NCBI GenBank assembly: GCA_030373505.1
Contig: JAUCYS010000001.1
Span: forward strand, 370,864 to 434,863
DNA length: 64,000 nucleotides
Source of the DNA: Parasphingorhabdus sp.
GTDB taxonomy: Bacteria; Pseudomonadota; Alphaproteobacteria; Sphingomonadales; Sphingomonadaceae
Direction: 5' to 3'
The position numbers and the translations under genes are program-made. The notes under the pieces were generated by a model. The model was not told where the DNA came from and ran no database searches. It was given only the letters and a program-made list of their open reading frames with translations. Below, one piece after another: positions 1 to 64,000 of this stretch. How positions within the stretch are numbered: position 1 is the first letter of the stretch; the number at the start of each line of letters is the position of its first letter.

Positions 1-138
1 ACCTGACGGACCGTTGGTTTTCGACACAGCGGAAATATTAACCGTTTTTGTCATCTTCCTATCGGTGCTTGTAACAAGCCTATAGCGCTCTGCTGCCCTA
101 TTCAAATTTCATATTCAATGAAGTTACAGGGGGCTTGA

Positions 139-1470
139 ATGCGCTTTTCCAAAACTGCCGCGATACTTACCATTGCCTTTAATAGCGGCTTGCTGGCCTT
201 CACAGCGACGCCAGCCGCAGCCCAGACCGATCCGGATGTTCAAAGCGCCATGGATCAATTGAATGCGGGTCGGGCCGATGCCGCCTATTCTGCGCTCAAG
301 GTACGGGAAGGCAAGCGCGCGGGTGAGCCCGATTTTGATATGGCGCTGGGACTGGCTGCTCTGGAATCGAGCCGGTTTGGCGAGGCCATATTGGCGTTCC
401 AGCGTGTTCTGGCGGTGCAGCCGGGCAATGCGCGGGCGCAGGCCGAGCTGGCGCGCGCCTATGCGATGGCGGGAGATGTGGATACGGCACGGGCCGAATT
501 TGAAACCGTCCGCGGCGACCCCTCGATTCCCGACCCCGTTCGCAACCGGATTGACGGGGTGGTCCGGCAGCTGGATACGGCGATTGCCGGCGGTGCATCG
601 GAGATCACCGGCTATTTCGATGTCGAAGGCGGCTATGACAGCAATATCAACACCGCGACCGATGCCATTTCGATCACGCTACCGCTCTTTGCCTTTCTGG
701 GCCCTGCCACGCTGAACGGCGCAGCGCGGGAACAGGATGCCGGCTTTTATCAGATTCAGGGCGGTCTCTCGGGCTCGACGCCGCTCAGCCGGCAGACACG
801 CCTGTTCGGTTCGGTGCTCGGCAACTGGCGAGACAATATTGACAGTCGTTTCGTCGATCAGGCTTCGGCGGTCGGTACCATCGGTATCGCCCATAGCCTG
901 GCCAATGGCGATGTCATTTCGCTTTCGGGCCAGGGACAACGCTTCTGGCTTGGCCATAATGGCTACAGGACCAGTGTTGGCGGCGATATCCGCTATACCA
1001 AGCGCCTGTCTAATGATCGCGCGCTGTCGGTCAGCGGGCAATATTTCCGCCTCAACTATGACGGCGCCCCGCTGCAGGATGCGGAGCGTTTCTCCGGCAG
1101 CATCACCTATGCCGACAAGGCAATCTACGGCGGTATCGGCGGCGGCAAGGAAGAGACCCGGCGGCCCGGGGCCGACCAGCTGAGCTATGCCTTTGCCAAT
1201 GCGCAACTGGGCGGCGAATGGAGCCTGGGGGAAAAGGCGTCGCTTATCGCTGGTGCCAGTGTCGAGCATCGCAATTATGACAGCCGCGATCCGCTGTTCC
1301 TGGAGGGACGCAAGGACACGCAATATGATGCGTCGCTCGGCCTGCGCTACCGCTTCACCGACACGATCAGCGTGCGTCCGCGCGTTACCTATACCCGCAA
1401 CGACAGCAATATCGGGCTCTACGACTATGACCGCTGGACCGCCTCTGTCGGTGTCCGCCTGAGCTTCTAG
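139..1470 (+). CDS. Outer-membrane protein with N-terminal TPR region and C-terminal beta-barrel (Slam/DUF560-like architecture)
   Basis: 443 aa ORF with signal peptide, TPR-like segment (ALGLAALESSRFGEAILAFQRVLAVQPGNARAQAELARAYAMAGD) and barrel-like C-terminus ending in aromatic F (SVGVRLSF). Confidence 0.75.
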   Translation: MRFSKTAAILTIAFNSGLLAFTATPAAAQTDPDVQSAMDQLNAGRADAAYSALKVREGKRAGEPDFDMALGLAALESSRFGEAILAFQRVLAVQPGNARAQAELARAYAMAGDVDTARAEFETVRGDPSIPDPVRNRIDGVVRQLDTAIAGGASEITGYFDVEGGYDSNINTATDAISITLPLFAFLGPATLNGAAREQDAGFYQIQGGLSGSTPLSRQTRLFGSVLGNWRDNIDSRFVDQASAVGTIGIAHSLANGDVISLSGQGQRFWLGHNGYRTSVGGDIRYTKRLSNDRALSVSGQYFRLNYDGAPLQDAERFSGSITYADKAIYGGIGGGKEETRRPGADQLSYAFANAQLGGEWSLGEKASLIAGASVEHRNYDSRDPLFLEGRKDTQYDASLGLRYRFTDTISVRPRVTYTRNDSNIGLYDYDRWTASVGVRLSF

Positions 1471-1501
1471 TTTTAACATAATCACTCTTGGGAGAAACAT
1501 C

Positions 1502-4456
1502 ATGACCCAGATCCAAAGCAGAAACACCAGCTTGCTGACCGACGTCAAACTGGCCAGCGCCAGCGCACTCGCCACAACCCTGTTCGCGATTTTTGTTCCC
1601 GGTTCGCCGCTCTGGGCAGCGGAACTGGTGTTCACCTCTGCGGCAAGCGGCACGCCTTCTGCCGACAATGGCGCGGGCGAACAGCAAATCGCATCGGGCG
1701 TCGTCCAGCTGAAGCTGGATGACGGCACGATGGTCAGCATCATGGGGCCGGCTCGCTATTCGCTGTCGGCAGACGGACAATTGTCGGTACCCAGCGGCAG
1801 CTTTACCGCTTCGGCACCGGCAGGCGCTTCGCCAAAGCCGATTGTCGCCGGCAATGGCAGCCAGATCATTCTGAAGCCCGGCAGCAGCGCCAACGGCAAG
1901 ATCGCCTCCGACGGCAGTTTCTCCGGCTTTGCCCTGACCGGCTCGATGCAGGTGGCCAGCAATGGTGCCAGCAGGACTTTCCCAGCCGGCAAGGCTTTCA
2001 AGTCAGGCAATGGTTCGGGGCCATCTGCGACGATAACCGCTGGTGCCCAGCCCAATCGCAGCGGCGGCCGCACCGCCCTGCAACAGGTTCAGCAGGCCCA
2101 GCGCAACGCTACCCAGTTTCTTGCCAACGCCAGCCAGACCACGCCGACCGCGCTCGGCTTTGCCGGTGTATCGCAGCCGCAGACGTTCATCCCCGGCACC
2201 TTGCAGGGAGCCACAAGCCCGGCGCAGTTCCAGCGACTGGTGCAGGCCCAGACCGGGCAACTTGATCCGGCGCTTGCGCTGCAGTTCATCACCGAGATTC
2301 TGGCGGCCGCACAAAATGGCAATCTGGGATCCTATAGCGGTCTGACGCCAGCGCAAATCCAGGCTTTGCTGTTCAATCTGCAGACCTATGGCGCGCCGTC
2401 CGGTATTTCGCAGTTCCAGCTGCAGGAATTTCTCCGCGCTCTGGGCGCAGCGGGATATACGATTCCCGGCATCAGCGGAAATGGTGCCACTTTTGGCTCA
2501 ATCGCCGACCTGCTGGCGCTGGTAGCCGCTGGCGGCACGATCCCGCCCGGCGATCCGACCGTACAGGCGCTGGTTGATCTGCTGTTTGCCAATGGTTTTC
2601 CTCCGGGGCTCGATATCGACGAGATTGCCAGCCTGTTCCGCCTTGCCGGCTATACCGTACCGCCCCAATATGGCGGCGGTACAGGTGGCACGCCGACCCC
2701 TACTCCAACGCCTACTCCTACTCCTACGCCAACTCCAACGCCTACCCCCACGCCGACACCAACACCCACGCCTACTCCGGGCCCTACAGAGACCCGAAGC
2801 AATCAGCTGACCTATGCCTTCGGTGCGAGCGGATTGGTTGATTTCGGACTGGGAGACGTCAAACTGGTCGACGGAAAGATCCAGAGTTTCGCCAGCAGTT
2901 TTACCGGGACCACTGCCATTGGCGACGCGGAAGTAGCGGAATTTGGCGCGTTTGATGATGTCGCGTTTGCCCGCTGGACCAACGGCACGATCAACGGCAT
3001 CGCTTATGGTCCTAACCAGGGCTTCCATGTAATGTCCGGGACGGCGTCTACCTCGTTCAACCGCTCCGGTCTGCTGACCTATGATCTGGTCGGTTCCACC
3101 CGCGCCACCCTGTCTGACGGCAGCGCGGCACCGGGAACATTTACCGGTAAGCTGGCGATCTCGACCGGCGCGGTCAATCCGATTGGATGGGACCTGGAAC
3201 TGAATGTCGGCAATTATATGTGGCAAAGCTCCACGGTTGGCGGCGCCGCCGATCCCTCGCAGTCGGACTATGTGATCCAGTCCGATTTCACCTTTGGCGG
3301 CGCTGTGCCGATCACCGCTTTTGGAGGTGACGCCTGCAAGGGTACCTGCAACGGCAGTGTCAGCGGCCAGCTATACGGTGCAGACGGTGCCTATGTCGGT
3401 CTTGGCTTCAACGTCAATGACAGCTCGTCCGCCGGATTTGTACAGGCCATCGGTCTGGGTATATTCGCACTGAACGGCGGCGGAACCGATCCCAACCCGC
3501 CTAGCGGCAGTACCCGCTCCGGCCAGTTACTCGCCTATTCCGGTACCCGGGTTGGCATCGATGCCCGCCAGCCGGTTGATGTGACCTATTCCGAAGCGAC
3601 GGGTGCTCCAATCGGCTATGTCTGGACGCTGAACGACTATACGATCGAGAATGAGCACCCAACCATCGGTACCGCCAGCCAGAAGGAGGCCGGCACGGTC
3701 GGAGAGATTATCAGTTGGGTGCGATGGGCCGATGGGACGACAGGCGGATCTCCGGAATTTCCATTCGCTGCCAACCAAGGCTGGCATCTGATCACCGGAG
3801 CACCGCCCACTAACATACCGACCACAGGTACCGTTAATTACGACCTGATCGGCTCGACCGCACCGACCAACCGCGACGGTTCACTCGCACCGGGCAGTTT
3901 TGCTGGCAATCTCGCTGTCGCCTTTGGTGCAACGCCAATGGTGGGATTTGATTTCCAGGTCTCTATCGGCGGTAACGCCTATGGCTTCGGGACACCAGGC
4001 GGCGCAGCGGATCCTAACAATGGCGGTCGTCCGGTTGAACTGACCGGTGAATATGCCAACACATTCGGCTCGGGTCAGGATACGTTTCTGGTTTCCGGGG
4101 GCGGGCCTGTCTGCGGCGGTAGCGGCGATTGCAAAGCCAGCTTCCGGGGTTTCCTGGCGGGCGAAGGTGCCAGTCATGTTGGAGTGAGCTACACTTTTGG
4201 CAATCTTGGATATGACCATCAGGTCGATGGCGTTGCGGCTTTCGGAATCCCGGGATCCTCTCCGACTTCGGCAAGCAATTCTCTCGCTGGCTGGTCCCGA
4301 TGGACAGCAAATACCGATATCGCGGCTGGCGTTGGCAAAGCTGCAGGCATCGGGAGCGCGCCGCGTACCAACGGCAGGCTGGATAATGGCATGAGCCCCG
4401 CAGACAGGCTGGATACGATCAAGGAATGGCTCGGACCGAACTTCTCTTTTCAGTAA
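1502..4456 (+). CDS. Large secreted FecR-domain protein with (PT)n linker and duplicated C-terminal modules
   Basis: 984 aa; FecR-like N-terminal region (GVVQLKLDDGTMVSIMGPARYSL...), TPTPTP linker, two similar C-terminal modules (YDLxGSTxxTxxDGSxAPGxFxGxLA). Confidence 0.75.
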   Translation: MTQIQSRNTSLLTDVKLASASALATTLFAIFVPGSPLWAAELVFTSAASGTPSADNGAGEQQIASGVVQLKLDDGTMVSIMGPARYSLSADGQLSVPSGSFTASAPAGASPKPIVAGNGSQIILKPGSSANGKIASDGSFSGFALTGSMQVASNGASRTFPAGKAFKSGNGSGPSATITAGAQPNRSGGRTALQQVQQAQRNATQFLANASQTTPTALGFAGVSQPQTFIPGTLQGATSPAQFQRLVQAQTGQLDPALALQFITEILAAAQNGNLGSYSGLTPAQIQALLFNLQTYGAPSGISQFQLQEFLRALGAAGYTIPGISGNGATFGSIADLLALVAAGGTIPPGDPTVQALVDLLFANGFPPGLDIDEIASLFRLAGYTVPPQYGGGTGGTPTPTPTPTPTPTPTPTPTPTPTPTPTPTPGPTETRSNQLTYAFGASGLVDFGLGDVKLVDGKIQSFASSFTGTTAIGDAEVAEFGAFDDVAFARWTNGTINGIAYGPNQGFHVMSGTASTSFNRSGLLTYDLVGSTRATLSDGSAAPGTFTGKLAISTGAVNPIGWDLELNVGNYMWQSSTVGGAADPSQSDYVIQSDFTFGGAVPITAFGGDACKGTCNGSVSGQLYGADGAYVGLGFNVNDSSSAGFVQAIGLGIFALNGGGTDPNPPSGSTRSGQLLAYSGTRVGIDARQPVDVTYSEATGAPIGYVWTLNDYTIENEHPTIGTASQKEAGTVGEIISWVRWADGTTGGSPEFPFAANQGWHLITGAPPTNIPTTGTVNYDLIGSTAPTNRDGSLAPGSFAGNLAVAFGATPMVGFDFQVSIGGNAYGFGTPGGAADPNNGGRPVELTGEYANTFGSGQDTFLVSGGGPVCGGSGDCKASFRGFLAGEGASHVGVSYTFGNLGYDHQVDGVAAFGIPGSSPTSASNSLAGWSRWTANTDIAAGVGKAAGIGSAPRTNGRLDNGMSPADRLDTIKEWLGPNFSFQ
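2690..2779 (+). repeat. Coding low-complexity Pro-Thr repeat (linker)
   Basis: Tandem ACN CCN codons encoding TPTPTP...; in frame within the 984 aa CDS. Confidence 0.9.
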
Positions 4457-4684
4457 ACGCCGCTGCGATCTGTCCCGGTCTTTCGACTCCAGAACCACTG
4501 GAAGGAAGGCCGGGACGAATATTTCAGGATGCCAAGCGAGACTAACAGCATCTGTCATCTTTCTAACAGGGACTGTAACTGGAAAACATCAGGGATCCGC
4601 GTAACTTTTGCGATGCATCAAGCAGCACAGAGCCGCTCAATTGAATGTCTTATTCCATTGCCAAAATAAAAGGGGATTATCACC

Positions 4685-5569
4685 ATGACCAGAAAGAACC
4701 TGTTTTCCGCCACGACTGGCGTACTCGCTTTTGCAAGCCTCGCGGTTTCGCCTGCACAGGCAGCCAAGGAAGATGTGGCGATCGTAAAATGCGAAGCCTC
4801 ATACGGCACGGTCGCGATCGCGGACGGCGATACGCAGGGCTGGAGCAAATTCGGACTGTCGAGTCCTCGCGGAATGCTGGGCGCGATTGTCCAGGAGTCC
4901 GGCTGTTTCACCATGCATACCGGAGCGGACGGCAAACCAGCCGATTATCTGATGTCTGCCATTGCCGGCTCGCAGGAAGAGATTGACCAGACCATGAATA
5001 CCGCCACGAGCCTGATGAAAGGCGGACTCGTCCAGTCAGGTGCAGCCGGCACCATCCTGTCCAAAGTACCCATGGGCGGCGCGCTGATTGGCATGTTCGG
5101 CGGCCTTGGCGGCAAGAAGAAAACCATTTCCGCTGGCTTGCGCCTGATGAACCCGGCCAATGGCCAGACGCTGATTGCGGGCAGCGGCGTCAGCCAGAAA
5201 TCCACGATCCAGATTCTGAAAAGCAGTGACTGGGTGGCGGCGAGCCAGGGGCAATTGGGGCAGTATAGCTCGTCGAAAGACGGCCAGATGGTCACCAGCG
5301 CCTTCGTCGAAGCGTATAACACTCTTGTCTCGCAGGCCGGCGCGTTAAGGAGCGTGCAAAAGGCTGCACCCGCTGCCCCGGCAGCTACGACCTATACGGT
5401 TGCTGTCGCGACGTCGATGCGGGGAAGCGCTTCCGAAACGGGAGCAGAGGTTCGCTCTCTTCGTCCCGATACGGAACTGACTCCGACCGGCAACAAGCAA
5501 GGGCTGTTTGTCGAAGTGACCGACAATTACGGCACAAAGGGCTGGGTTTCAGTCGAAGATCTGCGCTAA
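4685..5569 (+). CDS. Secreted protein with CsgG-like region and C-terminal SH3-like domain
   Basis: 294 aa; signal peptide, C-terminal TYTVAVATSMRGSASETGAEVRSLRPDTELTPTGNKQGLFVEVTDNYGTKGWVSVEDLR resembles bacterial SH3. Confidence 0.6.
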   Translation: MTRKNLFSATTGVLAFASLAVSPAQAAKEDVAIVKCEASYGTVAIADGDTQGWSKFGLSSPRGMLGAIVQESGCFTMHTGADGKPADYLMSAIAGSQEEIDQTMNTATSLMKGGLVQSGAAGTILSKVPMGGALIGMFGGLGGKKKTISAGLRLMNPANGQTLIAGSGVSQKSTIQILKSSDWVAASQGQLGQYSSSKDGQMVTSAFVEAYNTLVSQAGALRSVQKAAPAAPAATTYTVAVATSMRGSASETGAEVRSLRPDTELTPTGNKQGLFVEVTDNYGTKGWVSVEDLR

Positions 5570-5603
5570 TTGCGACCCGAGTGCAGCCTTCATCGCTGAT
5601 GGG

Positions 5604-5640
5604 AAAGGGCGTCCCCCTAGGGGAGGGCGCCCTTTCTTTT
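5604..5640 (+). terminator. Rho-independent terminator
   Basis: AAAGGGCGTCCCCCTAGGGGAGGGCGCCCTTTCTTTT hairpin plus T-rich tail, 35 nt after the stop at 5569. Confidence 0.8.
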
Positions 5641-6012
5641 GCCAGCTGCCGATCAGGATGAACGGAGCCCGGGATGGCGGGCTCATCAATCGGTTTCAGC
5701 TGGGCCTGACGAAATGTTTCGGACCGGTGCATGCTGCGGTTGCATTTTTCACCGTGTTTATGGTCAGCATCGCCGCCGACAAAGCGATCGACAAGTTCCG
5801 GCAATGCATCACGATCCAATCCCTGCAATCGAAATCCTGATGCGACCGGGGCGATGGCAAACAACTCGCCACTATATGCAAAGCGGGTTTCAAAACAAAG
5901 AACAAGGCGGAAATTTCCGAGAAGCTAACAGCATTTGTCACTGTCTTTTCCTGGTAGACAAACTCTAGAACATGTCTCAATTGTCGCTAAAGAACTGGGA
6001 TAAAATCCTGCA

Positions 6013-6696
6013 ATGACCAACTTGCGCATCTTGCATGTCGAAGACGATGAACAAACGGCCCGCATGGTGAGCGAAATCATGTCGCGTACCGGCGATCGAG
6101 TGACAACCGTCGTCAATGGCAAAGAGGGTCTGCGGCGTGCATCGGAAGAGCCTTTCGATCTCGTCATTCTCGACCGGATGCTTCCCGATATGACGGGAAT
6201 TGATATCGTTACCAAATTGCGCGCCGCTGGCCTTGCCATCCCGGTGCTGATGTTGTCCGCACTGGGTAGAACCGAAAACCGGATTCAGGGTCTGGATGCC
6301 GGCGTCGATGATTATCTTGCCAAACCTTTTGAGGATGAGGAACTGGTCGCCCGGGTTCGTGCCTTGCACCGGCGAGCGACCGGGCAGGCACATAGCGCTG
6401 TTATCATTTTTGGTGATATGGAATGCCATATCAAGGCGCGCACCGCGCATCGCCAGGGCAAGCACATCGCGCTCAGCCCCAAAGAATTTGAGCTGTTCAA
6501 ATATTTCATGCAAAATGCCGGGGAGATTGTGACCCGTGAAATGCTTCTGCACAATGTCTGGAACCTCAATTTCGATCCGCAAACCAATGTCATCGACGTG
6601 AATGTCGGACGGCTGCGGCGCAAGCTGGAAGAGGGTTTTGACAAGCCGGTGCTGGAAACCATATGGGGAGCAGGATATCGGCTGCACGCAGACTGA
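6013..6696 (+). CDS. OmpR/PhoB-family response regulator
   Basis: Receiver (LRILHVEDDE..., LVILDRMLPDMTG, YLAKPF) and winged-helix C-terminus (LSPKEFELFKYFMQNAGEIVTREMLLHNVW). Confidence 0.95.
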   Translation: MTNLRILHVEDDEQTARMVSEIMSRTGDRVTTVVNGKEGLRRASEEPFDLVILDRMLPDMTGIDIVTKLRAAGLAIPVLMLSALGRTENRIQGLDAGVDDYLAKPFEDEELVARVRALHRRATGQAHSAVIIFGDMECHIKARTAHRQGKHIALSPKEFELFKYFMQNAGEIVTREMLLHNVWNLNFDPQTNVIDVNVGRLRRKLEEGFDKPVLETIWGAGYRLHAD

Positions 6697-6698
6697 CC

Positions 6699-8036
6699 AT
6701 GAGCATATTTTCTTCCTTGTTCGGGCGATTGAGTTTGATCATCGTCCTCGTGTCGGTCCTGTCTGTGGCTGTCCTGTTTGCCATGACCGACTGGATTGTC
6801 CGAACGGAAACCCAGGCACAGATTGCCCGCAGCGTGGATACCGATATCGCCGGTCTCGCTGACATATATATCTCTGGCGGGCCGGCCGAATTGCGGCAGA
6901 GAATGGCCGACCGTCTGGAGCTGCAGTCTCCCGGTGATGCGCGCTATTATATGCTTGCGTCGCCCAACGGCACCATGATCACGGGCAATATCAAATATTG
7001 GCCAAAACTGTCCGCGGAAAACTCGGAGACGGGTCATATCAAACTGCCTGATGGCAAAGAGGTTTTTGCCCGGACCACGCAGCTCAACCCCGACCTGAAA
7101 CTGCTTGTCGGTCGTGACACCGCCGGACAAGCCGCCTTGCTCGGCCGGATCAGAACCGCTTTTCTTCTGGCCGGGATATTGCTGGTGCTGATGTTCTTCA
7201 TCATCGGCTATTATTCTACCCTCCGCCTGAGAAACCGGATCGGAATGTTAAACGACGCATTCCGGGAAATTGGTGCCGGTAATCTGACGACCACAATCCC
7301 GCTCGATCGCGCTGGCGACGAGCTGGACGAACTGGCGCAGCACAGCAATGCCATGATCAAACGTCTCGCCGCGCTGATCGCCGCGCACCGGGATATATCC
7401 GATCACACCGCGCACGAACTGCGCACGCCGCTCACCCATCTGGACAATCGCCTGGTTGCCGCGATGCGGCAGAGTGAGGATGACTCCCATCTCGAGACCC
7501 TGGGCCGGGCCAGGCAGGATATTCGCGATATAATCGCGATGCTGGACTCGCTGCTCGATATCGCATCCAGCCGCGCCCAAAAAGGCGACCGGGCCGGATT
7601 GTCCGAATGCGATGTCACGGAGATTGCCAGTGAAATAGCGGAGCTGTTTAGCGAAAGCGCCGAGGATCTGGGTATCGACTTCAGCACCGATATTGCGTCA
7701 GGAGTGAAGATGATGGCCAATCCTGCTCATCTCCAGCGCATTTTATCCAACCTGCTCGACAACGCGCTTAAATATACGCCCAGAGGCGGCGCGGTTGAGC
7801 TGATGTTGCGACCGGGGCCGATCATCACGGTGCGGGACAACGGGCCCGGCATTCCCGAGCATATGAGGGACAGGATTTTCGAGCGTTTTGTCCGCATCGA
7901 TGGCAATGGAGCGAAGGGACACGGCCTTGGCCTTGCCCTGTCGCAGGCTCTGGCCGAGCGAAACGGCCTGATCATTCGCTGTCACGATGCACAACCCGGG
8001 GCTTTGTTCGAAATCAGACCGGAAAGGAGTGATTGA
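6699..8036 (+). CDS. Sensor histidine kinase
   Basis: HAMP-like region, H-box DHTAHELRTPLTHL, N-box LLDNALKYTP, DNGPGIP, GHGLGLAL; ATG at 6699 just after the RR stop is preferred to the 6663 ORF start. Confidence 0.93.
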   Translation: MSIFSSLFGRLSLIIVLVSVLSVAVLFAMTDWIVRTETQAQIARSVDTDIAGLADIYISGGPAELRQRMADRLELQSPGDARYYMLASPNGTMITGNIKYWPKLSAENSETGHIKLPDGKEVFARTTQLNPDLKLLVGRDTAGQAALLGRIRTAFLLAGILLVLMFFIIGYYSTLRLRNRIGMLNDAFREIGAGNLTTTIPLDRAGDELDELAQHSNAMIKRLAALIAAHRDISDHTAHELRTPLTHLDNRLVAAMRQSEDDSHLETLGRARQDIRDIIAMLDSLLDIASSRAQKGDRAGLSECDVTEIASEIAELFSESAEDLGIDFSTDIASGVKMMANPAHLQRILSNLLDNALKYTPRGGAVELMLRPGPIITVRDNGPGIPEHMRDRIFERFVRIDGNGAKGHGLGLALSQALAERNGLIIRCHDAQPGALFEIRPERSD

Positions 8037-8037
8037 A

Positions 8038-8667
8038 TTGAACTGTCAAAATTCGTCCGTGATGGCACTTTGGATGTCCGTGTCGCTTCTGTCGGGCTGC
8101 GCCGGTGCATCGGCAGGCATCGCTTCACAGACGGAGTTTGTGGCTGACCGGGTTTCGCCTTCGGTGGATGACGGGCCAGTGATGCGCACGGCCCATGCCA
8201 TTCTTGCGGGCAAACAGGGCGAGGAAAATTCCGATGCAGCCGCTCTGCGCGCAGCCGCCCAGATTCTGCAAGCCATCGGTGCCAGGCCGGACGGGGAGCA
8301 GGACGAGGACCTCTCGAAACGCTGGGGCGAAAGGGCGCAAGCGCTGGACCCTTCGACTAGGCCACCGGTATACCGCGGTCGCGCGCTCGGACCATCCTAC
8401 AGGAAAGGAAAGGTCTCGGCGAAATCGGGGGTGAGTACAGACCAGATTTTCCTGGCGGGCAAGAAAGCGTCCGTGGCACTGGTCCCGGTTTCATCCAAAC
8501 CCCTATCGATCAAGATTGTCGACCCTCAGGGAAAGGATATCTGTCGCCAAAACGTCTCCTCAAAGCCGGTAAATTGTGAATGGCTGCCGCTTTTCACCGA
8601 ACGGTACCGCATCAATATCCACACCAGCGCCACTCAGCCGGTGGCCTATTATCTGATATCGAACTAG
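8038..8667 (+). CDS. Putative small lipoprotein encoded with the two-component system
   Basis: Lipobox LLSGC near the N-terminus; AAAGGAG upstream of TTG at 8038 (ATG at 8062 is an alternative); immediately follows the HK stop. Confidence 0.55.
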   Translation: MNCQNSSVMALWMSVSLLSGCAGASAGIASQTEFVADRVSPSVDDGPVMRTAHAILAGKQGEENSDAAALRAAAQILQAIGARPDGEQDEDLSKRWGERAQALDPSTRPPVYRGRALGPSYRKGKVSAKSGVSTDQIFLAGKKASVALVPVSSKPLSIKIVDPQGKDICRQNVSSKPVNCEWLPLFTERYRINIHTSATQPVAYYLISN

Positions 8668-8722
8668 GCTGACAGCGGCCGTCTTGCCGATGATGAGCGT
8701 GGTACCAATCGCGCCGCAACGA

Positions 8723-9730
8723 CTAGATTTTGACCAGAAGCTTGCCGGTATTGCCCCCTGTATAGAGCAGGTTGAGCGCCTTGGGTGCTGCCTCCAGTCC
8801 TTCCACAATATGCAGGGGCATGGTCAGCTTGCCTTCGGCCAGCCAGCCAGCCAGCGCGGCCATCGCTTCGGGGAAACGATCTTCATGGTCGAGGATCACG
8901 AAGCCGCGAACGGTGAGACGGCGCATGATGAGGTTACGAAACATGTAGGGCCCGGGAATTGGTTCGTCGCTGTTATAGGAAGAAATCAACCCGCAGATCA
9001 CGACATGGCCGAAATCTTTCATATGGGTCAGCGACGCATCGAGAATCTCGCCGCCGACGTTTTCAAAGCATAAATCAATGCCTTCGGGGCACAGCGCGCC
9101 CAATCTCTCGGTCACATTTTCGTTTTTGTAATTGATCGCACCGTCAAAGCCGAGATCATTGGTCAGCATTGCGCATTTTTCATCGCTCCCGGCGATACCG
9201 ATGACAGTACAGCCTTCGTTCTTGGCAATCTGTCCCACCATCGTCCCGACGGCCCCGGCGGCGCCGCTGACCACCACCGTATCGCCGGTTTTCAGCTTTC
9301 CGATATCGTGCAGGCCAACATAGGCGGTCGGCCCGGCGACGCTGAGGACCGCAAAGGCTTCGGCAAGGTCGATGCCATCCAGCGAAGGGAAGACGGAAAA
9401 TCCGGCTCCATCGGTGACGATATAGTCGGACCAGCTGTGCAATCCTGCCGCATGTGCGCCGACCGGGAAGTCGGGGTTTTTGCTCTCGACAATTTCGCCG
9501 AATACAAAGCCGCGCATGGGTTCGCCAATACGCACCGGCTCCATGTAGATATCCCAGTCGCTGAGCCAGACGCGGTTGGTCGCATCAAGCGAAAGATAAA
9601 GCGTGCGAAAGAGGAACTGGCCGTCTTCGAGCGCGGGGAGCGGCTCTTCCCGCAGCACCAGCGTATCGTCCTCGATCATTTCCTTGGGGCGTTCGTTGAA
9701 ATACCAGCGCCGGGCCGTTTGTCCGCTCAT
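8723..9730 (-). CDS. NADP-dependent MDR-family oxidoreductase (prostaglandin reductase/CurA-like)
   Basis: 335 aa; VVSGAAGAVGTMVGQIAKNEGCTVIGIAGS nucleotide-binding motif; FENVGGEILDA. Confidence 0.85.
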   Translation of the reverse strand: MSGQTARRWYFNERPKEMIEDDTLVLREEPLPALEDGQFLFRTLYLSLDATNRVWLSDWDIYMEPVRIGEPMRGFVFGEIVESKNPDFPVGAHAAGLHSWSDYIVTDGAGFSVFPSLDGIDLAEAFAVLSVAGPTAYVGLHDIGKLKTGDTVVVSGAAGAVGTMVGQIAKNEGCTVIGIAGSDEKCAMLTNDLGFDGAINYKNENVTERLGALCPEGIDLCFENVGGEILDASLTHMKDFGHVVICGLISSYNSDEPIPGPYMFRNLIMRRLTVRGFVILDHEDRFPEAMAALAGWLAEGKLTMPLHIVEGLEAAPKALNLLYTGGNTGKLLVKI

Positions 9731-9760
9731 CTTTGCTCTCCAGATCGTGTGGGACCGGTA

Positions 9761-10951
9761 TTAACGCCCGGCCGTGTTTTCATATAATGTGACGACGCAG
9801 GCACCGCCCAGTCCAATATTGTGCTGCAGCGCAAGGCGCGCTCCCTCGACTTGCCGCGCTTCCGCACCGCCGCGCAATTGCGTAACCAGTTCGAAACACT
9901 GGGCGAGGCCGGTGGCGCCCAGCGGATGGCCCTTGGATAGCAGGCCGCCGGAAGGATTGGTAACCACTTTTCCGCCATAGCTATTGTCGCCATCGCGGAT
10001 GAACCGCTCCGCCGTGCCGATGGCGGTCAGGCCCAGCGCTTCGTAGCTCAGCAGCTCGTTGGCGGTGAAGCAATCGTGCAATTCCACGACGTCCAGATCG
10101 TCTGGACCGATTCCCGCCGATTCATACACCTGATTTGCCGCTGTCCGCGACATGGTCGCGCCGACGGTTGCTGCAAGATTTTCCCCATCGAATGAATCGG
10201 GGCGATCCGTCGTCATTGCCTGGGCTGCGATGACTATGTCGGTGCTTATTCCATGGCGAGCCGCAAAAGCCTCGCTGCAGAGAATAGCCGCTGCTGCGCC
10301 GCAGGTCGGCGGGCAGCACTGGAGCCTGGTGAGAGGCCCGTACATATGCGGGGAATCCAGGATGTCGTCGGCAGAAAGGATGTCGCGGAAAACAGCCCGT
10401 GGATTGGGGGCGGCGTGGCGCCGCGCCTTTTCCGCGATCAGCGCAAAGGTGCGGTCTTCCGCTCCGTAACGTCGTTGATATTCCAGCCCGGCGCCCCCGA
10501 AAAGGCGCAGCGCCATCGGGCTGTCGGAGGGACCCAGCCGGGCTTCGCACGTATCCAGAAAATCGCCCAACGGGTCAGGGCGATCATCATAAACGCTTGC
10601 CAGGGCACCGCGCTTCATCTGTTCGAAGCCCAATGCCAGCACGCAGTCAGCCGCACCGCTGGCGATGGCCTGTCGCGCGAGCCAGAGGGCGGTCGAACCG
10701 GTCGCGCAATTATTGTTGACGTTGATGATCGGAATGCCGCTCAATCCGCTGGGGTAAAGCGCAGCCTGGCCGGATGTGCTGTCGCCATAGACATAGCCGA
10801 CATAGGCTTGCTCGATCGATGGATAAGTCACTCCCGCGTCCGCCAGCACATTTGCAACGGCGTCCGTCGCCATCACACGATAATCACGGGCCTTGCCGGG
10901 CGTGTCAAAGGGGGTCATCGCCACACCGGCAACGATCACGGAGCGGGACAT
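9761..10951 (-). CDS. Thiolase family protein (SCP-x/lipid-transfer thiolase type)
   Basis: 396 aa; NNNCATGSTALWLARQAIASG, VVELHDCFTANELL, GHPLGATGLAQ motifs. Confidence 0.9.
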   Translation of the reverse strand: MSRSVIVAGVAMTPFDTPGKARDYRVMATDAVANVLADAGVTYPSIEQAYVGYVYGDSTSGQAALYPSGLSGIPIINVNNNCATGSTALWLARQAIASGAADCVLALGFEQMKRGALASVYDDRPDPLGDFLDTCEARLGPSDSPMALRLFGGAGLEYQRRYGAEDRTFALIAEKARRHAAPNPRAVFRDILSADDILDSPHMYGPLTRLQCCPPTCGAAAAILCSEAFAARHGISTDIVIAAQAMTTDRPDSFDGENLAATVGATMSRTAANQVYESAGIGPDDLDVVELHDCFTANELLSYEALGLTAIGTAERFIRDGDNSYGGKVVTNPSGGLLSKGHPLGATGLAQCFELVTQLRGGAEARQVEGARLALQHNIGLGGACVVTLYENTAGR

Positions 10952-11027
10952 GATACTCTCCTGTAAACTCTGCTCGGCCGTCAGGGCGACCTTGACCCCT
11001 GCCTGTGACCAGACTTAAGTCATCACG

Positions 11028-11043
11028 CCACCCAAAAGGGTGG
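11028..11043. promoter_or_regulatory. Candidate operator palindrome CCACCC-AAAA-GGGTGG in the thiolase/LAL-regulator divergent region
   Basis: Perfect inverted repeat; the same motif recurs at 13776 and 24041; GGGTGGG half-site at 11071-11077. Confidence 0.55.
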
Positions 11044-11068
11044 GGCGGAGGTCTGGCTGATCATCAAT

Positions 11069-13765
11069 ATGGGTGGGAACGAAAACAGAATCGGCAATAA
11101 GCAGCCGGAAGTGGAGAGTGGCCCGGTGGATCTGCGGCGGGAGAGCCTTCTTGATCGTATCCAGTCGAGCAGCGCGCAGCTGATTCTTGCGCAGGCACCG
11201 GCAGGCTATGGAAAATCCTCCCTGTTGCGACAATTGGCGGCGGCTGAAGTGGAGGCGGGCGGCGCCGTCGGCTGGATCACACCCGTTTCTCAGGATGGCG
11301 ACCTGTCGCGTTTCGTGCAGATGTTCATCGGGACCTGTGAGCGGCTTATAGAGGATACGGGCGGCAAGCTGCGCCGGACCACTCGCGATATTCCCGCGCT
11401 GATTTCGGCGATAAATGGCCCCGCTCTGCTGCTGCTCGATGAATATGATCAGTTCGCCCACGGCCAGGCCGATGCGCTGCTCGGCCAGATCATTGAGCAA
11501 TTGCCTCCAGGCAAGCGCATCGCCGTAGCGACGCGGACGATGCCCGATCTATCCAGCGCGCGACTCAAACTGTCGGGCCGCGCCATCGTCCTCGGTAGCA
11601 TTGATCTGCGCTTTGACCTTGGCGAGTCCTATCAGTTTCTGTCGGAGCGCTGCCGGCTGGGCCTGGAAGAAGTACGCGAACTGCACAGCCGGATTGATGG
11701 TTGGCCCGCTGCACTGCAGTTTATCAACCTCTCGCTTGCCTCGCATAAACAGGGTGCCGCAAAGGCGTTGAGAAGCGGCGTGACCCAAGAGGTTGTCGAT
11801 TATCTTGCGCAGGAAGTGTTCCATTTGCAATCCGCGGAAACGCGGCAAGCGCTGCTCGGTATCTGCCTTGCGGACCGGCTCTGTGCAGAACTGGTCAATC
11901 ACAAGCTGGGTGGATCACAGGGGCGTGCCCTGCTGGATCGGCTGTCCGATGGGGGGCTGTTCCTCGACCCGGTCGACGGTGACCGGCACTGGTTCCGCTT
12001 CCACCCGCTTTTCGGTGATTTTCTGAGAACCCAGGTGCAGGAGGAAAGCAGCCCGCTTGCATTGACGGAGCGTCACGTCCGCATTGCAGACTGGTTCGCT
12101 GCGCAAGACATGCGCGAGGTTGCGATCAGCCACTATCTTGCGGCGGGGCGGCAGGAGAGCGCTGCGGCCTGTCTGGAAGAAGTGGCCGAGCAACTGGTTC
12201 GGGAAGAGCGGCTGGGGCTTCTGGTCTCGCTGTTTGAACAGCTTGACCAGCAGGTCCTGCTCGGAAGCCCCACGCTGCTTGATGCAGCGGTCATCGCTTA
12301 TGGCTTCCGCCGGCAATTTGCCAAGGCGCATCGGCTGCTCAACTATTGTGAAGCATCGCTGGCCGAATCCGGGGATGATCCGGTTGCGGCGGCGGAACTT
12401 GAGGTGCTTCGGTGCTTCGTCCTTGCAGCCGAGGACCGGGTGGTCGAGATGGGCCAACGCGCGCGCGACGCAGAGAAATGGTTGGGGGATGACCAGTCCT
12501 TTTCCAAGGCAGTGGCTTTTAACGCCCATGCTTTCTTGCTGGGTGCGCAAAGCCAGTTTCCCGAAGCGCATGAATTGCTACTCCGTGCCCGTCCGCTTCA
12601 TGAACAGGCGCGCAATTATTTCGGCCGCTCCTATGCCAACGCGATTCATGCGAGCCTGAAAATCTCGCAAGGCCTGCTGGGCGAAGCGATTGATGACCTG
12701 CGCCGGGCCTTGCGCGAGCTGGATGTCGAAGGGCCGGGGGGCATCATGGCCGGTGGCGTCGTGGCCGCGCCGCTGGGAGAGGCTCTCTATGAGCGCAACG
12801 AGATCGACGAAGCGGAGCGGGTAATCACCGACTATCTTCCGCTGATCCAGCAACAGTCCATCGTGGATCCGCTCTGTTCAGGGGTGGTGACGCTGGCCCG
12901 CATTGCAAGCCTGAAAGGACGGCCGGAATATGCGCATGAACTGTATGAGTATCTGATCGATTCGGGTCATAAATATGGATTGAGCCGGCTTGTCGATTGC
13001 GGCCGGGCGGAACTGGTCCGCGAAGCCGTCCTGCAGGGTGATATCAGCACGGCCGAACGCCGCTTTGGCGCACTGGGTGCAGACGCCCGGCTTCCGACCG
13101 AGGGGCAGCTCATATATTCCAGCGGAGAGCTTGAAGTGCAGCGCATCACCTATGTGCGTCTGCTGGTTCATAAAGGTGCGCATGCCGAAGCCCGGGCGAT
13201 GCTCCAGTCGGAGATTCGCACGGCTAGCGTAAAGCACAGGGTTCGCCGGCTGATTCGTCTCAAGACATTGCTGGCGATCAGCCTGGAGATGGATGGGCAG
13301 CTTGGTCATGCGCGGCGGGTCATGATGGAGGCAGTTGCGCTGGCCGCGCCGGCCCGGATGCACCGCATCTTCCTCGATGAAGGGCCCGCTGCCATCCGGA
13401 TGCTCAATCATCTGGCAAACGAGAATTTTACCCACGACCCCGACTGGGCCGTGGACGATGTTGCGCGCTATGTGAAGCTGCTTGTCAAGGCGGCCGAGGG
13501 CGGAGCGCGGGATGAAGACATGACTTCCGCTCCTGGTGAAGAGGAATCGGCGGTGCTGGCGCGGCCGCACGAAAATCTGACCCCGCGCGAAATCGATATC
13601 CTGCATTTTCTCGCCAAGGGTCATTCGAACAAGGATCTCGCTGACCGGCTGGCCGTATCCCAGAACACCGTTAAATTTCACTTGCGGAATGTTTTTGCCA
13701 AGCTTGACGTCGGCAATCGCATGCAGGCCGTACAGGCGGCTCGCCATTTCAAATTGATCGAATAA
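11069..13765 (+). CDS. LuxR-family LAL (MalT-like) ATP-dependent transcriptional regulator
   Basis: 898 aa; P-loop LAQAPAGYGKSSLLRQL, Walker B LLLLDEYDQF, C-terminal LuxR HTH LTPREIDILHFLAKGHSNKDLADRLAVSQNTVKFHLRNVFAKL. Confidence 0.92.
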   Translation: MGGNENRIGNKQPEVESGPVDLRRESLLDRIQSSSAQLILAQAPAGYGKSSLLRQLAAAEVEAGGAVGWITPVSQDGDLSRFVQMFIGTCERLIEDTGGKLRRTTRDIPALISAINGPALLLLDEYDQFAHGQADALLGQIIEQLPPGKRIAVATRTMPDLSSARLKLSGRAIVLGSIDLRFDLGESYQFLSERCRLGLEEVRELHSRIDGWPAALQFINLSLASHKQGAAKALRSGVTQEVVDYLAQEVFHLQSAETRQALLGICLADRLCAELVNHKLGGSQGRALLDRLSDGGLFLDPVDGDRHWFRFHPLFGDFLRTQVQEESSPLALTERHVRIADWFAAQDMREVAISHYLAAGRQESAAACLEEVAEQLVREERLGLLVSLFEQLDQQVLLGSPTLLDAAVIAYGFRRQFAKAHRLLNYCEASLAESGDDPVAAAELEVLRCFVLAAEDRVVEMGQRARDAEKWLGDDQSFSKAVAFNAHAFLLGAQSQFPEAHELLLRARPLHEQARNYFGRSYANAIHASLKISQGLLGEAIDDLRRALRELDVEGPGGIMAGGVVAAPLGEALYERNEIDEAERVITDYLPLIQQQSIVDPLCSGVVTLARIASLKGRPEYAHELYEYLIDSGHKYGLSRLVDCGRAELVREAVLQGDISTAERRFGALGADARLPTEGQLIYSSGELEVQRITYVRLLVHKGAHAEARAMLQSEIRTASVKHRVRRLIRLKTLLAISLEMDGQLGHARRVMMEAVALAAPARMHRIFLDEGPAAIRMLNHLANENFTHDPDWAVDDVARYVKLLVKAAEGGARDEDMTSAPGEEESAVLARPHENLTPREIDILHFLAKGHSNKDLADRLAVSQNTVKFHLRNVFAKLDVGNRMQAVQAARHFKLIE

Positions 13766-13775
13766 ACAAAACCTA

Positions 13776-13789
13776 CCCACCCGGGTGGG
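13776..13789. promoter_or_regulatory. Candidate operator palindrome CCCACCC/GGGTGGG upstream of the carboxylase operon
   Basis: Perfect 14-nt palindrome followed by GGTGAGGGG; GGGTGGG half-site at 13837-13843; no T-tract, so not a typical terminator. Confidence 0.55.
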
Positions 13790-13877
13790 GTGAGGGGTAG
13801 TGGCTTCGGCCTAGGGATTCTCTCGGACGGCAAAAAGGGTGGGATGACTCACCAGAGCCGCAAGGGAGGATGAGTGC

Positions 13878-15752
13878 ATGGGTCTGCTGGTCAATATCGA
13901 CAATGGCGGTACGCTAACCGATATCTGTGCTTTCGACGGCGAAAAGGTGGTTCACGCAAAAACCGTGACGACACCTCATGATCTGACCGAATGTCTGATG
14001 AACGGCCTGCAGGCGCTGGGCGATCAACTCGGCCAGGAGGGCGGTCTTACCCGTCTGATCGCTTCGATCGATCACCTGCGCTATTCGACGACACAGGGCA
14101 CCAACGCGATTGTCCAGCGCAAGGGGCCGCGTCTCGGGCTGCTGGTCTCGGGCGCTGCGCAGGTCGAATTGGCGAGGTCAGCTGCGCCTGACCTGTTTGA
14201 AGCGCTTGTCGGTGACCGGGTTGCGACAATCGGCGACATGACCGAAGCGCAAGTCATTCAGGCGGTCCGTACGCTGATCGCCAAGGGCGCAAGCCGGCTC
14301 GTGCTGTGCCTTGACGGCAAAGAGGCCGCAAAAGTCGAGGGCGATTTGCGCCGGACACTCTACGCCACGTTCCCGCGGCATTTGCTGGGAGCGGTGCCGC
14401 TGCTTTTCTCGACAGATCTCGCGCCTGGTGCATCGGCGCCGCGCCGCGCATGGTCCGGTCTGCTGAATGCGTTTCTGCATCCTTCCATGGAGCAGTTCCT
14501 GCATCACGCCGAAGACCGGCTGCGCCAGCACCGGACGCGCAATCCGCTGCTGGTCTTCCGCAATGACGGCGGGTCGACCCGCGTGTCGCGAACCATCGCA
14601 TTGCATACCTATTCTTCCGGACCGCGCGGCGGTGCGGTGGGGGCGGCGATCCTGGCCAGTCATTACGGGTTTGAACGCTTTGCCTCGATCGATATTGGCG
14701 GCACCACGACCGATCTCGCGCTGTTTGAGGATGGCCAGGTTGCGGAACATCGCTTCGGGAATATCGAAGGCGCGCCGATCGCCTTCCCTCTTGCCGATGT
14801 GCCCAGCATCGCTGCCGGGGGTGGCTCCATCCTCAGCGTCGCAAATGGCGCCATTCAGGTTGGTCCGGAAAGCATGGGCGCCTTGCCGGGTCCTGCCTGT
14901 TTTGCTCGCGGCGGTACCAACGCCACGCTCACCGATATCATGCTGCTTGCAGGCATTCTGGATCCTGCCAGTTTCTTTGGCGGCAAGCTCGCGCTGGATC
15001 TTGAGCGGGCGCAGAACGCCGTCCGCACCCATATTGCAGAGCCCCTGGACATTGATCTCGACGCGGCGATTGTCGCGGCGATTGATGCCTATGAGGCGAA
15101 GGTTGCCGGTGCCATTGACGGGCTGGCAGGCGATCGGGGGCTGGATGCAATGCTTGCCTTTGGCGGCGCCGGACCGATGAGCGCCTGCGGGATCGCCGAA
15201 AAGGCAGGCGTGGACCGGGTGCTTGTGCCGCGCTTTGCCGCAGTATTCAGCGCCTTCGGCATCGGGTTCAGCCCGATCCGGCACAGGCATAGCTGCAAGG
15301 TCGACTCGTTCAGTGCTGATGCGGTGGCGAAGGCCAGGCGTTCGCTCGAAGAGCAGGCAGGCCGCGCCATGGAAAGCGAGGGCTTTGCACTGAAGGATTG
15401 CCAGACCGATTGGCAGGCCGTGCTTGGTGATGGCGATCATGCGCACAGCCAGCCGCTAGCCGATGTCTCGCCTGATGCATCGGGCTTTGTCGAACTGAAT
15501 GTGGTTCGGGACATGCCGTCGATTGGCCTTGGCCCCGCCTTTGCGGATCAGCAGCATGAGGCGCCCAGCGCAGGCATGCGTCAGGCGATGGGCGGTATGC
15601 CGCTTTACCGGCTGGAAGAGCTTGATGCCGGCGCACGGGCGACCGGGCCCTGTCTGGTTGAGGAGCAGTTTTTCACCGCCTGGATACGCCCCGGCTGGCG
15701 CTTCACCGTTACCGGCAATCACGATCTGCTCATAGAGCGGAAGGGAGACTGA
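13878..15752 (+). CDS. Hydantoinase/oxoprolinase (HyuA-like) subunit, acetophenone/acetone carboxylase-like
   Basis: 624 aa; VNIDNGGTLTDICAF, RYSTTQGTNAIVQRKGPRLGLL, SIDIGGTTTDLALF, ASK-type nucleotide-binding motifs. Confidence 0.88.
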   Translation: MGLLVNIDNGGTLTDICAFDGEKVVHAKTVTTPHDLTECLMNGLQALGDQLGQEGGLTRLIASIDHLRYSTTQGTNAIVQRKGPRLGLLVSGAAQVELARSAAPDLFEALVGDRVATIGDMTEAQVIQAVRTLIAKGASRLVLCLDGKEAAKVEGDLRRTLYATFPRHLLGAVPLLFSTDLAPGASAPRRAWSGLLNAFLHPSMEQFLHHAEDRLRQHRTRNPLLVFRNDGGSTRVSRTIALHTYSSGPRGGAVGAAILASHYGFERFASIDIGGTTTDLALFEDGQVAEHRFGNIEGAPIAFPLADVPSIAAGGGSILSVANGAIQVGPESMGALPGPACFARGGTNATLTDIMLLAGILDPASFFGGKLALDLERAQNAVRTHIAEPLDIDLDAAIVAAIDAYEAKVAGAIDGLAGDRGLDAMLAFGGAGPMSACGIAEKAGVDRVLVPRFAAVFSAFGIGFSPIRHRHSCKVDSFSADAVAKARRSLEEQAGRAMESEGFALKDCQTDWQAVLGDGDHAHSQPLADVSPDASGFVELNVVRDMPSIGLGPAFADQQHEAPSAGMRQAMGGMPLYRLEELDAGARATGPCLVEEQFFTAWIRPGWRFTVTGNHDLLIERKGD

Positions 15753-15754
15753 TC

Positions 15755-16165
15755 ATGAATGTTTTTATCACAGACGCGCTTGTCATCAATCTCGAAAAAG
15801 AGACATGGCATTGCCGTGGCTGCGATGCCGAACTTGGTTCGGCGCGCGAAAATTACAAAAGCTTCCTCCGCGTCCGTCCGCGCAATCCGCAGGACATTCA
15901 TGCGCCGATCATCGACAAGGATCGCTATGAATTCACCTTCGCGCCTGATCCCGAATGGACGCGCATCGTGGAATATTATTGCCCGCATTGCGCACGCCAG
16001 ATGGAGGCCGAATATCTGCCGCCGGGTCATCCACCGGCCTATGACATTGAACTCGATATTGATGCCTTGAAAGCGCAATGGGCGGATCGTGAAGCGCTCA
16101 CAGAGCCAGCCATTGGCCCGGCCTTTGTCCCGCCGCAGCACCATCACCGCAAGGGTGGCGAATAA
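15755..16165 (+). CDS. Small zinc-finger-like subunit (acetophenone carboxylase gamma / acetone carboxylase gamma-like)
   Basis: 136 aa with CRGCD and CPHC pairs, between two HyuA-like genes. Confidence 0.75.
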   Translation: MNVFITDALVINLEKETWHCRGCDAELGSARENYKSFLRVRPRNPQDIHAPIIDKDRYEFTFAPDPEWTRIVEYYCPHCARQMEAEYLPPGHPPAYDIELDIDALKAQWADREALTEPAIGPAFVPPQHHHRKGGE

Positions 16166-18318
16166 TGGAGCGGGTTTCGGTCGATATCGGCGGCACCTTC
16201 ACCGATTGCTTTCTGGTCTGGGGCGATCGCTATGTGTCTGCCAAGGCGCTCACCACGCATCAGAATCTGGCGCTCGGATTCAACGCCGCACTGGGCCAGG
16301 CGATTGAGCAGCTGGATCTCACGCTCGAACAGGTAATGGGCGAGGTGGACAGTGTCCGCTACGCTACAACGCTGGGCACCAATGCGCTGATCGAACGGCG
16401 CGGTCCGACGATCGGTGTGATCACCACTGCCGGTTTCGAGAGCAGCGTCCCCCTGAGCCGTGGTCGCGGCTATGGCGAGGGCCTGCCCGATCGCTTCCGC
16501 AAGGATTTGCCGATGGCGCAGCGGCCCGAGCCAATCGTGCCCATCCCGCTGATCGCCGGTGTGCGCGAGCGTCTCTCGGAAACCGGCGAGGTGATCATGG
16601 CGCTGGACGAGGAAGACGTCCGTGCCCAGGTGCGCAAGCTGGTTGATCGCGGGGCGCAGGCCTTTGTCGTCAGCCTTGTGAACTCGGTCGTCAATCCGGC
16701 GCACGAATTGCGCGTCGAGGAACTGATCCGCAGCGAATATCCCGAGCATATGCTGGGCTCCGCGCCGATCATTCTCGCCCATCTCGTGGCGGGCCGTAAA
16801 GGTGAATATGCCCGGACCTCTTCGGCCATTGTCGATGCCTTTCTGCACAAGGCCATGTATCTCGGCCTTTCGACGCTGGAGTTGAACCTGCGTGATAATG
16901 GCCATGAGCGGCCGATGCAGGTGGTCCATAATTCGGGCGGCATGGCGCAGCTCAATTCGACCGACGCGCTGCAGACGCTCCATTCCGGCCCGGTCGCCGG
17001 AATCGGGGCCTCCGAGCATCTCGCGGCCGAGACCGATCTGGGCAATGTCGTGTGCAGCGATATGGGCGGCACCTCGTTCGATATCGGTCTTGTGGTCGAG
17101 GGCGGCGTGAAATTCTATGATTTCAACCCGGTGATCGACCGCTGGATGGTCAATATCCCGATGGTGCACCTGGTAACTTTGGGGGCGGGCGGCGGCTCTG
17201 TCGCGCGCTACGACCGGCTGCGCCGAACCGTTGCGGTCGGCCCCGAAAGCGCGGGCTCCGATCCGGGTCCCGCCTGTTACGACAAGGGCGGCCGCGATGT
17301 GACGGTCACGGACGCCGATCTGGTGCTCGGCTATCTTGAACCCGATAATTATGCTGGCGGCCAGATTGCGCTGAGCGAGAAACGCGCGACCAATATGTTC
17401 ACACGCAATATCGGCAAGCCGCTGGATATCGACGCGGTGGCCGCGGCCAAGCTGGTGAAGCAGAAGGTCGACAATGACATGGCCAACGGCATTGCACAGG
17501 AATTGCGCGCCAGGGGCTATGAACCGGCCAATTTCACTCTGCTGGCCTATGGCGGAAACGGCGCGCTGCATGCCTGCGGTATCGCCGATGCAATCGGCAT
17601 CAAGAAGGTTCTGGTGCCACCGTTCAGCGCCATCTTCTCGGCTGTCGGTGCGGGCAATATGGACCAGCTCCATATCCACGAACGCTCCGTCTATCTGCAA
17701 ATCTATGACAGTGTGACGCGCGCCTTGCTATCCGATTTCGATGGCTTCAACGCCATTGTCGAACAGCTGGAAGAGCGCGGTCGGCTTGATCTGGTGCGGC
17801 AGGGCTATGGCGAGGACGAGATCGAGCATCGCCTCGAACTCGATATGCGCTACGGCAACCAGCTCGCCCAGACCGCTGTTGTCGTCGGCCAGAATCGTAT
17901 CACCCGCAGCAGCGAATTGCTGGAGCTGATCGCGCTGTTTGGCCGCGATTATGGCAAACGGTTCGGCGAAGGCAGCCAGGCTCCGGAAGCGGGCATCCGC
18001 ATCAATACGGTGCGCGTTGCCTCTTTTGTCCGGGCACCCAAGCTGGCGTTCTCGAAAGTGCTGCCGGCGCCCGAAACGCTGCGCCCGGCACCCGAACCGG
18101 CAGAGCGCAAGATCTGCCACTTCATCGGGCATGACGAGCCGACCGAGACCGGGTTTTACCGCCTTGAATCGCTTGAGCCCGGTCATGTCGTCGAAGGGCC
18201 GTCAGTCGTCATCTCGGCATCGACGACCTTTCTGGTGGAACCCGGCTGGCGGCTGTCGGTCGGTGAATATGGCGCAGGCTGGCTGGAACGCCAGGACAAA
18301 GTTGGAGAAACGCAATGA
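16165..18318 (+). CDS. Second hydantoinase/oxoprolinase (HyuA-like) subunit
   Basis: 717 aa; VSVDIGGTFTDCFLVWGD, RYATTLGTNALIERRGPTIGVITTAGFES, CSDMGGTSFDIGLV; TAATG overlap with upstream gene. Confidence 0.92.
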   Translation: MERVSVDIGGTFTDCFLVWGDRYVSAKALTTHQNLALGFNAALGQAIEQLDLTLEQVMGEVDSVRYATTLGTNALIERRGPTIGVITTAGFESSVPLSRGRGYGEGLPDRFRKDLPMAQRPEPIVPIPLIAGVRERLSETGEVIMALDEEDVRAQVRKLVDRGAQAFVVSLVNSVVNPAHELRVEELIRSEYPEHMLGSAPIILAHLVAGRKGEYARTSSAIVDAFLHKAMYLGLSTLELNLRDNGHERPMQVVHNSGGMAQLNSTDALQTLHSGPVAGIGASEHLAAETDLGNVVCSDMGGTSFDIGLVVEGGVKFYDFNPVIDRWMVNIPMVHLVTLGAGGGSVARYDRLRRTVAVGPESAGSDPGPACYDKGGRDVTVTDADLVLGYLEPDNYAGGQIALSEKRATNMFTRNIGKPLDIDAVAAAKLVKQKVDNDMANGIAQELRARGYEPANFTLLAYGGNGALHACGIADAIGIKKVLVPPFSAIFSAVGAGNMDQLHIHERSVYLQIYDSVTRALLSDFDGFNAIVEQLEERGRLDLVRQGYGEDEIEHRLELDMRYGNQLAQTAVVVGQNRITRSSELLELIALFGRDYGKRFGEGSQAPEAGIRINTVRVASFVRAPKLAFSKVLPAPETLRPAPEPAERKICHFIGHDEPTETGFYRLESLEPGHVVEGPSVVISASTTFLVEPGWRLSVGEYGAGWLERQDKVGETQ

Positions 18319-20576
18319 CCCTCGACACGAACCAGCCGCAGAGCGGCGAAACACCCGAAACCGGGGATGAAGGTGTCAGCGAGTTTTTGCGCGACACCAG
18401 CCTGTTTCTCGCGCCCGATCCGCTGATCATGAACAATCACGGGGTCGAGGATCGGACGCCGTTGGAAGAGGAAAGTCTGGCGGCCGAGAAAGATCCGGCG
18501 CGGCTCGAAATCGTGCGCGAGCGCCTGCTCGCCGGGGCCAACGAGAGTTTCGACATGCTGGAAAGCATGGGTGCGGCGCCAGGGGCGAAATGGGGCGACT
18601 GCGTCTCGGCTATCTTCACCGCGAGCGGCGATCTCAGTCTCGCCAGCACCGGCGGCGTGGTGATCTTCTGCAATCTGGTGCAATATCCGATCAAGTTCAT
18701 CAACAAATATTGGACGAATGAACCCACGGTCGGTGTGCGCGAGGGCGATGCCTTTCTGGTCAATGACGCGCGCTACGGGCAGGCCCATAATACCGACCAG
18801 TCGATGATGATGCCGGTTTTCTGGGAAGGCAAGCTGGTAGCCTGGGTGGGCGCCACCGTTCACGAGGGCGAAAATGGCGCGATCGAGCCCGGGGGGATGC
18901 CGTCCATGGCCGAGCAGGTTTGGGACGAAGGGCTGAAAATGTCGCCTTTTCGCGTCGCCGAAAATTACACGCTGCGCCGCGATATCGTCACCTTCCTGCA
19001 GAATTCGGTGCGCGAGCCCAAGCTGCAATATGCCGATATGAAGGTGAAGATGTTCACCTGCCGCCGGCTCGAGCAGCGGATGCATGAGGCAATCAGCGAA
19101 TTCGGGCTGGAGGCGGTTGTCGCGTGTCTGCGCTCCAATCTCGAAGACACCGATGTCGAGGTGCGCAAGCGGCTGAAGGAATGGCCGGACGGCACGGTGC
19201 GCCACAGCTGGTGGACCGATGGCACGTTGCGCGAAAATGCGATGATCAAGATCAACCTGGCGCTTACCAAGAGGGGGGACCGGCTGATCTTCGACTATCG
19301 CGGCTCCTCGCCCGAATTCACCAACCGGTCGAACAATTCGCTCGATATCACGCTGAAGGGCATGCTGGCACAATTGTTCCTGACCTATATCTGGCCTGAT
19401 CTGCCCCGCAACCAGGGTGTGCTAGCGCCGATCGAGTTCATCTTTGACGAACGTTCGATCATCAAGCCGGATTTCGGTACGCCCAATGCGCAAAGCATGA
19501 TGTCGGTATTCACCTCGTGGAGCGTCGCGCAGGTCTGCGTGATGAAATATCTCTATTCAGTGCCCGACAAATATACCCGGGTGATCGCGCCCTGGTTCAA
19601 CATGATCAACACATTCCTGTTCGGAGGGGTGACCCAGCATGGCGAGATGGTCGGCAATGTCTGCGCCGACATCAACGGCATGGGCGGTGGCGCGCTCGCG
19701 GATCGCGACGGCCAGCATAGCTGCGCCCCGATCTTCGCCACGATGGCCGATCTGGGCGAACAGGAATTCATGGAAGAAGAGATGCCGTTTGTGCAGCTCG
19801 TCTCCAAGAAGCTGATGAAGGACAATCAGGGCTTTGGCCGCCAGCGCGGCGGCATGGGCTATCAGATGATCCTGGCGCTACGCGACAGCCCGGTTTGGGG
19901 CTTCATGCTGACGGCGATCGGATCGAAGTTCCCGAACGTGCCCGGGCTGTTCGGCGGCTACGGCTGCCCGACCTATCCCTTGTGCCGGATTTCGAATGTC
20001 GATGTCTTCGAAGCGATGCAGAGCGATCCGTCGCAGTTCCGCTACTCGATTGAGGAGTTGATGAACGAGCGACCTTTTGCCGAGGGCAAATATAGCACGC
20101 ATCCCATGTTCATGCCCTATTCGCTGGCCGAGCGGGGGGAGCTTTACATGATCGCTCAGGGAACTGGCGGCGGTTTTGGCGATCCGCTGGAGCGCGACCC
20201 GGAAGAGGTGATGCGGGATTATCAGGAAGATCTTGTCTCGGAGGATGTCGCATGGCGGATTTATCGCGTGGTCTTCGATCCCGAAACGCGGATCGTTGAT
20301 GAAGAGGCGACGCGATCAGCCCGGGATGAAGCCCGCAAGCAGCGGCTGGATGAGAGCATGTCCTTTGAGGATTATTGCGCGGACTATGTGACGGAAACAC
20401 CACCCGCGAACCTGCCTTATTATGGTTCATGGGAAGACCCGGCGATGGTCTATGCCGGATCGCCGGATCGCTATTATCCAGCGGGCCAAGTCAATCCACC
20501 GGTCGTCATGCCGAACCCGCTCGAGGTGAAAATTGCCAGGCTGGAGCGTGAACTTGCCGAAGCGCGGCAGGGCTGA
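18315..20576 (+). CDS. Hydantoinase B/oxoprolinase (HyuB-like) subunit
   Basis: 753 aa; NDARYGQAHNTDQSMMMPVFWEGKLVAWVGATVHEGENG, GTGGGFGDPLERDPEEV; ATGA overlap with upstream gene. Confidence 0.9.
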   Translation: MTLDTNQPQSGETPETGDEGVSEFLRDTSLFLAPDPLIMNNHGVEDRTPLEEESLAAEKDPARLEIVRERLLAGANESFDMLESMGAAPGAKWGDCVSAIFTASGDLSLASTGGVVIFCNLVQYPIKFINKYWTNEPTVGVREGDAFLVNDARYGQAHNTDQSMMMPVFWEGKLVAWVGATVHEGENGAIEPGGMPSMAEQVWDEGLKMSPFRVAENYTLRRDIVTFLQNSVREPKLQYADMKVKMFTCRRLEQRMHEAISEFGLEAVVACLRSNLEDTDVEVRKRLKEWPDGTVRHSWWTDGTLRENAMIKINLALTKRGDRLIFDYRGSSPEFTNRSNNSLDITLKGMLAQLFLTYIWPDLPRNQGVLAPIEFIFDERSIIKPDFGTPNAQSMMSVFTSWSVAQVCVMKYLYSVPDKYTRVIAPWFNMINTFLFGGVTQHGEMVGNVCADINGMGGGALADRDGQHSCAPIFATMADLGEQEFMEEEMPFVQLVSKKLMKDNQGFGRQRGGMGYQMILALRDSPVWGFMLTAIGSKFPNVPGLFGGYGCPTYPLCRISNVDVFEAMQSDPSQFRYSIEELMNERPFAEGKYSTHPMFMPYSLAERGELYMIAQGTGGGFGDPLERDPEEVMRDYQEDLVSEDVAWRIYRVVFDPETRIVDEEATRSARDEARKQRLDESMSFEDYCADYVTETPPANLPYYGSWEDPAMVYAGSPDRYYPAGQVNPPVVMPNPLEVKIARLERELAEARQG

Positions 20577-20579
20577 TCG

Positions 20580-21311
20580 ATGGCGCGGACGCTGTGGCTG
20601 GATGCTTATGATTATGCGGTCGCCCTGCTGCGCAGCGGTGAGGACCCGTGGCTGCAACCGGACTCAATCGGGATTTTCTGCGACGAGGCGATCAAATTGC
20701 TGGGGGCGGATTATCTGCTGTTGCCGCTTGCATCCTTGCTGGAAACCTACCTTGCCGAGGCAGGGGATGATGGGGAAGCGCGGGCAGAGGCTCTGGATGA
20801 CGCGGTCGGCGAGGGCGAATTGCTGGAGACTATTGGTCGCGCAATGACGGCACTGGCTGTATCGTCCGGGGGTGCCAAGGTCGTCCCGGTCTTGTCTGGG
20901 CCTGCGGTTATCGGCGGCGATGACACGGATGCTCTGGATATTGCATCGATGGCGCTGGGTGACATTCTCCGCGCTGTTGCCCCGATCCAGTCCGGGATTG
21001 TCGGGTTGGACGAACCGGAGAAAGCCGGGCTTGCAGAGACAGGTTCGCTGTTCCGCATTGCCGAACATGCGGGCTGTGCGATGATGCTGCTCGGCCACGC
21101 GGACTATGAGGACGCCGCCTATTGCTTCCCGTCAACGGACACAGCGTCGCCGCTTGGCAAGGGTGGTTGCCAGACAATCGGCAGCGAGGGTTTTTCTGGC
21201 GATGTCGCAGCCGATTTATCTGCCGAACATATCCGAATCCAGCTCGCCGCCGACGCACGGCCTGAATTCGTGCTCGAGCGCCTTGCCTCACTGCGGTCGA
21301 AGGAGGCGTGA
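20580..21311 (+). CDS. Unassigned operon protein; candidate epsilon-type accessory subunit of the carboxylase
   Basis: 243 aa, 3 nt after HyuB-like gene and overlapping/adjacent to the ligase; assignment rests on position only. Confidence 0.5.
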   Translation: MARTLWLDAYDYAVALLRSGEDPWLQPDSIGIFCDEAIKLLGADYLLLPLASLLETYLAEAGDDGEARAEALDDAVGEGELLETIGRAMTALAVSSGGAKVVPVLSGPAVIGGDDTDALDIASMALGDILRAVAPIQSGIVGLDEPEKAGLAETGSLFRIAEHAGCAMMLLGHADYEDAAYCFPSTDTASPLGKGGCQTIGSEGFSGDVAADLSAEHIRIQLAADARPEFVLERLASLRSKEA

Positions 21312-21313
21312 GG

Positions 21314-22879
21314 ATGCAATCGGGTCTGCTCTTTCACGACATGTTCGATTTTCACGTCGCCAGCCGTCCGGGGCAGATGTGCATCGATGACGGCACGCGC
21401 GCGCTGAGCTTTGCTGAGGCGGGGCAGGAAGTGAACCGGATCGCCAATGGGCTGATCGGTCTGGGCCTGAAAAAGGGCGACCGGTTTGGCTATCTGTCCC
21501 GCAACTCCGCCGATATGTGGCTGATGTATCTGGCCGCATCGCGGACCGGAGCGGTACCGGTCCCGCTCAACTATCGTCTCGCGCCGGCTGAGTGGACCTA
21601 TATTCTCGACAATGCCGAGGCCAGGATGGTCTTTGTCGGGCCGGGCTATGATGCGGCGATGGCCGAGATCGCGGACGAATTGTCCACGGTCGAGCGGTTC
21701 ATCTCTTTTGAGGGCGGGCTGGATGGCGCGCTGGGTTATCATGACTGGCTCGCCGAACAGGACGTTTCTCCGCTATCCTGCACCATCCAGTCGGACGATA
21801 TTTTCTACCAGATGTATACGAGCGGGACGACCGGTCTGCCCAAGGGCGTGATCGTCAATCATGCCAATTACGCGGCGAATATCGCCCAGACGACCAATAT
21901 GATCACCAGGCTCCCCGATGCCGGCGATACCGCACTGGTGGTGACTCCACTCTATCATGCCGCCGCCGTATGGATTGCGGCCTTTTGCACGGCCCGGGGC
22001 ATGTCGATCATCCTGAAGACCGATTTCGATCCGGTTGATGTCGTTGAGACACTGGACCGGGAGCGTGTCGCCTTCACTTTCCTCGTGCCGGCAATGATCC
22101 AGGCCTGTCTCACCGGTGTGCCGGATATCGCCGAGCGGGACTGGTCGGCGCTCAAAATGCTGATGTATGGCGCATCGCCCATCGCCGAAGATGTGTTGCG
22201 CCGTGCGGTCTCCTGTTTCGGTTGCGACGTCTATCAGGCCTATGGCCTGACCGAGACGACCGCCATCCTCACCCTGTTGGGGGCAGAAGAACATCGCCGG
22301 GCACTGGCCGGGGAAACCCATTTGCTCCTCGCCGCTGGCCGCCCCTTGCCCGGCACCCAGATGCGGATCGCCGATGATAAGGACCGCCCCTGTCCAACCG
22401 GCCAGATACTGGCGCGCGGCCCTCAGATCGTGCCCGGCTACTGGGCGCTGGAAGAGGCGACCGCAGCCTTTCTCAAGGATGACTGGGCGCATACCGGCGA
22501 TGCCGGGGAAATCGACCAGGAAGGCTATCTCTATATAAGGGACCGGATCAAGGACATGGTCGTCAGTGGCGGCGAAAATATCTATCCGCGCGAGGTGGAA
22601 AACGCCCTGTTCGATCATCCCCGGATCATCGATGCCGCAGTGATTGGCGTGCCGGACGAGAAATTCGGGGAAGCGCTGCTCGCCGTGATCGTCACCGATA
22701 CGGGCGAAGCGCTGTCGACCGATGAGGTGATCGCTTTTTGCCGGACAAAGCTGGGTGGCTACAAGGTCCCGCGCCGGATCAGCTGCGTCTCCGAACTGCC
22801 CCGCAATGCCAGTGGCAAGGTGCTGAAACAGGAATTGCGCAAACCTTATTGGGGCGATGGCAGCCGGGGTGTTGGCTAG
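21314..22879 (+). CDS. AMP-dependent acyl-CoA synthetase/ligase
   Basis: YTSGTTGLPKGVIV, YQAYGLTETTAI, HTGDAGEIDQEGYLYIRDRIKDMVVSGGENIYPREVE, NASGKVLKQELR; AGGAGG before ATG 21314 (GTG 21308 possible). Confidence 0.93.
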   Translation: MQSGLLFHDMFDFHVASRPGQMCIDDGTRALSFAEAGQEVNRIANGLIGLGLKKGDRFGYLSRNSADMWLMYLAASRTGAVPVPLNYRLAPAEWTYILDNAEARMVFVGPGYDAAMAEIADELSTVERFISFEGGLDGALGYHDWLAEQDVSPLSCTIQSDDIFYQMYTSGTTGLPKGVIVNHANYAANIAQTTNMITRLPDAGDTALVVTPLYHAAAVWIAAFCTARGMSIILKTDFDPVDVVETLDRERVAFTFLVPAMIQACLTGVPDIAERDWSALKMLMYGASPIAEDVLRRAVSCFGCDVYQAYGLTETTAILTLLGAEEHRRALAGETHLLLAAGRPLPGTQMRIADDKDRPCPTGQILARGPQIVPGYWALEEATAAFLKDDWAHTGDAGEIDQEGYLYIRDRIKDMVVSGGENIYPREVENALFDHPRIIDAAVIGVPDEKFGEALLAVIVTDTGEALSTDEVIAFCRTKLGGYKVPRRISCVSELPRNASGKVLKQELRKPYWGDGSRGVG

Positions 22880-22881
22880 CC

Positions 22882-24027
22882 ATGGCTCTCAAACGCGATG
22901 GCTGCGGCCTTTATGACGAAACCCACACACAATTTCGCGAGACCGTCCGGCGTACCCTGACCGATCAGGTCGCGCCGTATATCCGGAACTGGGAAAAAGC
23001 GGGCATGCCGCCGCGCAGCTTCTGGCACAGCTGTGCCTCTGCCGGTATGCTCTGCCCGCAGGTTCCTGAGCAATTTGGCGGGCCGGGGCTGGATTTTACC
23101 TACAACGCCGTGGTTGCGGAAGAACTTGGCTATCTCGGCTTCCCGCCTCCCGTTCTCGTTCATTCGGATATCGTCGCCGATTATCTGATCGCCTATGGCA
23201 GCGCAGAGCAGAAGCAGCGCTGGCTTCCCGCCATGGTCTCGGGCGATGCCATTGGCGCCATCGCGATGACCGAGCCCGGCACAGGCTCCGATCTCAAGGC
23301 AATACGGACAGTGGCCGCGCCAGATGACGAGGGCTTTATACTCAACGGCACAAAAACCTATATCACCAACGGGGCCAGCGCCGATCTGATCATTGTCGTC
23401 GCGAAAACCGATATCGGGGCGGGCGCCCGGGGCATGAGCCTCTTGCTCGTGTCCGGCGATAGCGAAGGGCTGACGCACGGCAAGCCGCTGGACAAGGTCG
23501 GTCAGCATTGCGGTGATACGACCGAGCTGTTCTTTGACAATGTTCGCGTGCCTTCCGAGAATCTGCTTGGCGAGCCCGGGCAGGCGTTCGGCTATCTGAT
23601 GGCGCAACTGGCACAGGAGCGGCTCGCGATCGCGATTTCGGCGCAGGCAACGGCGCAGCGGGCGTTTGACGAGGCGGTTATCTTCACCTCGGAACGGAGC
23701 GCTTTCGGGCAGCGGATCATCGATTTCCAGAACAGCCGGTTCAAGCTCGCCGGACTCAAGGCTGAATTGCAGGTCGGCTGGGCGCATATCGACTGGGCGA
23801 TTGCCAGGCATGTGTGCGGGGAGCTGACCGGTGCAGAAGCCTCAGCGGCAAAATTCTGGCACACGGAATTGCAGGGGCGGTGTTGTGACCAGGCGCTGCA
23901 GCTCCATGGCGGAGCCGGATATATGAACGAATATCCGATCGCACGGCTGTGGAAGGACAGCCGGGTAACGCGGATTTTTGGCGGTACGAACGAGGTCATG
24001 CTCGAGGTTCTGGGACGGACGCTTTGA
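22882..24027 (+). CDS. Acyl-CoA dehydrogenase
   Basis: AIAMTEPGTGSDLKAIRT, NGTKTYITNGASADLIIVVAKTD, LQLHGGAGYMNEYPIARLWKDSRVTRIFGGTNEVM; ATG at 22882 preferred to ORF start 22738, which overlaps the ligase. Confidence 0.94.
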   Translation: MALKRDGCGLYDETHTQFRETVRRTLTDQVAPYIRNWEKAGMPPRSFWHSCASAGMLCPQVPEQFGGPGLDFTYNAVVAEELGYLGFPPPVLVHSDIVADYLIAYGSAEQKQRWLPAMVSGDAIGAIAMTEPGTGSDLKAIRTVAAPDDEGFILNGTKTYITNGASADLIIVVAKTDIGAGARGMSLLLVSGDSEGLTHGKPLDKVGQHCGDTTELFFDNVRVPSENLLGEPGQAFGYLMAQLAQERLAIAISAQATAQRAFDEAVIFTSERSAFGQRIIDFQNSRFKLAGLKAELQVGWAHIDWAIARHVCGELTGAEASAAKFWHTELQGRCCDQALQLHGGAGYMNEYPIARLWKDSRVTRIFGGTNEVMLEVLGRTL

Positions 24028-24040
24028 TAGATTGAAAATG

Positions 24041-24058
24041 CCCACCCATCGGGGTGGG
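24041..24058. promoter_or_regulatory. CCCACCC-ATCG-GGGTGGG palindrome between acyl-CoA dehydrogenase and TonB receptor
   Basis: Third copy of the island palindrome; followed by TTGTTT so a terminator role is also possible. Confidence 0.5.
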
Positions 24059-24157
24059 TTGTTTCTGATGTCACTGTTTCAATGAAGAAATGCAGCATCG
24101 TCCAACGGTGCAACAGAGCCCTTGAAAGGGACGGTTTATTAGGGAGGATTATTAGCA

Positions 24158-26425
24158 ATGAGCATTATTCGCGCAGCACTTTTCGCCGGCACCACGATGG
24201 CTTCCTTTCCTGTGGTGGCAAATGCCCAAACCGCGGAAGCACCCGCAGCAGATGCCGGACAGGTGACGGAATCAGGGGGCATCCGTCCGATTATCGTGAC
24301 CGCTCAACGCCGCGAAGAATCGCTCCAGGACGTGCCACTCGCAATCTCCGCTCTCGATGCCCAGCGCATTACCGAAAGCGGTTTCGAGGACGTGGAGGAT
24401 CTCTCCTCGGCGATTCCCAACCTGAATATCAGTGCGCTCTGGGGCACGTCGAGCCCCAAGGTCTTCATGCGCGGTATCGGCAATAACAATTTCAACCAGA
24501 CGGCGGAGAGCAAGGTCGCGATCTATCTCGATCAGGTCTATCTGTCAGCCCCGTCCGGTCAATTGTTCCAGATGTATGATCTCGAGCGCATTGAAGTTCT
24601 GCGCGGCCCGCAGGGTACGCTTTATGGCAAGAATGCCACTGGCGGCGCGATTTCCGTCTATTCAAAACTGCCCGAAGATTATCTCGAAGGCTATGTCCGC
24701 GCGGGTTACGGGAATTTCGACGCGATCGAAACGGAAGGCGCGGTCACGGTTCCGCTGGGCGATACGCTGTCGATGCGCGTCGCCGGCACCTATCAAAAGC
24801 GCGACGGCTATGTCACCGATCTCGGCACCGGTTCGAAGGTCAACAATATTGACCAGTGGGCGGCGCGCGGCATCCTGCGCTGGCAGCCGAGTTCCGATAT
24901 CGATATCCGCCTGAATATCCATGGCGGCGGATCGGATACGACTCACAACAACAGCGTCCATCGCGGCATTTTTGATCCGGCGCAGCTCGCCTTGGGCAAT
25001 ACCGTGAAACTGCCTGGCGAGGCGATCGTGGACGGGCAGGGCGTTGATATTTTCGGTTATCGGGACCCCAATCCCGATCCTTATGTGAACACCTATGAAG
25101 GGCCGACTTTCGCCAATATTGATTTGTTCGGCGTATCGCTGGTCGGCGATTTCACTTTTGGCGACGGCTATACGCTGACCTCGGTCACCGGCTATGAAAC
25201 ATCGCAGCGCAGCGTTTTGCAGGAAGGCAATGGCGCTCCCAGTACTATTTTCACGATCAACTGGGGCCCGTCGGACTTTGAATCCATCTCCCAGGAATTG
25301 CGTCTGGCTTCGCCCTCTGACGGTGCCTTCAGCTGGGTTCTCGGCGCGTTCATTTTCCATGAGCGGGGCGAAGTGGATAATTTTTACAACCTCACCGATG
25401 CCAGTTTCGCGCTGGGCGGGATCGAAGCCTTTGATCAATATTATGTCCAGTCCACCGATACCTATGCTGCCTTTGCGCAGGCGGAGCTGGAGATCACGGA
25501 CCGTTTGAACCTCACGGTCGGCGGCCGCATCAATCATGAAAAGCGCGATCTTGACCACAGCAGCTTCGGCACGGATCGCAACGGCAATAATCTGCTGCCC
25601 GGAGCTTTGTTCGATATCAACCTCGAAGAAAGCTGGACCGAATGGTCGGGCCGTGCGGCGCTGAGCTATGATTTCACCGACGATATCATGGGCTTTGTCA
25701 GCATCAATCGGGGCTTTACCAGCGGCGGTTTCAACACCGGCGCGTTTAACGATCCGGTCGGGGCGCTCAAAATCTACGACCCTGAAATTGTGATCAGTTA
25801 TGAAGCGGGTGTGCGAAGCTCGCTGTTCAATAATCGGGTCCAGTTCAATGTGACGAGCTTTCTCTACGACTATAGCGATCTTCAGGTCTTCACCTTTACC
25901 GCAGGCGGGCTTCAGTTCATCGAGAATGCCTCGGACGCCAGCATCAAGGGACTCGAATTTGAGCTGCAGGCGCTGGTGACGGACAATTTTGAAATCGGTG
26001 GCAGCCTTGGCCTTCTTGATAGCGAATATAAGAATTTCAGCCGGACCAATGCCGGGGTGACAGAAGATCTGAGCGGCAACCGGCTGATCGGCGCGCCGAA
26101 CACGCAGTTCAATCTTTATGGCCGCTACACGATTCCGACATCAATCGGCGATTTCGTGCTGCGCGGTGATTTCACCTATACGGGAAACCGCTATTATGAC
26201 GAGCGCGAGCTGGTTGAACTCAGCAGTGAAGGCGCAACGGTGAACCTTGATGCGCGCCTTGCCTGGACGAGCAGGGACGAGGCGGTTGAGGTGGCGCTCT
26301 GGGCGAAAAATCTCACCAATGAAGTCAATATTATCGATGTGGTTGAAGTGGGTCTGTTTGGTTATCAGAATGTCTGGTACAATACGCCGCGGACATACGG
26401 GTTTTCGGTCGGCTATCGTTTTTAA
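24158..26425 (+). CDS. TonB-dependent receptor
   Basis: 755 aa; signal peptide, plug PIIVTAQRREESLQDVPLAISAL, LERIEVLRGPQGTLYGKNATGGAI, C-terminal TYGFSVGYRF. Confidence 0.95.
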   Translation: MSIIRAALFAGTTMASFPVVANAQTAEAPAADAGQVTESGGIRPIIVTAQRREESLQDVPLAISALDAQRITESGFEDVEDLSSAIPNLNISALWGTSSPKVFMRGIGNNNFNQTAESKVAIYLDQVYLSAPSGQLFQMYDLERIEVLRGPQGTLYGKNATGGAISVYSKLPEDYLEGYVRAGYGNFDAIETEGAVTVPLGDTLSMRVAGTYQKRDGYVTDLGTGSKVNNIDQWAARGILRWQPSSDIDIRLNIHGGGSDTTHNNSVHRGIFDPAQLALGNTVKLPGEAIVDGQGVDIFGYRDPNPDPYVNTYEGPTFANIDLFGVSLVGDFTFGDGYTLTSVTGYETSQRSVLQEGNGAPSTIFTINWGPSDFESISQELRLASPSDGAFSWVLGAFIFHERGEVDNFYNLTDASFALGGIEAFDQYYVQSTDTYAAFAQAELEITDRLNLTVGGRINHEKRDLDHSSFGTDRNGNNLLPGALFDINLEESWTEWSGRAALSYDFTDDIMGFVSINRGFTSGGFNTGAFNDPVGALKIYDPEIVISYEAGVRSSLFNNRVQFNVTSFLYDYSDLQVFTFTAGGLQFIENASDASIKGLEFELQALVTDNFEIGGSLGLLDSEYKNFSRTNAGVTEDLSGNRLIGAPNTQFNLYGRYTIPTSIGDFVLRGDFTYTGNRYYDERELVELSSEGATVNLDARLAWTSRDEAVEVALWAKNLTNEVNIIDVVEVGLFGYQNVWYNTPRTYGFSVGYRF

Positions 26426-26471
26426 GAGACCGGCCCATATCAGGTTCCCGTGATATGGGCGCAACGTCTCG

Positions 26472-28412
26472 CTAGCGCATCGCCGCAGCTATGACCGCAT
26501 CGCAGTTCAGGGATTTCGGGCGGCGTTGGAACGCTTCGTCCTGTTTGTCGCTGGAACCGATTCCCAGAGCGCTGCCGATTGACTTGGTCGCGACTTTCAG
26601 AACGTCGCCCAGCGACGGCTTTTCCGCATCCTCGGCCTTGCCCAGTCCAGCGACGGAGACATTTGGAGCGGTCAGTGTGCCGGAAATTTTGATCGGGTCC
26701 ACGATGCGCAAGGCGCTTTCCCCCTTGGCACCGCCGCGCAGGATGAGGGAGATGGTCTCGCCATCCAGCGCGATCCGGCCTTCGCCGCGGCCGATCGATA
26801 TTTCCGTATCCACGGCCAAAGGCCCGGGAGTCAGAACGCCATTTTTTGCGTCAAAACTGGCAACCAGACAGCGAAGCGGCACCCGGGCTTTCGGATCATC
26901 GATTATCTTGCCGACCGCACCACTCAGATTTTGGCCCAGAACATGCGCGGCTGTGGCACGGACGCTGCCGCCGGAGGCCACCATTGCTGCCTTCCCGTCG
27001 GCTTTTTCCAAGGCCTCCCGAACGGTGTCGCCGGAACCGGACAGTTTGATGCGACCCCGCATGGTTGCTGTAACGATGTCGCCATTACCAATCAGGTCGG
27101 AAATCGAAGCGCCCCGGAGCGTCAGGTCCGTCGAAAATTTTGGCGCGCCGCTGCGGTGATCCACCTGGACGCCGCCGGTCATCCGCCCGCTTTTCAGGCG
27201 AATGACGAGATCGCTGATCTTGATAAGCTTGTGATCCAGTGACAATGTGCCTTTCAGCGAACGAAACACCGTATCCCGGCGGGATAGAAGGCGGTCGATC
27301 GTAAAGTCCAGCTGGCCGTCGGTCGGTCCCATCTTCGACAGGTTGATCCGGGTATTGGGTATGACCCGTGGCCCGATGCGACGCGTCAGCGCCGCTGCCC
27401 GTGCCAGACCGGCATCATCCGCCAGATCGTCGAAATCCAGCGTCGTTGCGTGTATCGTCGCATCGATTTTGGTGCGGCCATCTCGCTTGAGAATATCCGC
27501 GTTGCCGGAGAGGCGGGACCGTCCGATCGAACCATCCAGTTTCGTGACGAACCAGTCCTTGTCCTTGTGACGGACGTTGGCGCGCAAGTCGATCGGCTGG
27601 GTGCCGAACAGCCCTGCCTCGATCACCCGATCAAGATTTTTGAGGGTTGGCGCCTGCGCGGACAGGGAGGCGGTGAAAAGGCCGGTGTTCAGCACGCCCT
27701 GCATCTTGCCTTTGGCGGTGAGGTTCAGCGCCGGTGAATCGAGCGCCATCTCGAAAGGATAATCGGCTTCCGGATCGATTCCCGTGATCGCCCCGCCTGT
27801 GAAGGAAAGGCTGGCCTTGGTCTGCAAAAATGTGCCCTTGCCCTCGGCGCGCAGACCGTTTTTGGAATCCACGGTGATCGGGCCAGCGAGATCAAGGCCG
27901 CGTTTGCGGTCGGTGAAACTGAAACGCGATTGACGAACGTCGAGATCGGTCAGGGCGGGCCCGTTTTCGTCTTTATCACGGTCGTCGGCTTCGTCCTCAT
28001 TCCAGTTGCTGCGGCCATTCTCGTCGCGAATGAGGGCAAGCTCCAGCCCGTTGATCCGTACCCGGTCAGGCTGTACGCTGCCAGTGAGGACATCCAGTAC
28101 CGACAGGCGTGCGGATATCGACTTCAGCCGGATAAAGTCACCGTCGCCAGCCCATCGGGGTTGCGCCACGCGCAGATCATGAACCGTGATGACCGGGGAG
28201 TAGGAAAAGAAGCTGTCTCGCGTCACGGAGCCAATGGCCACGTTCCGATCCGACGCTCCTTGCAATTTCTCGACGATGACGCCGCGCAAAATGCTCGCGG
28301 GTACGGCACCGAGGAACAATATGCCCAGGATCAGAACGACGGTGACCCCCGCGAGGGCGATATGTGTGCGGCGGTCCCTAAGCAGCGGCGCACGCGTGGT
28401 CATCGCCTTCAC
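26472..28412 (-). CDS. AsmA family protein
   Basis: 646 aa; N-terminal TM, repeated AsmA-like segments, VDTEISIGRGEGRIALDGETISLILRG near C-terminus. Confidence 0.8.
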   Translation of the reverse strand: MKAMTTRAPLLRDRRTHIALAGVTVVLILGILFLGAVPASILRGVIVEKLQGASDRNVAIGSVTRDSFFSYSPVITVHDLRVAQPRWAGDGDFIRLKSISARLSVLDVLTGSVQPDRVRINGLELALIRDENGRSNWNEDEADDRDKDENGPALTDLDVRQSRFSFTDRKRGLDLAGPITVDSKNGLRAEGKGTFLQTKASLSFTGGAITGIDPEADYPFEMALDSPALNLTAKGKMQGVLNTGLFTASLSAQAPTLKNLDRVIEAGLFGTQPIDLRANVRHKDKDWFVTKLDGSIGRSRLSGNADILKRDGRTKIDATIHATTLDFDDLADDAGLARAAALTRRIGPRVIPNTRINLSKMGPTDGQLDFTIDRLLSRRDTVFRSLKGTLSLDHKLIKISDLVIRLKSGRMTGGVQVDHRSGAPKFSTDLTLRGASISDLIGNGDIVTATMRGRIKLSGSGDTVREALEKADGKAAMVASGGSVRATAAHVLGQNLSGAVGKIIDDPKARVPLRCLVASFDAKNGVLTPGPLAVDTEISIGRGEGRIALDGETISLILRGGAKGESALRIVDPIKISGTLTAPNVSVAGLGKAEDAEKPSLGDVLKVATKSIGSALGIGSSDKQDEAFQRRPKSLNCDAVIAAAMR

Positions 28413-28598
28413 GAGAGAAATTCCCCGCGATCAGGCGCGTCTGCCGGGATATTGCGCGCATGGCGCCTGGTCGAATTCATTTGCTGTGCCCCTCATGCTC
28501 CGCGACACCCTGTCATCGGCGTGCATTTGATTATATTCCGTCCGTCAAGGAATACGTGTCATGCGGGGATTGGTTGCGCGCGGGAAGGGCTCGCTTTG

Positions 28599-30140
28599 CT
28601 AGCCCTTCCACAATACCCGATAGAGGTCAAAGCGGCGGTCTTTCAGATTCTGCACCGCACCGGATTGCCGGCTTGTCAGCAGGCTGGTCATCGACAGGTC
28701 GGCCAGCGCGATCGTCTCTGTATTGGGGGCCGTGTCGGCGGCCACTCCGTCCCGTGCGAACGGAAAGTCGGAGGGCGTCAGAATCGCGCTTTCGGCATAG
28801 TGAATGTCCATATTCTCGACATTGGGCAGATTGCCCACCACGCCGGACATCACAACATAGCACTGGTTCTCGACGGCGCGCGCCTGACAGCAATAGCGCA
28901 CCCGCAGATAGCCGCGCCGTTCATCGGTGCAGAAGGGAACGAACAGGATCATCGCGCCCTGGTCGACCAGATGCCGCGCCATTTCCGGGAATTCGGAGTC
29001 ATAGCAGATCATCACGCCGATCGGGCCGCAGTCGGTCGGAATGGCTTCGGCGCCATAGCCGCCCTTGATGTTCCACCAGCGCACTTCGCTGGGTGTCGGG
29101 TGCAGCTTGTCCTGGGTGTAGATCGCGCCGCTGCGCAGAAATACATAGGAAATATTCCGGATATCGCCATTTTCCATCCGCGTCGGGTGGGAGCCGCCGA
29201 TGATGTTGATGTGGTAGGAAACCGCCAGTTTCTCCATGAACTCCTTGAACCGGTCGGTATATTCCGCGATCTTCTCGATCGCCTGCGCCGGCTCCAGCTT
29301 CTCGCCTTCCAGCGACAGCAGTTGCAGCGTGAACAGTTCCGGGAAAGTGACGAAGTCGGCACCATAATCGGCCGCCACGTCGACAAAATATTCCACCTGT
29401 TCCTCGAATTCGGTCTGCGAGGCGATCTTGCGCATCTGGAATTGCACGGTCGCGACACGCACCGATTGCGGCAGCCGGTCATGCGGGGTCTGCGTGACCA
29501 GCTTGGCATCCGCTGCCAGCGGATTTTCCCAGAACATATGCACCGCATGGCCGCCAGACGGCGTATCGCTCGGCATATAGTCCTTCAAGACGCCGATTGG
29601 CACAAAGCCCTGATTGAGCTGAAAATTGATCACCGGATCGCGAAACTGCTTGTCGACCACGGCCGCCACATAATCTGCCGGTTCGGGATATTTGCGTTTG
29701 CGCCGGGCATAGCCGGGCATCCGTCCGCCAAAGATGATTCCCTTCAGGCCGAGGTGCTGGCACAGTTCCCTGCGGACCCTGTAGAAACGCAGGCCGATGC
29801 GCAGCCTCCGGTAATCCGGATCCACGCTGACCTCCATGCCATAGAGAATCTGGCCATTGGGGTCGTGGCGCGCAGCGAAACCGCCACCGGTAATTTCGGA
29901 CCAGCTATGCGCCCTGCGCGCGGTTCTTTCGGAAATCTGAAACGTGGCGCAATGGCCGACGATCTTGCCTTCATATTCGGCGACCAGCTGCCCTTCGGCA
30001 AAATTGTTGATCTGGCCACGGACCTCCTCGGTCGTGTAATTTTCGCCCTTGCCATAAACCTTGCGGGACAGGGCTGAGATTTTTCGGGCGTCTTCCAGTT
30101 CCGCCATGCGGATGATGAGCTTTGGTTTTTCTGCGGTCAT
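28599..30140 (-). CDS. GNAT N-acetyltransferase / carbon-nitrogen hydrolase (nitrilase superfamily) fusion
   Basis: N-terminal GNAT-like half; C-terminal half with FVTFPELFT, DKLHPTPSEVRWW, GPIGVMICYDSEFPEMAR. Confidence 0.88.
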   Translation of the reverse strand: MTAEKPKLIIRMAELEDARKISALSRKVYGKGENYTTEEVRGQINNFAEGQLVAEYEGKIVGHCATFQISERTARRAHSWSEITGGGFAARHDPNGQILYGMEVSVDPDYRRLRIGLRFYRVRRELCQHLGLKGIIFGGRMPGYARRKRKYPEPADYVAAVVDKQFRDPVINFQLNQGFVPIGVLKDYMPSDTPSGGHAVHMFWENPLAADAKLVTQTPHDRLPQSVRVATVQFQMRKIASQTEFEEQVEYFVDVAADYGADFVTFPELFTLQLLSLEGEKLEPAQAIEKIAEYTDRFKEFMEKLAVSYHINIIGGSHPTRMENGDIRNISYVFLRSGAIYTQDKLHPTPSEVRWWNIKGGYGAEAIPTDCGPIGVMICYDSEFPEMARHLVDQGAMILFVPFCTDERRGYLRVRYCCQARAVENQCYVVMSGVVGNLPNVENMDIHYAESAILTPSDFPFARDGVAADTAPNTETIALADLSMTSLLTSRQSGAVQNLKDRRFDLYRVLWKG

Positions 30141-30239
30141 GCGCGGCCATTAGCGGGCTTTTGACCGGCGGGAAAGAATTGTTCTGAAAATAGCCTGCCA
30201 GGGCGATTTTTACAGGCTTGCCGCGGGAATTCGGTGTGT

Positions 30240-31013
30240 TCAGTATCCCTGTACGGAACCGCCATCCACCTGGATCGCGGTTCCCGTTATATAGCTAGCT
30301 GCGTCTGATCCCAGAAACACCGCCAGATTGGCAATCTCATCCGGCCGGCCGATCCGCTGCATCGGGATCTGCGCCGCCAGCGCTGCGGCGATCTCGTCGA
30401 TACTCTTGCCGGATGCGGCGGATTGCTGCTCGAGGATCTGCGCGACCCGGTCCGTCTGGGTGAAGCCGGGGCAGACCGTATTGACCAGCACATTGTCCGC
30501 CGCCACCTGATTGGCCAGCGTCTTGGCCCAGCCCAGAACCGCCATGCGAATGCTGTTGGAAAGCGTCAAGCCCGGAACCGGCTGCTTGACGCCGGACGAG
30601 GAGATATTGATGATCCGCCCCCATTTCTGCGCCCGCATATGCGGCAGCACCAGCCGCGTCGTTCGCACCACGGACATCAGGGTCAATTCTATCGCCTTGT
30701 CCCAGTCTTCGTCAGACAGGTCCGCAAACAGCCCGGGCGGCGGCCCGCCGGCATTGTTCACCAGGATATCGATACCGCCAAATTCATCGGTGACGGCGGC
30801 AAGGACGCCATCGATATCACCGGATTGCGACACGTCGCCGGTCAGCGCCAGACAGCCTGGCATTTGCGCCGCGGCGGCATCCAGCTTGTCCCGGGACCGG
30901 CTGCAAATCGCCACTTCCGCTCCGCAGGCATGATATCCCATCGCGGTTGCCAGCCCGATGCCCTTGCTGCCGGCAGTCACCAGCACGACCCTGTCGTTCA
31001 GATTCAGTTTCAT
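30240..31013 (-). CDS. SDR family oxidoreductase
   Basis: VLVTAGSKGIGLATA, DILVNNAGGPPPG, C-terminal YITGTAIQVDGGSVQGY; start MKLNLNDRV at 31013. Confidence 0.92.
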   Translation of the reverse strand: MKLNLNDRVVLVTAGSKGIGLATAMGYHACGAEVAICSRSRDKLDAAAAQMPGCLALTGDVSQSGDIDGVLAAVTDEFGGIDILVNNAGGPPPGLFADLSDEDWDKAIELTLMSVVRTTRLVLPHMRAQKWGRIINISSSGVKQPVPGLTLSNSIRMAVLGWAKTLANQVAADNVLVNTVCPGFTQTDRVAQILEQQSAASGKSIDEIAAALAAQIPMQRIGRPDEIANLAVFLGSDAASYITGTAIQVDGGSVQGY

Positions 31014-31180
31014 GGGCCGATATGTGGCGGATCGGAATGCCGATGTATAGGGCGAAAAATGCCAGTGGTTTTTCCCCATCCGGTCGGGGCAGGCGCGATG
31101 ATCGGGTCCGCTGCCCTGGTTTCACGGCCATGCCGAAATCCCGCTTGCCTTATCGATGAAATAGGCCAAAACATGCGGGC

Positions 31181-32350
31181 ATGTCGGAGGATTTGGAAGC
31201 ATTGGGCACGGCGGTGGAAGGCGTTCTGGTTGCCAGGGCAGCCGACGGCGAGGAGCGACTCGTCCGGGCGGAAGGCGAAGGGGGCGGTCCATGCCTGAAT
31301 TGCGGAACGCCAGTGACGGACCATTATTGCGGCCATTGCGGCCAGGCGCTGCATGTCCACCGCTCGATCGGCGCCTTCTGGCACGATATCCTGCACGGCG
31401 TTCTCCATTTCGAGGGAAAATTCTGGCGGACCTTGCCGCTGCTTGCCTGGAAGCCGGGCGAACTCACCCGGCGCTATGTCCATGGCGAGCGTGCGCGGTT
31501 CATCTCGCCGATGGCGCTGTTCCTGTTTTCGGTGTTCCTGATGTTCGCGATCTTCTCCTATATCGGGACGCCGTTTTCCGGGGCAGGGGGCGGCAGCGCC
31601 GGTCAGGGCGCGGACAGTTTTCCGGAGGCTGTTGAAGCCCAGTCGCGCGAACTGGAAGACAGGATAAGCGCCGCCGAGGCGCAATTGGCGCAAATGCCGG
31701 GAAACACAGCCGAAGCGGATCAATTGCGCCAGGAAATTGTCGAATATAAGCGCGGACGCAATCTGATGGCATCCATGACCCTGAGCGAGCTGCCCTATCC
31801 GGATGTCGGAATTGGCGACGCCGACACCGGTACAATGGAGCAGGCCGGGCCGGAAGGTCTGGTCGTCAACAGTGACGACCAATTTCAGCTCTGGGACGGA
31901 TGGAAGGACTCGGCACTCGGTCGCAAGCTGATGGGCGGTATCCAGAAGGCCAATAAAAATCCCAGCCTGCTGCTCTACAAGCTGAAGGCCAACGGCTATA
32001 AATTCGCCTGGCTGCTGATCCCGATATCGCTGCCGTTCGTCTGGCTGACGCTGATTGGCCGGCGGGGCTTTCAATTCTACGATCATGCGGTATTCACCAC
32101 CTATTCGATCAGCTTCATGTCGCTGCTGTTCATCGGCTGCGCGATCCTCGCCGCGATCGGCGTTCCCGCTACCCTATGGGCTCTGCTGCTAGTCTTCTAT
32201 CCGCCTTTCCACATGTACCGGCAGCTGCGCCATGCCTATCCGATGTCGCGTTTCGAGGCCCTGGTCCGGACGTCCTTTTTGTTGCTGTTCACCGTCATCA
32301 GCCTGTCTTTATTCTTCGCTATTTTGCTCGCTCTAGGCATTTTGGGATAA
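31181..32350 (+). CDS. DUF3667-type membrane protein
   Basis: CLNCGTPVTDHYCGHCGQ zinc ribbon followed by HRSIGAFWHDILHGVLHFEGKFWRTLPLL and TM segments. Confidence 0.8.
   Translation: MSEDLEALGTAVEGVLVARAADGEERLVRAEGEGGGPCLNCGTPVTDHYCGHCGQALHVHRSIGAFWHDILHGVLHFEGKFWRTLPLLAWKPGELTRRYVHGERARFISPMALFLFSVFLMFAIFSYIGTPFSGAGGGSAGQGADSFPEAVEAQSRELEDRISAAEAQLAQMPGNTAEADQLRQEIVEYKRGRNLMASMTLSELPYPDVGIGDADTGTMEQAGPEGLVVNSDDQFQLWDGWKDSALGRKLMGGIQKANKNPSLLLYKLKANGYKFAWLLIPISLPFVWLTLIGRRGFQFYDHAVFTTYSISFMSLLFIGCAILAAIGVPATLWALLLVFYPPFHMYRQLRHAYPMSRFEALVRTSFLLLFTVISLSLFFAILLALGILG
32292..32309 (+). promoter_or_regulatory. Candidate Pho-box-like repeat upstream of phoD-like gene
   Basis: CCGTCAT-CAGC-CTGTCTT, 11-nt spacing, about 45 nt upstream of the ATG at 32355; lies inside the end of the upstream CDS. 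Confidence 0.4.
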
Positions 32351-32354
32351 AATC

Positions 32355-34010
32355 ATGACAATCAATATCGATCGCCGCCAGTTGATGGCGTTGGGAACAG
32401 TCGGCCTCGGCGCACTCAGCGTGCCGGCTTCTGCGGCCTTGATGAGCGCAAAGGGCTTTACCCACGGCGTCGCCAGCGGAGAGCCCTCGCAAGGCTCCGT
32501 GCTGCTGTGGACGCGCCATGTCGGCAACGGGGACACAAAGCTGACGGCGGAAATTTCGCCCAACGCCGAATTTTCGGGTGCCCGGATTGCGGGGGAAGTC
32601 ACGGCGCTTGCCGACCGCGATCATATTGCCAAGATCACGGTTCCGGATCTCGACCCCGACAGCTGGTATTTCTATCGCTTCATTGCCCCGGATGGCTCAA
32701 AGTCCCAGGTCGGCCGGACCCGTACCCTTCCGGAAGGGCAAACAGAACAATTCAATATCGGTGTGGTCGGCTGTTCCAATCTGCCTTTCGGCTATTTCAA
32801 TGCCTATGCCCATGCGGCGCAGAACAGCGCGCTCGACCTCATGGTCCACACTGGCGACTATATCTACGAATATCCCGCAGGGACATATCCGTCGCGGGAG
32901 CAGGCCGTGGCCGGCCGGTCTGTGGATCCGCTTTCCGAAATCGTCCAGCTCGCGGATTATCGTCTGCGCTATGCCGCCTACCGCAAGGACCCCGATCTGC
33001 AGCGCCTGCATCAGGTGCTGCCGATGATTGCGATGTGGGACGACCATGAATTTGCCAATGACGCCTATACGGACGGTGCGCAAAATCACGATGCCAGCGA
33101 AGGCGACTGGGAAGTGCGCAAACGCATCGCCGAGCGCGTCTATCGCGAATGGATGCCGGTCAGCGACCGGGACTATGGCAGCCCCCGCTGGAGCGAATAT
33201 CAGATCGGCGATCTCGCCACCCTGTTCCTGACCGAAAGCCGGATCAGCGCGCGCAGCAAGCAGCTTGATCTCGGCGAGGCGCTGAAGGGGCAGGAGGATA
33301 TCCAGAAGGCGATCGCAAATTTCCGCGACACCGCCTGGCAGGATCCCGCGCGCGAAATGATCGGCGGCGAGCAGCAGGCCTGGCTGGCCTCGGCGATGCG
33401 CAAATCGAAGGCGACCGGCACCAAGTGGCAGGTCTGGTCGCAGCAATGCGTGATGGGCGAGCTGCAATTGCCACAGGAAGCGGCCAATTGGGTGGCTCCC
33501 GATGCCCCGGCCTATGCCAAGCAACGGCTGGCGGTCGGCGCGCTGGCAGCCAAAATGGGTCTGCCGATCAATTTCGACAGCTGGGACGGCTATCCCAAGG
33601 CGCGCGAGCGGGCCCTGAAAGGCGCGCAGGCCGCAGATGCCGATCTGATCGTGCTGTCCGGTGACAGCCACAATGGCTGGGCGTTCAATCTGGCGACCGA
33701 GGATGGTCAGGCCGGTGTGGAATTTGGCGGGCACAGCGTGACTTCTCCGGGCCTCGAATCCTATCTGTCAGGCGCAACGCCAGACGTCGCGGCGAAAGCA
33801 TTGCGGGAAGCCAACAGTCAGCTGCAGTGGACCGACACGTCCAACCGCGGCTATATGACCGTCGCTCTGACCCCTGAAAAAAGCCACCTCGACCTGGCAT
33901 TTTTCTGGACCACGATTCGGGCCAAATCGACGGCCCTGCGCGGCAGTGCCCAGCCAGACGGTGTTGCGGGGTGCGAACCGGCTGACCTAAATCCCTGTCC
34001 GGCATGCTAG
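32355..34010 (+). CDS. phoD: PhoD-like alkaline phosphatase
   Basis: GVASGEPSQGSVLLWTRH, MVHTGDYIYEYPAGTYPSR, MIAMWDDHEFANDAYTDGAQNH, LSGDSHNGWAF; Tat-like N-terminus (DRRQLMALG). Confidence 0.9.
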   Translation: MTINIDRRQLMALGTVGLGALSVPASAALMSAKGFTHGVASGEPSQGSVLLWTRHVGNGDTKLTAEISPNAEFSGARIAGEVTALADRDHIAKITVPDLDPDSWYFYRFIAPDGSKSQVGRTRTLPEGQTEQFNIGVVGCSNLPFGYFNAYAHAAQNSALDLMVHTGDYIYEYPAGTYPSREQAVAGRSVDPLSEIVQLADYRLRYAAYRKDPDLQRLHQVLPMIAMWDDHEFANDAYTDGAQNHDASEGDWEVRKRIAERVYREWMPVSDRDYGSPRWSEYQIGDLATLFLTESRISARSKQLDLGEALKGQEDIQKAIANFRDTAWQDPAREMIGGEQQAWLASAMRKSKATGTKWQVWSQQCVMGELQLPQEAANWVAPDAPAYAKQRLAVGALAAKMGLPINFDSWDGYPKARERALKGAQAADADLIVLSGDSHNGWAFNLATEDGQAGVEFGGHSVTSPGLESYLSGATPDVAAKALREANSQLQWTDTSNRGYMTVALTPEKSHLDLAFFWTTIRAKSTALRGSAQPDGVAGCEPADLNPCPAC

Positions 34011-34093
34011 CAGCGCACACAAGGTCTCGACATTCGCATTAAAAGTACGCAAAGCACCCGCTCCTGATAACTTAGCGTAAGAGACGACCGATA

Positions 34094-35272
34094 ATGTCTG
34101 AAGAATTTTACCGCATCAAGCGCCTGCCGCCCTATGTCTTCGCAGAAGTGAACGCGATGAAGGCGGAAGCGCGGGCCCGCGGTGAGGATATTATCGATCT
34201 CGGCATGGGCAATCCGGACGGCATGCCGGCGAAGCATGTGATCGACAAGCTGTGCGAAACGGCCAATGATCCGACGGCGCATCGCTATTCGGCATCCAAG
34301 GGGATCAAGGGTCTGCGCAAGGCACAGGCCGCCTATTACAAGCGTCGCTTTGACGTGGATCTCGATCCGGAGAGCGAGGTCATCGTGACTCTCGGTTCCA
34401 AGGAAGGGCTCGCCAATCTGGCGCAGGCGATCACCGCGCCCGGCGATGTCGTGCTGGCACCCAATCCCTCCTATCCGATCCACACCTTCGGCTTCATCAT
34501 TGCCGGAGCGGCGATCCGCTCAATCCCGGCGGCGCCTGGGCCGGATTTCTTCACACGGCTGGAATATGCAATGAGCTATTCCGTGCCGAAGCCGTCGGTG
34601 CTGGTGATGGGCTATCCGAGCAACCCGACCGCCTATGTCGCCGATCTCGATTTCTACCAGAAGGTCGTTGATTTCGCGCGCGAGCATAAATTGTGGGTAA
34701 TCAGCGATCTCGCCTATGCCGAGATTTATTTTGGCGATACGCCGACGCCCTCGATGCTGCAGATCGACGGGGCGAAGGATTGCGTGGTAGAATTTACCAG
34801 CATGTCCAAGACCTATTCCATGCCCGGCTGGCGGATGGGCTTTGCGGTCGGCAACCAGCAGCTGATCGGCGCACTGACGCGAGTGAAATCCTATCTGGAT
34901 TATGGCGCGTTCACCCCGATCCAGGTCGCCGCAACAGCAGCGCTCAATGGCCCGCAAGACATCATCGAGGAAAATCGCGCGCTCTATAAAAAGCGCCGGG
35001 ACATCATGGTCGAAAGCTTTGGCCGCGCGGGCTGGGATATTCCGGCACCGGAAGCGAGCATGTTCGCCTGGGCCCCGATCCCGGAGCAGTTCAAGCATCT
35101 CGGGTCGATGGAATTTTCCAAGCGGCTGATCGCCGAAGCGGGCGTCGCGGTGGCGCCGGGTCCCGGCTTTGGCGACGAGGGCGAAGGCTTTGTCCGGCTG
35201 GCGCTGGTCGAGAACGAGCAGCGCATCCGTCAGGCAGCGCGCAACATCAAGAAATTCCTCAGCAAGGGCTGA
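34094..35272 (+). CDS. Class I/II PLP-dependent aminotransferase (AlaC/LL-DAP aminotransferase-like)
   Basis: DLGMGNPDGMP, HRYSASKGIKGLRKA, ISDLAYAEIYF, SMSKTYSMPGWRMGF (PLP lysine). Confidence 0.92.
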   Translation: MSEEFYRIKRLPPYVFAEVNAMKAEARARGEDIIDLGMGNPDGMPAKHVIDKLCETANDPTAHRYSASKGIKGLRKAQAAYYKRRFDVDLDPESEVIVTLGSKEGLANLAQAITAPGDVVLAPNPSYPIHTFGFIIAGAAIRSIPAAPGPDFFTRLEYAMSYSVPKPSVLVMGYPSNPTAYVADLDFYQKVVDFAREHKLWVISDLAYAEIYFGDTPTPSMLQIDGAKDCVVEFTSMSKTYSMPGWRMGFAVGNQQLIGALTRVKSYLDYGAFTPIQVAATAALNGPQDIIEENRALYKKRRDIMVESFGRAGWDIPAPEASMFAWAPIPEQFKHLGSMEFSKRLIAEAGVAVAPGPGFGDEGEGFVRLALVENEQRIRQAARNIKKFLSKG

Positions 35273-35323
35273 TCAGTCCAGGAGCTGGAGGCTGGCGACC
35301 GAAATGGCGCGCCAGCCCGCCTC

Positions 35324-36211
35324 TCAGGCGGCTTCCGGCTGCCACGGACCAGCATGATATCGGGGCAGCGGGTGGCTGGCCAGTCCGGCCAGCCATAGTG
35401 CGCCAATTGTGCTGTCAAGCTCGCGCGGTTCGAAAGGGTCCAGACCGGAACCGGGATAGAATGTGACTTCGCCGAATTTCGGTTCGCCGGCAATTTCGTA
35501 GAAATCAATCCGCGCGAAAGCAAAATCGGCAGCGACCTTTTCGGCACTGTCCAAAATCCGTGCCAGATGCACCGGGGCGGAAGGAAAATTCTCGTCTTCC
35601 AGCCGGGACACCTGATTCCACTGCCGGTCGAACAAGATCCAACGATGGACGGAATAGCGATCCAGATGGACCTGGATCAGGGCGGCCTCGCCGTTGAACA
35701 CATAGACCTTATAGTCAACGGGCACGATATCATCCGCGCCCAGATAGGGCTCGACAATATAGCTTCGCGGAATGTCCCGATAGGCCCATTCGTCCAGCCA
35801 GAGGCCATAAGGCTTGCGCAACCATTTCGCCGACCGCTTTCGTGCCATCTGCCAGTCGGCCGGATTGTGGCAAATGATATTCTGGTTGCAGCCATGGCTC
35901 GCCTTCAGGATGAAGGGATAGGGCCATGACGGCTGGTCCGGCAGGTCCCGGCCGCTCCAACAGGTCGGAATCATCCAGTGACTGCCCAGTTTCTGCTCGA
36001 CCTGCTGTTTTGCCGCTATCTTGTCGGCCAGGACCGGCATCATCGGATCGCGATCGTGCAGCTTGCGCCACTGGACCAGCTCGGAAAACCGGCGCGGCGT
36101 GAGCAGATCCGGCCATCGGTGATGCCGCCAGAGGTAGAGGACATATATGCGCAAGCGGGCCGAAGGGAGGAGCCAGTGCGGGAGGGAGGGCAGGCGCCGC
36201 AGGTTCATCAC
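35324..36211 (-). CDS. TupA-like ATP-grasp / glycosyltransferase-associated protein
   Basis: FSELVQWRKLHDRDPMMPVLADKIAAKQQV, PYPFILKASHGCNQNIICHN, FAFARIDFYEIAGEPKFGEVTFYPGSGLDPFEP. Confidence 0.8.
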   Translation of the reverse strand: MMNLRRLPSLPHWLLPSARLRIYVLYLWRHHRWPDLLTPRRFSELVQWRKLHDRDPMMPVLADKIAAKQQVEQKLGSHWMIPTCWSGRDLPDQPSWPYPFILKASHGCNQNIICHNPADWQMARKRSAKWLRKPYGLWLDEWAYRDIPRSYIVEPYLGADDIVPVDYKVYVFNGEAALIQVHLDRYSVHRWILFDRQWNQVSRLEDENFPSAPVHLARILDSAEKVAADFAFARIDFYEIAGEPKFGEVTFYPGSGLDPFEPRELDSTIGALWLAGLASHPLPRYHAGPWQPEAA

Positions 36212-36437
36212 TGTTCAACGCCTCCTTCGCCCTTCGGGTTCCGGCATTTGCCGTTCCCTGCCGGTACACTTATATTTTGCTGTCCTACAACCATGCTTTT
36301 ATGCCAAGTTGCAGCATGATGTGGAACAACCCGATATATGCGTTTTTCAGGACCTTGGCGCGGCCGATCGCCCCGGTCCGGAATTTAGATTATAACCCTG
36401 TCAAGTTTGTAAAGTTCGTCCAGAAGAGCAGGCACGC

Positions 36438-37128
36438 ATGATCGATCTCTATTTCGCTCCGACCCCAAATGGCTGGAAAATTTCGGTCATGCTCGAGGAG
36501 TGCGGGCTCGACTATGATATCAAATGGGTCAACATCGGGGCGGGCGAGCAATTTGCCCCGGAATTTCTGGCGATCAGCCCCAACAACCGGATTCCGGCGA
36601 TCGTCGACCATGAGCCGGCGGATGGTGGCGAACCGGTGAGCGTGTTCGAAACCGGAGCGATCCTGATCTATCTGGCCGACAAGGCCGAACAGTTTCTGCC
36701 GCACGACCTGCGCGGCCAGATTGCCGCGACCGAATGGCTGATGTGGCAGATTGGCGGGCTGGGGACCGATGATGGGCCAGCATGGCCATTTCAAGCTCTA
36801 CGCGCCGGAGCGGATAGACTACGCCACCGAGCGCTATCGCAAGGAAGTGTTGCGGCTGTTCGGCGTGATGGACCGGCGTCTGGCGGATCATGACTATCTG
36901 GCTGGCGAGGAATACAGCATCGCCGATATCGCCTGCTTCCCTTGGGTTCAAACCTACAAAAGGCAGGAAATCGATCTTGAAGATTTCCCCAATGCGAAGC
37001 GCTGGTACGAAACGCTCAAACAGCGCGAGGGCCTGCGCCGCGGGATGGCGGTCGGCCGCGACAAATTGAATCGCAATCCGCAGGATGACGCGCGGGCGCG
37101 CAAAGTGCTGTTCGGGTTGAAGGAGTAA
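36438..37128 (+). pseudogene. Glutathione S-transferase interrupted by a 1-nt frameshift
   Basis: Frame 1 MIDLYFAPTPNGWKISVMLEE...WLMWQIGGLG; frame 2 continues PMMGQHGHFKLYAPERIDYATERYRKEVLRLFGVMDRRLA...; removal of A36765 restores one ORF. Confidence 0.8.
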
Positions 37129-37146
37129 GTGAAACGCGCACTGTGC

Positions 37147-37211
37147 TCCGCACTTGATGCGGAGCTCGGGAGGCAAAGCGCCAGCGGCCAGAGTTCCGCA
37201 TCAAGTGCGGA
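37147..37211. repeat. REP-like inverted repeat pair
   Basis: TCCGCACTTGATGCGGA (37147-37163) and its reverse complement TCCGCATCAAGTGCGGA (37195-37211) in an intergenic gap. Confidence 0.8.
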
Positions 37212-37240
37212 ACACGGCAATGAACAAAGGGAACTGATAC

Positions 37241-37864
37241 ATGAAAACCGTCGATTTTTACTTCGATCTCTCGTCCCCCTGGACCTGCCTTGCCTTCCAC
37301 AATATCCAGCCGATCATCAAAGAAAATGACGCTGCGATCATCTGGAAGCCATTTCTGGTCGGCGGCGTGTTCAACGCCGTGAATCAAGATGTCTATGCGG
37401 CGCGTGAAAATCCGTACAATCGCAAGGTCGTGCACAGTTTCCGCGTGCTCAAGGACTGGGCGGCGCTGGCCGGCCTGCCAATGAATTTTCCGAGCGAGCA
37501 TCATCCGGTCAAGTCGGTGCACGCGATGCGGCTGTGCTGCGCGCTGGAGGAGGACCAGGCGGCGCTGCACAAGTTCGCCACCGCCGCTTTTCAGGCCTAT
37601 TATGGCGAGCAGCGCAATCTCGACGATCCCGAAGTGCTGATTGCCATCGCCAATCAGGTTGGTCTGGACGGCACGGCTCTCGCCGCGCGGACGCAGGAGC
37701 AGACTATCAAGGACCGGCTTCGCGCCAATACCGAAGAGGCGATTGCGCGGGGGGCTTTTGGCTCGCCTAGCATTTTCGTGCCTTTTGGCGAGGGTGAGAG
37801 AATGTATTTTGGCAATGACCAGTTGCCCCTTGTTAACTGGGCGATTAAACAGAGCAGATTGTAA
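37241..37864 (+). CDS. 2-hydroxychromene-2-carboxylate isomerase / DsbA-family protein
   Basis: VDFYFDLSSPWTCLAFHNIQPI, VGGVFNAVNQ, GAFGSPSIFVPFGEGERMYFGNDQL. Confidence 0.85.
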   Translation: MKTVDFYFDLSSPWTCLAFHNIQPIIKENDAAIIWKPFLVGGVFNAVNQDVYAARENPYNRKVVHSFRVLKDWAALAGLPMNFPSEHHPVKSVHAMRLCCALEEDQAALHKFATAAFQAYYGEQRNLDDPEVLIAIANQVGLDGTALAARTQEQTIKDRLRANTEEAIARGAFGSPSIFVPFGEGERMYFGNDQLPLVNWAIKQSRL

Positions 37865-37880
37865 CCCCGAATCTTGGCGT

Positions 37881-37950
37881 CCGTTCCTGTCGAGCGCAGT
37901 CGAGACACCGGGGAACCATCAGGCTTCCCGACTTCGCGCGAAGCGAACGG
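37881..37950. repeat. Intergenic REP-like repeat
   Basis: CCGTTCCTGTCGAGCGCAGTCGAGACAC ... TTCGCGCGAAGCGAACGG between two CDSs. Confidence 0.6.
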
Positions 37951-37970
37951 GGAAGAGCAAAGGAAAGAAC

Positions 37971-38795
37971 ATGTCAGAACGCGTCACCATTTCCGTCACC
38001 GACCATATCGCCGATGTCCGGTTCAACCGGCCGGACAAGATGAACGCGCTGGATGCCGAGCAGATCGATGCGATCGTCGAGGCGGGCGAGAAACTGGCGG
38101 CGATGGAAGGCATCAGGGCGATCGTTCTGTCCGGAGAGGGCAGGGCCTTTTGCGCGGGACTCGATATGGGGGCTTTTGCCGCTTCCGCGGCCGCAGCGAC
38201 TGAAGCCAGCAAGGATGGCGAGCAATCGCCCCTTGCCAGTACGCTGACCGAGCGCAGCTTCGGCAATGCCAACAAATATCAGCATATCGTGCTGCTCTGG
38301 CGCAAGCTGAAAGCGCCGGTGATTGCGGCGATTCACGGGCCGTGCATCGGTGGTGGTCTGCAATTTGCCAGCGCTGCGGATATCCGCGTGGTCGCGCCGG
38401 ATGCCAAAATGTCGATCATGGAAATGCGCTGGGGCCTGATCCCCGACATGGGCAGCTTCACCACCTGGCGCAGCTTTGTCCGCGACGATATTCTGCGCGA
38501 GCTGACCTATACCAACCGGATCTTCACCGGCGAGGAAGGTAAGGAGCTGGGTTTCGTTACCCATCTGTCGGAAAATCCCTATGCCAGAGCCATGGAAATT
38601 GCCCGCGAAATCGCCAGCAAGCATCCCCAGGCGGTGCAGATCGCCAAGGATCTGATCAACAGGCTCCCCGATATGAACGAGGACGAAATCCTGATGATGG
38701 AATCGGTCGGACAGGAGAAGGTCAGCCGCACTCCCAACCAGGTCGAGGCGGTGATGGCCTTCATGGAGAAGCGGACCGCGAACTTCACAGATTGA
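37971..38795 (+). CDS. Enoyl-CoA hydratase/isomerase (crotonase) family protein
   Basis: VLSGEGRAFCAGLDMGAF, AAIHGPCIGGGLQFASAADIRVVAPDAKMSIMEMRWGLIPDMG; ATG 37971 after AAGGAAAG. Confidence 0.93.
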   Translation: MSERVTISVTDHIADVRFNRPDKMNALDAEQIDAIVEAGEKLAAMEGIRAIVLSGEGRAFCAGLDMGAFAASAAAATEASKDGEQSPLASTLTERSFGNANKYQHIVLLWRKLKAPVIAAIHGPCIGGGLQFASAADIRVVAPDAKMSIMEMRWGLIPDMGSFTTWRSFVRDDILRELTYTNRIFTGEEGKELGFVTHLSENPYARAMEIAREIASKHPQAVQIAKDLINRLPDMNEDEILMMESVGQEKVSRTPNQVEAVMAFMEKRTANFTD

Positions 38796-38815
38796 ATGGG
38801 GTTTGTAGCTGAACA

Positions 38816-38884
38816 CCGTTCGTCCTGAGCTTGTCGAAGGACCTGTCTAGGCCATAGGCACTTCGACAAACTCAGTGCGAACGG
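38816..38884. repeat. REP-like inverted repeat (GTCCTGAGCTTGTCGAAGGAC family)
   Basis: CCGTTCGTCCTGAGCTTGTCGAAGG / CACTTCGACAAACTCAGTGCGAACGG arms; related copy at 52259. Confidence 0.85.
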
Positions 38885-38903
38885 AGAGATTGACGGGAAG
38901 CGG

Positions 38904-39338
38904 CTAGCCGCTGGTCCGCATCTTCTCCAGCTCATCGACCACCGCCTGGCGGAGAGGCTTGCCCTCGCCATCGGTGCGACACACGATAACGGAATCGCAG
39001 GTGGCGATGCACTGACCATTCTGGAACATCGCCTGCGCGATCACATAGCTGGACGTGCCAATCTTGCTGACGCCCGAGCAGACCGTCACGTCGTCCGGAT
39101 AGTGGCCTTCACGCAGATAGTTGATCGTGATCGCCGCAACCATGCTGCGCTCGTTTCTCGGCCGGTCCGCCCAGGGCCGCAACTCCCGGTTGAGCCGGAC
39201 CCGGGCGCTCTCGAACAGCGCCGCAAAGGCAACATTGTTGAGATGCCGGTTGGGATCAATATCCTGGAACCGCGTCTGCATGACAACGGACACGGGATAA
39301 TTGTCAGCGATCAGCTGCCAGGGTTCGGGACGGGTCAT
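38904..39338 (-). CDS. Acyl-CoA thioesterase (hotdog fold)
   Basis: 144 aa; TRFQDIDPNRHLNNVAFAALFESARVRLNREL. Confidence 0.85.
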   Translation of the reverse strand: MTRPEPWQLIADNYPVSVVMQTRFQDIDPNRHLNNVAFAALFESARVRLNRELRPWADRPRNERSMVAAITINYLREGHYPDDVTVCSGVSKIGTSSYVIAQAMFQNGQCIATCDSVIVCRTDGEGKPLRQAVVDELEKMRTSG

Positions 39339-39344
39339 ATCCGC

Positions 39345-40763
39345 TCAGCTCATCTTCGCTACAAGGTCTTTCTGCAGCGTCTTGCAGAGATAGATATACA
39401 TGCCGCCGGCCACCAGGAATATGCCGACGATATAGATCATGGCCCAGCGCAAGCCCTCGCCGCTCGCCGTCATGCAGATCCCGGCCTTAGCCGCGCCCAA
39501 GGTAGCGACCAGATCCTCCGGACGCCCCTTGCAGATCTGGCTCGTCAGGTCTGCGGCAAACTGCGAGGCACCAAGATGGCTACTCATCAAGATATCGCTC
39601 AATATTCCCATAGCGAGAGGGCCGCAGCCATAGCCGATGAGATTGACGATGAACAGGAACAGCGCGACTGCCGTCGCTCTCGATTGCGGGCTCGCAACGC
39701 CCTGGCAGATCGTATATTGGGCGCCGAGATAGCCATAATGCAGCACCGCTGCGAACAGCAGCGTTGCCAGCGCAAACGGCACGCTGGCCGTCGTGAAGCC
39801 GATCCAGTAGAGCGGCACGCAGCCGATCAGCATGACGCCCGGCAGCCATGCGACGACATTGGGAAAGCGACCGCTCATCTTCTCGGTCAGATAGCCAGTG
39901 AAGAAGGCGCCAAAAGACGCGGCGAGCCCGAGCGGCACTGCGATCTGCAGCGTCACTTCCGAAATCGACATTTCGTGCACCCGCTGGAAAAAAGCGACCT
40001 GGAAATTGCTGACGCCATAACCGACGAAAGCGACCAGAGCGGCGGCGATCATGTTGATCCAGAAGCTGCGCTTGGCCGACAATTCGCTGATCGTCTCGGC
40101 GATGCCCATCTTGCGCGGTTTGGTTGCCGTCGGCGGATCGGCATAGCCACGGGGCGGTTCCTCGACGGTGAACAGGAAAATAAGGCCGAAAATCACTCCG
40201 GGCACGCCGAGCGCCAGAAACGCTTCGCGCCAGGAAAATAATTCCGTGATCGGTCCGCCAAAGGCGTTGGCCAGAACACCGCCGAGCGTAATGCCCATGG
40301 TGTAAATGGCGATCGCCCGGGCGCGGCTGCGCGGCGGGAAATAGTCGGAGATGATCGAGTTGGCCGCCGGTGTCAGACCGGCTTCCCCGATGCCGACGCC
40401 GATACGGAACACAAGCAGCGCCACGAAGCTGCCGGCAAGGCCGCACATCGCGGTCATCAGCGACCATAATATGACACTGGCGGCGATGATCCGGACGCGG
40501 TTCATGTGTTCCGCGAGACGGGCTATCGGAATACCCATCACCGTATACATCAGGGCAAAGCCAAAGCCGGACAACAGCCCGAACTGCCAGTCCTGCAGCT
40601 TGAATTCCTCGATAATGGGCTGTGCGACCACACCGATAAGGATGCGATCGATGAAGTTCAACGTGTAGAGAAGCATCAGCGAAATGATGACATAGTTCCG
40701 ATAGCCGCCGGACCGATATGCCAGCCCCGTATTTGTCAGGGGCTCTGCCTGTGTTGCGCTCAT
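39345..40763 (-). CDS. MFS transporter
   Basis: Multiple TM segments; [86 protein letters not shown]; start at MSATQAE. Confidence 0.93.
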
Positions 40764-41065
40764 GCTCTCTCCTTTTTGAGGTTGATGGCCCGAACCTGAC
40801 CGCAAGTCCAGCGGACTTTGCAGCAACGGGGGATGCGGATCATATCCGTGGCACCAGGGCCACAAAAAATCATGGCTTTTCCGAAACGGCGTAGTTCTGC
40901 TAATACAAAGATATATATCAGTCGGGCAACATATGGTGGTCAGGGGGCAGATATGATGTACGGGCCGCGCTTCCGTCAATTTTCGCCAGTTTCATGCTGC
41001 GATTTTCTGCCCGTGTCCGAACGGACAGAAAGTCAGTCCATTCGAGTCGACAGGACTTTCCTGGC

Positions 41066-41602
41066 ATGACCGACGCATCTGTTGACAGGCTGAATGAAGG
41101 GCAGCGTGACTGCCTCAGGCTGGTGTTCGCGCATCTGACGTCCAAGGAAATCGCGCGGGAGCTGGGAGTGTCTCCACACACGGTTGATCAGCGGCTGCGC
41201 ACGGCGATGCGTGTTTTAGATGCTGGTTCCCGCTTTGAAGCCGCGCGCATCTTTGCGGCGCTGGATCCCGAACAGGATTATCAACCGTTGATATATCAAG
41301 CGTCGCTTGTTGAGAAAGGCCACGAAAACGGGAATCAGGGCTCGTCATCCCGAAGAACCAGCAGCAAAAAAGCCGACCTCGAGGATGACAGCGCGAATGC
41401 GGCGAGCGGCGGCGCCTTCATAGCTTTGGAGCGATTTGAACCAGGGCACCGTCCGCTTCCCGTTCCGCGTTTCCGCGGCGAGAAAAACCGTCTTGCTGCG
41501 GTCGAGCGTCTCGGATGGATACTGGCTATTGCGATCGGAGCCGCTTTGTCTTTTGGGGGCCTGATATCGGGCCTGGAAGCGTTGTCCCGGCTCAAAGGCT
41601 GA
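41066..41602 (+). CDS. LuxR-type HTH protein with C-terminal TM segment
   Basis: RLNEGQRDCLRLVFAHLTSKEIARELGVSPHTVDQRLRTAMRVL; hydrophobic C-terminus. Confidence 0.8.
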   Translation: MTDASVDRLNEGQRDCLRLVFAHLTSKEIARELGVSPHTVDQRLRTAMRVLDAGSRFEAARIFAALDPEQDYQPLIYQASLVEKGHENGNQGSSSRRTSSKKADLEDDSANAASGGAFIALERFEPGHRPLPVPRFRGEKNRLAAVERLGWILAIAIGAALSFGGLISGLEALSRLKG

Positions 41603-41703
41603 GCACCGGCTCGGCCAGCCAGCGCCATGGTCTGCTTGTGTGAAGGCCCAGTATTTCACATCGGACAAGGCGGTGTCGGCAGGGCACAGTGGAGAAAGGA
41701 AAA

Positions 41704-42066
41704 ATGATGCGAAGACAGCGACAAGATGCAGCGGAGCATCTGGCAGACAAACTGTTCGCGGCTGAACGGGCCTTGGATGAGGCTATCGGGAAAATGGCCG
41801 ACTTGATCGGACATATGCCGAGGGCACGGATGGCCGCTCATTTATCGGCCGTGGTGGGTCAGGATGCCGTTGCCGAGGCAGCGGAAACTCTCTCGGCAAT
41901 GATCGGGGCGAGAGGGCATCTGGTCGCCACTCATAACCGATTGGCGGACGTCCGCGATCAAATTGGATTGCAGGAGATAGCTCTTGGAAGTGGAGATATG
42001 AAACCATCACTCCAAGCAAAGAAAAGAGCTGAGCAGGTAGTCAACCTGGTCGATGAAGCTGCATAG
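41704..42066 (+). CDS. Hypothetical protein
   Basis: ATG 41704 in the 41689 ORF; helical, no recognised motif. Confidence 0.5.
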   Translation: MMRRQRQDAAEHLADKLFAAERALDEAIGKMADLIGHMPRARMAAHLSAVVGQDAVAEAAETLSAMIGARGHLVATHNRLADVRDQIGLQEIALGSGDMKPSLQAKKRAEQVVNLVDEAA

Positions 42067-42126
42067 CCGTTCGGGAAGTCAAAAAAGCAAGCTCTGTTAT
42101 TTCTAAATTGGATCAAGGTTAACACA

Positions 42127-42570
42127 GTGATTCTCAACACGATCTGGGGAAATGTCTATTATCTATTCCTATTTGCTTGCTGCGGACATGCAATTTTTAG
42201 GGGCGCCCGCTCGGAATATCTCGGAGCCGCGATCATGATAGCCGGCTCTTTAAGTTCTCTCGCGGTCGGTAAAATATGGGGGACACCATGGGTCAGAATA
42301 GAAGCAGGAATATTCGCGATCGATATCGTCGCTCTTTTCGCGTTAATTTATTTGACCCTGAAATCTGATCGTTTCTGGCCGATGTGGGCGTCTGCTTTTC
42401 AACTGCTAGCGGTAGCGATCCATACAGCGGTTATGATAGCACCCCAAGTAACGCCTTGGGCTTTCGCAACAGGAGCTGTGTTCTGGGCTTACCCCATGCT
42501 GCTCGCGTTGGCGATCGGCTCCCTTGAACATGTAGCGGTCCGGTCGGGACGTAAAATCGAATCCGGATAG
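42127..42570 (+). CDS. Hypothetical integral membrane protein
   Basis: 147 aa, several hydrophobic helices, GTG start. Confidence 0.55.
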   Translation: MILNTIWGNVYYLFLFACCGHAIFRGARSEYLGAAIMIAGSLSSLAVGKIWGTPWVRIEAGIFAIDIVALFALIYLTLKSDRFWPMWASAFQLLAVAIHTAVMIAPQVTPWAFATGAVFWAYPMLLALAIGSLEHVAVRSGRKIESG

Positions 42571-42649
42571 CGCCCCCTCAAGTCAAAAGTTCCAACACAA
42601 TCATTTCCCAATTTTTTGCAGAAGCCCCGCTTTTGCGAGCCCGTGGAGT

Positions 42650-44083
42650 ATGGTCATGGCAAGCAATCAAATTTTGCTGTTTCTCGATTTTCTGCAAAAG
42701 GAACTGCTGCTGTTCGCCAGCCTGTCCTTTCTGATTGGCGCGGTCGACGATTTGCTGTTTGATGGACTCTGGATCTTTCACGGGCTGAGACGCCAGCTTT
42801 TCGTCTATTCGCGCTATCAAAGGGCAACCGTGGAAAGTCTCGACCCGGCGGCGCTGGAGCGTCGAATGGCGATATTCGTCCCCGCCTGGCAAGAGGCGGC
42901 GGTGATCGGCCCCATGCTGAGCCGTTGTCTGGGGCAGTGGACAGCGAGTCAATATCGCATCTACGTCGGCTGCTATCCCAATGATCCGGAAACCGTAGCG
43001 GCAGTGGCGGCGGCTTCGACGGGCAGCGACAAGGTTCGGCTTGTGATGTGCAGCCGGGGCGGTCCCACCACCAAGGCCGATTGTCTCAATCATCTTTGGG
43101 ATGCGCTCTGTCGCGATGAAATCGAAGAACAGGCCAATTTTGCAGCGATCATTCTGCACGATGCGGAGGATATCGTTCATCCCGAGGCGCTTCGGCTTTT
43201 CGGCCATCTGATCGGCAAGGCCGCTCTTGTCCAGCTTCCCGTCATTCCCCGTCGCGCCAAACGCTCGCGCTGGGTTGCGGGCCATTATGGTGACGAGTTC
43301 GCTGAATTGCATGGCAAGCAGATGGTGCTGCGCGAGGCACTCGGTGCTTCCATCCCCTCGGCGGGGGTCGGCTGTGCCTTCGCCCGGGATGCCCTGCAAA
43401 AACTTTCCGCCCGCACACAGGGCAAGCCTTTTGACGCTGAAAGCATGACCGAAGATTATGAACTGGGACTCCATCTGACCGGCGGAACAAGTCGCGGAAT
43501 TTTTGCCCGGCTGCGCGACAGGAGCGGCCAATGGGTAGCAACCCAGGAGTTTTTTCCGGACAGGCTGGAAGATGCGATCAGGCAGAAAAGCCGGTGGATG
43601 GCGGGTATTTCACTCTCCGGCTGGGATCGGTTGGGCTGGCAAAATGATTGGCGGGAAAACTGGATGCGTCTGCGCGACCGCAAGGCCAGCTTTGCCGCCA
43701 TTGTCCTGGCGATCGCCTATATTGCCATCCTGTTGACCGGCCTGCTTTCGCTTGCCGAAATGACGGGGAGTTACCGCCTTCAGCCCGTGTCCCGATTTCT
43801 GAAGATATTGCTGGTTCTTAATGCAGGATTTCTCCTCTGGCGGTTGATGATGAAAGCCTATTTCGTCTTTTGTCTCTACGGCCTGCGCGAAGCCATGCTG
43901 TCAATTCCCCGAACGGTTGTCGCCAATATGATCAATATCATGGCGGTCTGGCGCGCACTCCGCCAATATGTCGGGCAACTTGCCGGTCAACCTGCCCGTT
44001 GGGAAAAAACCAGTCATTTTTATCCTGATGCCGGGAATGTCAAACAACTGAGGCCGCAATATTCCCCGGAAGACCGGGGCTGA
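42650..44083 (+). CDS. NfrB-like membrane glycosyltransferase (phage N4 adsorption protein B family)
   Basis: 477 aa; MAIFVPAWQEAAVIGPML, RIYVGCYPNDPETVAAV, ILHDAEDIVHPEALRLF, TEDYELGLHL, RQKSRWMAGISLSGWDRLGW. Confidence 0.85.
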   Translation: MVMASNQILLFLDFLQKELLLFASLSFLIGAVDDLLFDGLWIFHGLRRQLFVYSRYQRATVESLDPAALERRMAIFVPAWQEAAVIGPMLSRCLGQWTASQYRIYVGCYPNDPETVAAVAAASTGSDKVRLVMCSRGGPTTKADCLNHLWDALCRDEIEEQANFAAIILHDAEDIVHPEALRLFGHLIGKAALVQLPVIPRRAKRSRWVAGHYGDEFAELHGKQMVLREALGASIPSAGVGCAFARDALQKLSARTQGKPFDAESMTEDYELGLHLTGGTSRGIFARLRDRSGQWVATQEFFPDRLEDAIRQKSRWMAGISLSGWDRLGWQNDWRENWMRLRDRKASFAAIVLAIAYIAILLTGLLSLAEMTGSYRLQPVSRFLKILLVLNAGFLLWRLMMKAYFVFCLYGLREAMLSIPRTVVANMINIMAVWRALRQYVGQLAGQPARWEKTSHFYPDAGNVKQLRPQYSPEDRG

Positions 44084-44087
44084 GCGC

Positions 44088-45209
44088 TTGCCGGGATCGG
44101 CCGCCGGAGCGCCGCTGAGGGCCATGGCGGCCATGGCGGCACTCTGGATATTGGTCAGGGCAATTTCCTGGTACAGTCCAGCAGTTTTTGGGCGATATCC
44201 CGCCGATCCGGTTGAGAGCCTCCCGATGCGTCTGGCGGTAAAACCACAGGGCGCAGAACGGACGACAATGCCATTGGATGTCGCACGGGATCGGGCGAGC
44301 CGATACCGAACAAGGCGCCAATATCAAACCGTCGATATGCCGACACGCAGCCAGGGCAGATTTGCCGTTCTGAAGAGGGCCGCCACAGGCGTGTCGCGGC
44401 CCATGTCTGTGTTATGGCCATATTCCGACGAGGCTCGAGGGTTTTTTCTGCCCGCTTCGCTTAGCCGGGCCGATCGAGATTCAGGCATTGACGCAGCGAC
44501 CATCCCGCGTTTCCCCAATCCTCCCGCTGCGCCTCATAGCAAAAATTGGGCCGCCTATTTCTGGATCCATGCCCGGCAACATTCCGGACCGGAACGCCAG
44601 TTTCATGGCAGGCAGGGGAACACCATCGCCAACGGCCAATATGGGGGCAGTCAGGCAGGGGCCATATTGTCCTGGCGTCTGTTCGACCGACCCGTTCCGG
44701 AAACGTCCCTTTATGCCCGGCTTTCGACTGCGCTGGCTCCGGTGAGCCAGGAAGAAATCGCACTGGGGGCTCGGCTTCGCCCGCTGCGGAACGTGCCGCT
44801 GGCCGTGCATGCGGAGCAGCGGTTCGACGCTGGCTCGGGCCGGGTCGCCGGTACGGCTTTCTATGCGACAGGCGGGACCGGGCCAGACGTAGTCCTGGAG
44901 CGATTTGTGCTGGAGACCTATGGGCAGGCGGGTTACGTCCTCGGACGGAATCGCACCTATTTTTTCGACGGTTCTGCCACTGTTCAGCGCCCGATTGCCG
45001 ATCTGGGTGACCCGAAATTGTCGGTCGGTGCCGGGTTATGGACGGGTGGTCAGCGGGATATTCGTCGGCTGGATATCGGCCCGCGGGCCAGCCTTGACCT
45101 GCCTATGGGTGGCCTGTTGACCCGCATTGCGGTCGACGGGAGAGTTCGGGTCGCGGGTAATGCCCGTCCGGGAAGCGGAGTGGCGCTGACGGTTTCGACC
45201 AGCTTCTAG
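44088..45209 (+). CDS. NfrA C-terminal-domain-like outer-membrane protein
   Basis: NGQYGGSQAGAILSWRLF, RPLRNVPLAVHAEQRF, RLDIGPRASLDLPMGGLLTRIAVDGRVRVAGNARPGSGVALTVSTSF; 4 nt after the NfrB-like gene; start codon uncertain. Confidence 0.7.
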   Translation: MPGSAAGAPLRAMAAMAALWILVRAISWYSPAVFGRYPADPVESLPMRLAVKPQGAERTTMPLDVARDRASRYRTRRQYQTVDMPTRSQGRFAVLKRAATGVSRPMSVLWPYSDEARGFFLPASLSRADRDSGIDAATIPRFPNPPAAPHSKNWAAYFWIHARQHSGPERQFHGRQGNTIANGQYGGSQAGAILSWRLFDRPVPETSLYARLSTALAPVSQEEIALGARLRPLRNVPLAVHAEQRFDAGSGRVAGTAFYATGGTGPDVVLERFVLETYGQAGYVLGRNRTYFFDGSATVQRPIADLGDPKLSVGAGLWTGGQRDIRRLDIGPRASLDLPMGGLLTRIAVDGRVRVAGNARPGSGVALTVSTSF

Positions 45210-45312
45210 AGAGCGGAATATTTTCCGTCGCCGTACCAATCGATTCTTTTCTTGCTCCCCGGATGGCAACGCTCTTTATCCCGCACGAAAAAGGGATTAG
45301 TCCGGTCGGTAT

Positions 45313-46227
45313 ATGGACATATACCTGCCAATCGCCAATCTTTCGGTCAATGCTTTCGTTATCGTCCTGCTCGGCGGGCTGGTCGGGATATTGTCAGGCA
45401 TGTTTGGCGTCGGCGGAGGCTTTCTGACCACGCCGTTGCTGATTTTTTACGGCATACCCCCGACAGTGGCTGCGGCGTCGGCATCAACCCAGGTCACCGG
45501 AGCCAGTATTTCCGGTGTCGCAGCCCATATGCGCCGCAAGGGAGTCGACTTCCGGATGGGCGGCATATTGGTGATCGGCGGTATTTTCGGCACGATGATC
45601 GGAACCGGGCTTTTCCAGATTCTGCAAAGCTGGGGCCAGATCGATACGGTCATCAATGTTCTCTACGTTTTGATGCTGTCGAGCATCGGTGGCCTGATGT
45701 TCAAGGAATCGTTGCAGAGCGTCCGCGCGCTGCGCGCCGGAAAACCGCTGCCCGCCCGGAAGCGGCGGCATCACCCGCTGGTGGCCAATCTGCCGTTCCG
45801 TTATCGTTTTTACCGGTCCGGTCTCTATATTTCGCCAATTGCCCCTTTCATACTCGGTCTGCTTACCGGCATATTAACAATGTTGCTGGGCGTCGGTGGC
45901 GGTTTTATCATGGTGCCGGCGATGCTCTATCTGCTGGGTATGGGCGCCCAGGTGGTTGTCGGAACCTCGCTCTTCCAGATCCTGTTTGTCACCATCGCCT
46001 CGACGATGATGCACAGCATGACGACACGTGCCGTCGATATCGTTCTGGCCTCGCTGCTGCTGATCGGCAGCGTGACGGGCGCGCAACTGGGCGCAAAATT
46101 TGCCCAGCGGATGCGGCCGGAATATCTGCGTCTGGCACTGGCCTCCATGGTTCTGCTCGTTGCGATCCGTATGGCCCTGGGGTTGGGTTTCCAACCGGAC
46201 GAAATCTATACGGTGCAACCCCTGTGA
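45313..46227 (+). CDS. Sulfite exporter TauE/SafE family protein
   Basis: LGGLVGILSGMFGVGGGFLTTPLLIFYGIPPTVAAASAST and second-half GLLTGILTMLLGVGGGFIMVPAMLYLLGM. Confidence 0.9.
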   Translation: MDIYLPIANLSVNAFVIVLLGGLVGILSGMFGVGGGFLTTPLLIFYGIPPTVAAASASTQVTGASISGVAAHMRRKGVDFRMGGILVIGGIFGTMIGTGLFQILQSWGQIDTVINVLYVLMLSSIGGLMFKESLQSVRALRAGKPLPARKRRHHPLVANLPFRYRFYRSGLYISPIAPFILGLLTGILTMLLGVGGGFIMVPAMLYLLGMGAQVVVGTSLFQILFVTIASTMMHSMTTRAVDIVLASLLLIGSVTGAQLGAKFAQRMRPEYLRLALASMVLLVAIRMALGLGFQPDEIYTVQPL

Positions 46228-46997
46228 TGCGGCGCCGGCCCCTTTTTACCCGATTGTTCGCGGTTCTGGCTATCGCGGTGCTGACCGTGGCCGCAACCCC
46301 AATTCTGGTGCCCGAGGTATCGCAGGACCGGATCAGTATCCGGGGTGATTTCAATGGTGCGCAATTGCTGCTGTTTGGAGCGATCACCTATCCGCCGGGT
46401 ACTCGCAATACCGATCAGGCAGATATTGTAGTGGTTCTGAAAGGGCCTGTGGAATCGATTGTCGTGCGCGAGAAGCAGCAGATCGCCGGCATCTGGATCA
46501 ACGCGGCGAGTAGCGAATTTCGGTCCGCTCCGGGATTTTATGCGGTCGCTTCTTCGAAACCGATCGATGATATTGTCGACAGCAAGACCGCCGACATCTA
46601 CGAACTGGGACTGCACCATTTGCAGCTTTCTCCAGCAGGAGCGATTGACAGCCGCGAACTGGATCGTTTTGTCGACGGACTTGTAGACCTGAATTCGCGG
46701 GGCCATCTGTTCAAGAATCTGCCCAATAGCGTCAAGATTACCAATAGCGTGCTCTATCAGGCGCGGATCAACTTGCCAGCGAGCGTACCGGTTGGCGATT
46801 ACACCGCCGAAACCTTTCTCATAATCGATGGCCGGGTGGAGGCTGCAGAAGTCAAGAATATTACCATCGAAAAAATCGGTATGGGGCGTTTCATCACCAA
46901 TTTATCGCAGAACAACGGCTTTCTCTATGGATTGATCGCCGTGGCCATTTCGGTTTTTCTGGGCTGGTCCGCAGGCTATCTGTTCCGCAAGATGTGA
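46227..46997 (+). CDS. TIGR02186-like membrane-anchored protein
   Basis: ATG 46227 overlaps the TauE/SafE stop (TGATG); VPEVSQDRISIRGDFNGAQLLLFGAI, C-terminal TM. Confidence 0.75.
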   Translation: MRRRPLFTRLFAVLAIAVLTVAATPILVPEVSQDRISIRGDFNGAQLLLFGAITYPPGTRNTDQADIVVVLKGPVESIVVREKQQIAGIWINAASSEFRSAPGFYAVASSKPIDDIVDSKTADIYELGLHHLQLSPAGAIDSRELDRFVDGLVDLNSRGHLFKNLPNSVKITNSVLYQARINLPASVPVGDYTAETFLIIDGRVEAAEVKNITIEKIGMGRFITNLSQNNGFLYGLIAVAISVFLGWSAGYLFRKM

Positions 46998-47108
46998 TCT
47001 TGCTTCAGGGCCGTCTCGCTTTGCCTCTCGTTTCTGCAGCGCGAGTAAATCTTCCTTAACCATGATCGACTAGTCCGGTTTTTCAAAGGCAAAACAGGAA
47101 GTACGGCA

Positions 47109-48812
47109 ATGTCCGACATGGGTTCTCACAATTTCTCCGAAGCAAGACCGGGTCCAGTTTCCGGCACCGAACAGCTAAGAGACCCTGAGCACGGTACCCC
47201 TTCCCGGCGCAGTGAGGGGTACAAGATTGGTGAAGTGATCGAAATTGCCGGTTCCGGCTCGAAAGTGGTAATGGATACCGCCGTTCTGACGGGACTGCTC
47301 GACCATCACGACAAGACCGTCCAAATGGCGGGCCAAGTAGGCAGCCAGGTCAAAATACGGGTTGGCCAGACCTGGTTGCTTGCCAACATCCGTACCCAGC
47401 GACTCTATGAAGGCCAGGCAGGACTGGTGGTTGCCGAGATCGATTTTCTAGGCGAGGGAGACGAGGAAAAGCTGACCGGACAGATATATAATTTCCGTCG
47501 GGGCGTGACCCGCTATCCGACACCTGCATCGATTGTCTATGCTGTCACCACCGCCGACCTCAAGCAGGTTTATGCCTCAGATGGCCGTGCCAATGTGGAG
47601 GTTGGCACCGTCTATCCGACAGACGATATCCGTGGTGCTCTCTATGTGGATGCCATGCTCGGCAAGCATTTCGCGCTTCTGGGTTCGACCGGTACCGGTA
47701 AGTCGACGGCCGCCGCTCTCATTCTTCATAAAATCTGTGATATGGCGCCCGAAGGCCACATCATCATGATCGATCCGCACGGGGAATATGGCGCGGCGTT
47801 CAAGGATAATGGCAAGGTGTTCGATGTGAACAACCTGAACCTGCCTTACTGGCTGATGAACTTTCGAGAACATTGCGAGGTCTTTGTCCAGTCGAATGGA
47901 GACGCCAAGCAGATGGATTGCGACATTCTCGCCAAATGTCTGCTGGCGGCAAAAGCGAAAAACCAGGCCTCCGCGGGCGTTGCGAAACTGACCGTGGATT
48001 CGCCGGTGCCCTATCTGTTGTCCGATCTGACCACGATCCTGCAGAACGAAATGGGCAAGCTCGACAAGGCGACCAACAGCGCACCCTATCAGCGGCTGAA
48101 AAGCAAGATTGACGAGATCAAGGCTGACCCGCGCTACAGCTTCATGTTCTCCGGGATGCTGGTCGGTGACACGATGGCGAGTTTTCTTACCAAGATTTTC
48201 CGGTTGCCCTCCGAAGGCAAGCCGATTTCGATTATCGATGTATCCGCCATGCCGTCCGAAATCACGCCGACCGTGGTGTCAGTGCTCAGCCGGCTGGTTT
48301 TTGACTATGCGATCTGGGCGCGCAACGAACCGCAACGCCCGATGCTGCTGGTCTGCGAGGAAGCGCATCGCTATATTCCCAATGACGACATGGCCGAGGA
48401 AAGCGCCGTTCGCGACATCCTCAGTCGGATCGCCAAGGAAGGCCGTAAATATGGTGTGTCCCTGGGTCTGATTACCCAGCGGCCATCCGATCTTGCCGAA
48501 GGGGTGCTGTCGCAATGCGGGACGATCCTGTCAATGCGGCTCAACAATGATCGAGATCAGGCGTTTGTGAAGGCAGCTATGCCGGAAGGCGCCCGCGGCT
48601 TTCTCGATTCTATTCCCGCCTTGCGCAATCGCGAAGTCATCTGTTGCGGGGAAGGCGTGGCGATCCCGATCCGCGTTTCGCTGGATACGCTCGCGGAAGA
48701 ACGCCGTCCGGCTTCGGAAGATCCGATATTCTCGGACCTCTGGCGGGAACAGGGTGGCGAGGAAGAGATCATCCAGCGGGTTATCAAGCGCTGGCGGGCG
48801 CAAGGGCGATAA
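47109..48812 (+). CDS. HerA/DUF87-type ATPase
   Basis: ALLGSTGTGKSTAAALILHKI, IIMIDPHGEYGAAF, PMLLVCEEAHRYIP, ITQRPSDLAEGVLSQCGTILSMRL. Confidence 0.9.
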   Translation: MSDMGSHNFSEARPGPVSGTEQLRDPEHGTPSRRSEGYKIGEVIEIAGSGSKVVMDTAVLTGLLDHHDKTVQMAGQVGSQVKIRVGQTWLLANIRTQRLYEGQAGLVVAEIDFLGEGDEEKLTGQIYNFRRGVTRYPTPASIVYAVTTADLKQVYASDGRANVEVGTVYPTDDIRGALYVDAMLGKHFALLGSTGTGKSTAAALILHKICDMAPEGHIIMIDPHGEYGAAFKDNGKVFDVNNLNLPYWLMNFREHCEVFVQSNGDAKQMDCDILAKCLLAAKAKNQASAGVAKLTVDSPVPYLLSDLTTILQNEMGKLDKATNSAPYQRLKSKIDEIKADPRYSFMFSGMLVGDTMASFLTKIFRLPSEGKPISIIDVSAMPSEITPTVVSVLSRLVFDYAIWARNEPQRPMLLVCEEAHRYIPNDDMAEESAVRDILSRIAKEGRKYGVSLGLITQRPSDLAEGVLSQCGTILSMRLNNDRDQAFVKAAMPEGARGFLDSIPALRNREVICCGEGVAIPIRVSLDTLAEERRPASEDPIFSDLWREQGGEEEIIQRVIKRWRAQGR

Positions 48813-48942
48813 GCGACCAGCCGACCGTTTGTCCATCGCCTTCCGCTGTTGATCGATAGCCGCTACCAAATTCAGGACTATTGATTACACCCGTAGTCAT
48901 GCAGCTGCGCGCACGGCGCAGTGGACTGACAGGGAGTATTCG

Positions 48943-49377
48943 ATGGTTGATAAACGCTATATTCCATGGCTGGCTGGACTGGGTCTCGTCGCCGGTTCCT
49001 TGGTGCCAGCTCTGGCCATTCACGCTCGCGATGCCGAGCATCAATTACATTCAGAATGGAGCGAATCCCTTGCCCGGGACATCCATGCCCAGGTGAAGGC
49101 AGGATTGGCTGAAGGCGCCGTTGGCATGGAAAAGGGCGCCGATGAAATGCTGCGTGGGGCCGACAAGATGGAGGCTTATGCCGATCGGCTCGAAAGCGAC
49201 GCAAATTTTCGGGAACGCGAGGTGGCACGGGAGAACGCCCGGCATGAAAAGCAAATCACGGCAGACGAACTGCTGGCGAGCGCTCCCAGGATGCGTCGTG
49301 GTGCAGAAAAAATGCGCGAAGGCTCCAGGAAGATGCGCGAAGGCGCCGAAAAAATGCGGCGCGGCAAAGCGGAATAG
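48943..49377 (+). CDS. Hypothetical secreted/membrane coiled-coil protein with GAEKMRxG repeats
   Basis: 144 aa; N-terminal TM, repeated KGADEMLRGADKME / RRGAEKMREGSRKMREGAEKMRRG. Confidence 0.6.
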   Translation: MVDKRYIPWLAGLGLVAGSLVPALAIHARDAEHQLHSEWSESLARDIHAQVKAGLAEGAVGMEKGADEMLRGADKMEAYADRLESDANFREREVARENARHEKQITADELLASAPRMRRGAEKMREGSRKMREGAEKMRRGKAE

Positions 49378-49483
49378 GCGAGATACCGCCGACGACTGTA
49401 CCCGTGCAGGCGGGTAGCCATCGTCCGATCTTGCCCGGATTTCCGAATATTCGAGATATCCGCCTGGCGGTGCAGGCATCAAG

Positions 49484-52204
49484 TCATCCCAGCCGGTTGA
49501 TTGCCGCCTGCAGCCGCTCGGCTTCCGCTTCCTTGTCGGCCAGATCGGCGCGCGCCTTTTCGACCGCTTCCGGCTTGGCTTTTTCGACGAAATTGGGATT
49601 ACCCAGTCTTCCAGATAGCGATTTGGCTTCCTTCTGCGCCGCTTCCAGCGTTTTGGTCAGCCGGGCTTTCTCCGCATCGATATCGATCGCGCCCGCCAAC
49701 GGCAGCACATAGGTCGCGCCATCCACCACAATCTGCGCCGATGGGCCATCAGGCGCCGCATCGAACGAAATGGCTTCCAGCCTGCCAACGCGGTCCAGCG
49801 CCGCGCCCTGGCGGGCAATCTTGGCTTCCAGCTCATCGTCGCCATCGCGGACATGGGCCGTCATCTTGGTGCCCGGGGAGATGTTCAGATCGACCTTCAC
49901 CGACCGCAGTTCCGACACCAGCTTGATCAGCCAGTCGACCTCCGCCTTGGCCTGCGCATCGATTTCCGCTTTTGGTTCCGGCCATTTGGCGACGATCAGA
50001 TCATAGCTGCGCTCTCCCATCGCATGCCATAATTCCTCGGTGATAAAAGGCATGAACGGGTGCAGCATGACGATGATCTGGTCGAGCACCCAGCCGGCAA
50101 CAATGCGGGTTTCGTCCGCCGCGGCGGCATCCTCGCCCTGCAGCACCGGTTTGGTCAGTTCCAGATACCAGTCACAGAACCGGTCCCAGGTGAAATGATA
50201 GATGGTGTTCGCTGCGGCATCGAAGCGCAGGTCGGCAAGTGCCTTGTCCAGCGCTCGCTGCGTCTCCACCACCTCGCTGATGATCCAGCGGTTGACGGGC
50301 AGGGCGGCTTTCGGAGCCGCGAGGGTGTTGCTTGCGCCGATGCCGTTCACTTCACAGAAGCGCGAGGCATTCCACAGCTTGGTCGCGAAATTGCGATAGC
50401 CCTCGACGCGCTTGTCATCCATCTTGATGTCGCGCCCCTGGCTTTCCATCGCCGCCATGAAGAAGCGCAGCGCATCGGCGCCATATTGGTCGATCAGGCC
50501 CAGCGGATCGACAACATTGCCCTTGGACTTGGACATTTTGGAGCCATCTTCGGCGCGCACCAGCCCGTGCAAGTAGAGCCGCTTCCACGGCACATCCTTC
50601 ATGAAATGGATTCCTTGCATCGCCATCCGCGCGTCCCAGAAGAACAGGATATCAAAGCCGGAGATCAGCAGGTCGTTGGGATAGTGGCGTTCCAGGTCCT
50701 TGGTTTTTTCTGGCCAGCCGAGCGTGCCGAAGGGCCAGAGGGCAGAGGAGAACCAGGTGTCGAGAACGTCGGGATCGCGCGATAGTAAAACACCGGCCCC
50801 GGCTTGTGCCTGCGCCCCGGCTTCATCCATTGCGACATAGATTTGCCCATTCTCGTCGAACCAAGCCGGAATACGGTGTCCCCACCAGAGCTGGCGGCTC
50901 ACGCACCATGGCTGGATATTCTCCATCCAGTTGAACCAGGTTTTTTCCCAGCTCTTTGGGACAATCTCGATTGCACCCGACTTCACCGCCTCGATCGCCG
51001 GCTGCGCCAGCGTTTCCGCATCGACATACCATTGGTCGGTCAGCCATGGCTCGATCACCACACCGCCACGATCGCCGAACGGGGTGGCGATGGTGCGCGG
51101 CTCGGCATCGTGCTGGATCTCTTCGCCGTCCTTGTTCTTCGAAATGTGCGGGATCAGGAAGCCCTGTTCCTTCAGCCGCTGCACGACCAGTTCGCGCGCG
51201 CCATCGACGCCCTCTTTTCGGAATCGGTGCAGCCCGATAAATTCATCCGGCACCAGTCCGTCCGCCGTCTGGCAGACATTGGCCTCGCCATCGAGCATAT
51301 TGAGCATTTCGCCCGCGGCAAAACCGGCGCGCTTGCCGACTTCGAAGTCGTTGAAATCGTGGCCCGGCGTGATCTTCACCGCGCCCGAACCCAGCTCGGG
51401 ATCGGCATGTTCGTCGGCAACGATCGGTACGCGCCGTCCGGTAATCGGCAGGACAACCTCCTTGCCGACAATGCTCTTGTAGCGCTCGTCGCCGGGATGG
51501 ACCGCAACCGCCATATCGGCCAGCATGGTTTCCGGTCGGGTGGTCGCCACCTCGATATAGTCGCGCCCGTCAGCCAGCGTCACACCATCGGCCAGCGGAT
51601 ATTTGAAATGCCAGAACTGGCCTTTCACATCGACCGTCTCCACTTCCAGATCGGAAATCGCCGTCTTGAGCGCCGGATCCCAGTTGACCAGCCTTTTGTC
51701 GCGGTAGATCAGTCCTTCGTTGTACAGATCGACAAACACCTTGAGCACGGCCTCGTTCATCCCGTCGTCCATGGTGAAGCGCTCGTTCGACCAGTCCATC
51801 GAACAGCCGAGACGGCGCAGCTGCTGGGTAATCGTGCCGCCGCTTTCCTCTTTCCACTCCCAGACCTTCTCGACAAATTCCTCGCGGGTGAAGTCGGTGC
51901 GCTTCTGCTGCCGCTCGTTCATCTGCCGCTCGACCACCATCTGGGTCGCGATGCCCGCATGATCCATGCCGACGACCCACAGGGCATCCTTGCCCTTCAG
52001 CCGCTCGTGGCGGATGATGATGTCCTGCAACGTATTGTCCAGCGCATGGCCAATATGCAGGCTGCCCGTCACATTGGGCGGCGGATTGACGATGGTGAAG
52101 GGCTCGCGATCATCGCGCTCGGGACGGAACAGCCCCTTGTTTTCCCAATGCTCATACCAGCGTGCCTCGATAGCTGCGGGGTCAAAATTTTTGTCTAAGG
52201 TCAT
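49484..52204 (-). CDS. valS: Valyl-tRNA synthetase
   Basis: 906 aa; [15 protein letters not shown] (HIGH), [13 protein letters not shown] (KMSKS), [11 protein letters not shown]-terminal coiled coil. Confidence 0.97.
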
Positions 52205-52258
52205 CAGGAGCCTTTGGCATTGCTTTTGGTGCGAGACAACCCGTCAAATATGCCATTA

Positions 52259-52317
52259 GTCCTGAGCTTGTCGAAGGACGCCTATCGACGGGAGAAGTGG
52301 TTCGACAGGCTCACCAG
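52259..52317. repeat. REP-like inverted repeat (second copy of the GTCCTGAGCTTGTCGAAGGAC family)
   Basis: GTCCTGAGCTTGTCGAAGGAC ... GGTTCGACAGGCTCACCA. Confidence 0.8.
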
Positions 52318-52340
52318 TAAAGGATTGGATGCGAGCGCTT

Positions 52341-53012
52341 TCAGCTTCCCAGAATATCGTCGATCTCGGCATTGGCCTTGGCGCGCAGCTGGCGCTTGCA
52401 AGCGGCAAAACCAGGTTGCGCGTTCAGCGCCTTCACCCGCAACACGGCTTCGTCGACCAGCTGGTCCGCCATGCAAAGCTCGTCCGCCAGCCCGGCCGTC
52501 AGCGCCTCCGCCGGGTTGAGAAGATGGGAGGACAGAGCCAGCCGCCGCCGCCAGACCGGGTCCAGCCAGTGATCGAGAATCGCCTGTGGCACAGCGGGGA
52601 AGGGCAGTCCCGCCTTCGCTTCGGGCAGGCCAATCTTGTAATCACCCTGCGCAGCCAGCACCCAGTCGCAGGCCAGCATCATGATTCCGCCCGCGCCGAT
52701 CGCGTTGCCGTTGACCGCGCAGACCACGGCGCAGGGCAGACGGTGCAGCGCCGCCGCAAATTCGTTGATTGCTGCCACGGCCCGCTTCTGGCCCGCCTTG
52801 TCCAGCGATGCCGCAACCTTAGTATCCATGCCGCAGGTAAAATGGGCACCTGCTCCGGTCAGGACGATGCCAGCCTCCGGGGGATTTGCGGCCAATGTCT
52901 GAAGGGCTGCTGCACCCTCTTCCAGCAAGTCCGCATGGAGCGTATTGCGCTCGCCATTGGTCAGCGTGATGATGATCGTGCCGTCGCGCTTTTCGGTCGG
53001 GAAACAGGTCAT
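52341..53012 (-). CDS. Enoyl-CoA hydratase/isomerase family protein
   Basis: GIVLTGAGAHFTCGMDTKV, CAVNGNAIGAGGIMMLACDWVLAAQGDYKIGLPEAKAGLPFP. Confidence 0.88.
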   Translation of the reverse strand: MTCFPTEKRDGTIIITLTNGERNTLHADLLEEGAAALQTLAANPPEAGIVLTGAGAHFTCGMDTKVAASLDKAGQKRAVAAINEFAAALHRLPCAVVCAVNGNAIGAGGIMMLACDWVLAAQGDYKIGLPEAKAGLPFPAVPQAILDHWLDPVWRRRLALSSHLLNPAEALTAGLADELCMADQLVDEAVLRVKALNAQPGFAACKRQLRAKANAEIDDILGS

Positions 53013-55105
53013 TTACCGGCGCTTCCCTGCGCTCCCTCGACCGCAGTCCACTTGTCCATCCAGTCGAATACCGTCCGGTACCATTGTACGCTGTTCTTGC
53101 CCTTGAGCACCCAGTGATTTTCGTCCGGGAAGATCAGCAATTTGGACGGAATCTCCATTTGCTGCGATACGGTGAACGGCATGATGCTCTGCGTATAGGG
53201 GATGCGGAAATCTTTTTCGCCGTGGATAAACAGCGTCGGGGTTTTCCAGCTGCTGATTTTGTTCACCGGATTCCATTTTTCGGGATCGGACCGCTTCCAC
53301 CAGGGGCCGCCATGATCCCATTGGTCGAACCACAGTTCCTCGGTGCTCAGCGCCATCGAGCGCAGATCGAAAACGCCGGCATGGTTGACCAGGCAGTCGA
53401 ACCGGTCGGGCCAGTTGCCGGCGATCCAGTTCATCATATAGCCGCCATAGGATCCGCCCAGCGCGCAGGACCGCTCACCGTCAATTTGCGGATCGGTTTT
53501 TGTCGCCGCGGCATAGCCCAGCTTCAGATCCTCAAGCGGTTTGCCGCCCCAGTCCTGATTGATGCTGTCGGTAAACTTCTGTCCGTAACCGGTCGAGCCA
53601 TGAAAATCGACGGTGACGACCGCATAGCCTTGCGCCGCCATCACTTTCGGATTCCAGCGTGTCGACCAGCTATTGCCGAAACTGCCCTGAGGGCCGCCGT
53701 GGACCAGAAAGGCCATCGGCAATTTGCCCGTTGCATCCGCTGGCTTGATGATCTGGCCCCAGACCTTGTCGCCGCCCGCGCCCGCAAAGTTGAAGCGCCG
53801 GACGTCCACCTTGTCGATTTTGGCGAGTTCGCGGCCATTTATATTGGTAAGCTGGGTGACCGTTCCGTCCGCCGCGCGGCGATAGAGATCGGTCGGCAGC
53901 TGGATGCTGTTCAGGGTGTAAATCAGCGAGCCGTCTTTTAACGGGATCGTCGTGCCGACATTGCCTTCCCCGGTAAGCCGGGTCACCTTGCCGGTCTCGA
54001 CATTCACTTCGAAGGCAGGATTGTCGAGTATGTCCTGTGCTGTCACAATCAGGCTCTTGTCGTCGGGCGTCCACACGATGGAGCCGACCGAGCGGTCCCA
54101 GTCCCTGGTCAGTGCAACGGCTTCGTCTTCATCGCTGCCCTTCTTGCGCAATTTTACCACCAGCCGGTCGGCTTCATAGCCGGGACGCCCCATCGCTGCC
54201 CAGGCCAGCCATTCCCCGTCCGATGAAAAGGCCGGAAGCGTGTCCGTCGCTTCATTGCTGTCGGTATAATTGACGGTTTCGGTGCCATCGGCCTTGGCGG
54301 CGTAGAGATCGAGATTGGTGGACGTCGGCTCGTTGCGGTCCGCGGTCCGGAGCGCGAAGAAGAGGCCGTCCTCTTCCGGCACCCAGGTAATTTCCTCGCC
54401 GCCGCCAAAAGGCTTGGACGGGCTGTCGCCAACCAGATCGCCGTCCAGCGCAGCGCCGTTTCCAGTGATCTTCCCGTCCTTCAGACTGAAGGTGAAAATC
54501 CGGCTGTAATTACCCGGAGTTTCCCAGCTCGACCAGTGGCGGATAAACAGCTCGTCATATTCCCGACCGGTACCGGGACCGGGTTCGGCCCGGTTGCCGT
54601 CAGAATCGCAGCCAAAGGTCGGGCAGCCTCTCGCAATGTCGCCCCATAGTGCCACTTTTTCGCCGTCCGGAGACAGTTTGAAGCCTGCAATGTCGGCTTT
54701 CACATCGCTTGCCCGCACCGGTTCACCCTCCGCGCCGGATGAAGATATGTCGCTATGCCACAGCTGTTCGGAACCGCTGGCATCGCTCAGATAATAAAGG
54801 CTTCCGTCTGCCGAAAAGGCCGGGCTATGTTCGCTCTTGTCAGGCGTGTCGAGGATGCGGATCGGCACGGCATTCGGCTTGTCGAGCGCGAGCAGATAGA
54901 GCGCGCTGGACCGCGCGTAGCTTTCAGGATCGGTCTCGGTAACGTCAAAGGCCGCCCATTTCTCGTCCGGAGAAACGGCAACGGACCCCATGCGCTTCAG
55001 TGTCGCGAGATCCTCCGCTGTCATCGGTCGCGCCGTTGCGACCGTTGGAAAAATGCTGCCCGTTAGCAGCAGCGCGGTGGTGAGTGTTTTGATGAAATTT
55101 GTCAT
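53009..55105 (-). CDS. S9 family peptidase (dipeptidyl/acylaminoacyl peptidase)
   Basis: C-terminal MAFLVHGGPQGSFGNSWSTRWNPKVMAAQGYAVVTVDFHGSTGYGQKF, CALGGSYGGYMMNWIAGNWPDRFD (catalytic GGSYGG), PTLFIHGEKDFRIP. Confidence 0.94.
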   Translation of the reverse strand: MTNFIKTLTTALLLTGSIFPTVATARPMTAEDLATLKRMGSVAVSPDEKWAAFDVTETDPESYARSSALYLLALDKPNAVPIRILDTPDKSEHSPAFSADGSLYYLSDASGSEQLWHSDISSSGAEGEPVRASDVKADIAGFKLSPDGEKVALWGDIARGCPTFGCDSDGNRAEPGPGTGREYDELFIRHWSSWETPGNYSRIFTFSLKDGKITGNGAALDGDLVGDSPSKPFGGGEEITWVPEEDGLFFALRTADRNEPTSTNLDLYAAKADGTETVNYTDSNEATDTLPAFSSDGEWLAWAAMGRPGYEADRLVVKLRKKGSDEDEAVALTRDWDRSVGSIVWTPDDKSLIVTAQDILDNPAFEVNVETGKVTRLTGEGNVGTTIPLKDGSLIYTLNSIQLPTDLYRRAADGTVTQLTNINGRELAKIDKVDVRRFNFAGAGGDKVWGQIIKPADATGKLPMAFLVHGGPQGSFGNSWSTRWNPKVMAAQGYAVVTVDFHGSTGYGQKFTDSINQDWGGKPLEDLKLGYAAATKTDPQIDGERSCALGGSYGGYMMNWIAGNWPDRFDCLVNHAGVFDLRSMALSTEELWFDQWDHGGPWWKRSDPEKWNPVNKISSWKTPTLFIHGEKDFRIPYTQSIMPFTVSQQMEIPSKLLIFPDENHWVLKGKNSVQWYRTVFDWMDKWTAVEGAQGSAGK

Positions 55106-55159
55106 GAACAGGGGTTTAGCACGCCTGTCCAACAAGGCAATGGGATCAGTCCGACAGGA

Positions 55160-55645
55160 CTATTTCTCGCTCAGCCTTTGAATTTCGCGGGCGACCAGCT
55201 CCTCCACGAGTTTCGGCAAATTCGCGTCCAGCCATTGCTTGATCATCGGCCGCATCAGTTCGCGGGTCAGGTCTTCCAGCGACGTGCCGCCGGAGGGTTG
55301 CGTAGGCACCCGGCGCTCAAGCGCTTCCTTTTCGACCAAGGCCGAAAGCGACTGGCGCATGCTGTCCAGTTTGTTGTCGTCGATGAGCCGCTCTTCCTTG
55401 CGGGGGTCACCAAAGACGGCGCGAGCCGAAGAATTTTGATGTTCCGCCAATTCGTCGGTCAGTTCAAGTATTTCATCATCGCTGTTCACGGGCTGAATAT
55501 CGGGAACGGCCTGCAGAGCAGGTTTGGACGAACTCTTGCGGCGAGTAACGGGACGATCTTCATCAATGGCCTTGTCTTCGGCTATGATGCGTTTGATCGA
55601 CGAGAGGATTTCCTCCATCGACGATTCCCGGTTTTGTTCAGCCAT
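55160..55645 (-). CDS. DUF2497 / PopZ-like protein
   Basis: MAEQNRESSMEEILSSIKRIIAEDK at N-terminus, LEDLTRELMRPMIKQWLDANLPKLVEELVAREIQRLS at C-terminus. Confidence 0.85.
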   Translation of the reverse strand: MAEQNRESSMEEILSSIKRIIAEDKAIDEDRPVTRRKSSSKPALQAVPDIQPVNSDDEILELTDELAEHQNSSARAVFGDPRKEERLIDDNKLDSMRQSLSALVEKEALERRVPTQPSGGTSLEDLTRELMRPMIKQWLDANLPKLVEELVAREIQRLSEK

Positions 55646-55697
55646 TTGCGAAACCCCTACACTTACGCCCCGTTGCCGAGCATCATCAAAACCAGCC

Positions 55698-57161
55698 TTA
55701 TCGGCGCGATGGAACCTCCGGCAATGGCTCTATGTCCGCTTTTTGCGCCTCAGTGTCAACGGTCCTGGTTGCTTGCGGCACCGGATTGGGGTCGCTCTGA
55801 TAGTCGTAGAACATGTCGTCAACCCGCTCGTAGTTTACGTCCGGATCGTAAAGCGGACCTCCATCGAGACCAAGATCCCGCGCTTCCGCCCGGCCCATCG
55901 CGGCAAGCAGGGAAAAGCCGGCGACATAGCTGTTGCGGCGAGCCGTCACCAGCTGCACCTGCGCATTCAGCAATTCCTGCTCGGCATTCAATATATCCAA
56001 TATGGTGCGGTTGCCGACGGAATTTTCTGCACGCACCCCTTCGAGAGACAGACTCGCCGCAGCGACGGCCCGCTCCGATGACTGTATCACCCGCTCCGAC
56101 GCCCGCCAGCTGGAATAAGCGGCACGGGTTTGGGCGATGACGTCGCGTTCTATAGCGATCTGTTGCTCATAGGCCTGGCCGGATCGCGCCTGGGCCTGCC
56201 GTATTTGAGCAGCGGGCCGCCCGCCCTGGTAAATCGGCATGGTCGCGCGGACACCCACTTCTGCAGTGGACTGTTCCTGGACAAAATTGGTGCCAGCGAG
56301 ATTGCCGCCAAGCGTGCCATGATAGTTGAGGTAGCGCCCCTGAGCATAGGTGGAAACGCGCGGCTTGTTGGCGGACCGGGCGGTCTTGATATCAAATTCG
56401 GCAGCGTCGCTGCGCTCTTTTGCAGCCAGCAGGTCCGGATTATAAGCCAGTGCGATATCAACGGCCTGATCCGGTGTTTCCGGCATGTTGGGCAGCGGCG
56501 GCGGCGGCTCCAGATCTCCCGGCTCGTGACCGACCAGAGCGATATAATTTTCTTTGCTGCGGATCAGGCTGGCGCGCGCGGTCTCCAGATCGCTCTTGGC
56601 AATTTCCAGCCGGGATTCGGATTGGGCAACGTCGGTGCGGGTCAGATCCCCAATTTCAAACCGGTCGCTGGTCGCGTCGAGATTGACGGAGAGTACGCCA
56701 ACATTGGACCGGTTTAGCTGGACAATCGCCGAATCGCGGATCACGTCCATATAGGTGGCGACAACATTGCTGAACACGCTCGCCTCGGTCGCGCGCAGGT
56801 CATATTGGCCGGCCTCAACTCTGGTTCTGGCGGCACGAATGGCGTTCTTTACAGCACCTCCGGAATAGATCGGAACGTCGATCGATCCACCTGCCGTCGA
56901 CTGGCGGAGCGGCGCGGTGAAGCTGTTCGCGCTGCGGAGAAAATTTTCCTGAAACCCGAAGTCGGTTGTTGCATTCGGACGACCATCGGCCTTGGCTATG
57001 GCCACCGTTTCGTCGGTGGCTCGCTGGCTGGCACGCGCGCCCGACAGCGTCGGGTTGGTCTCGTAGGCGGCGATCAGGGCGTCTCGTAACGTGTCCGCCT
57101 GCACGGGGGCAGACAGCAACAGGATCATGGCCGTTCCAAGGAAAAGGTGACGTCTAGTCAT
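55698..57161 (-). CDS. TolC family outer membrane efflux protein
   Basis: TLRDALIAAYETNPTLSGAR, ENSVGNRTILDILNAEQELLNAQVQLVTARRNSYVAGFSLLAAMGR. Confidence 0.92.
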   Translation of the reverse strand: MTRRHLFLGTAMILLLSAPVQADTLRDALIAAYETNPTLSGARASQRATDETVAIAKADGRPNATTDFGFQENFLRSANSFTAPLRQSTAGGSIDVPIYSGGAVKNAIRAARTRVEAGQYDLRATEASVFSNVVATYMDVIRDSAIVQLNRSNVGVLSVNLDATSDRFEIGDLTRTDVAQSESRLEIAKSDLETARASLIRSKENYIALVGHEPGDLEPPPPLPNMPETPDQAVDIALAYNPDLLAAKERSDAAEFDIKTARSANKPRVSTYAQGRYLNYHGTLGGNLAGTNFVQEQSTAEVGVRATMPIYQGGRPAAQIRQAQARSGQAYEQQIAIERDVIAQTRAAYSSWRASERVIQSSERAVAAASLSLEGVRAENSVGNRTILDILNAEQELLNAQVQLVTARRNSYVAGFSLLAAMGRAEARDLGLDGGPLYDPDVNYERVDDMFYDYQSDPNPVPQATRTVDTEAQKADIEPLPEVPSRR

Positions 57162-57182
57162 TTCAATATTCTCCCGAACGCC

Positions 57183-57836
57183 TTAAAATTCAAAACTTCT
57201 TGCCACTTCAAAGCCGGGCAGGGGGCAGCCCGCGCCATCGGCGAAATATTGATAGCCAACATGGCCGCTGGCGACTCGGCCCAAGGCAAGCCGGGGAACG
57301 CCGTCGTGCGGGATCACGGCCACGATCCGGCCATCCGGGGCCAGTTGATCGACCACGTTATCGGGAATCTGTTCGACGAGTCCGTCGATAACGATCACGG
57401 AATAGGGCGCCGACGCGCTCCATCCCTCTGCAAGATTGCCTGTTTCGACCTTGACGTTGGCATAGTCCGCGAGATTTTTTCCTGCGATGGTCGCCAGTTT
57501 GGGATTTTGCTCAACCGCTGTGACGGTTCCGGCGAGTTGGGCCAGTACCGCTGCGGTATATCCCGTGGCGGCCCCGATTAGCAGAATATTATCGGCTTTC
57601 GTGATCCGCGCCATATTGAGCAGGCGTCCTGTAGTCAGGGGCGGATTCAGCGCTCTGTCTTCTCCGATCTGTACGCCGCGGTCAGCATAAGCAAAGTTTC
57701 GCCGGGCAGCCGGTACAAAATCCTCGCGCGGAACGTGGCTCATCGCCGCAATCAGATGCGGGTCGCTGACTTCAGTGGTTCGCAGCTGGCTAACCACCAT
57801 CGCCTTACGCATTTGTTTGAAATTTTCCTGGCCCAA
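57183..57836 (-). CDS. Protein-L-isoaspartate O-methyltransferase family protein
   Basis: MSHVPREDFVP, LLIGAATGYTAAVLAQLAGTVTAVEQNPKLA, VIVIDGLVEQIPDNVVDQLAPDGRIVAVI. Confidence 0.9.
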   Translation of the reverse strand: MGQENFKQMRKAMVVSQLRTTEVSDPHLIAAMSHVPREDFVPAARRNFAYADRGVQIGEDRALNPPLTTGRLLNMARITKADNILLIGAATGYTAAVLAQLAGTVTAVEQNPKLATIAGKNLADYANVKVETGNLAEGWSASAPYSVIVIDGLVEQIPDNVVDQLAPDGRIVAVIPHDGVPRLALGRVASGHVGYQYFADGAGCPLPGFEVARSFEF

Positions 57837-58090
57837 GCGTCGATCCTCGCAATGAATGTTCCATCGTCCATGCCACTTCTGTATTATGAATACAATACAC
57901 TATGGCTGAGATTTTGTCGCTTCTAGCTTGGCTTGCGTCGTGCGCCAAGATGGATTCCGGGGAATTTGTGCTGACTGCGTCTTTTGCGCGACAAATAAGA
58001 TAATGCCCGCGAATATGCAGCGCCAGGCATCGTGGGCGCAACTTTGGGTTGACTTTCGCGACAAAGCGAAGCAATTCGCGCCCTCTCTTC

Positions 58091-58164
58091 GGCCCGATGG
58101 CGGAGTGGTGACGCAGCGGATTGCAAATCCGCGCACCCCGGTTCGATTCCGGGTCGGGCCTCCA
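58091..58164 (+). tRNA. tRNA-Cys (GCA)
   Basis: GGCCCGA...TCGGGCC acceptor pairing, ATTGCAAAT anticodon loop (GCA), GGTTCGATTCC T-arm, encoded CCA. Confidence 0.95.
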
Positions 58165-58306
58165 GAATTCTCCCCACCTCACAATATTTGAATGAACCCT
58201 GCGGCGGGACGCGAGCGGGCGGATCGTCCGACAGGGCCCGACGGAATCATTCCCGTGGCAGATTGCCTTTTCCTAAATCACTGACAATATTAGATTCACG
58301 CTCTAC

Positions 58307-58335
58307 GCGACAGATTTTTGACAGATATATTACAG
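58307..58335 (-). promoter_or_regulatory. Triple Pho-box-like repeat (reverse orientation)
   Basis: Reverse complement reads CTGTAAT-ATAT-CTGTCAA-AAAT-CTGTCGC, exact 11-nt spacing, upstream of the TPR gene. Confidence 0.5.
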
Positions 58336-58396
58336 TTTTGTTGCAATGATTGTCATATAAGTGTAATAAATGACGATCGAACTAGGAGAAGCTGTC

Positions 58397-58777
58397 ATGA
58401 AAACCGCTAAAATTATCGGAATCACGGCCGGATTGATGTTGATGGGGGCACCTGCCCTCGCTCAGGATTCGGGCGAAATTGGTTATGCAAAAGGTGCTCT
58501 GGGCTATGATGCTCTGGTCGCCGGTCAAAATGAAGTTGCTTTGCAGCAACTGGAGGCGGCGGAAAAGGTCGATGCGAATGATCCTGCCCGTCTCATCAAT
58601 CTGGGCCAGGTCTATGCAAGAATGGGCCGGACCGGAGACGCAGCGCGCATGTTCATGGCTGCCATGCAAGGCGATCGCCATTTTGACTTGCTGCTTGCCA
58701 ATGGCGAGGTGGTCGATTCCCGGGATGCCGCCGATCAGGCCTTGCAGAAGCTGAACAGTCAGTTTGCCGGTCGGTAA
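58397..58777 (+). CDS. Small periplasmic TPR protein
   Basis: Signal peptide MKTAKIIGITAGLMLMGAPALAQ, TPR-like NDPARLINLGQVYARMGRTGDAARMFMAAMQ. Confidence 0.75.
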   Translation: MKTAKIIGITAGLMLMGAPALAQDSGEIGYAKGALGYDALVAGQNEVALQQLEAAEKVDANDPARLINLGQVYARMGRTGDAARMFMAAMQGDRHFDLLLANGEVVDSRDAADQALQKLNSQFAGR

Positions 58778-58827
58778 ACTGGCGAATCATTGAGGGCAGA
58801 TTTTCCTGCTCCATGTATAATGTGCAG

Positions 58828-58856
58828 GGCGGCCGGTTATGCGGCCGCCTTTTTTT
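58828..58856 (+). terminator. Rho-independent terminator
   Basis: GGCGGCCG-GTTATG-CGGCCGCC followed by TTTTTTT. Confidence 0.92.
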
Positions 58857-58935
58857 GTGCATTTCGATCACAGTTCGGACCGTACCGCAGCATAATTCAA
58901 GCTTATCTGCCACTGCGGAGATGAGTGCAAAATAT

Positions 58936-58964
58936 CCGTCATAATTTTGTCTCCAAAGAGTCAT
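58936..58964 (+). promoter_or_regulatory. Pho-box-like triple repeat upstream of lipoprotein gene
   Basis: CCGTCAT-AATT-TTGTCTC-CAAA-GAGTCAT, exact 11-nt spacing. Confidence 0.4.
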
Positions 58965-59092
58965 GCAAACAGCATGGCAGGGTCACGCGCCATCCCTAGA
59001 GCCCTTCGCTGAGGGCGATGGGGGCTTTTGATTCGATTCCGCATCGTTTGATTTTAATGTTTCAAACCAGTTATTTTGCGGAGACCAATTCC

Positions 59093-60640
59093 ATGTTGAA
59101 TAAGCAAATCCGATCTGTCCTGTTCGCGAGTGTGGCTGCCCTGGCGGTGACGGCTTGCGGCGCCGACGATGTCGCATCGCCGGGCGAAGGCAATCTTGTC
59201 GTATTGCCGACGCCGGCACCGACACCGGCACCTACGCCCACACCGACTCCAACGCCAGGGTCGGGTCCGGCAGCAAGCTGTCCCACTGGAACGGCCAATG
59301 TTGGTACGATCACCACGGGCAATGGGGAAGAGGTTCGCAACTGCCAGATTTCCGGTATCATCACGGGTAATCTGCTGGTGCCGAAAAAAGCTGGCACGAT
59401 TTACTCTTTCTCCGGTGAGGTCGATGTGGGGATTGATGGCGGCGCAACCGGCATCATCACTTTCGAGCCTGGTGTGACCGTGTTCGGTTCGTCCGGTGGC
59501 GACTTCTTGCTGGTCAATCGCGGCTCGCAGATTTTTGCTGAAGGCAACGCCTCTGCGCCGATCATCTTCACTTCGCGCCAGAATATTCTGGGAACCACTA
59601 CCGCAGACAGCATTGGCCAGTGGGGCGGCGTGGTCATTCTCGGCCGGGCACCAATCTCCAACTGCGCAACCGGAGACGTTTCCAATCCGGGCGGCACGCG
59701 CACCGATTGCGAAGCGATTATCGAAGGTCCGGCCAATGCCGTTTACGGCGGCACTCTGCCAAATGATTCATCGGGTCGCCTGTCCTATCTGCAAATTCGC
59801 TATCCCGGTTTCGAAGTCTCGACCGGCAACGAATTGAATGGCATCAGCCTCGGTGGCGTCGGTCGTGGCACCTTCTTCCAGAATATTCAGGTCCATAACA
59901 GTTCGGACGACGCGGTTGAATGGTTTGGTGGCCGGGTCAACGGCAAGAATCTGGCCTTTACCGGTACTGACGATGATTCGGTCGATTCCGATGTTGGCTA
60001 CAAGGGTTTCAACCAGTTCGTTCTGGCGGTGCAGCGCGTCAATGGCGGGGACCACAACTGGGAAGCAGACTCCAATGGCGACGAAGATGCTCAGCCACGG
60101 CAGAATTACGCTATGGCAAACGGCACTCTGGTCTCCCGCGGCGGCAACACGACGATCCTGATGCGTGGCGGTGGCGACTATGAAATGTACAACAGTGTCA
60201 TCTCGAGCGCATCTGGAGCCAACAAATGCCTGGATATGGATGGCAGCGCTACGGTGCAGGCTGCGAATCCGGCGCTGGATGAAAAAGGCCCGCCAGTATT
60301 CCAGTCGGTGTTCATGTCCTGCTCGGGCGGAGCGTTCGTTGACGACGGCAATGTAACCGTCGCGGCGATCCAGACCATCTTTAACGCAGGCACCAACAAC
60401 ACGTCGGCGGGTACTTCGACACTTGCTTCGAGCGCCTGGCCGATTGCCTTCATCAACGGGGCGAACGAAAATGCTGTGACGCCGTTCAATGCTGCAACTG
60501 TGGCATCCTCGTTCCAGTTCGGAGACTATGAAGCGGTTAATTATATCGGTGCCGTAAAGGACGCGAATGACACGCGCTTCCAAGGCTGGACCTGCGGTCT
60601 CTACGCCAATGATTGTGCCATCGCTCCCACGATTGGTTAA
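59093..60640 (+). CDS. Surface/secreted lipoprotein with PT linker (TonB-receptor-associated)
   Basis: ATG 59093; lipobox LAVTAC, TPAPTPAPTPTPTPTPG linker, large extracellular-type domain. Confidence 0.75.
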   Translation: MLNKQIRSVLFASVAALAVTACGADDVASPGEGNLVVLPTPAPTPAPTPTPTPTPGSGPAASCPTGTANVGTITTGNGEEVRNCQISGIITGNLLVPKKAGTIYSFSGEVDVGIDGGATGIITFEPGVTVFGSSGGDFLLVNRGSQIFAEGNASAPIIFTSRQNILGTTTADSIGQWGGVVILGRAPISNCATGDVSNPGGTRTDCEAIIEGPANAVYGGTLPNDSSGRLSYLQIRYPGFEVSTGNELNGISLGGVGRGTFFQNIQVHNSSDDAVEWFGGRVNGKNLAFTGTDDDSVDSDVGYKGFNQFVLAVQRVNGGDHNWEADSNGDEDAQPRQNYAMANGTLVSRGGNTTILMRGGGDYEMYNSVISSASGANKCLDMDGSATVQAANPALDEKGPPVFQSVFMSCSGGAFVDDGNVTVAAIQTIFNAGTNNTSAGTSTLASSAWPIAFINGANENAVTPFNAATVASSFQFGDYEAVNYIGAVKDANDTRFQGWTCGLYANDCAIAPTIG

Positions 60641-60657
60641 CCCTGAACCAAGACACT

Positions 60658-60693
60658 GGGATGGTGGCCCTCGGCGGTCGCCATCCCATTTTT
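60658..60693 (+). terminator. Imperfect hairpin plus T-tract between lipoprotein and TonB receptor genes
   Basis: GGGATGGTGGCC...GGTCGCCATCCCATTTTT. Confidence 0.65.
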
Positions 60694-60700
60694 ACACTAT

Positions 60701-63418
60701 ATGAAGGACATTCGGATGACCAAGCGGACATCGATAATCGCCGGCCTGCTGCTGAGTTCTGCACTCATTTCTCCTGCTGCCCATGCGCAATCCGCTCCCG
60801 GCGAAGAGCCGGCGGCAGAGCCCACATCCTCGGACGACGAGCCTACGGGTGAAGACGTCGATGTTTCGGCTCCGGGCGGAGAATTCAGCGGCGAGATTAT
60901 CGTCAGGGGCAAATATATTCCCAATCCGGTGCGTGCGACCGGCGAAGTGGTCTCGGTTCTGGGGGAAGCGGAAATCGCCCGTACTGCCGATGGCGACATT
61001 GCCGGTTCGCTGCAGCGAGTCACCGGCCTCAGCGTCGTCGGCGGCCGTTTTGTCTTTGTCCGCGGTCTTGGCGAACGTTATTCGCTCGCTTTGCTGAACG
61101 GCCTGCCGCTACCTTCACCGGAGCCGCTCCGCCGCGTTGTTCCGCTGGACCTGTTCCCGACCAGCGTCATCGCCTCAACGGTTGTCCAGAAAAGTTACTC
61201 GGTCAACTATCCTGGCGAATTTGGCGGCGGGGTGATCAACCTGACGACCAAGTCGACTCCGGACGAGCCGTTTCTCAAGATCAATTTCGGGGTTAGCGGC
61301 GATAGCGAAACCACCGGCAAGCTCGGTTATACCTATGACGGTTCTGACGGCGATATCATCGGCTTCGATTCCGGCGTGCGCGATATCCCTGCCGGGTTGG
61401 CCAAGGCGCTGGCCCAGAATGTCCCCATTTCCGTTGGTACGACCTTCACCAGCGAGGACCTGCAGAATTTTGCTGCGAGTCTGAACAACGCTGAAACCAA
61501 CCTGATCCAGCGCAACAATGACATACCGGCCAATTTCTCGGCCGATATATCGGCTGGCAAGACTTTCGATGTCGGCGATGCTTATGTCGGGGTGGTGGCG
61601 ACAGCCGGATATGACAACAGCTGGCGCACCCGCGGCGGCGTCCAGCAGACTTCGCAGGGCATTGTCACCGTCGACGGTGAACCGGGACTGCTGCCGGACC
61701 AGAACTTCCGCTTTGTGACGACGGAAAATCGTATCGTGATCAACGGTCTGCTTGGACTTTCGGCAGAGGTGGGTGAACACAAGTTCCGTTTCACCAATCT
61801 CTATATCCACGACACGTCGAAGGAAGCTTCGATCAAGGCCGGCATCGATTCGATCAACGTCAGCGATGACACATTGCTCAACCAGGGACGGACCAGCTGG
61901 TTCGAGCGCCAGTTGTTCACGTCACAGTTTGTCGGTGAGTTCAAATTTGACGAACTGAGCATCGACGTCCGCGGCAGCTATGCCAATTCCAAGCGCGACG
62001 CGCCCTATGAGCGGACTTATGGCTATGCCTATGACGACATCATTGCGCAGGATTATGTCAACAACCTGACCTCGCCGGGGCAATCGGCCCGAATCCGGTT
62101 CAGTGACCTCAATGACGATGTCTATGGCGCGGGTGCGGATATTTCCTACGAGACCGATCTTGGGGTTCCAACCATCTTTTCGGCCGGTTACAGCTATTAC
62201 AAGAATGACCGCTTTGCGCAGCGGCGCGATTTCCGCTTCGTGCCGGTAGGCAATATTCCCAATCCGATCGATCAGGAGCGGATCGATTTCCTGCTTTCCG
62301 ACTATAATGTCTATACTTACGGTCTGGAACTGCGCGAAGTGGCTTCACAGGCTTCGGTTCCCGCCTATTCAGCAACGCTCGAAGTCAATGCTGGCTATGT
62401 ATCGGTGGAAGCCGAGCTTACCGATGGTCTGCGCGCCAATCTGGGCGTCCGCTATGAGGATGCAAAGCAGCAGGTAACTCCGATCTCGCTGGTCGGCGGC
62501 ACGCCTGGCGTTGGCACGGGGCTGAACAATGACTATTGGTTGCCGGCTGGCACGCTGACCTGGAATTTCGCGGAAGACATGCAATTCCGGCTGGCGGCTT
62601 CAAAAACCATCGCTCGTCCGCAATTTCGCGAACTGGCGCCGCAACAGTTCCTAGATCTCGAATCAGATCGTACCTTTGTCGGTAATCCCTTGCTGACAGA
62701 CAGTGAGTTGTTCAATGTGGAAGGCCGCTACGAATATTATATCGGTCGTGGCGAACGCATCACATTGGCCGGTTTTTACAAGAAAATCGACAATCCGATC
62801 GAAAATGTTGCCTTCGTTCAGGGCGGTGGAACGCTGTTTACCGGATTCTCCAATGCTCCCACTGCGACCTTGTACGGAGCGGAAGTAGAACTGGTGAAAT
62901 ATCTGCCTCTCAATGATCTGGGTGGCGATTTTTTCCAGGACCGGCGCCTGATGCTGGCCGCAAACTATACCTACACGAAGTCGAAGATCAAAGTGGATGC
63001 CAGCGACATGTCGATCAACCCGATCACGCTGACTCCCGTAGCCTCGTCCAACCTGTTTGACGATGGTGATCGGCTGACCGGCCAGTCGACCCATGTCGGC
63101 AATTTCCAGTTCGGTATGGAGCGCGAGGATGGTCCCGTGTCCCAGCAGACGATCCTGCTGACCTATAACAGCCCGCGTGTGACGGCTCGTGGTCCTCAGG
63201 GACAACCGGACCTGATCGAGCGGACGGGCTGGAAACTGGATGTGGTGCTGCGCGAGGAAATGAACATTGCCGGCCAGGATTTCGAGCTGAAGTTCGAAGC
63301 CCGCAACCTGCTGGGTACCGATTACAAGGAGTCGCAAACTCTTGGGGCGACCGAGATTTTGAACAATGCCTATGATATCGGCACGCGTTTCTCGATGAGC
63401 ATAGGACTGAATTTCTAG
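60701..63418 (+). CDS. TonB-dependent receptor
   Basis: 905 aa; signal peptide, plug GLSVVGGRFVFVRGLGERYSLALLNGLPLPSPEPLRRVVPLDLFPTSVIASTVVQKSYSVNYPGEFGGGVINL, C-terminal GTRFSMSIGLNF. Confidence 0.93.
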   Translation: MKDIRMTKRTSIIAGLLLSSALISPAAHAQSAPGEEPAAEPTSSDDEPTGEDVDVSAPGGEFSGEIIVRGKYIPNPVRATGEVVSVLGEAEIARTADGDIAGSLQRVTGLSVVGGRFVFVRGLGERYSLALLNGLPLPSPEPLRRVVPLDLFPTSVIASTVVQKSYSVNYPGEFGGGVINLTTKSTPDEPFLKINFGVSGDSETTGKLGYTYDGSDGDIIGFDSGVRDIPAGLAKALAQNVPISVGTTFTSEDLQNFAASLNNAETNLIQRNNDIPANFSADISAGKTFDVGDAYVGVVATAGYDNSWRTRGGVQQTSQGIVTVDGEPGLLPDQNFRFVTTENRIVINGLLGLSAEVGEHKFRFTNLYIHDTSKEASIKAGIDSINVSDDTLLNQGRTSWFERQLFTSQFVGEFKFDELSIDVRGSYANSKRDAPYERTYGYAYDDIIAQDYVNNLTSPGQSARIRFSDLNDDVYGAGADISYETDLGVPTIFSAGYSYYKNDRFAQRRDFRFVPVGNIPNPIDQERIDFLLSDYNVYTYGLELREVASQASVPAYSATLEVNAGYVSVEAELTDGLRANLGVRYEDAKQQVTPISLVGGTPGVGTGLNNDYWLPAGTLTWNFAEDMQFRLAASKTIARPQFRELAPQQFLDLESDRTFVGNPLLTDSELFNVEGRYEYYIGRGERITLAGFYKKIDNPIENVAFVQGGGTLFTGFSNAPTATLYGAEVELVKYLPLNDLGGDFFQDRRLMLAANYTYTKSKIKVDASDMSINPITLTPVASSNLFDDGDRLTGQSTHVGNFQFGMEREDGPVSQQTILLTYNSPRVTARGPQGQPDLIERTGWKLDVVLREEMNIAGQDFELKFEARNLLGTDYKESQTLGATEILNNAYDIGTRFSMSIGLNF

Positions 63419-63426
63419 GCCAGGAT

Positions 63427-63444
63427 CTGTCATCTATCTGTCAA
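63427..63444 (+). promoter_or_regulatory. Near-consensus Pho box upstream of gspE
   Basis: CTGTCAT-CTAT-CTGTCAA (consensus CTGTCAT-N4-CTGTCAY), plus GCGTCAC in phase at 63460. Confidence 0.6.
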
Positions 63445-63594
63445 ATAGGAGTCGTCGTAGCGTCACATTATTTTCCTATCCCGTCAGCTGGATAACAGCG
63501 GGAAGATAATCGTGATGCACGGCGGGTTTCCCGAGACTCTGGTCTCGTGTCGGCCAACTTCAGACAGACAACGGGTCGGCGGGAGCCAGAACAT

Positions 63595-64000
63595 ATGACA
63601 GTGAATCAGGGCGATTTCCCCGTGGATGACGGCATCGCCGATGGTGGAAGGCTTCTTTCTCCTTCGCCCCTGCTCGATCTTCCCTACGGCTATTCCCGGG
63701 ACCACGGGATTTTGCTGCGTTCGATGGACGGCGAGCGGGCTTCGATTGCGATGCGGGCGGGTGCGGACCCTTCTGCATTGCTGGAGGTTCGTCGTTATCT
63801 GGCGCTGCCCTTTGATGTGGAACTGGTCGACGGCCCGGCGTTCGAGAGACTGCTGAGCGATCATTATGCGATGGACGGCTCGGCGGCGGCCATGGCGGGT
63901 GATATGGCGCTGGCGGGCGAGGGGCTGGATGATATTGCGGGCGACATCCCGAGCGCAGAAGATCTGCTCGACAGCGCCGATGATGCGCCGACCATAAGAC
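63595..64000 (+). CDS. gspE: Type II secretion ATPase GspE, N-terminal part, truncated by window end
   Basis: Manual translation MTVNQGDFPVDDGIADGGRLLSPSPLLDLPYGYSRDHGILL...LALPFDVELVDGPAFERLLSDHY...AEDLLDSADDAPTIR, open to the end; not in the supplied ORF track. Confidence 0.8.
   Translation, partial: MTVNQGDFPVDDGIADGGRLLSPSPLLDLPYGYSRDHGILLRSMDGERASIAMRAGADPSALLEVRRYLALPFDVELVDGPAFERLLSDHYAMDGSAAAMAGDMALAGEGLDDIAGDIPSAEDLLDSADDAPTIR

Follow-up and report, generated by a model that had tools for sequence, protein, structure and literature searches.

Pho-box-like arrays at a probable sphingomonad counterpart of the Caulobacter ElpS phosphate-starvation module

Introduction

At the right-hand end of the 64,000-nucleotide stretch of Parasphingorhabdus DNA that was analysed (the window), genes for a small TPR protein, a lipoprotein, a TonB-dependent receptor (TBDR) and the type II secretion system (T2SS) ATPase GspE follow each other on the plus strand. 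Are these genes controlled by phosphate starvation through PhoB, and if so, which of them? A preliminary description of the sequence had noted Pho-box-like 11-nt repeats preceding gspE and the genes for the TPR protein and the lipoprotein, and had proposed that the TPR, lipoprotein, TBDR and T2SS genes form a phosphate-starvation module. There is a precedent in Caulobacter, where the lipoprotein ElpS (cc0170) is made or induced under phosphate starvation, the TBDR gene cc0171 is reported to be constitutive and gsp transcripts rise only 1.7-fold (PMC2996285), and where the T2SS belongs to the PhoB regulon (PMC11208175). A layout similar to that of Caulobacter is found in Sphingomonas alaskensis, Hyphomonas neptunium and Xanthomonas campestris (PMC2996285). 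Our literature search, which covered open-licence papers, found no sphingomonad study of this module.

From the sequence evidence presented below we conclude that the locus is very probably the form which the ElpS/TBDR/T2SS phosphate-starvation module of Caulobacter takes in sphingomonads, and that it is probably under PhoB control. The module is known in kind; what is new are the located arrays, a TPR gene with a reversed array and a solitary gspE.

Results

Three arrays of 11-nt repeats stand out in the window

The features of the locus, with the evidence for each where it is specific, are as follows.

58307..58346, minus strand: four-unit Pho-box-like array 5' of the TPR gene, TTGCAAC-CTGTAAT-CTGTCAA-CTGTCGC in 11-nt steps (best four-unit score of the window)
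58341..58369, plus strand: proposed sigma-70-like core promoter for the TPR gene, TTGCAA, 17 nt, TAATAA (inferred; TTGCA and TAA(T/C)A conserved)
58350..58367, plus strand: TTGTCAT-ATAA-GTGTAAT, a Pho-like pair in forward orientation, lying at the spacer and -10 of the promoter proposed for the TPR gene (highest-scoring two-unit site of the window)
58397..58777, plus strand: small TPR protein, 126 aa, signal-peptide-like N terminus (weak TPR_11 match)
58826..58851, plus strand: terminator-like hairpin 3' of the TPR gene (hairpin scan)
58936..58986, plus strand: five-unit Pho array 5' of the lipoprotein gene, CCGTCAT-TTGTCTC-GAGTCAT-ACAGCAT-GGGTCAC (matrix, conservation)
58997..59002, plus strand: -10-like hexamer TAGAGC, 10 nt after the last unit of the lipoprotein array (as at the organism's own pstS, CCTAGA)
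59093..60640, plus strand: ElpS-like lipoprotein, 515 aa, lipobox Cys22, predicted right-handed beta-helix (relatives, structure model)
60657..60688, plus strand: terminator-like hairpin with a T-run between the lipoprotein and TBDR genes (-25.1 kcal/mol, z -2.0)
60716..63418, plus strand: TonB-dependent receptor, nearest NCBIfam model TonB-Xanth-Caul (below its cut-off)
63427..63466, plus strand: four-unit Pho array 5' of gspE, CTGTCAT-CTGTCAA-GAGTCGT-GCGTCAC (matrix, conservation)
63477..63482, plus strand: -10-like hexamer TATCCC, 10 nt after the last unit of the gspE array (TATAGC in most relatives)
63595..64000, plus strand: 5' part of the solitary gspE (T2SS ATPase); the contig ends inside the gene

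The three repeat strings that the preliminary description had listed, beginning at 58307, 58936 and 63427, are all found at those positions. The matrix scan that it had proposed as a check was run with a seven-column unit matrix trained only on pstS promoters of other congeneric species (22 promoters, 15 distinct units), with arrays of two, three and four units scored and eight shuffled windows serving as controls. The three sites take the top three ranks of the window, with best four-unit scores of 23.7 for 58307 (minus strand), 22.2 for 63427 (plus) and 16.6 for 58925/58936 (plus), all of them above the maximum of 13.6 reached in any shuffled window. The repeats with 11-nt steps were correctly recognised, but the arrays run further than was described, to four, five and four units at the TPR gene, the lipoprotein gene and gspE, respectively, and the forward pair at 58350-58367 had been missed. 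Units start at 58936, 58947, 58958, 58969 and 58980 in the lipoprotein array and at 63427, 63438, 63449 and 63460 in the gspE array.

Could the repeats have arisen by chance, given a loose consensus and AT-rich intergenic sequence? When pairs are counted against CTGTCAT-N4-CTGTCAT, the 63427 pair has 1 mismatch of 14, the 58318 pair (minus strand) has 2 and the 58936 pair has 4, and pairs at 1, 2 and 4 mismatches are expected about 0.05, 0.3 and 33 times per shuffled window. The 58936 pair alone is therefore not significant, and this is the point that speaks for chance. Against it, the whole arrays exceed all shuffles and keep their position in relatives, and the box of the lipoprotein gene keeps its sense orientation in distant genera. 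A chance origin is rejected on these grounds for the 63427 and 58307 arrays, and for the 58936 array only if one takes the complete array together with its conservation; as an account of the locus we regard chance as extremely improbable.

The strict Pho-box pattern CTGTMAYN4CTGTMA has three matches in the whole 3.13 Mb genome, two of them in this 5 kb, and the control has 0. Across 33 congeneric genomes the strict pattern matches 28 times versus 5 times for the reversed control, and 25 of these 28 matches lie at either the module (13) or pst genes (12), one of the latter being on a short contig with a PhoR-like gene in front. Direct repeats resembling CTGTCAT and spaced by 11 nt occur at the locus at least in pairs and beyond what chance would give, with the unit variants CTGTAAT and GAGTCGY being common.

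The arrays are conserved in position and orientation

Orthologous loci came from some 30 congeners and from a number of relatives further away. Because the 29-31 congeners do not count as independent samples, two further tests were added, namely the strict pattern described above and a set of distant loci. At the pstS-trained threshold the array between the TBDR and gsp genes passes on the sense strand in 29/29 congeners and on the other strand in 0. The lipoprotein array passes on the sense strand in 16/31 congeners with three units and in 19/31 with four, again with 0 on the other strand. By comparison, 0-2 of 290 random coding windows pass, and 0/290 do so with four-unit arrays. The distant test covered 76 loci of other genera (Sphingomonadales, Caulobacterales and some Xanthomonadales) and took the best-matching box no further than 300 nt from the lipoprotein gene; a box with at most 3 mismatches is present in sense orientation at 34/76 loci (0.85 expected) and on the other strand at 1 (0.65 expected).

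The same motif is present at the organism's own pst genes

The genome encodes PhoB, PhoR, Pst and PhoU in the gene order phoR-[array]-pstS-pstC-pstA-pstB-phoU-phoB. PhoB matches TIGR02154 at 349 bits, above the cut-off; PhoR, at 298 bits, is below its cut-off but stands in the phoR-pst-phoU-phoB gene order. The array of the organism's own pstS carries the same motif and ends 10 nt before the -10-like hexamer CCTAGA, the same spacing as that observed at the lipoprotein gene and gspE. These two genes share with PhoB-dependent pstS-type promoters an arrangement where tandem 11-nt units near CTGTMAY take the place of the -35 element and, in sense orientation, end 10 nt before the -10. The locus differs from such promoters in that the variant units CTGTAAT and GAGTCGY are common, and in the reversed array at the TPR gene. 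In all, there are two pstS-type genes in this genome, each with a Pho array (G000:C4, L284, and G000:C19, L001), and both contigs also carry phoU.

OmpR-family regulators commonly bind 10-11 nt direct repeats, so the arrays might be read by a response regulator of this family other than PhoB, and units such as GAGTCGT and TTGCAAC do deviate from the Escherichia coli consensus. However, the same units, N4 spacers and -10 spacing occur at pstS of the same genome and of its congeners, and in Caulobacter the counterpart belongs to the PhoB regulon (PMC11208175). We consider another regulator unlikely, with only a small chance of being correct, and favor PhoB.

The lipoprotein and the comparison with Caulobacter

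As at Caulobacter elpS-cc0171-T2SS, a locus under phosphate-starvation/PhoB control, the order here is lipoprotein, TBDR and then gsp gene, with the ElpS-like lipoprotein gene adjoining the TBDR gene on the same strand. The likeness of the lipoprotein to ElpS rests on its relatives in Caulobacteraceae (found in Brevundimonas, Phenylobacterium and Asticcacaulis) and on the published layout, not on an alignment with ElpS. Its structure model (pLDDT 69, pTM 0.74) has a fold that matches beta-helices. The sequence has no match in Pfam or NCBIfam and no relative by sequence in the PDB, and the fold search returned general beta-helix matches only, at low TM-scores, and no function. A TPTPTP-rich linker lies between the lipobox cysteine and the predicted beta-helix. 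In other families of the order a lipoprotein-like sequence occurs twice in adjacent stretches (L067, L069, L070 and L071 in G046, G054, G057 and G040).

The locus differs from that of Caulobacter in several respects: there is an extra TPR gene in front, explicit Pho-box-like arrays have been located, and the only gsp gene after the TBDR gene in this sub-lineage is a solitary gspE, with the T2SS operon being elsewhere. From sequence, the proposal of a phosphate-starvation module is supported for the lipoprotein gene and gspE, whose arrays have promoter-like geometry, are conserved in relatives and have the Caulobacter precedent, but it does not extend to the TBDR gene, which lacks a box. Specifically, a Pho array in the gap between the lipoprotein and TBDR genes passes the pstS-trained threshold in 0/30 relatives, the gap holds the hairpin with a T-run, and cc0171 is reported to be constitutive (PMC2996285). 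Because this hairpin stands between the two genes, coupling of the TBDR to the lipoprotein is probably no more than partial.

The reversed array at the TPR gene

Convincing matches to the TPR protein are limited to genomes that also hold the lipoprotein gene. Its upstream array, correctly flagged in the preliminary description as reversed relative to the gene, is a four-unit array on the minus strand that passes the threshold in 24/28 congeners with three units and in 21/28 with four; a forward three-unit array passes in 11/28 relatives. The reversed array overlaps the -35 of the proposed core promoter and faces the forward pair in the spacer. The TPR gene thus lacks the sense-orientation array ending about 10 nt before a -10 that characterises the other two sites.

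It is slightly more probable than the opposite that the TPR-side repeats are not a site of PhoB activation but a TPR core promoter with an operator, where either PhoB acts as a repressor or another regulator binds. The sequences TTGCA and TAA(T/C)A are conserved in relatives at about the same spacing (~17 nt), the reversed array covers the -35, and no -10 stands at the canonical distance after the forward pair at 58350-58367. Furthermore, the left neighbor varies between species while the array stays, indicating that the array belongs to the TPR gene and does not serve a divergent gene. On the other side, the TPR-side units match the pstS matrix best in the window, making PhoB binding likely from sequence, and reversed sites could still activate at a distance. 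This reading concerns one of three sites and is compatible with PhoB activation at the other two. A simple promoter scan did not list the proposed core promoter at 58341..58369.

A divergent leftward gene was rejected as the general target of the reversed array, with pcm/tRNA-Cys being located there in a few species only, and no conserved leftward -10 was seen at this array among relatives. In G036 the TPR gene and the lipoprotein gene diverge, with an array between them that is directed toward the latter; as a guess, such an arrangement may be the origin of the reversed orientation at the TPR gene.

A solitary gspE and a separate T2SS operon

The "T2SS genes" of the preliminary description turn out to be one solitary gspE, with a complete T2SS operon, including its own gspE and Pho array, located elsewhere. 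Clade I congeners (e.g. G017 and G015) share the order TPR-lipoprotein-TBDR-array with this locus, and there the array is followed by a gspC-D-E-F-G...L-M operon. In the clade of this genome the array is instead followed by gspE alone, the next genes in G011 and G025 being those for tryptophan 2,3-dioxygenase and kynureninase, and the T2SS operon with its own gspE is elsewhere in the genome. An array of the same design precedes gspC of the operon, except that it was not recognised in G023 and is different in G014.

In this genome contigs C10 and C2 carry the T2SS operon, and the solitary gspE is on C28 and probably continues on C16, judging from gene content (C16 starts with a gspE 3' end, and the gene for tryptophan 2,3-dioxygenase comes next). 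Each of the four contig ends lies within gspE, leaving the middles of both copies unread in this genome, as expected if these middles are near identical. One of these ends is the end of the window at 64000, which is that of C28; the assembly break there probably results from the second gspE copy.

In G025 (L268, L061) the identity between the two gspE copies is 99-100% along most of the gene and 72-78% at both ends, and patches of 95-99% identity between copies are found in G011 (L267, L042), G016 and G003. In a tree of the gspE 5' part, solitary and operon copies form separate groups (93 and 82% SH-aLRT), whereas a tree of the core pairs both copies within G025 and within G011 (99%). These near-identical cores, diverged ends and concordant trees indicate partial gene conversion between the copies. 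Loci L269, L062, L270 and L063 also belong to this pattern of partial gspE conversion.

Two accounts of the solitary gspE were weighed. It could plausibly, at somewhat below even probability, be a decaying relic of a relocated T2SS operon, with the Pho array as inherited baggage. The solitary copy is diverging or broken in G013, G029, G030, G014 and G023; G023 holds a stop, only a partial match remains in G014, and the copies in G013, G029 and G030 are only 62-64% identical to the operon copy. Yet the solitary gene is open in G011, G025, G016, G003, G026 and G001, its identity to the operon copy is 85-95% in the five open-copy genomes that have a full operon copy to compare, conversion tracts of 95-100% occur in four of these five comparisons, and the array is intact in all 29 congeners. 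More tentatively still, and in our view rather doubtful, the solitary gspE may have split from the T2SS operon and been kept at the old site under its own PhoB-type promoter, homogenised by conversion, as a phosphate-inducible booster of secretion-ATPase dose.

Discussion

In the proposed mechanism, low phosphate would cause PhoR to phosphorylate PhoB, both of which are encoded in the genome, and phosphorylated PhoB would bind the tandem 11-nt arrays 5' of the lipoprotein gene and gspE, substituting for a -35 element and recruiting RNA polymerase to the -10 that begins 10 nt downstream of each array. The surface lipoprotein would then be induced under low phosphate, and the TBDR would be expressed by read-through and/or from a basal promoter of its own. 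The separate gspC-M operon and the solitary gspE, which both carry an array, would be co-induced, and secretion capacity would rise. With regard to the TPR gene, where the reversed array lies over the core promoter, PhoB would more likely be a modulator or repressor than a classical activator. Given the 1.7-fold rise of gsp transcripts and the constitutive cc0171 in Caulobacter (PMC2996285), induction here may be modest and selective.

On sequence evidence, these results carry the ElpS/T2SS phosphate-starvation response of Caulobacter over to sphingomonads, together with located promoters, and they yield a usable Pho-box model for this group. The presence of a T2SS operon and a lone gspE at separate sites under similar Pho arrays is a natural rewiring, and it offers a way to ask if type II secretion under phosphate stress is limited by the supply of its ATPase.

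Finally, the third strict Pho-box match of the genome is at L117 (G000:C20:39495-39512, minus strand). It lies ~100 nt 5' of a small lipoprotein gene that is followed by a gene for a HupE/UreJ-looking membrane protein, with a TBDR-like gene being divergent, and from its sequence this site is a possible further Pho target.
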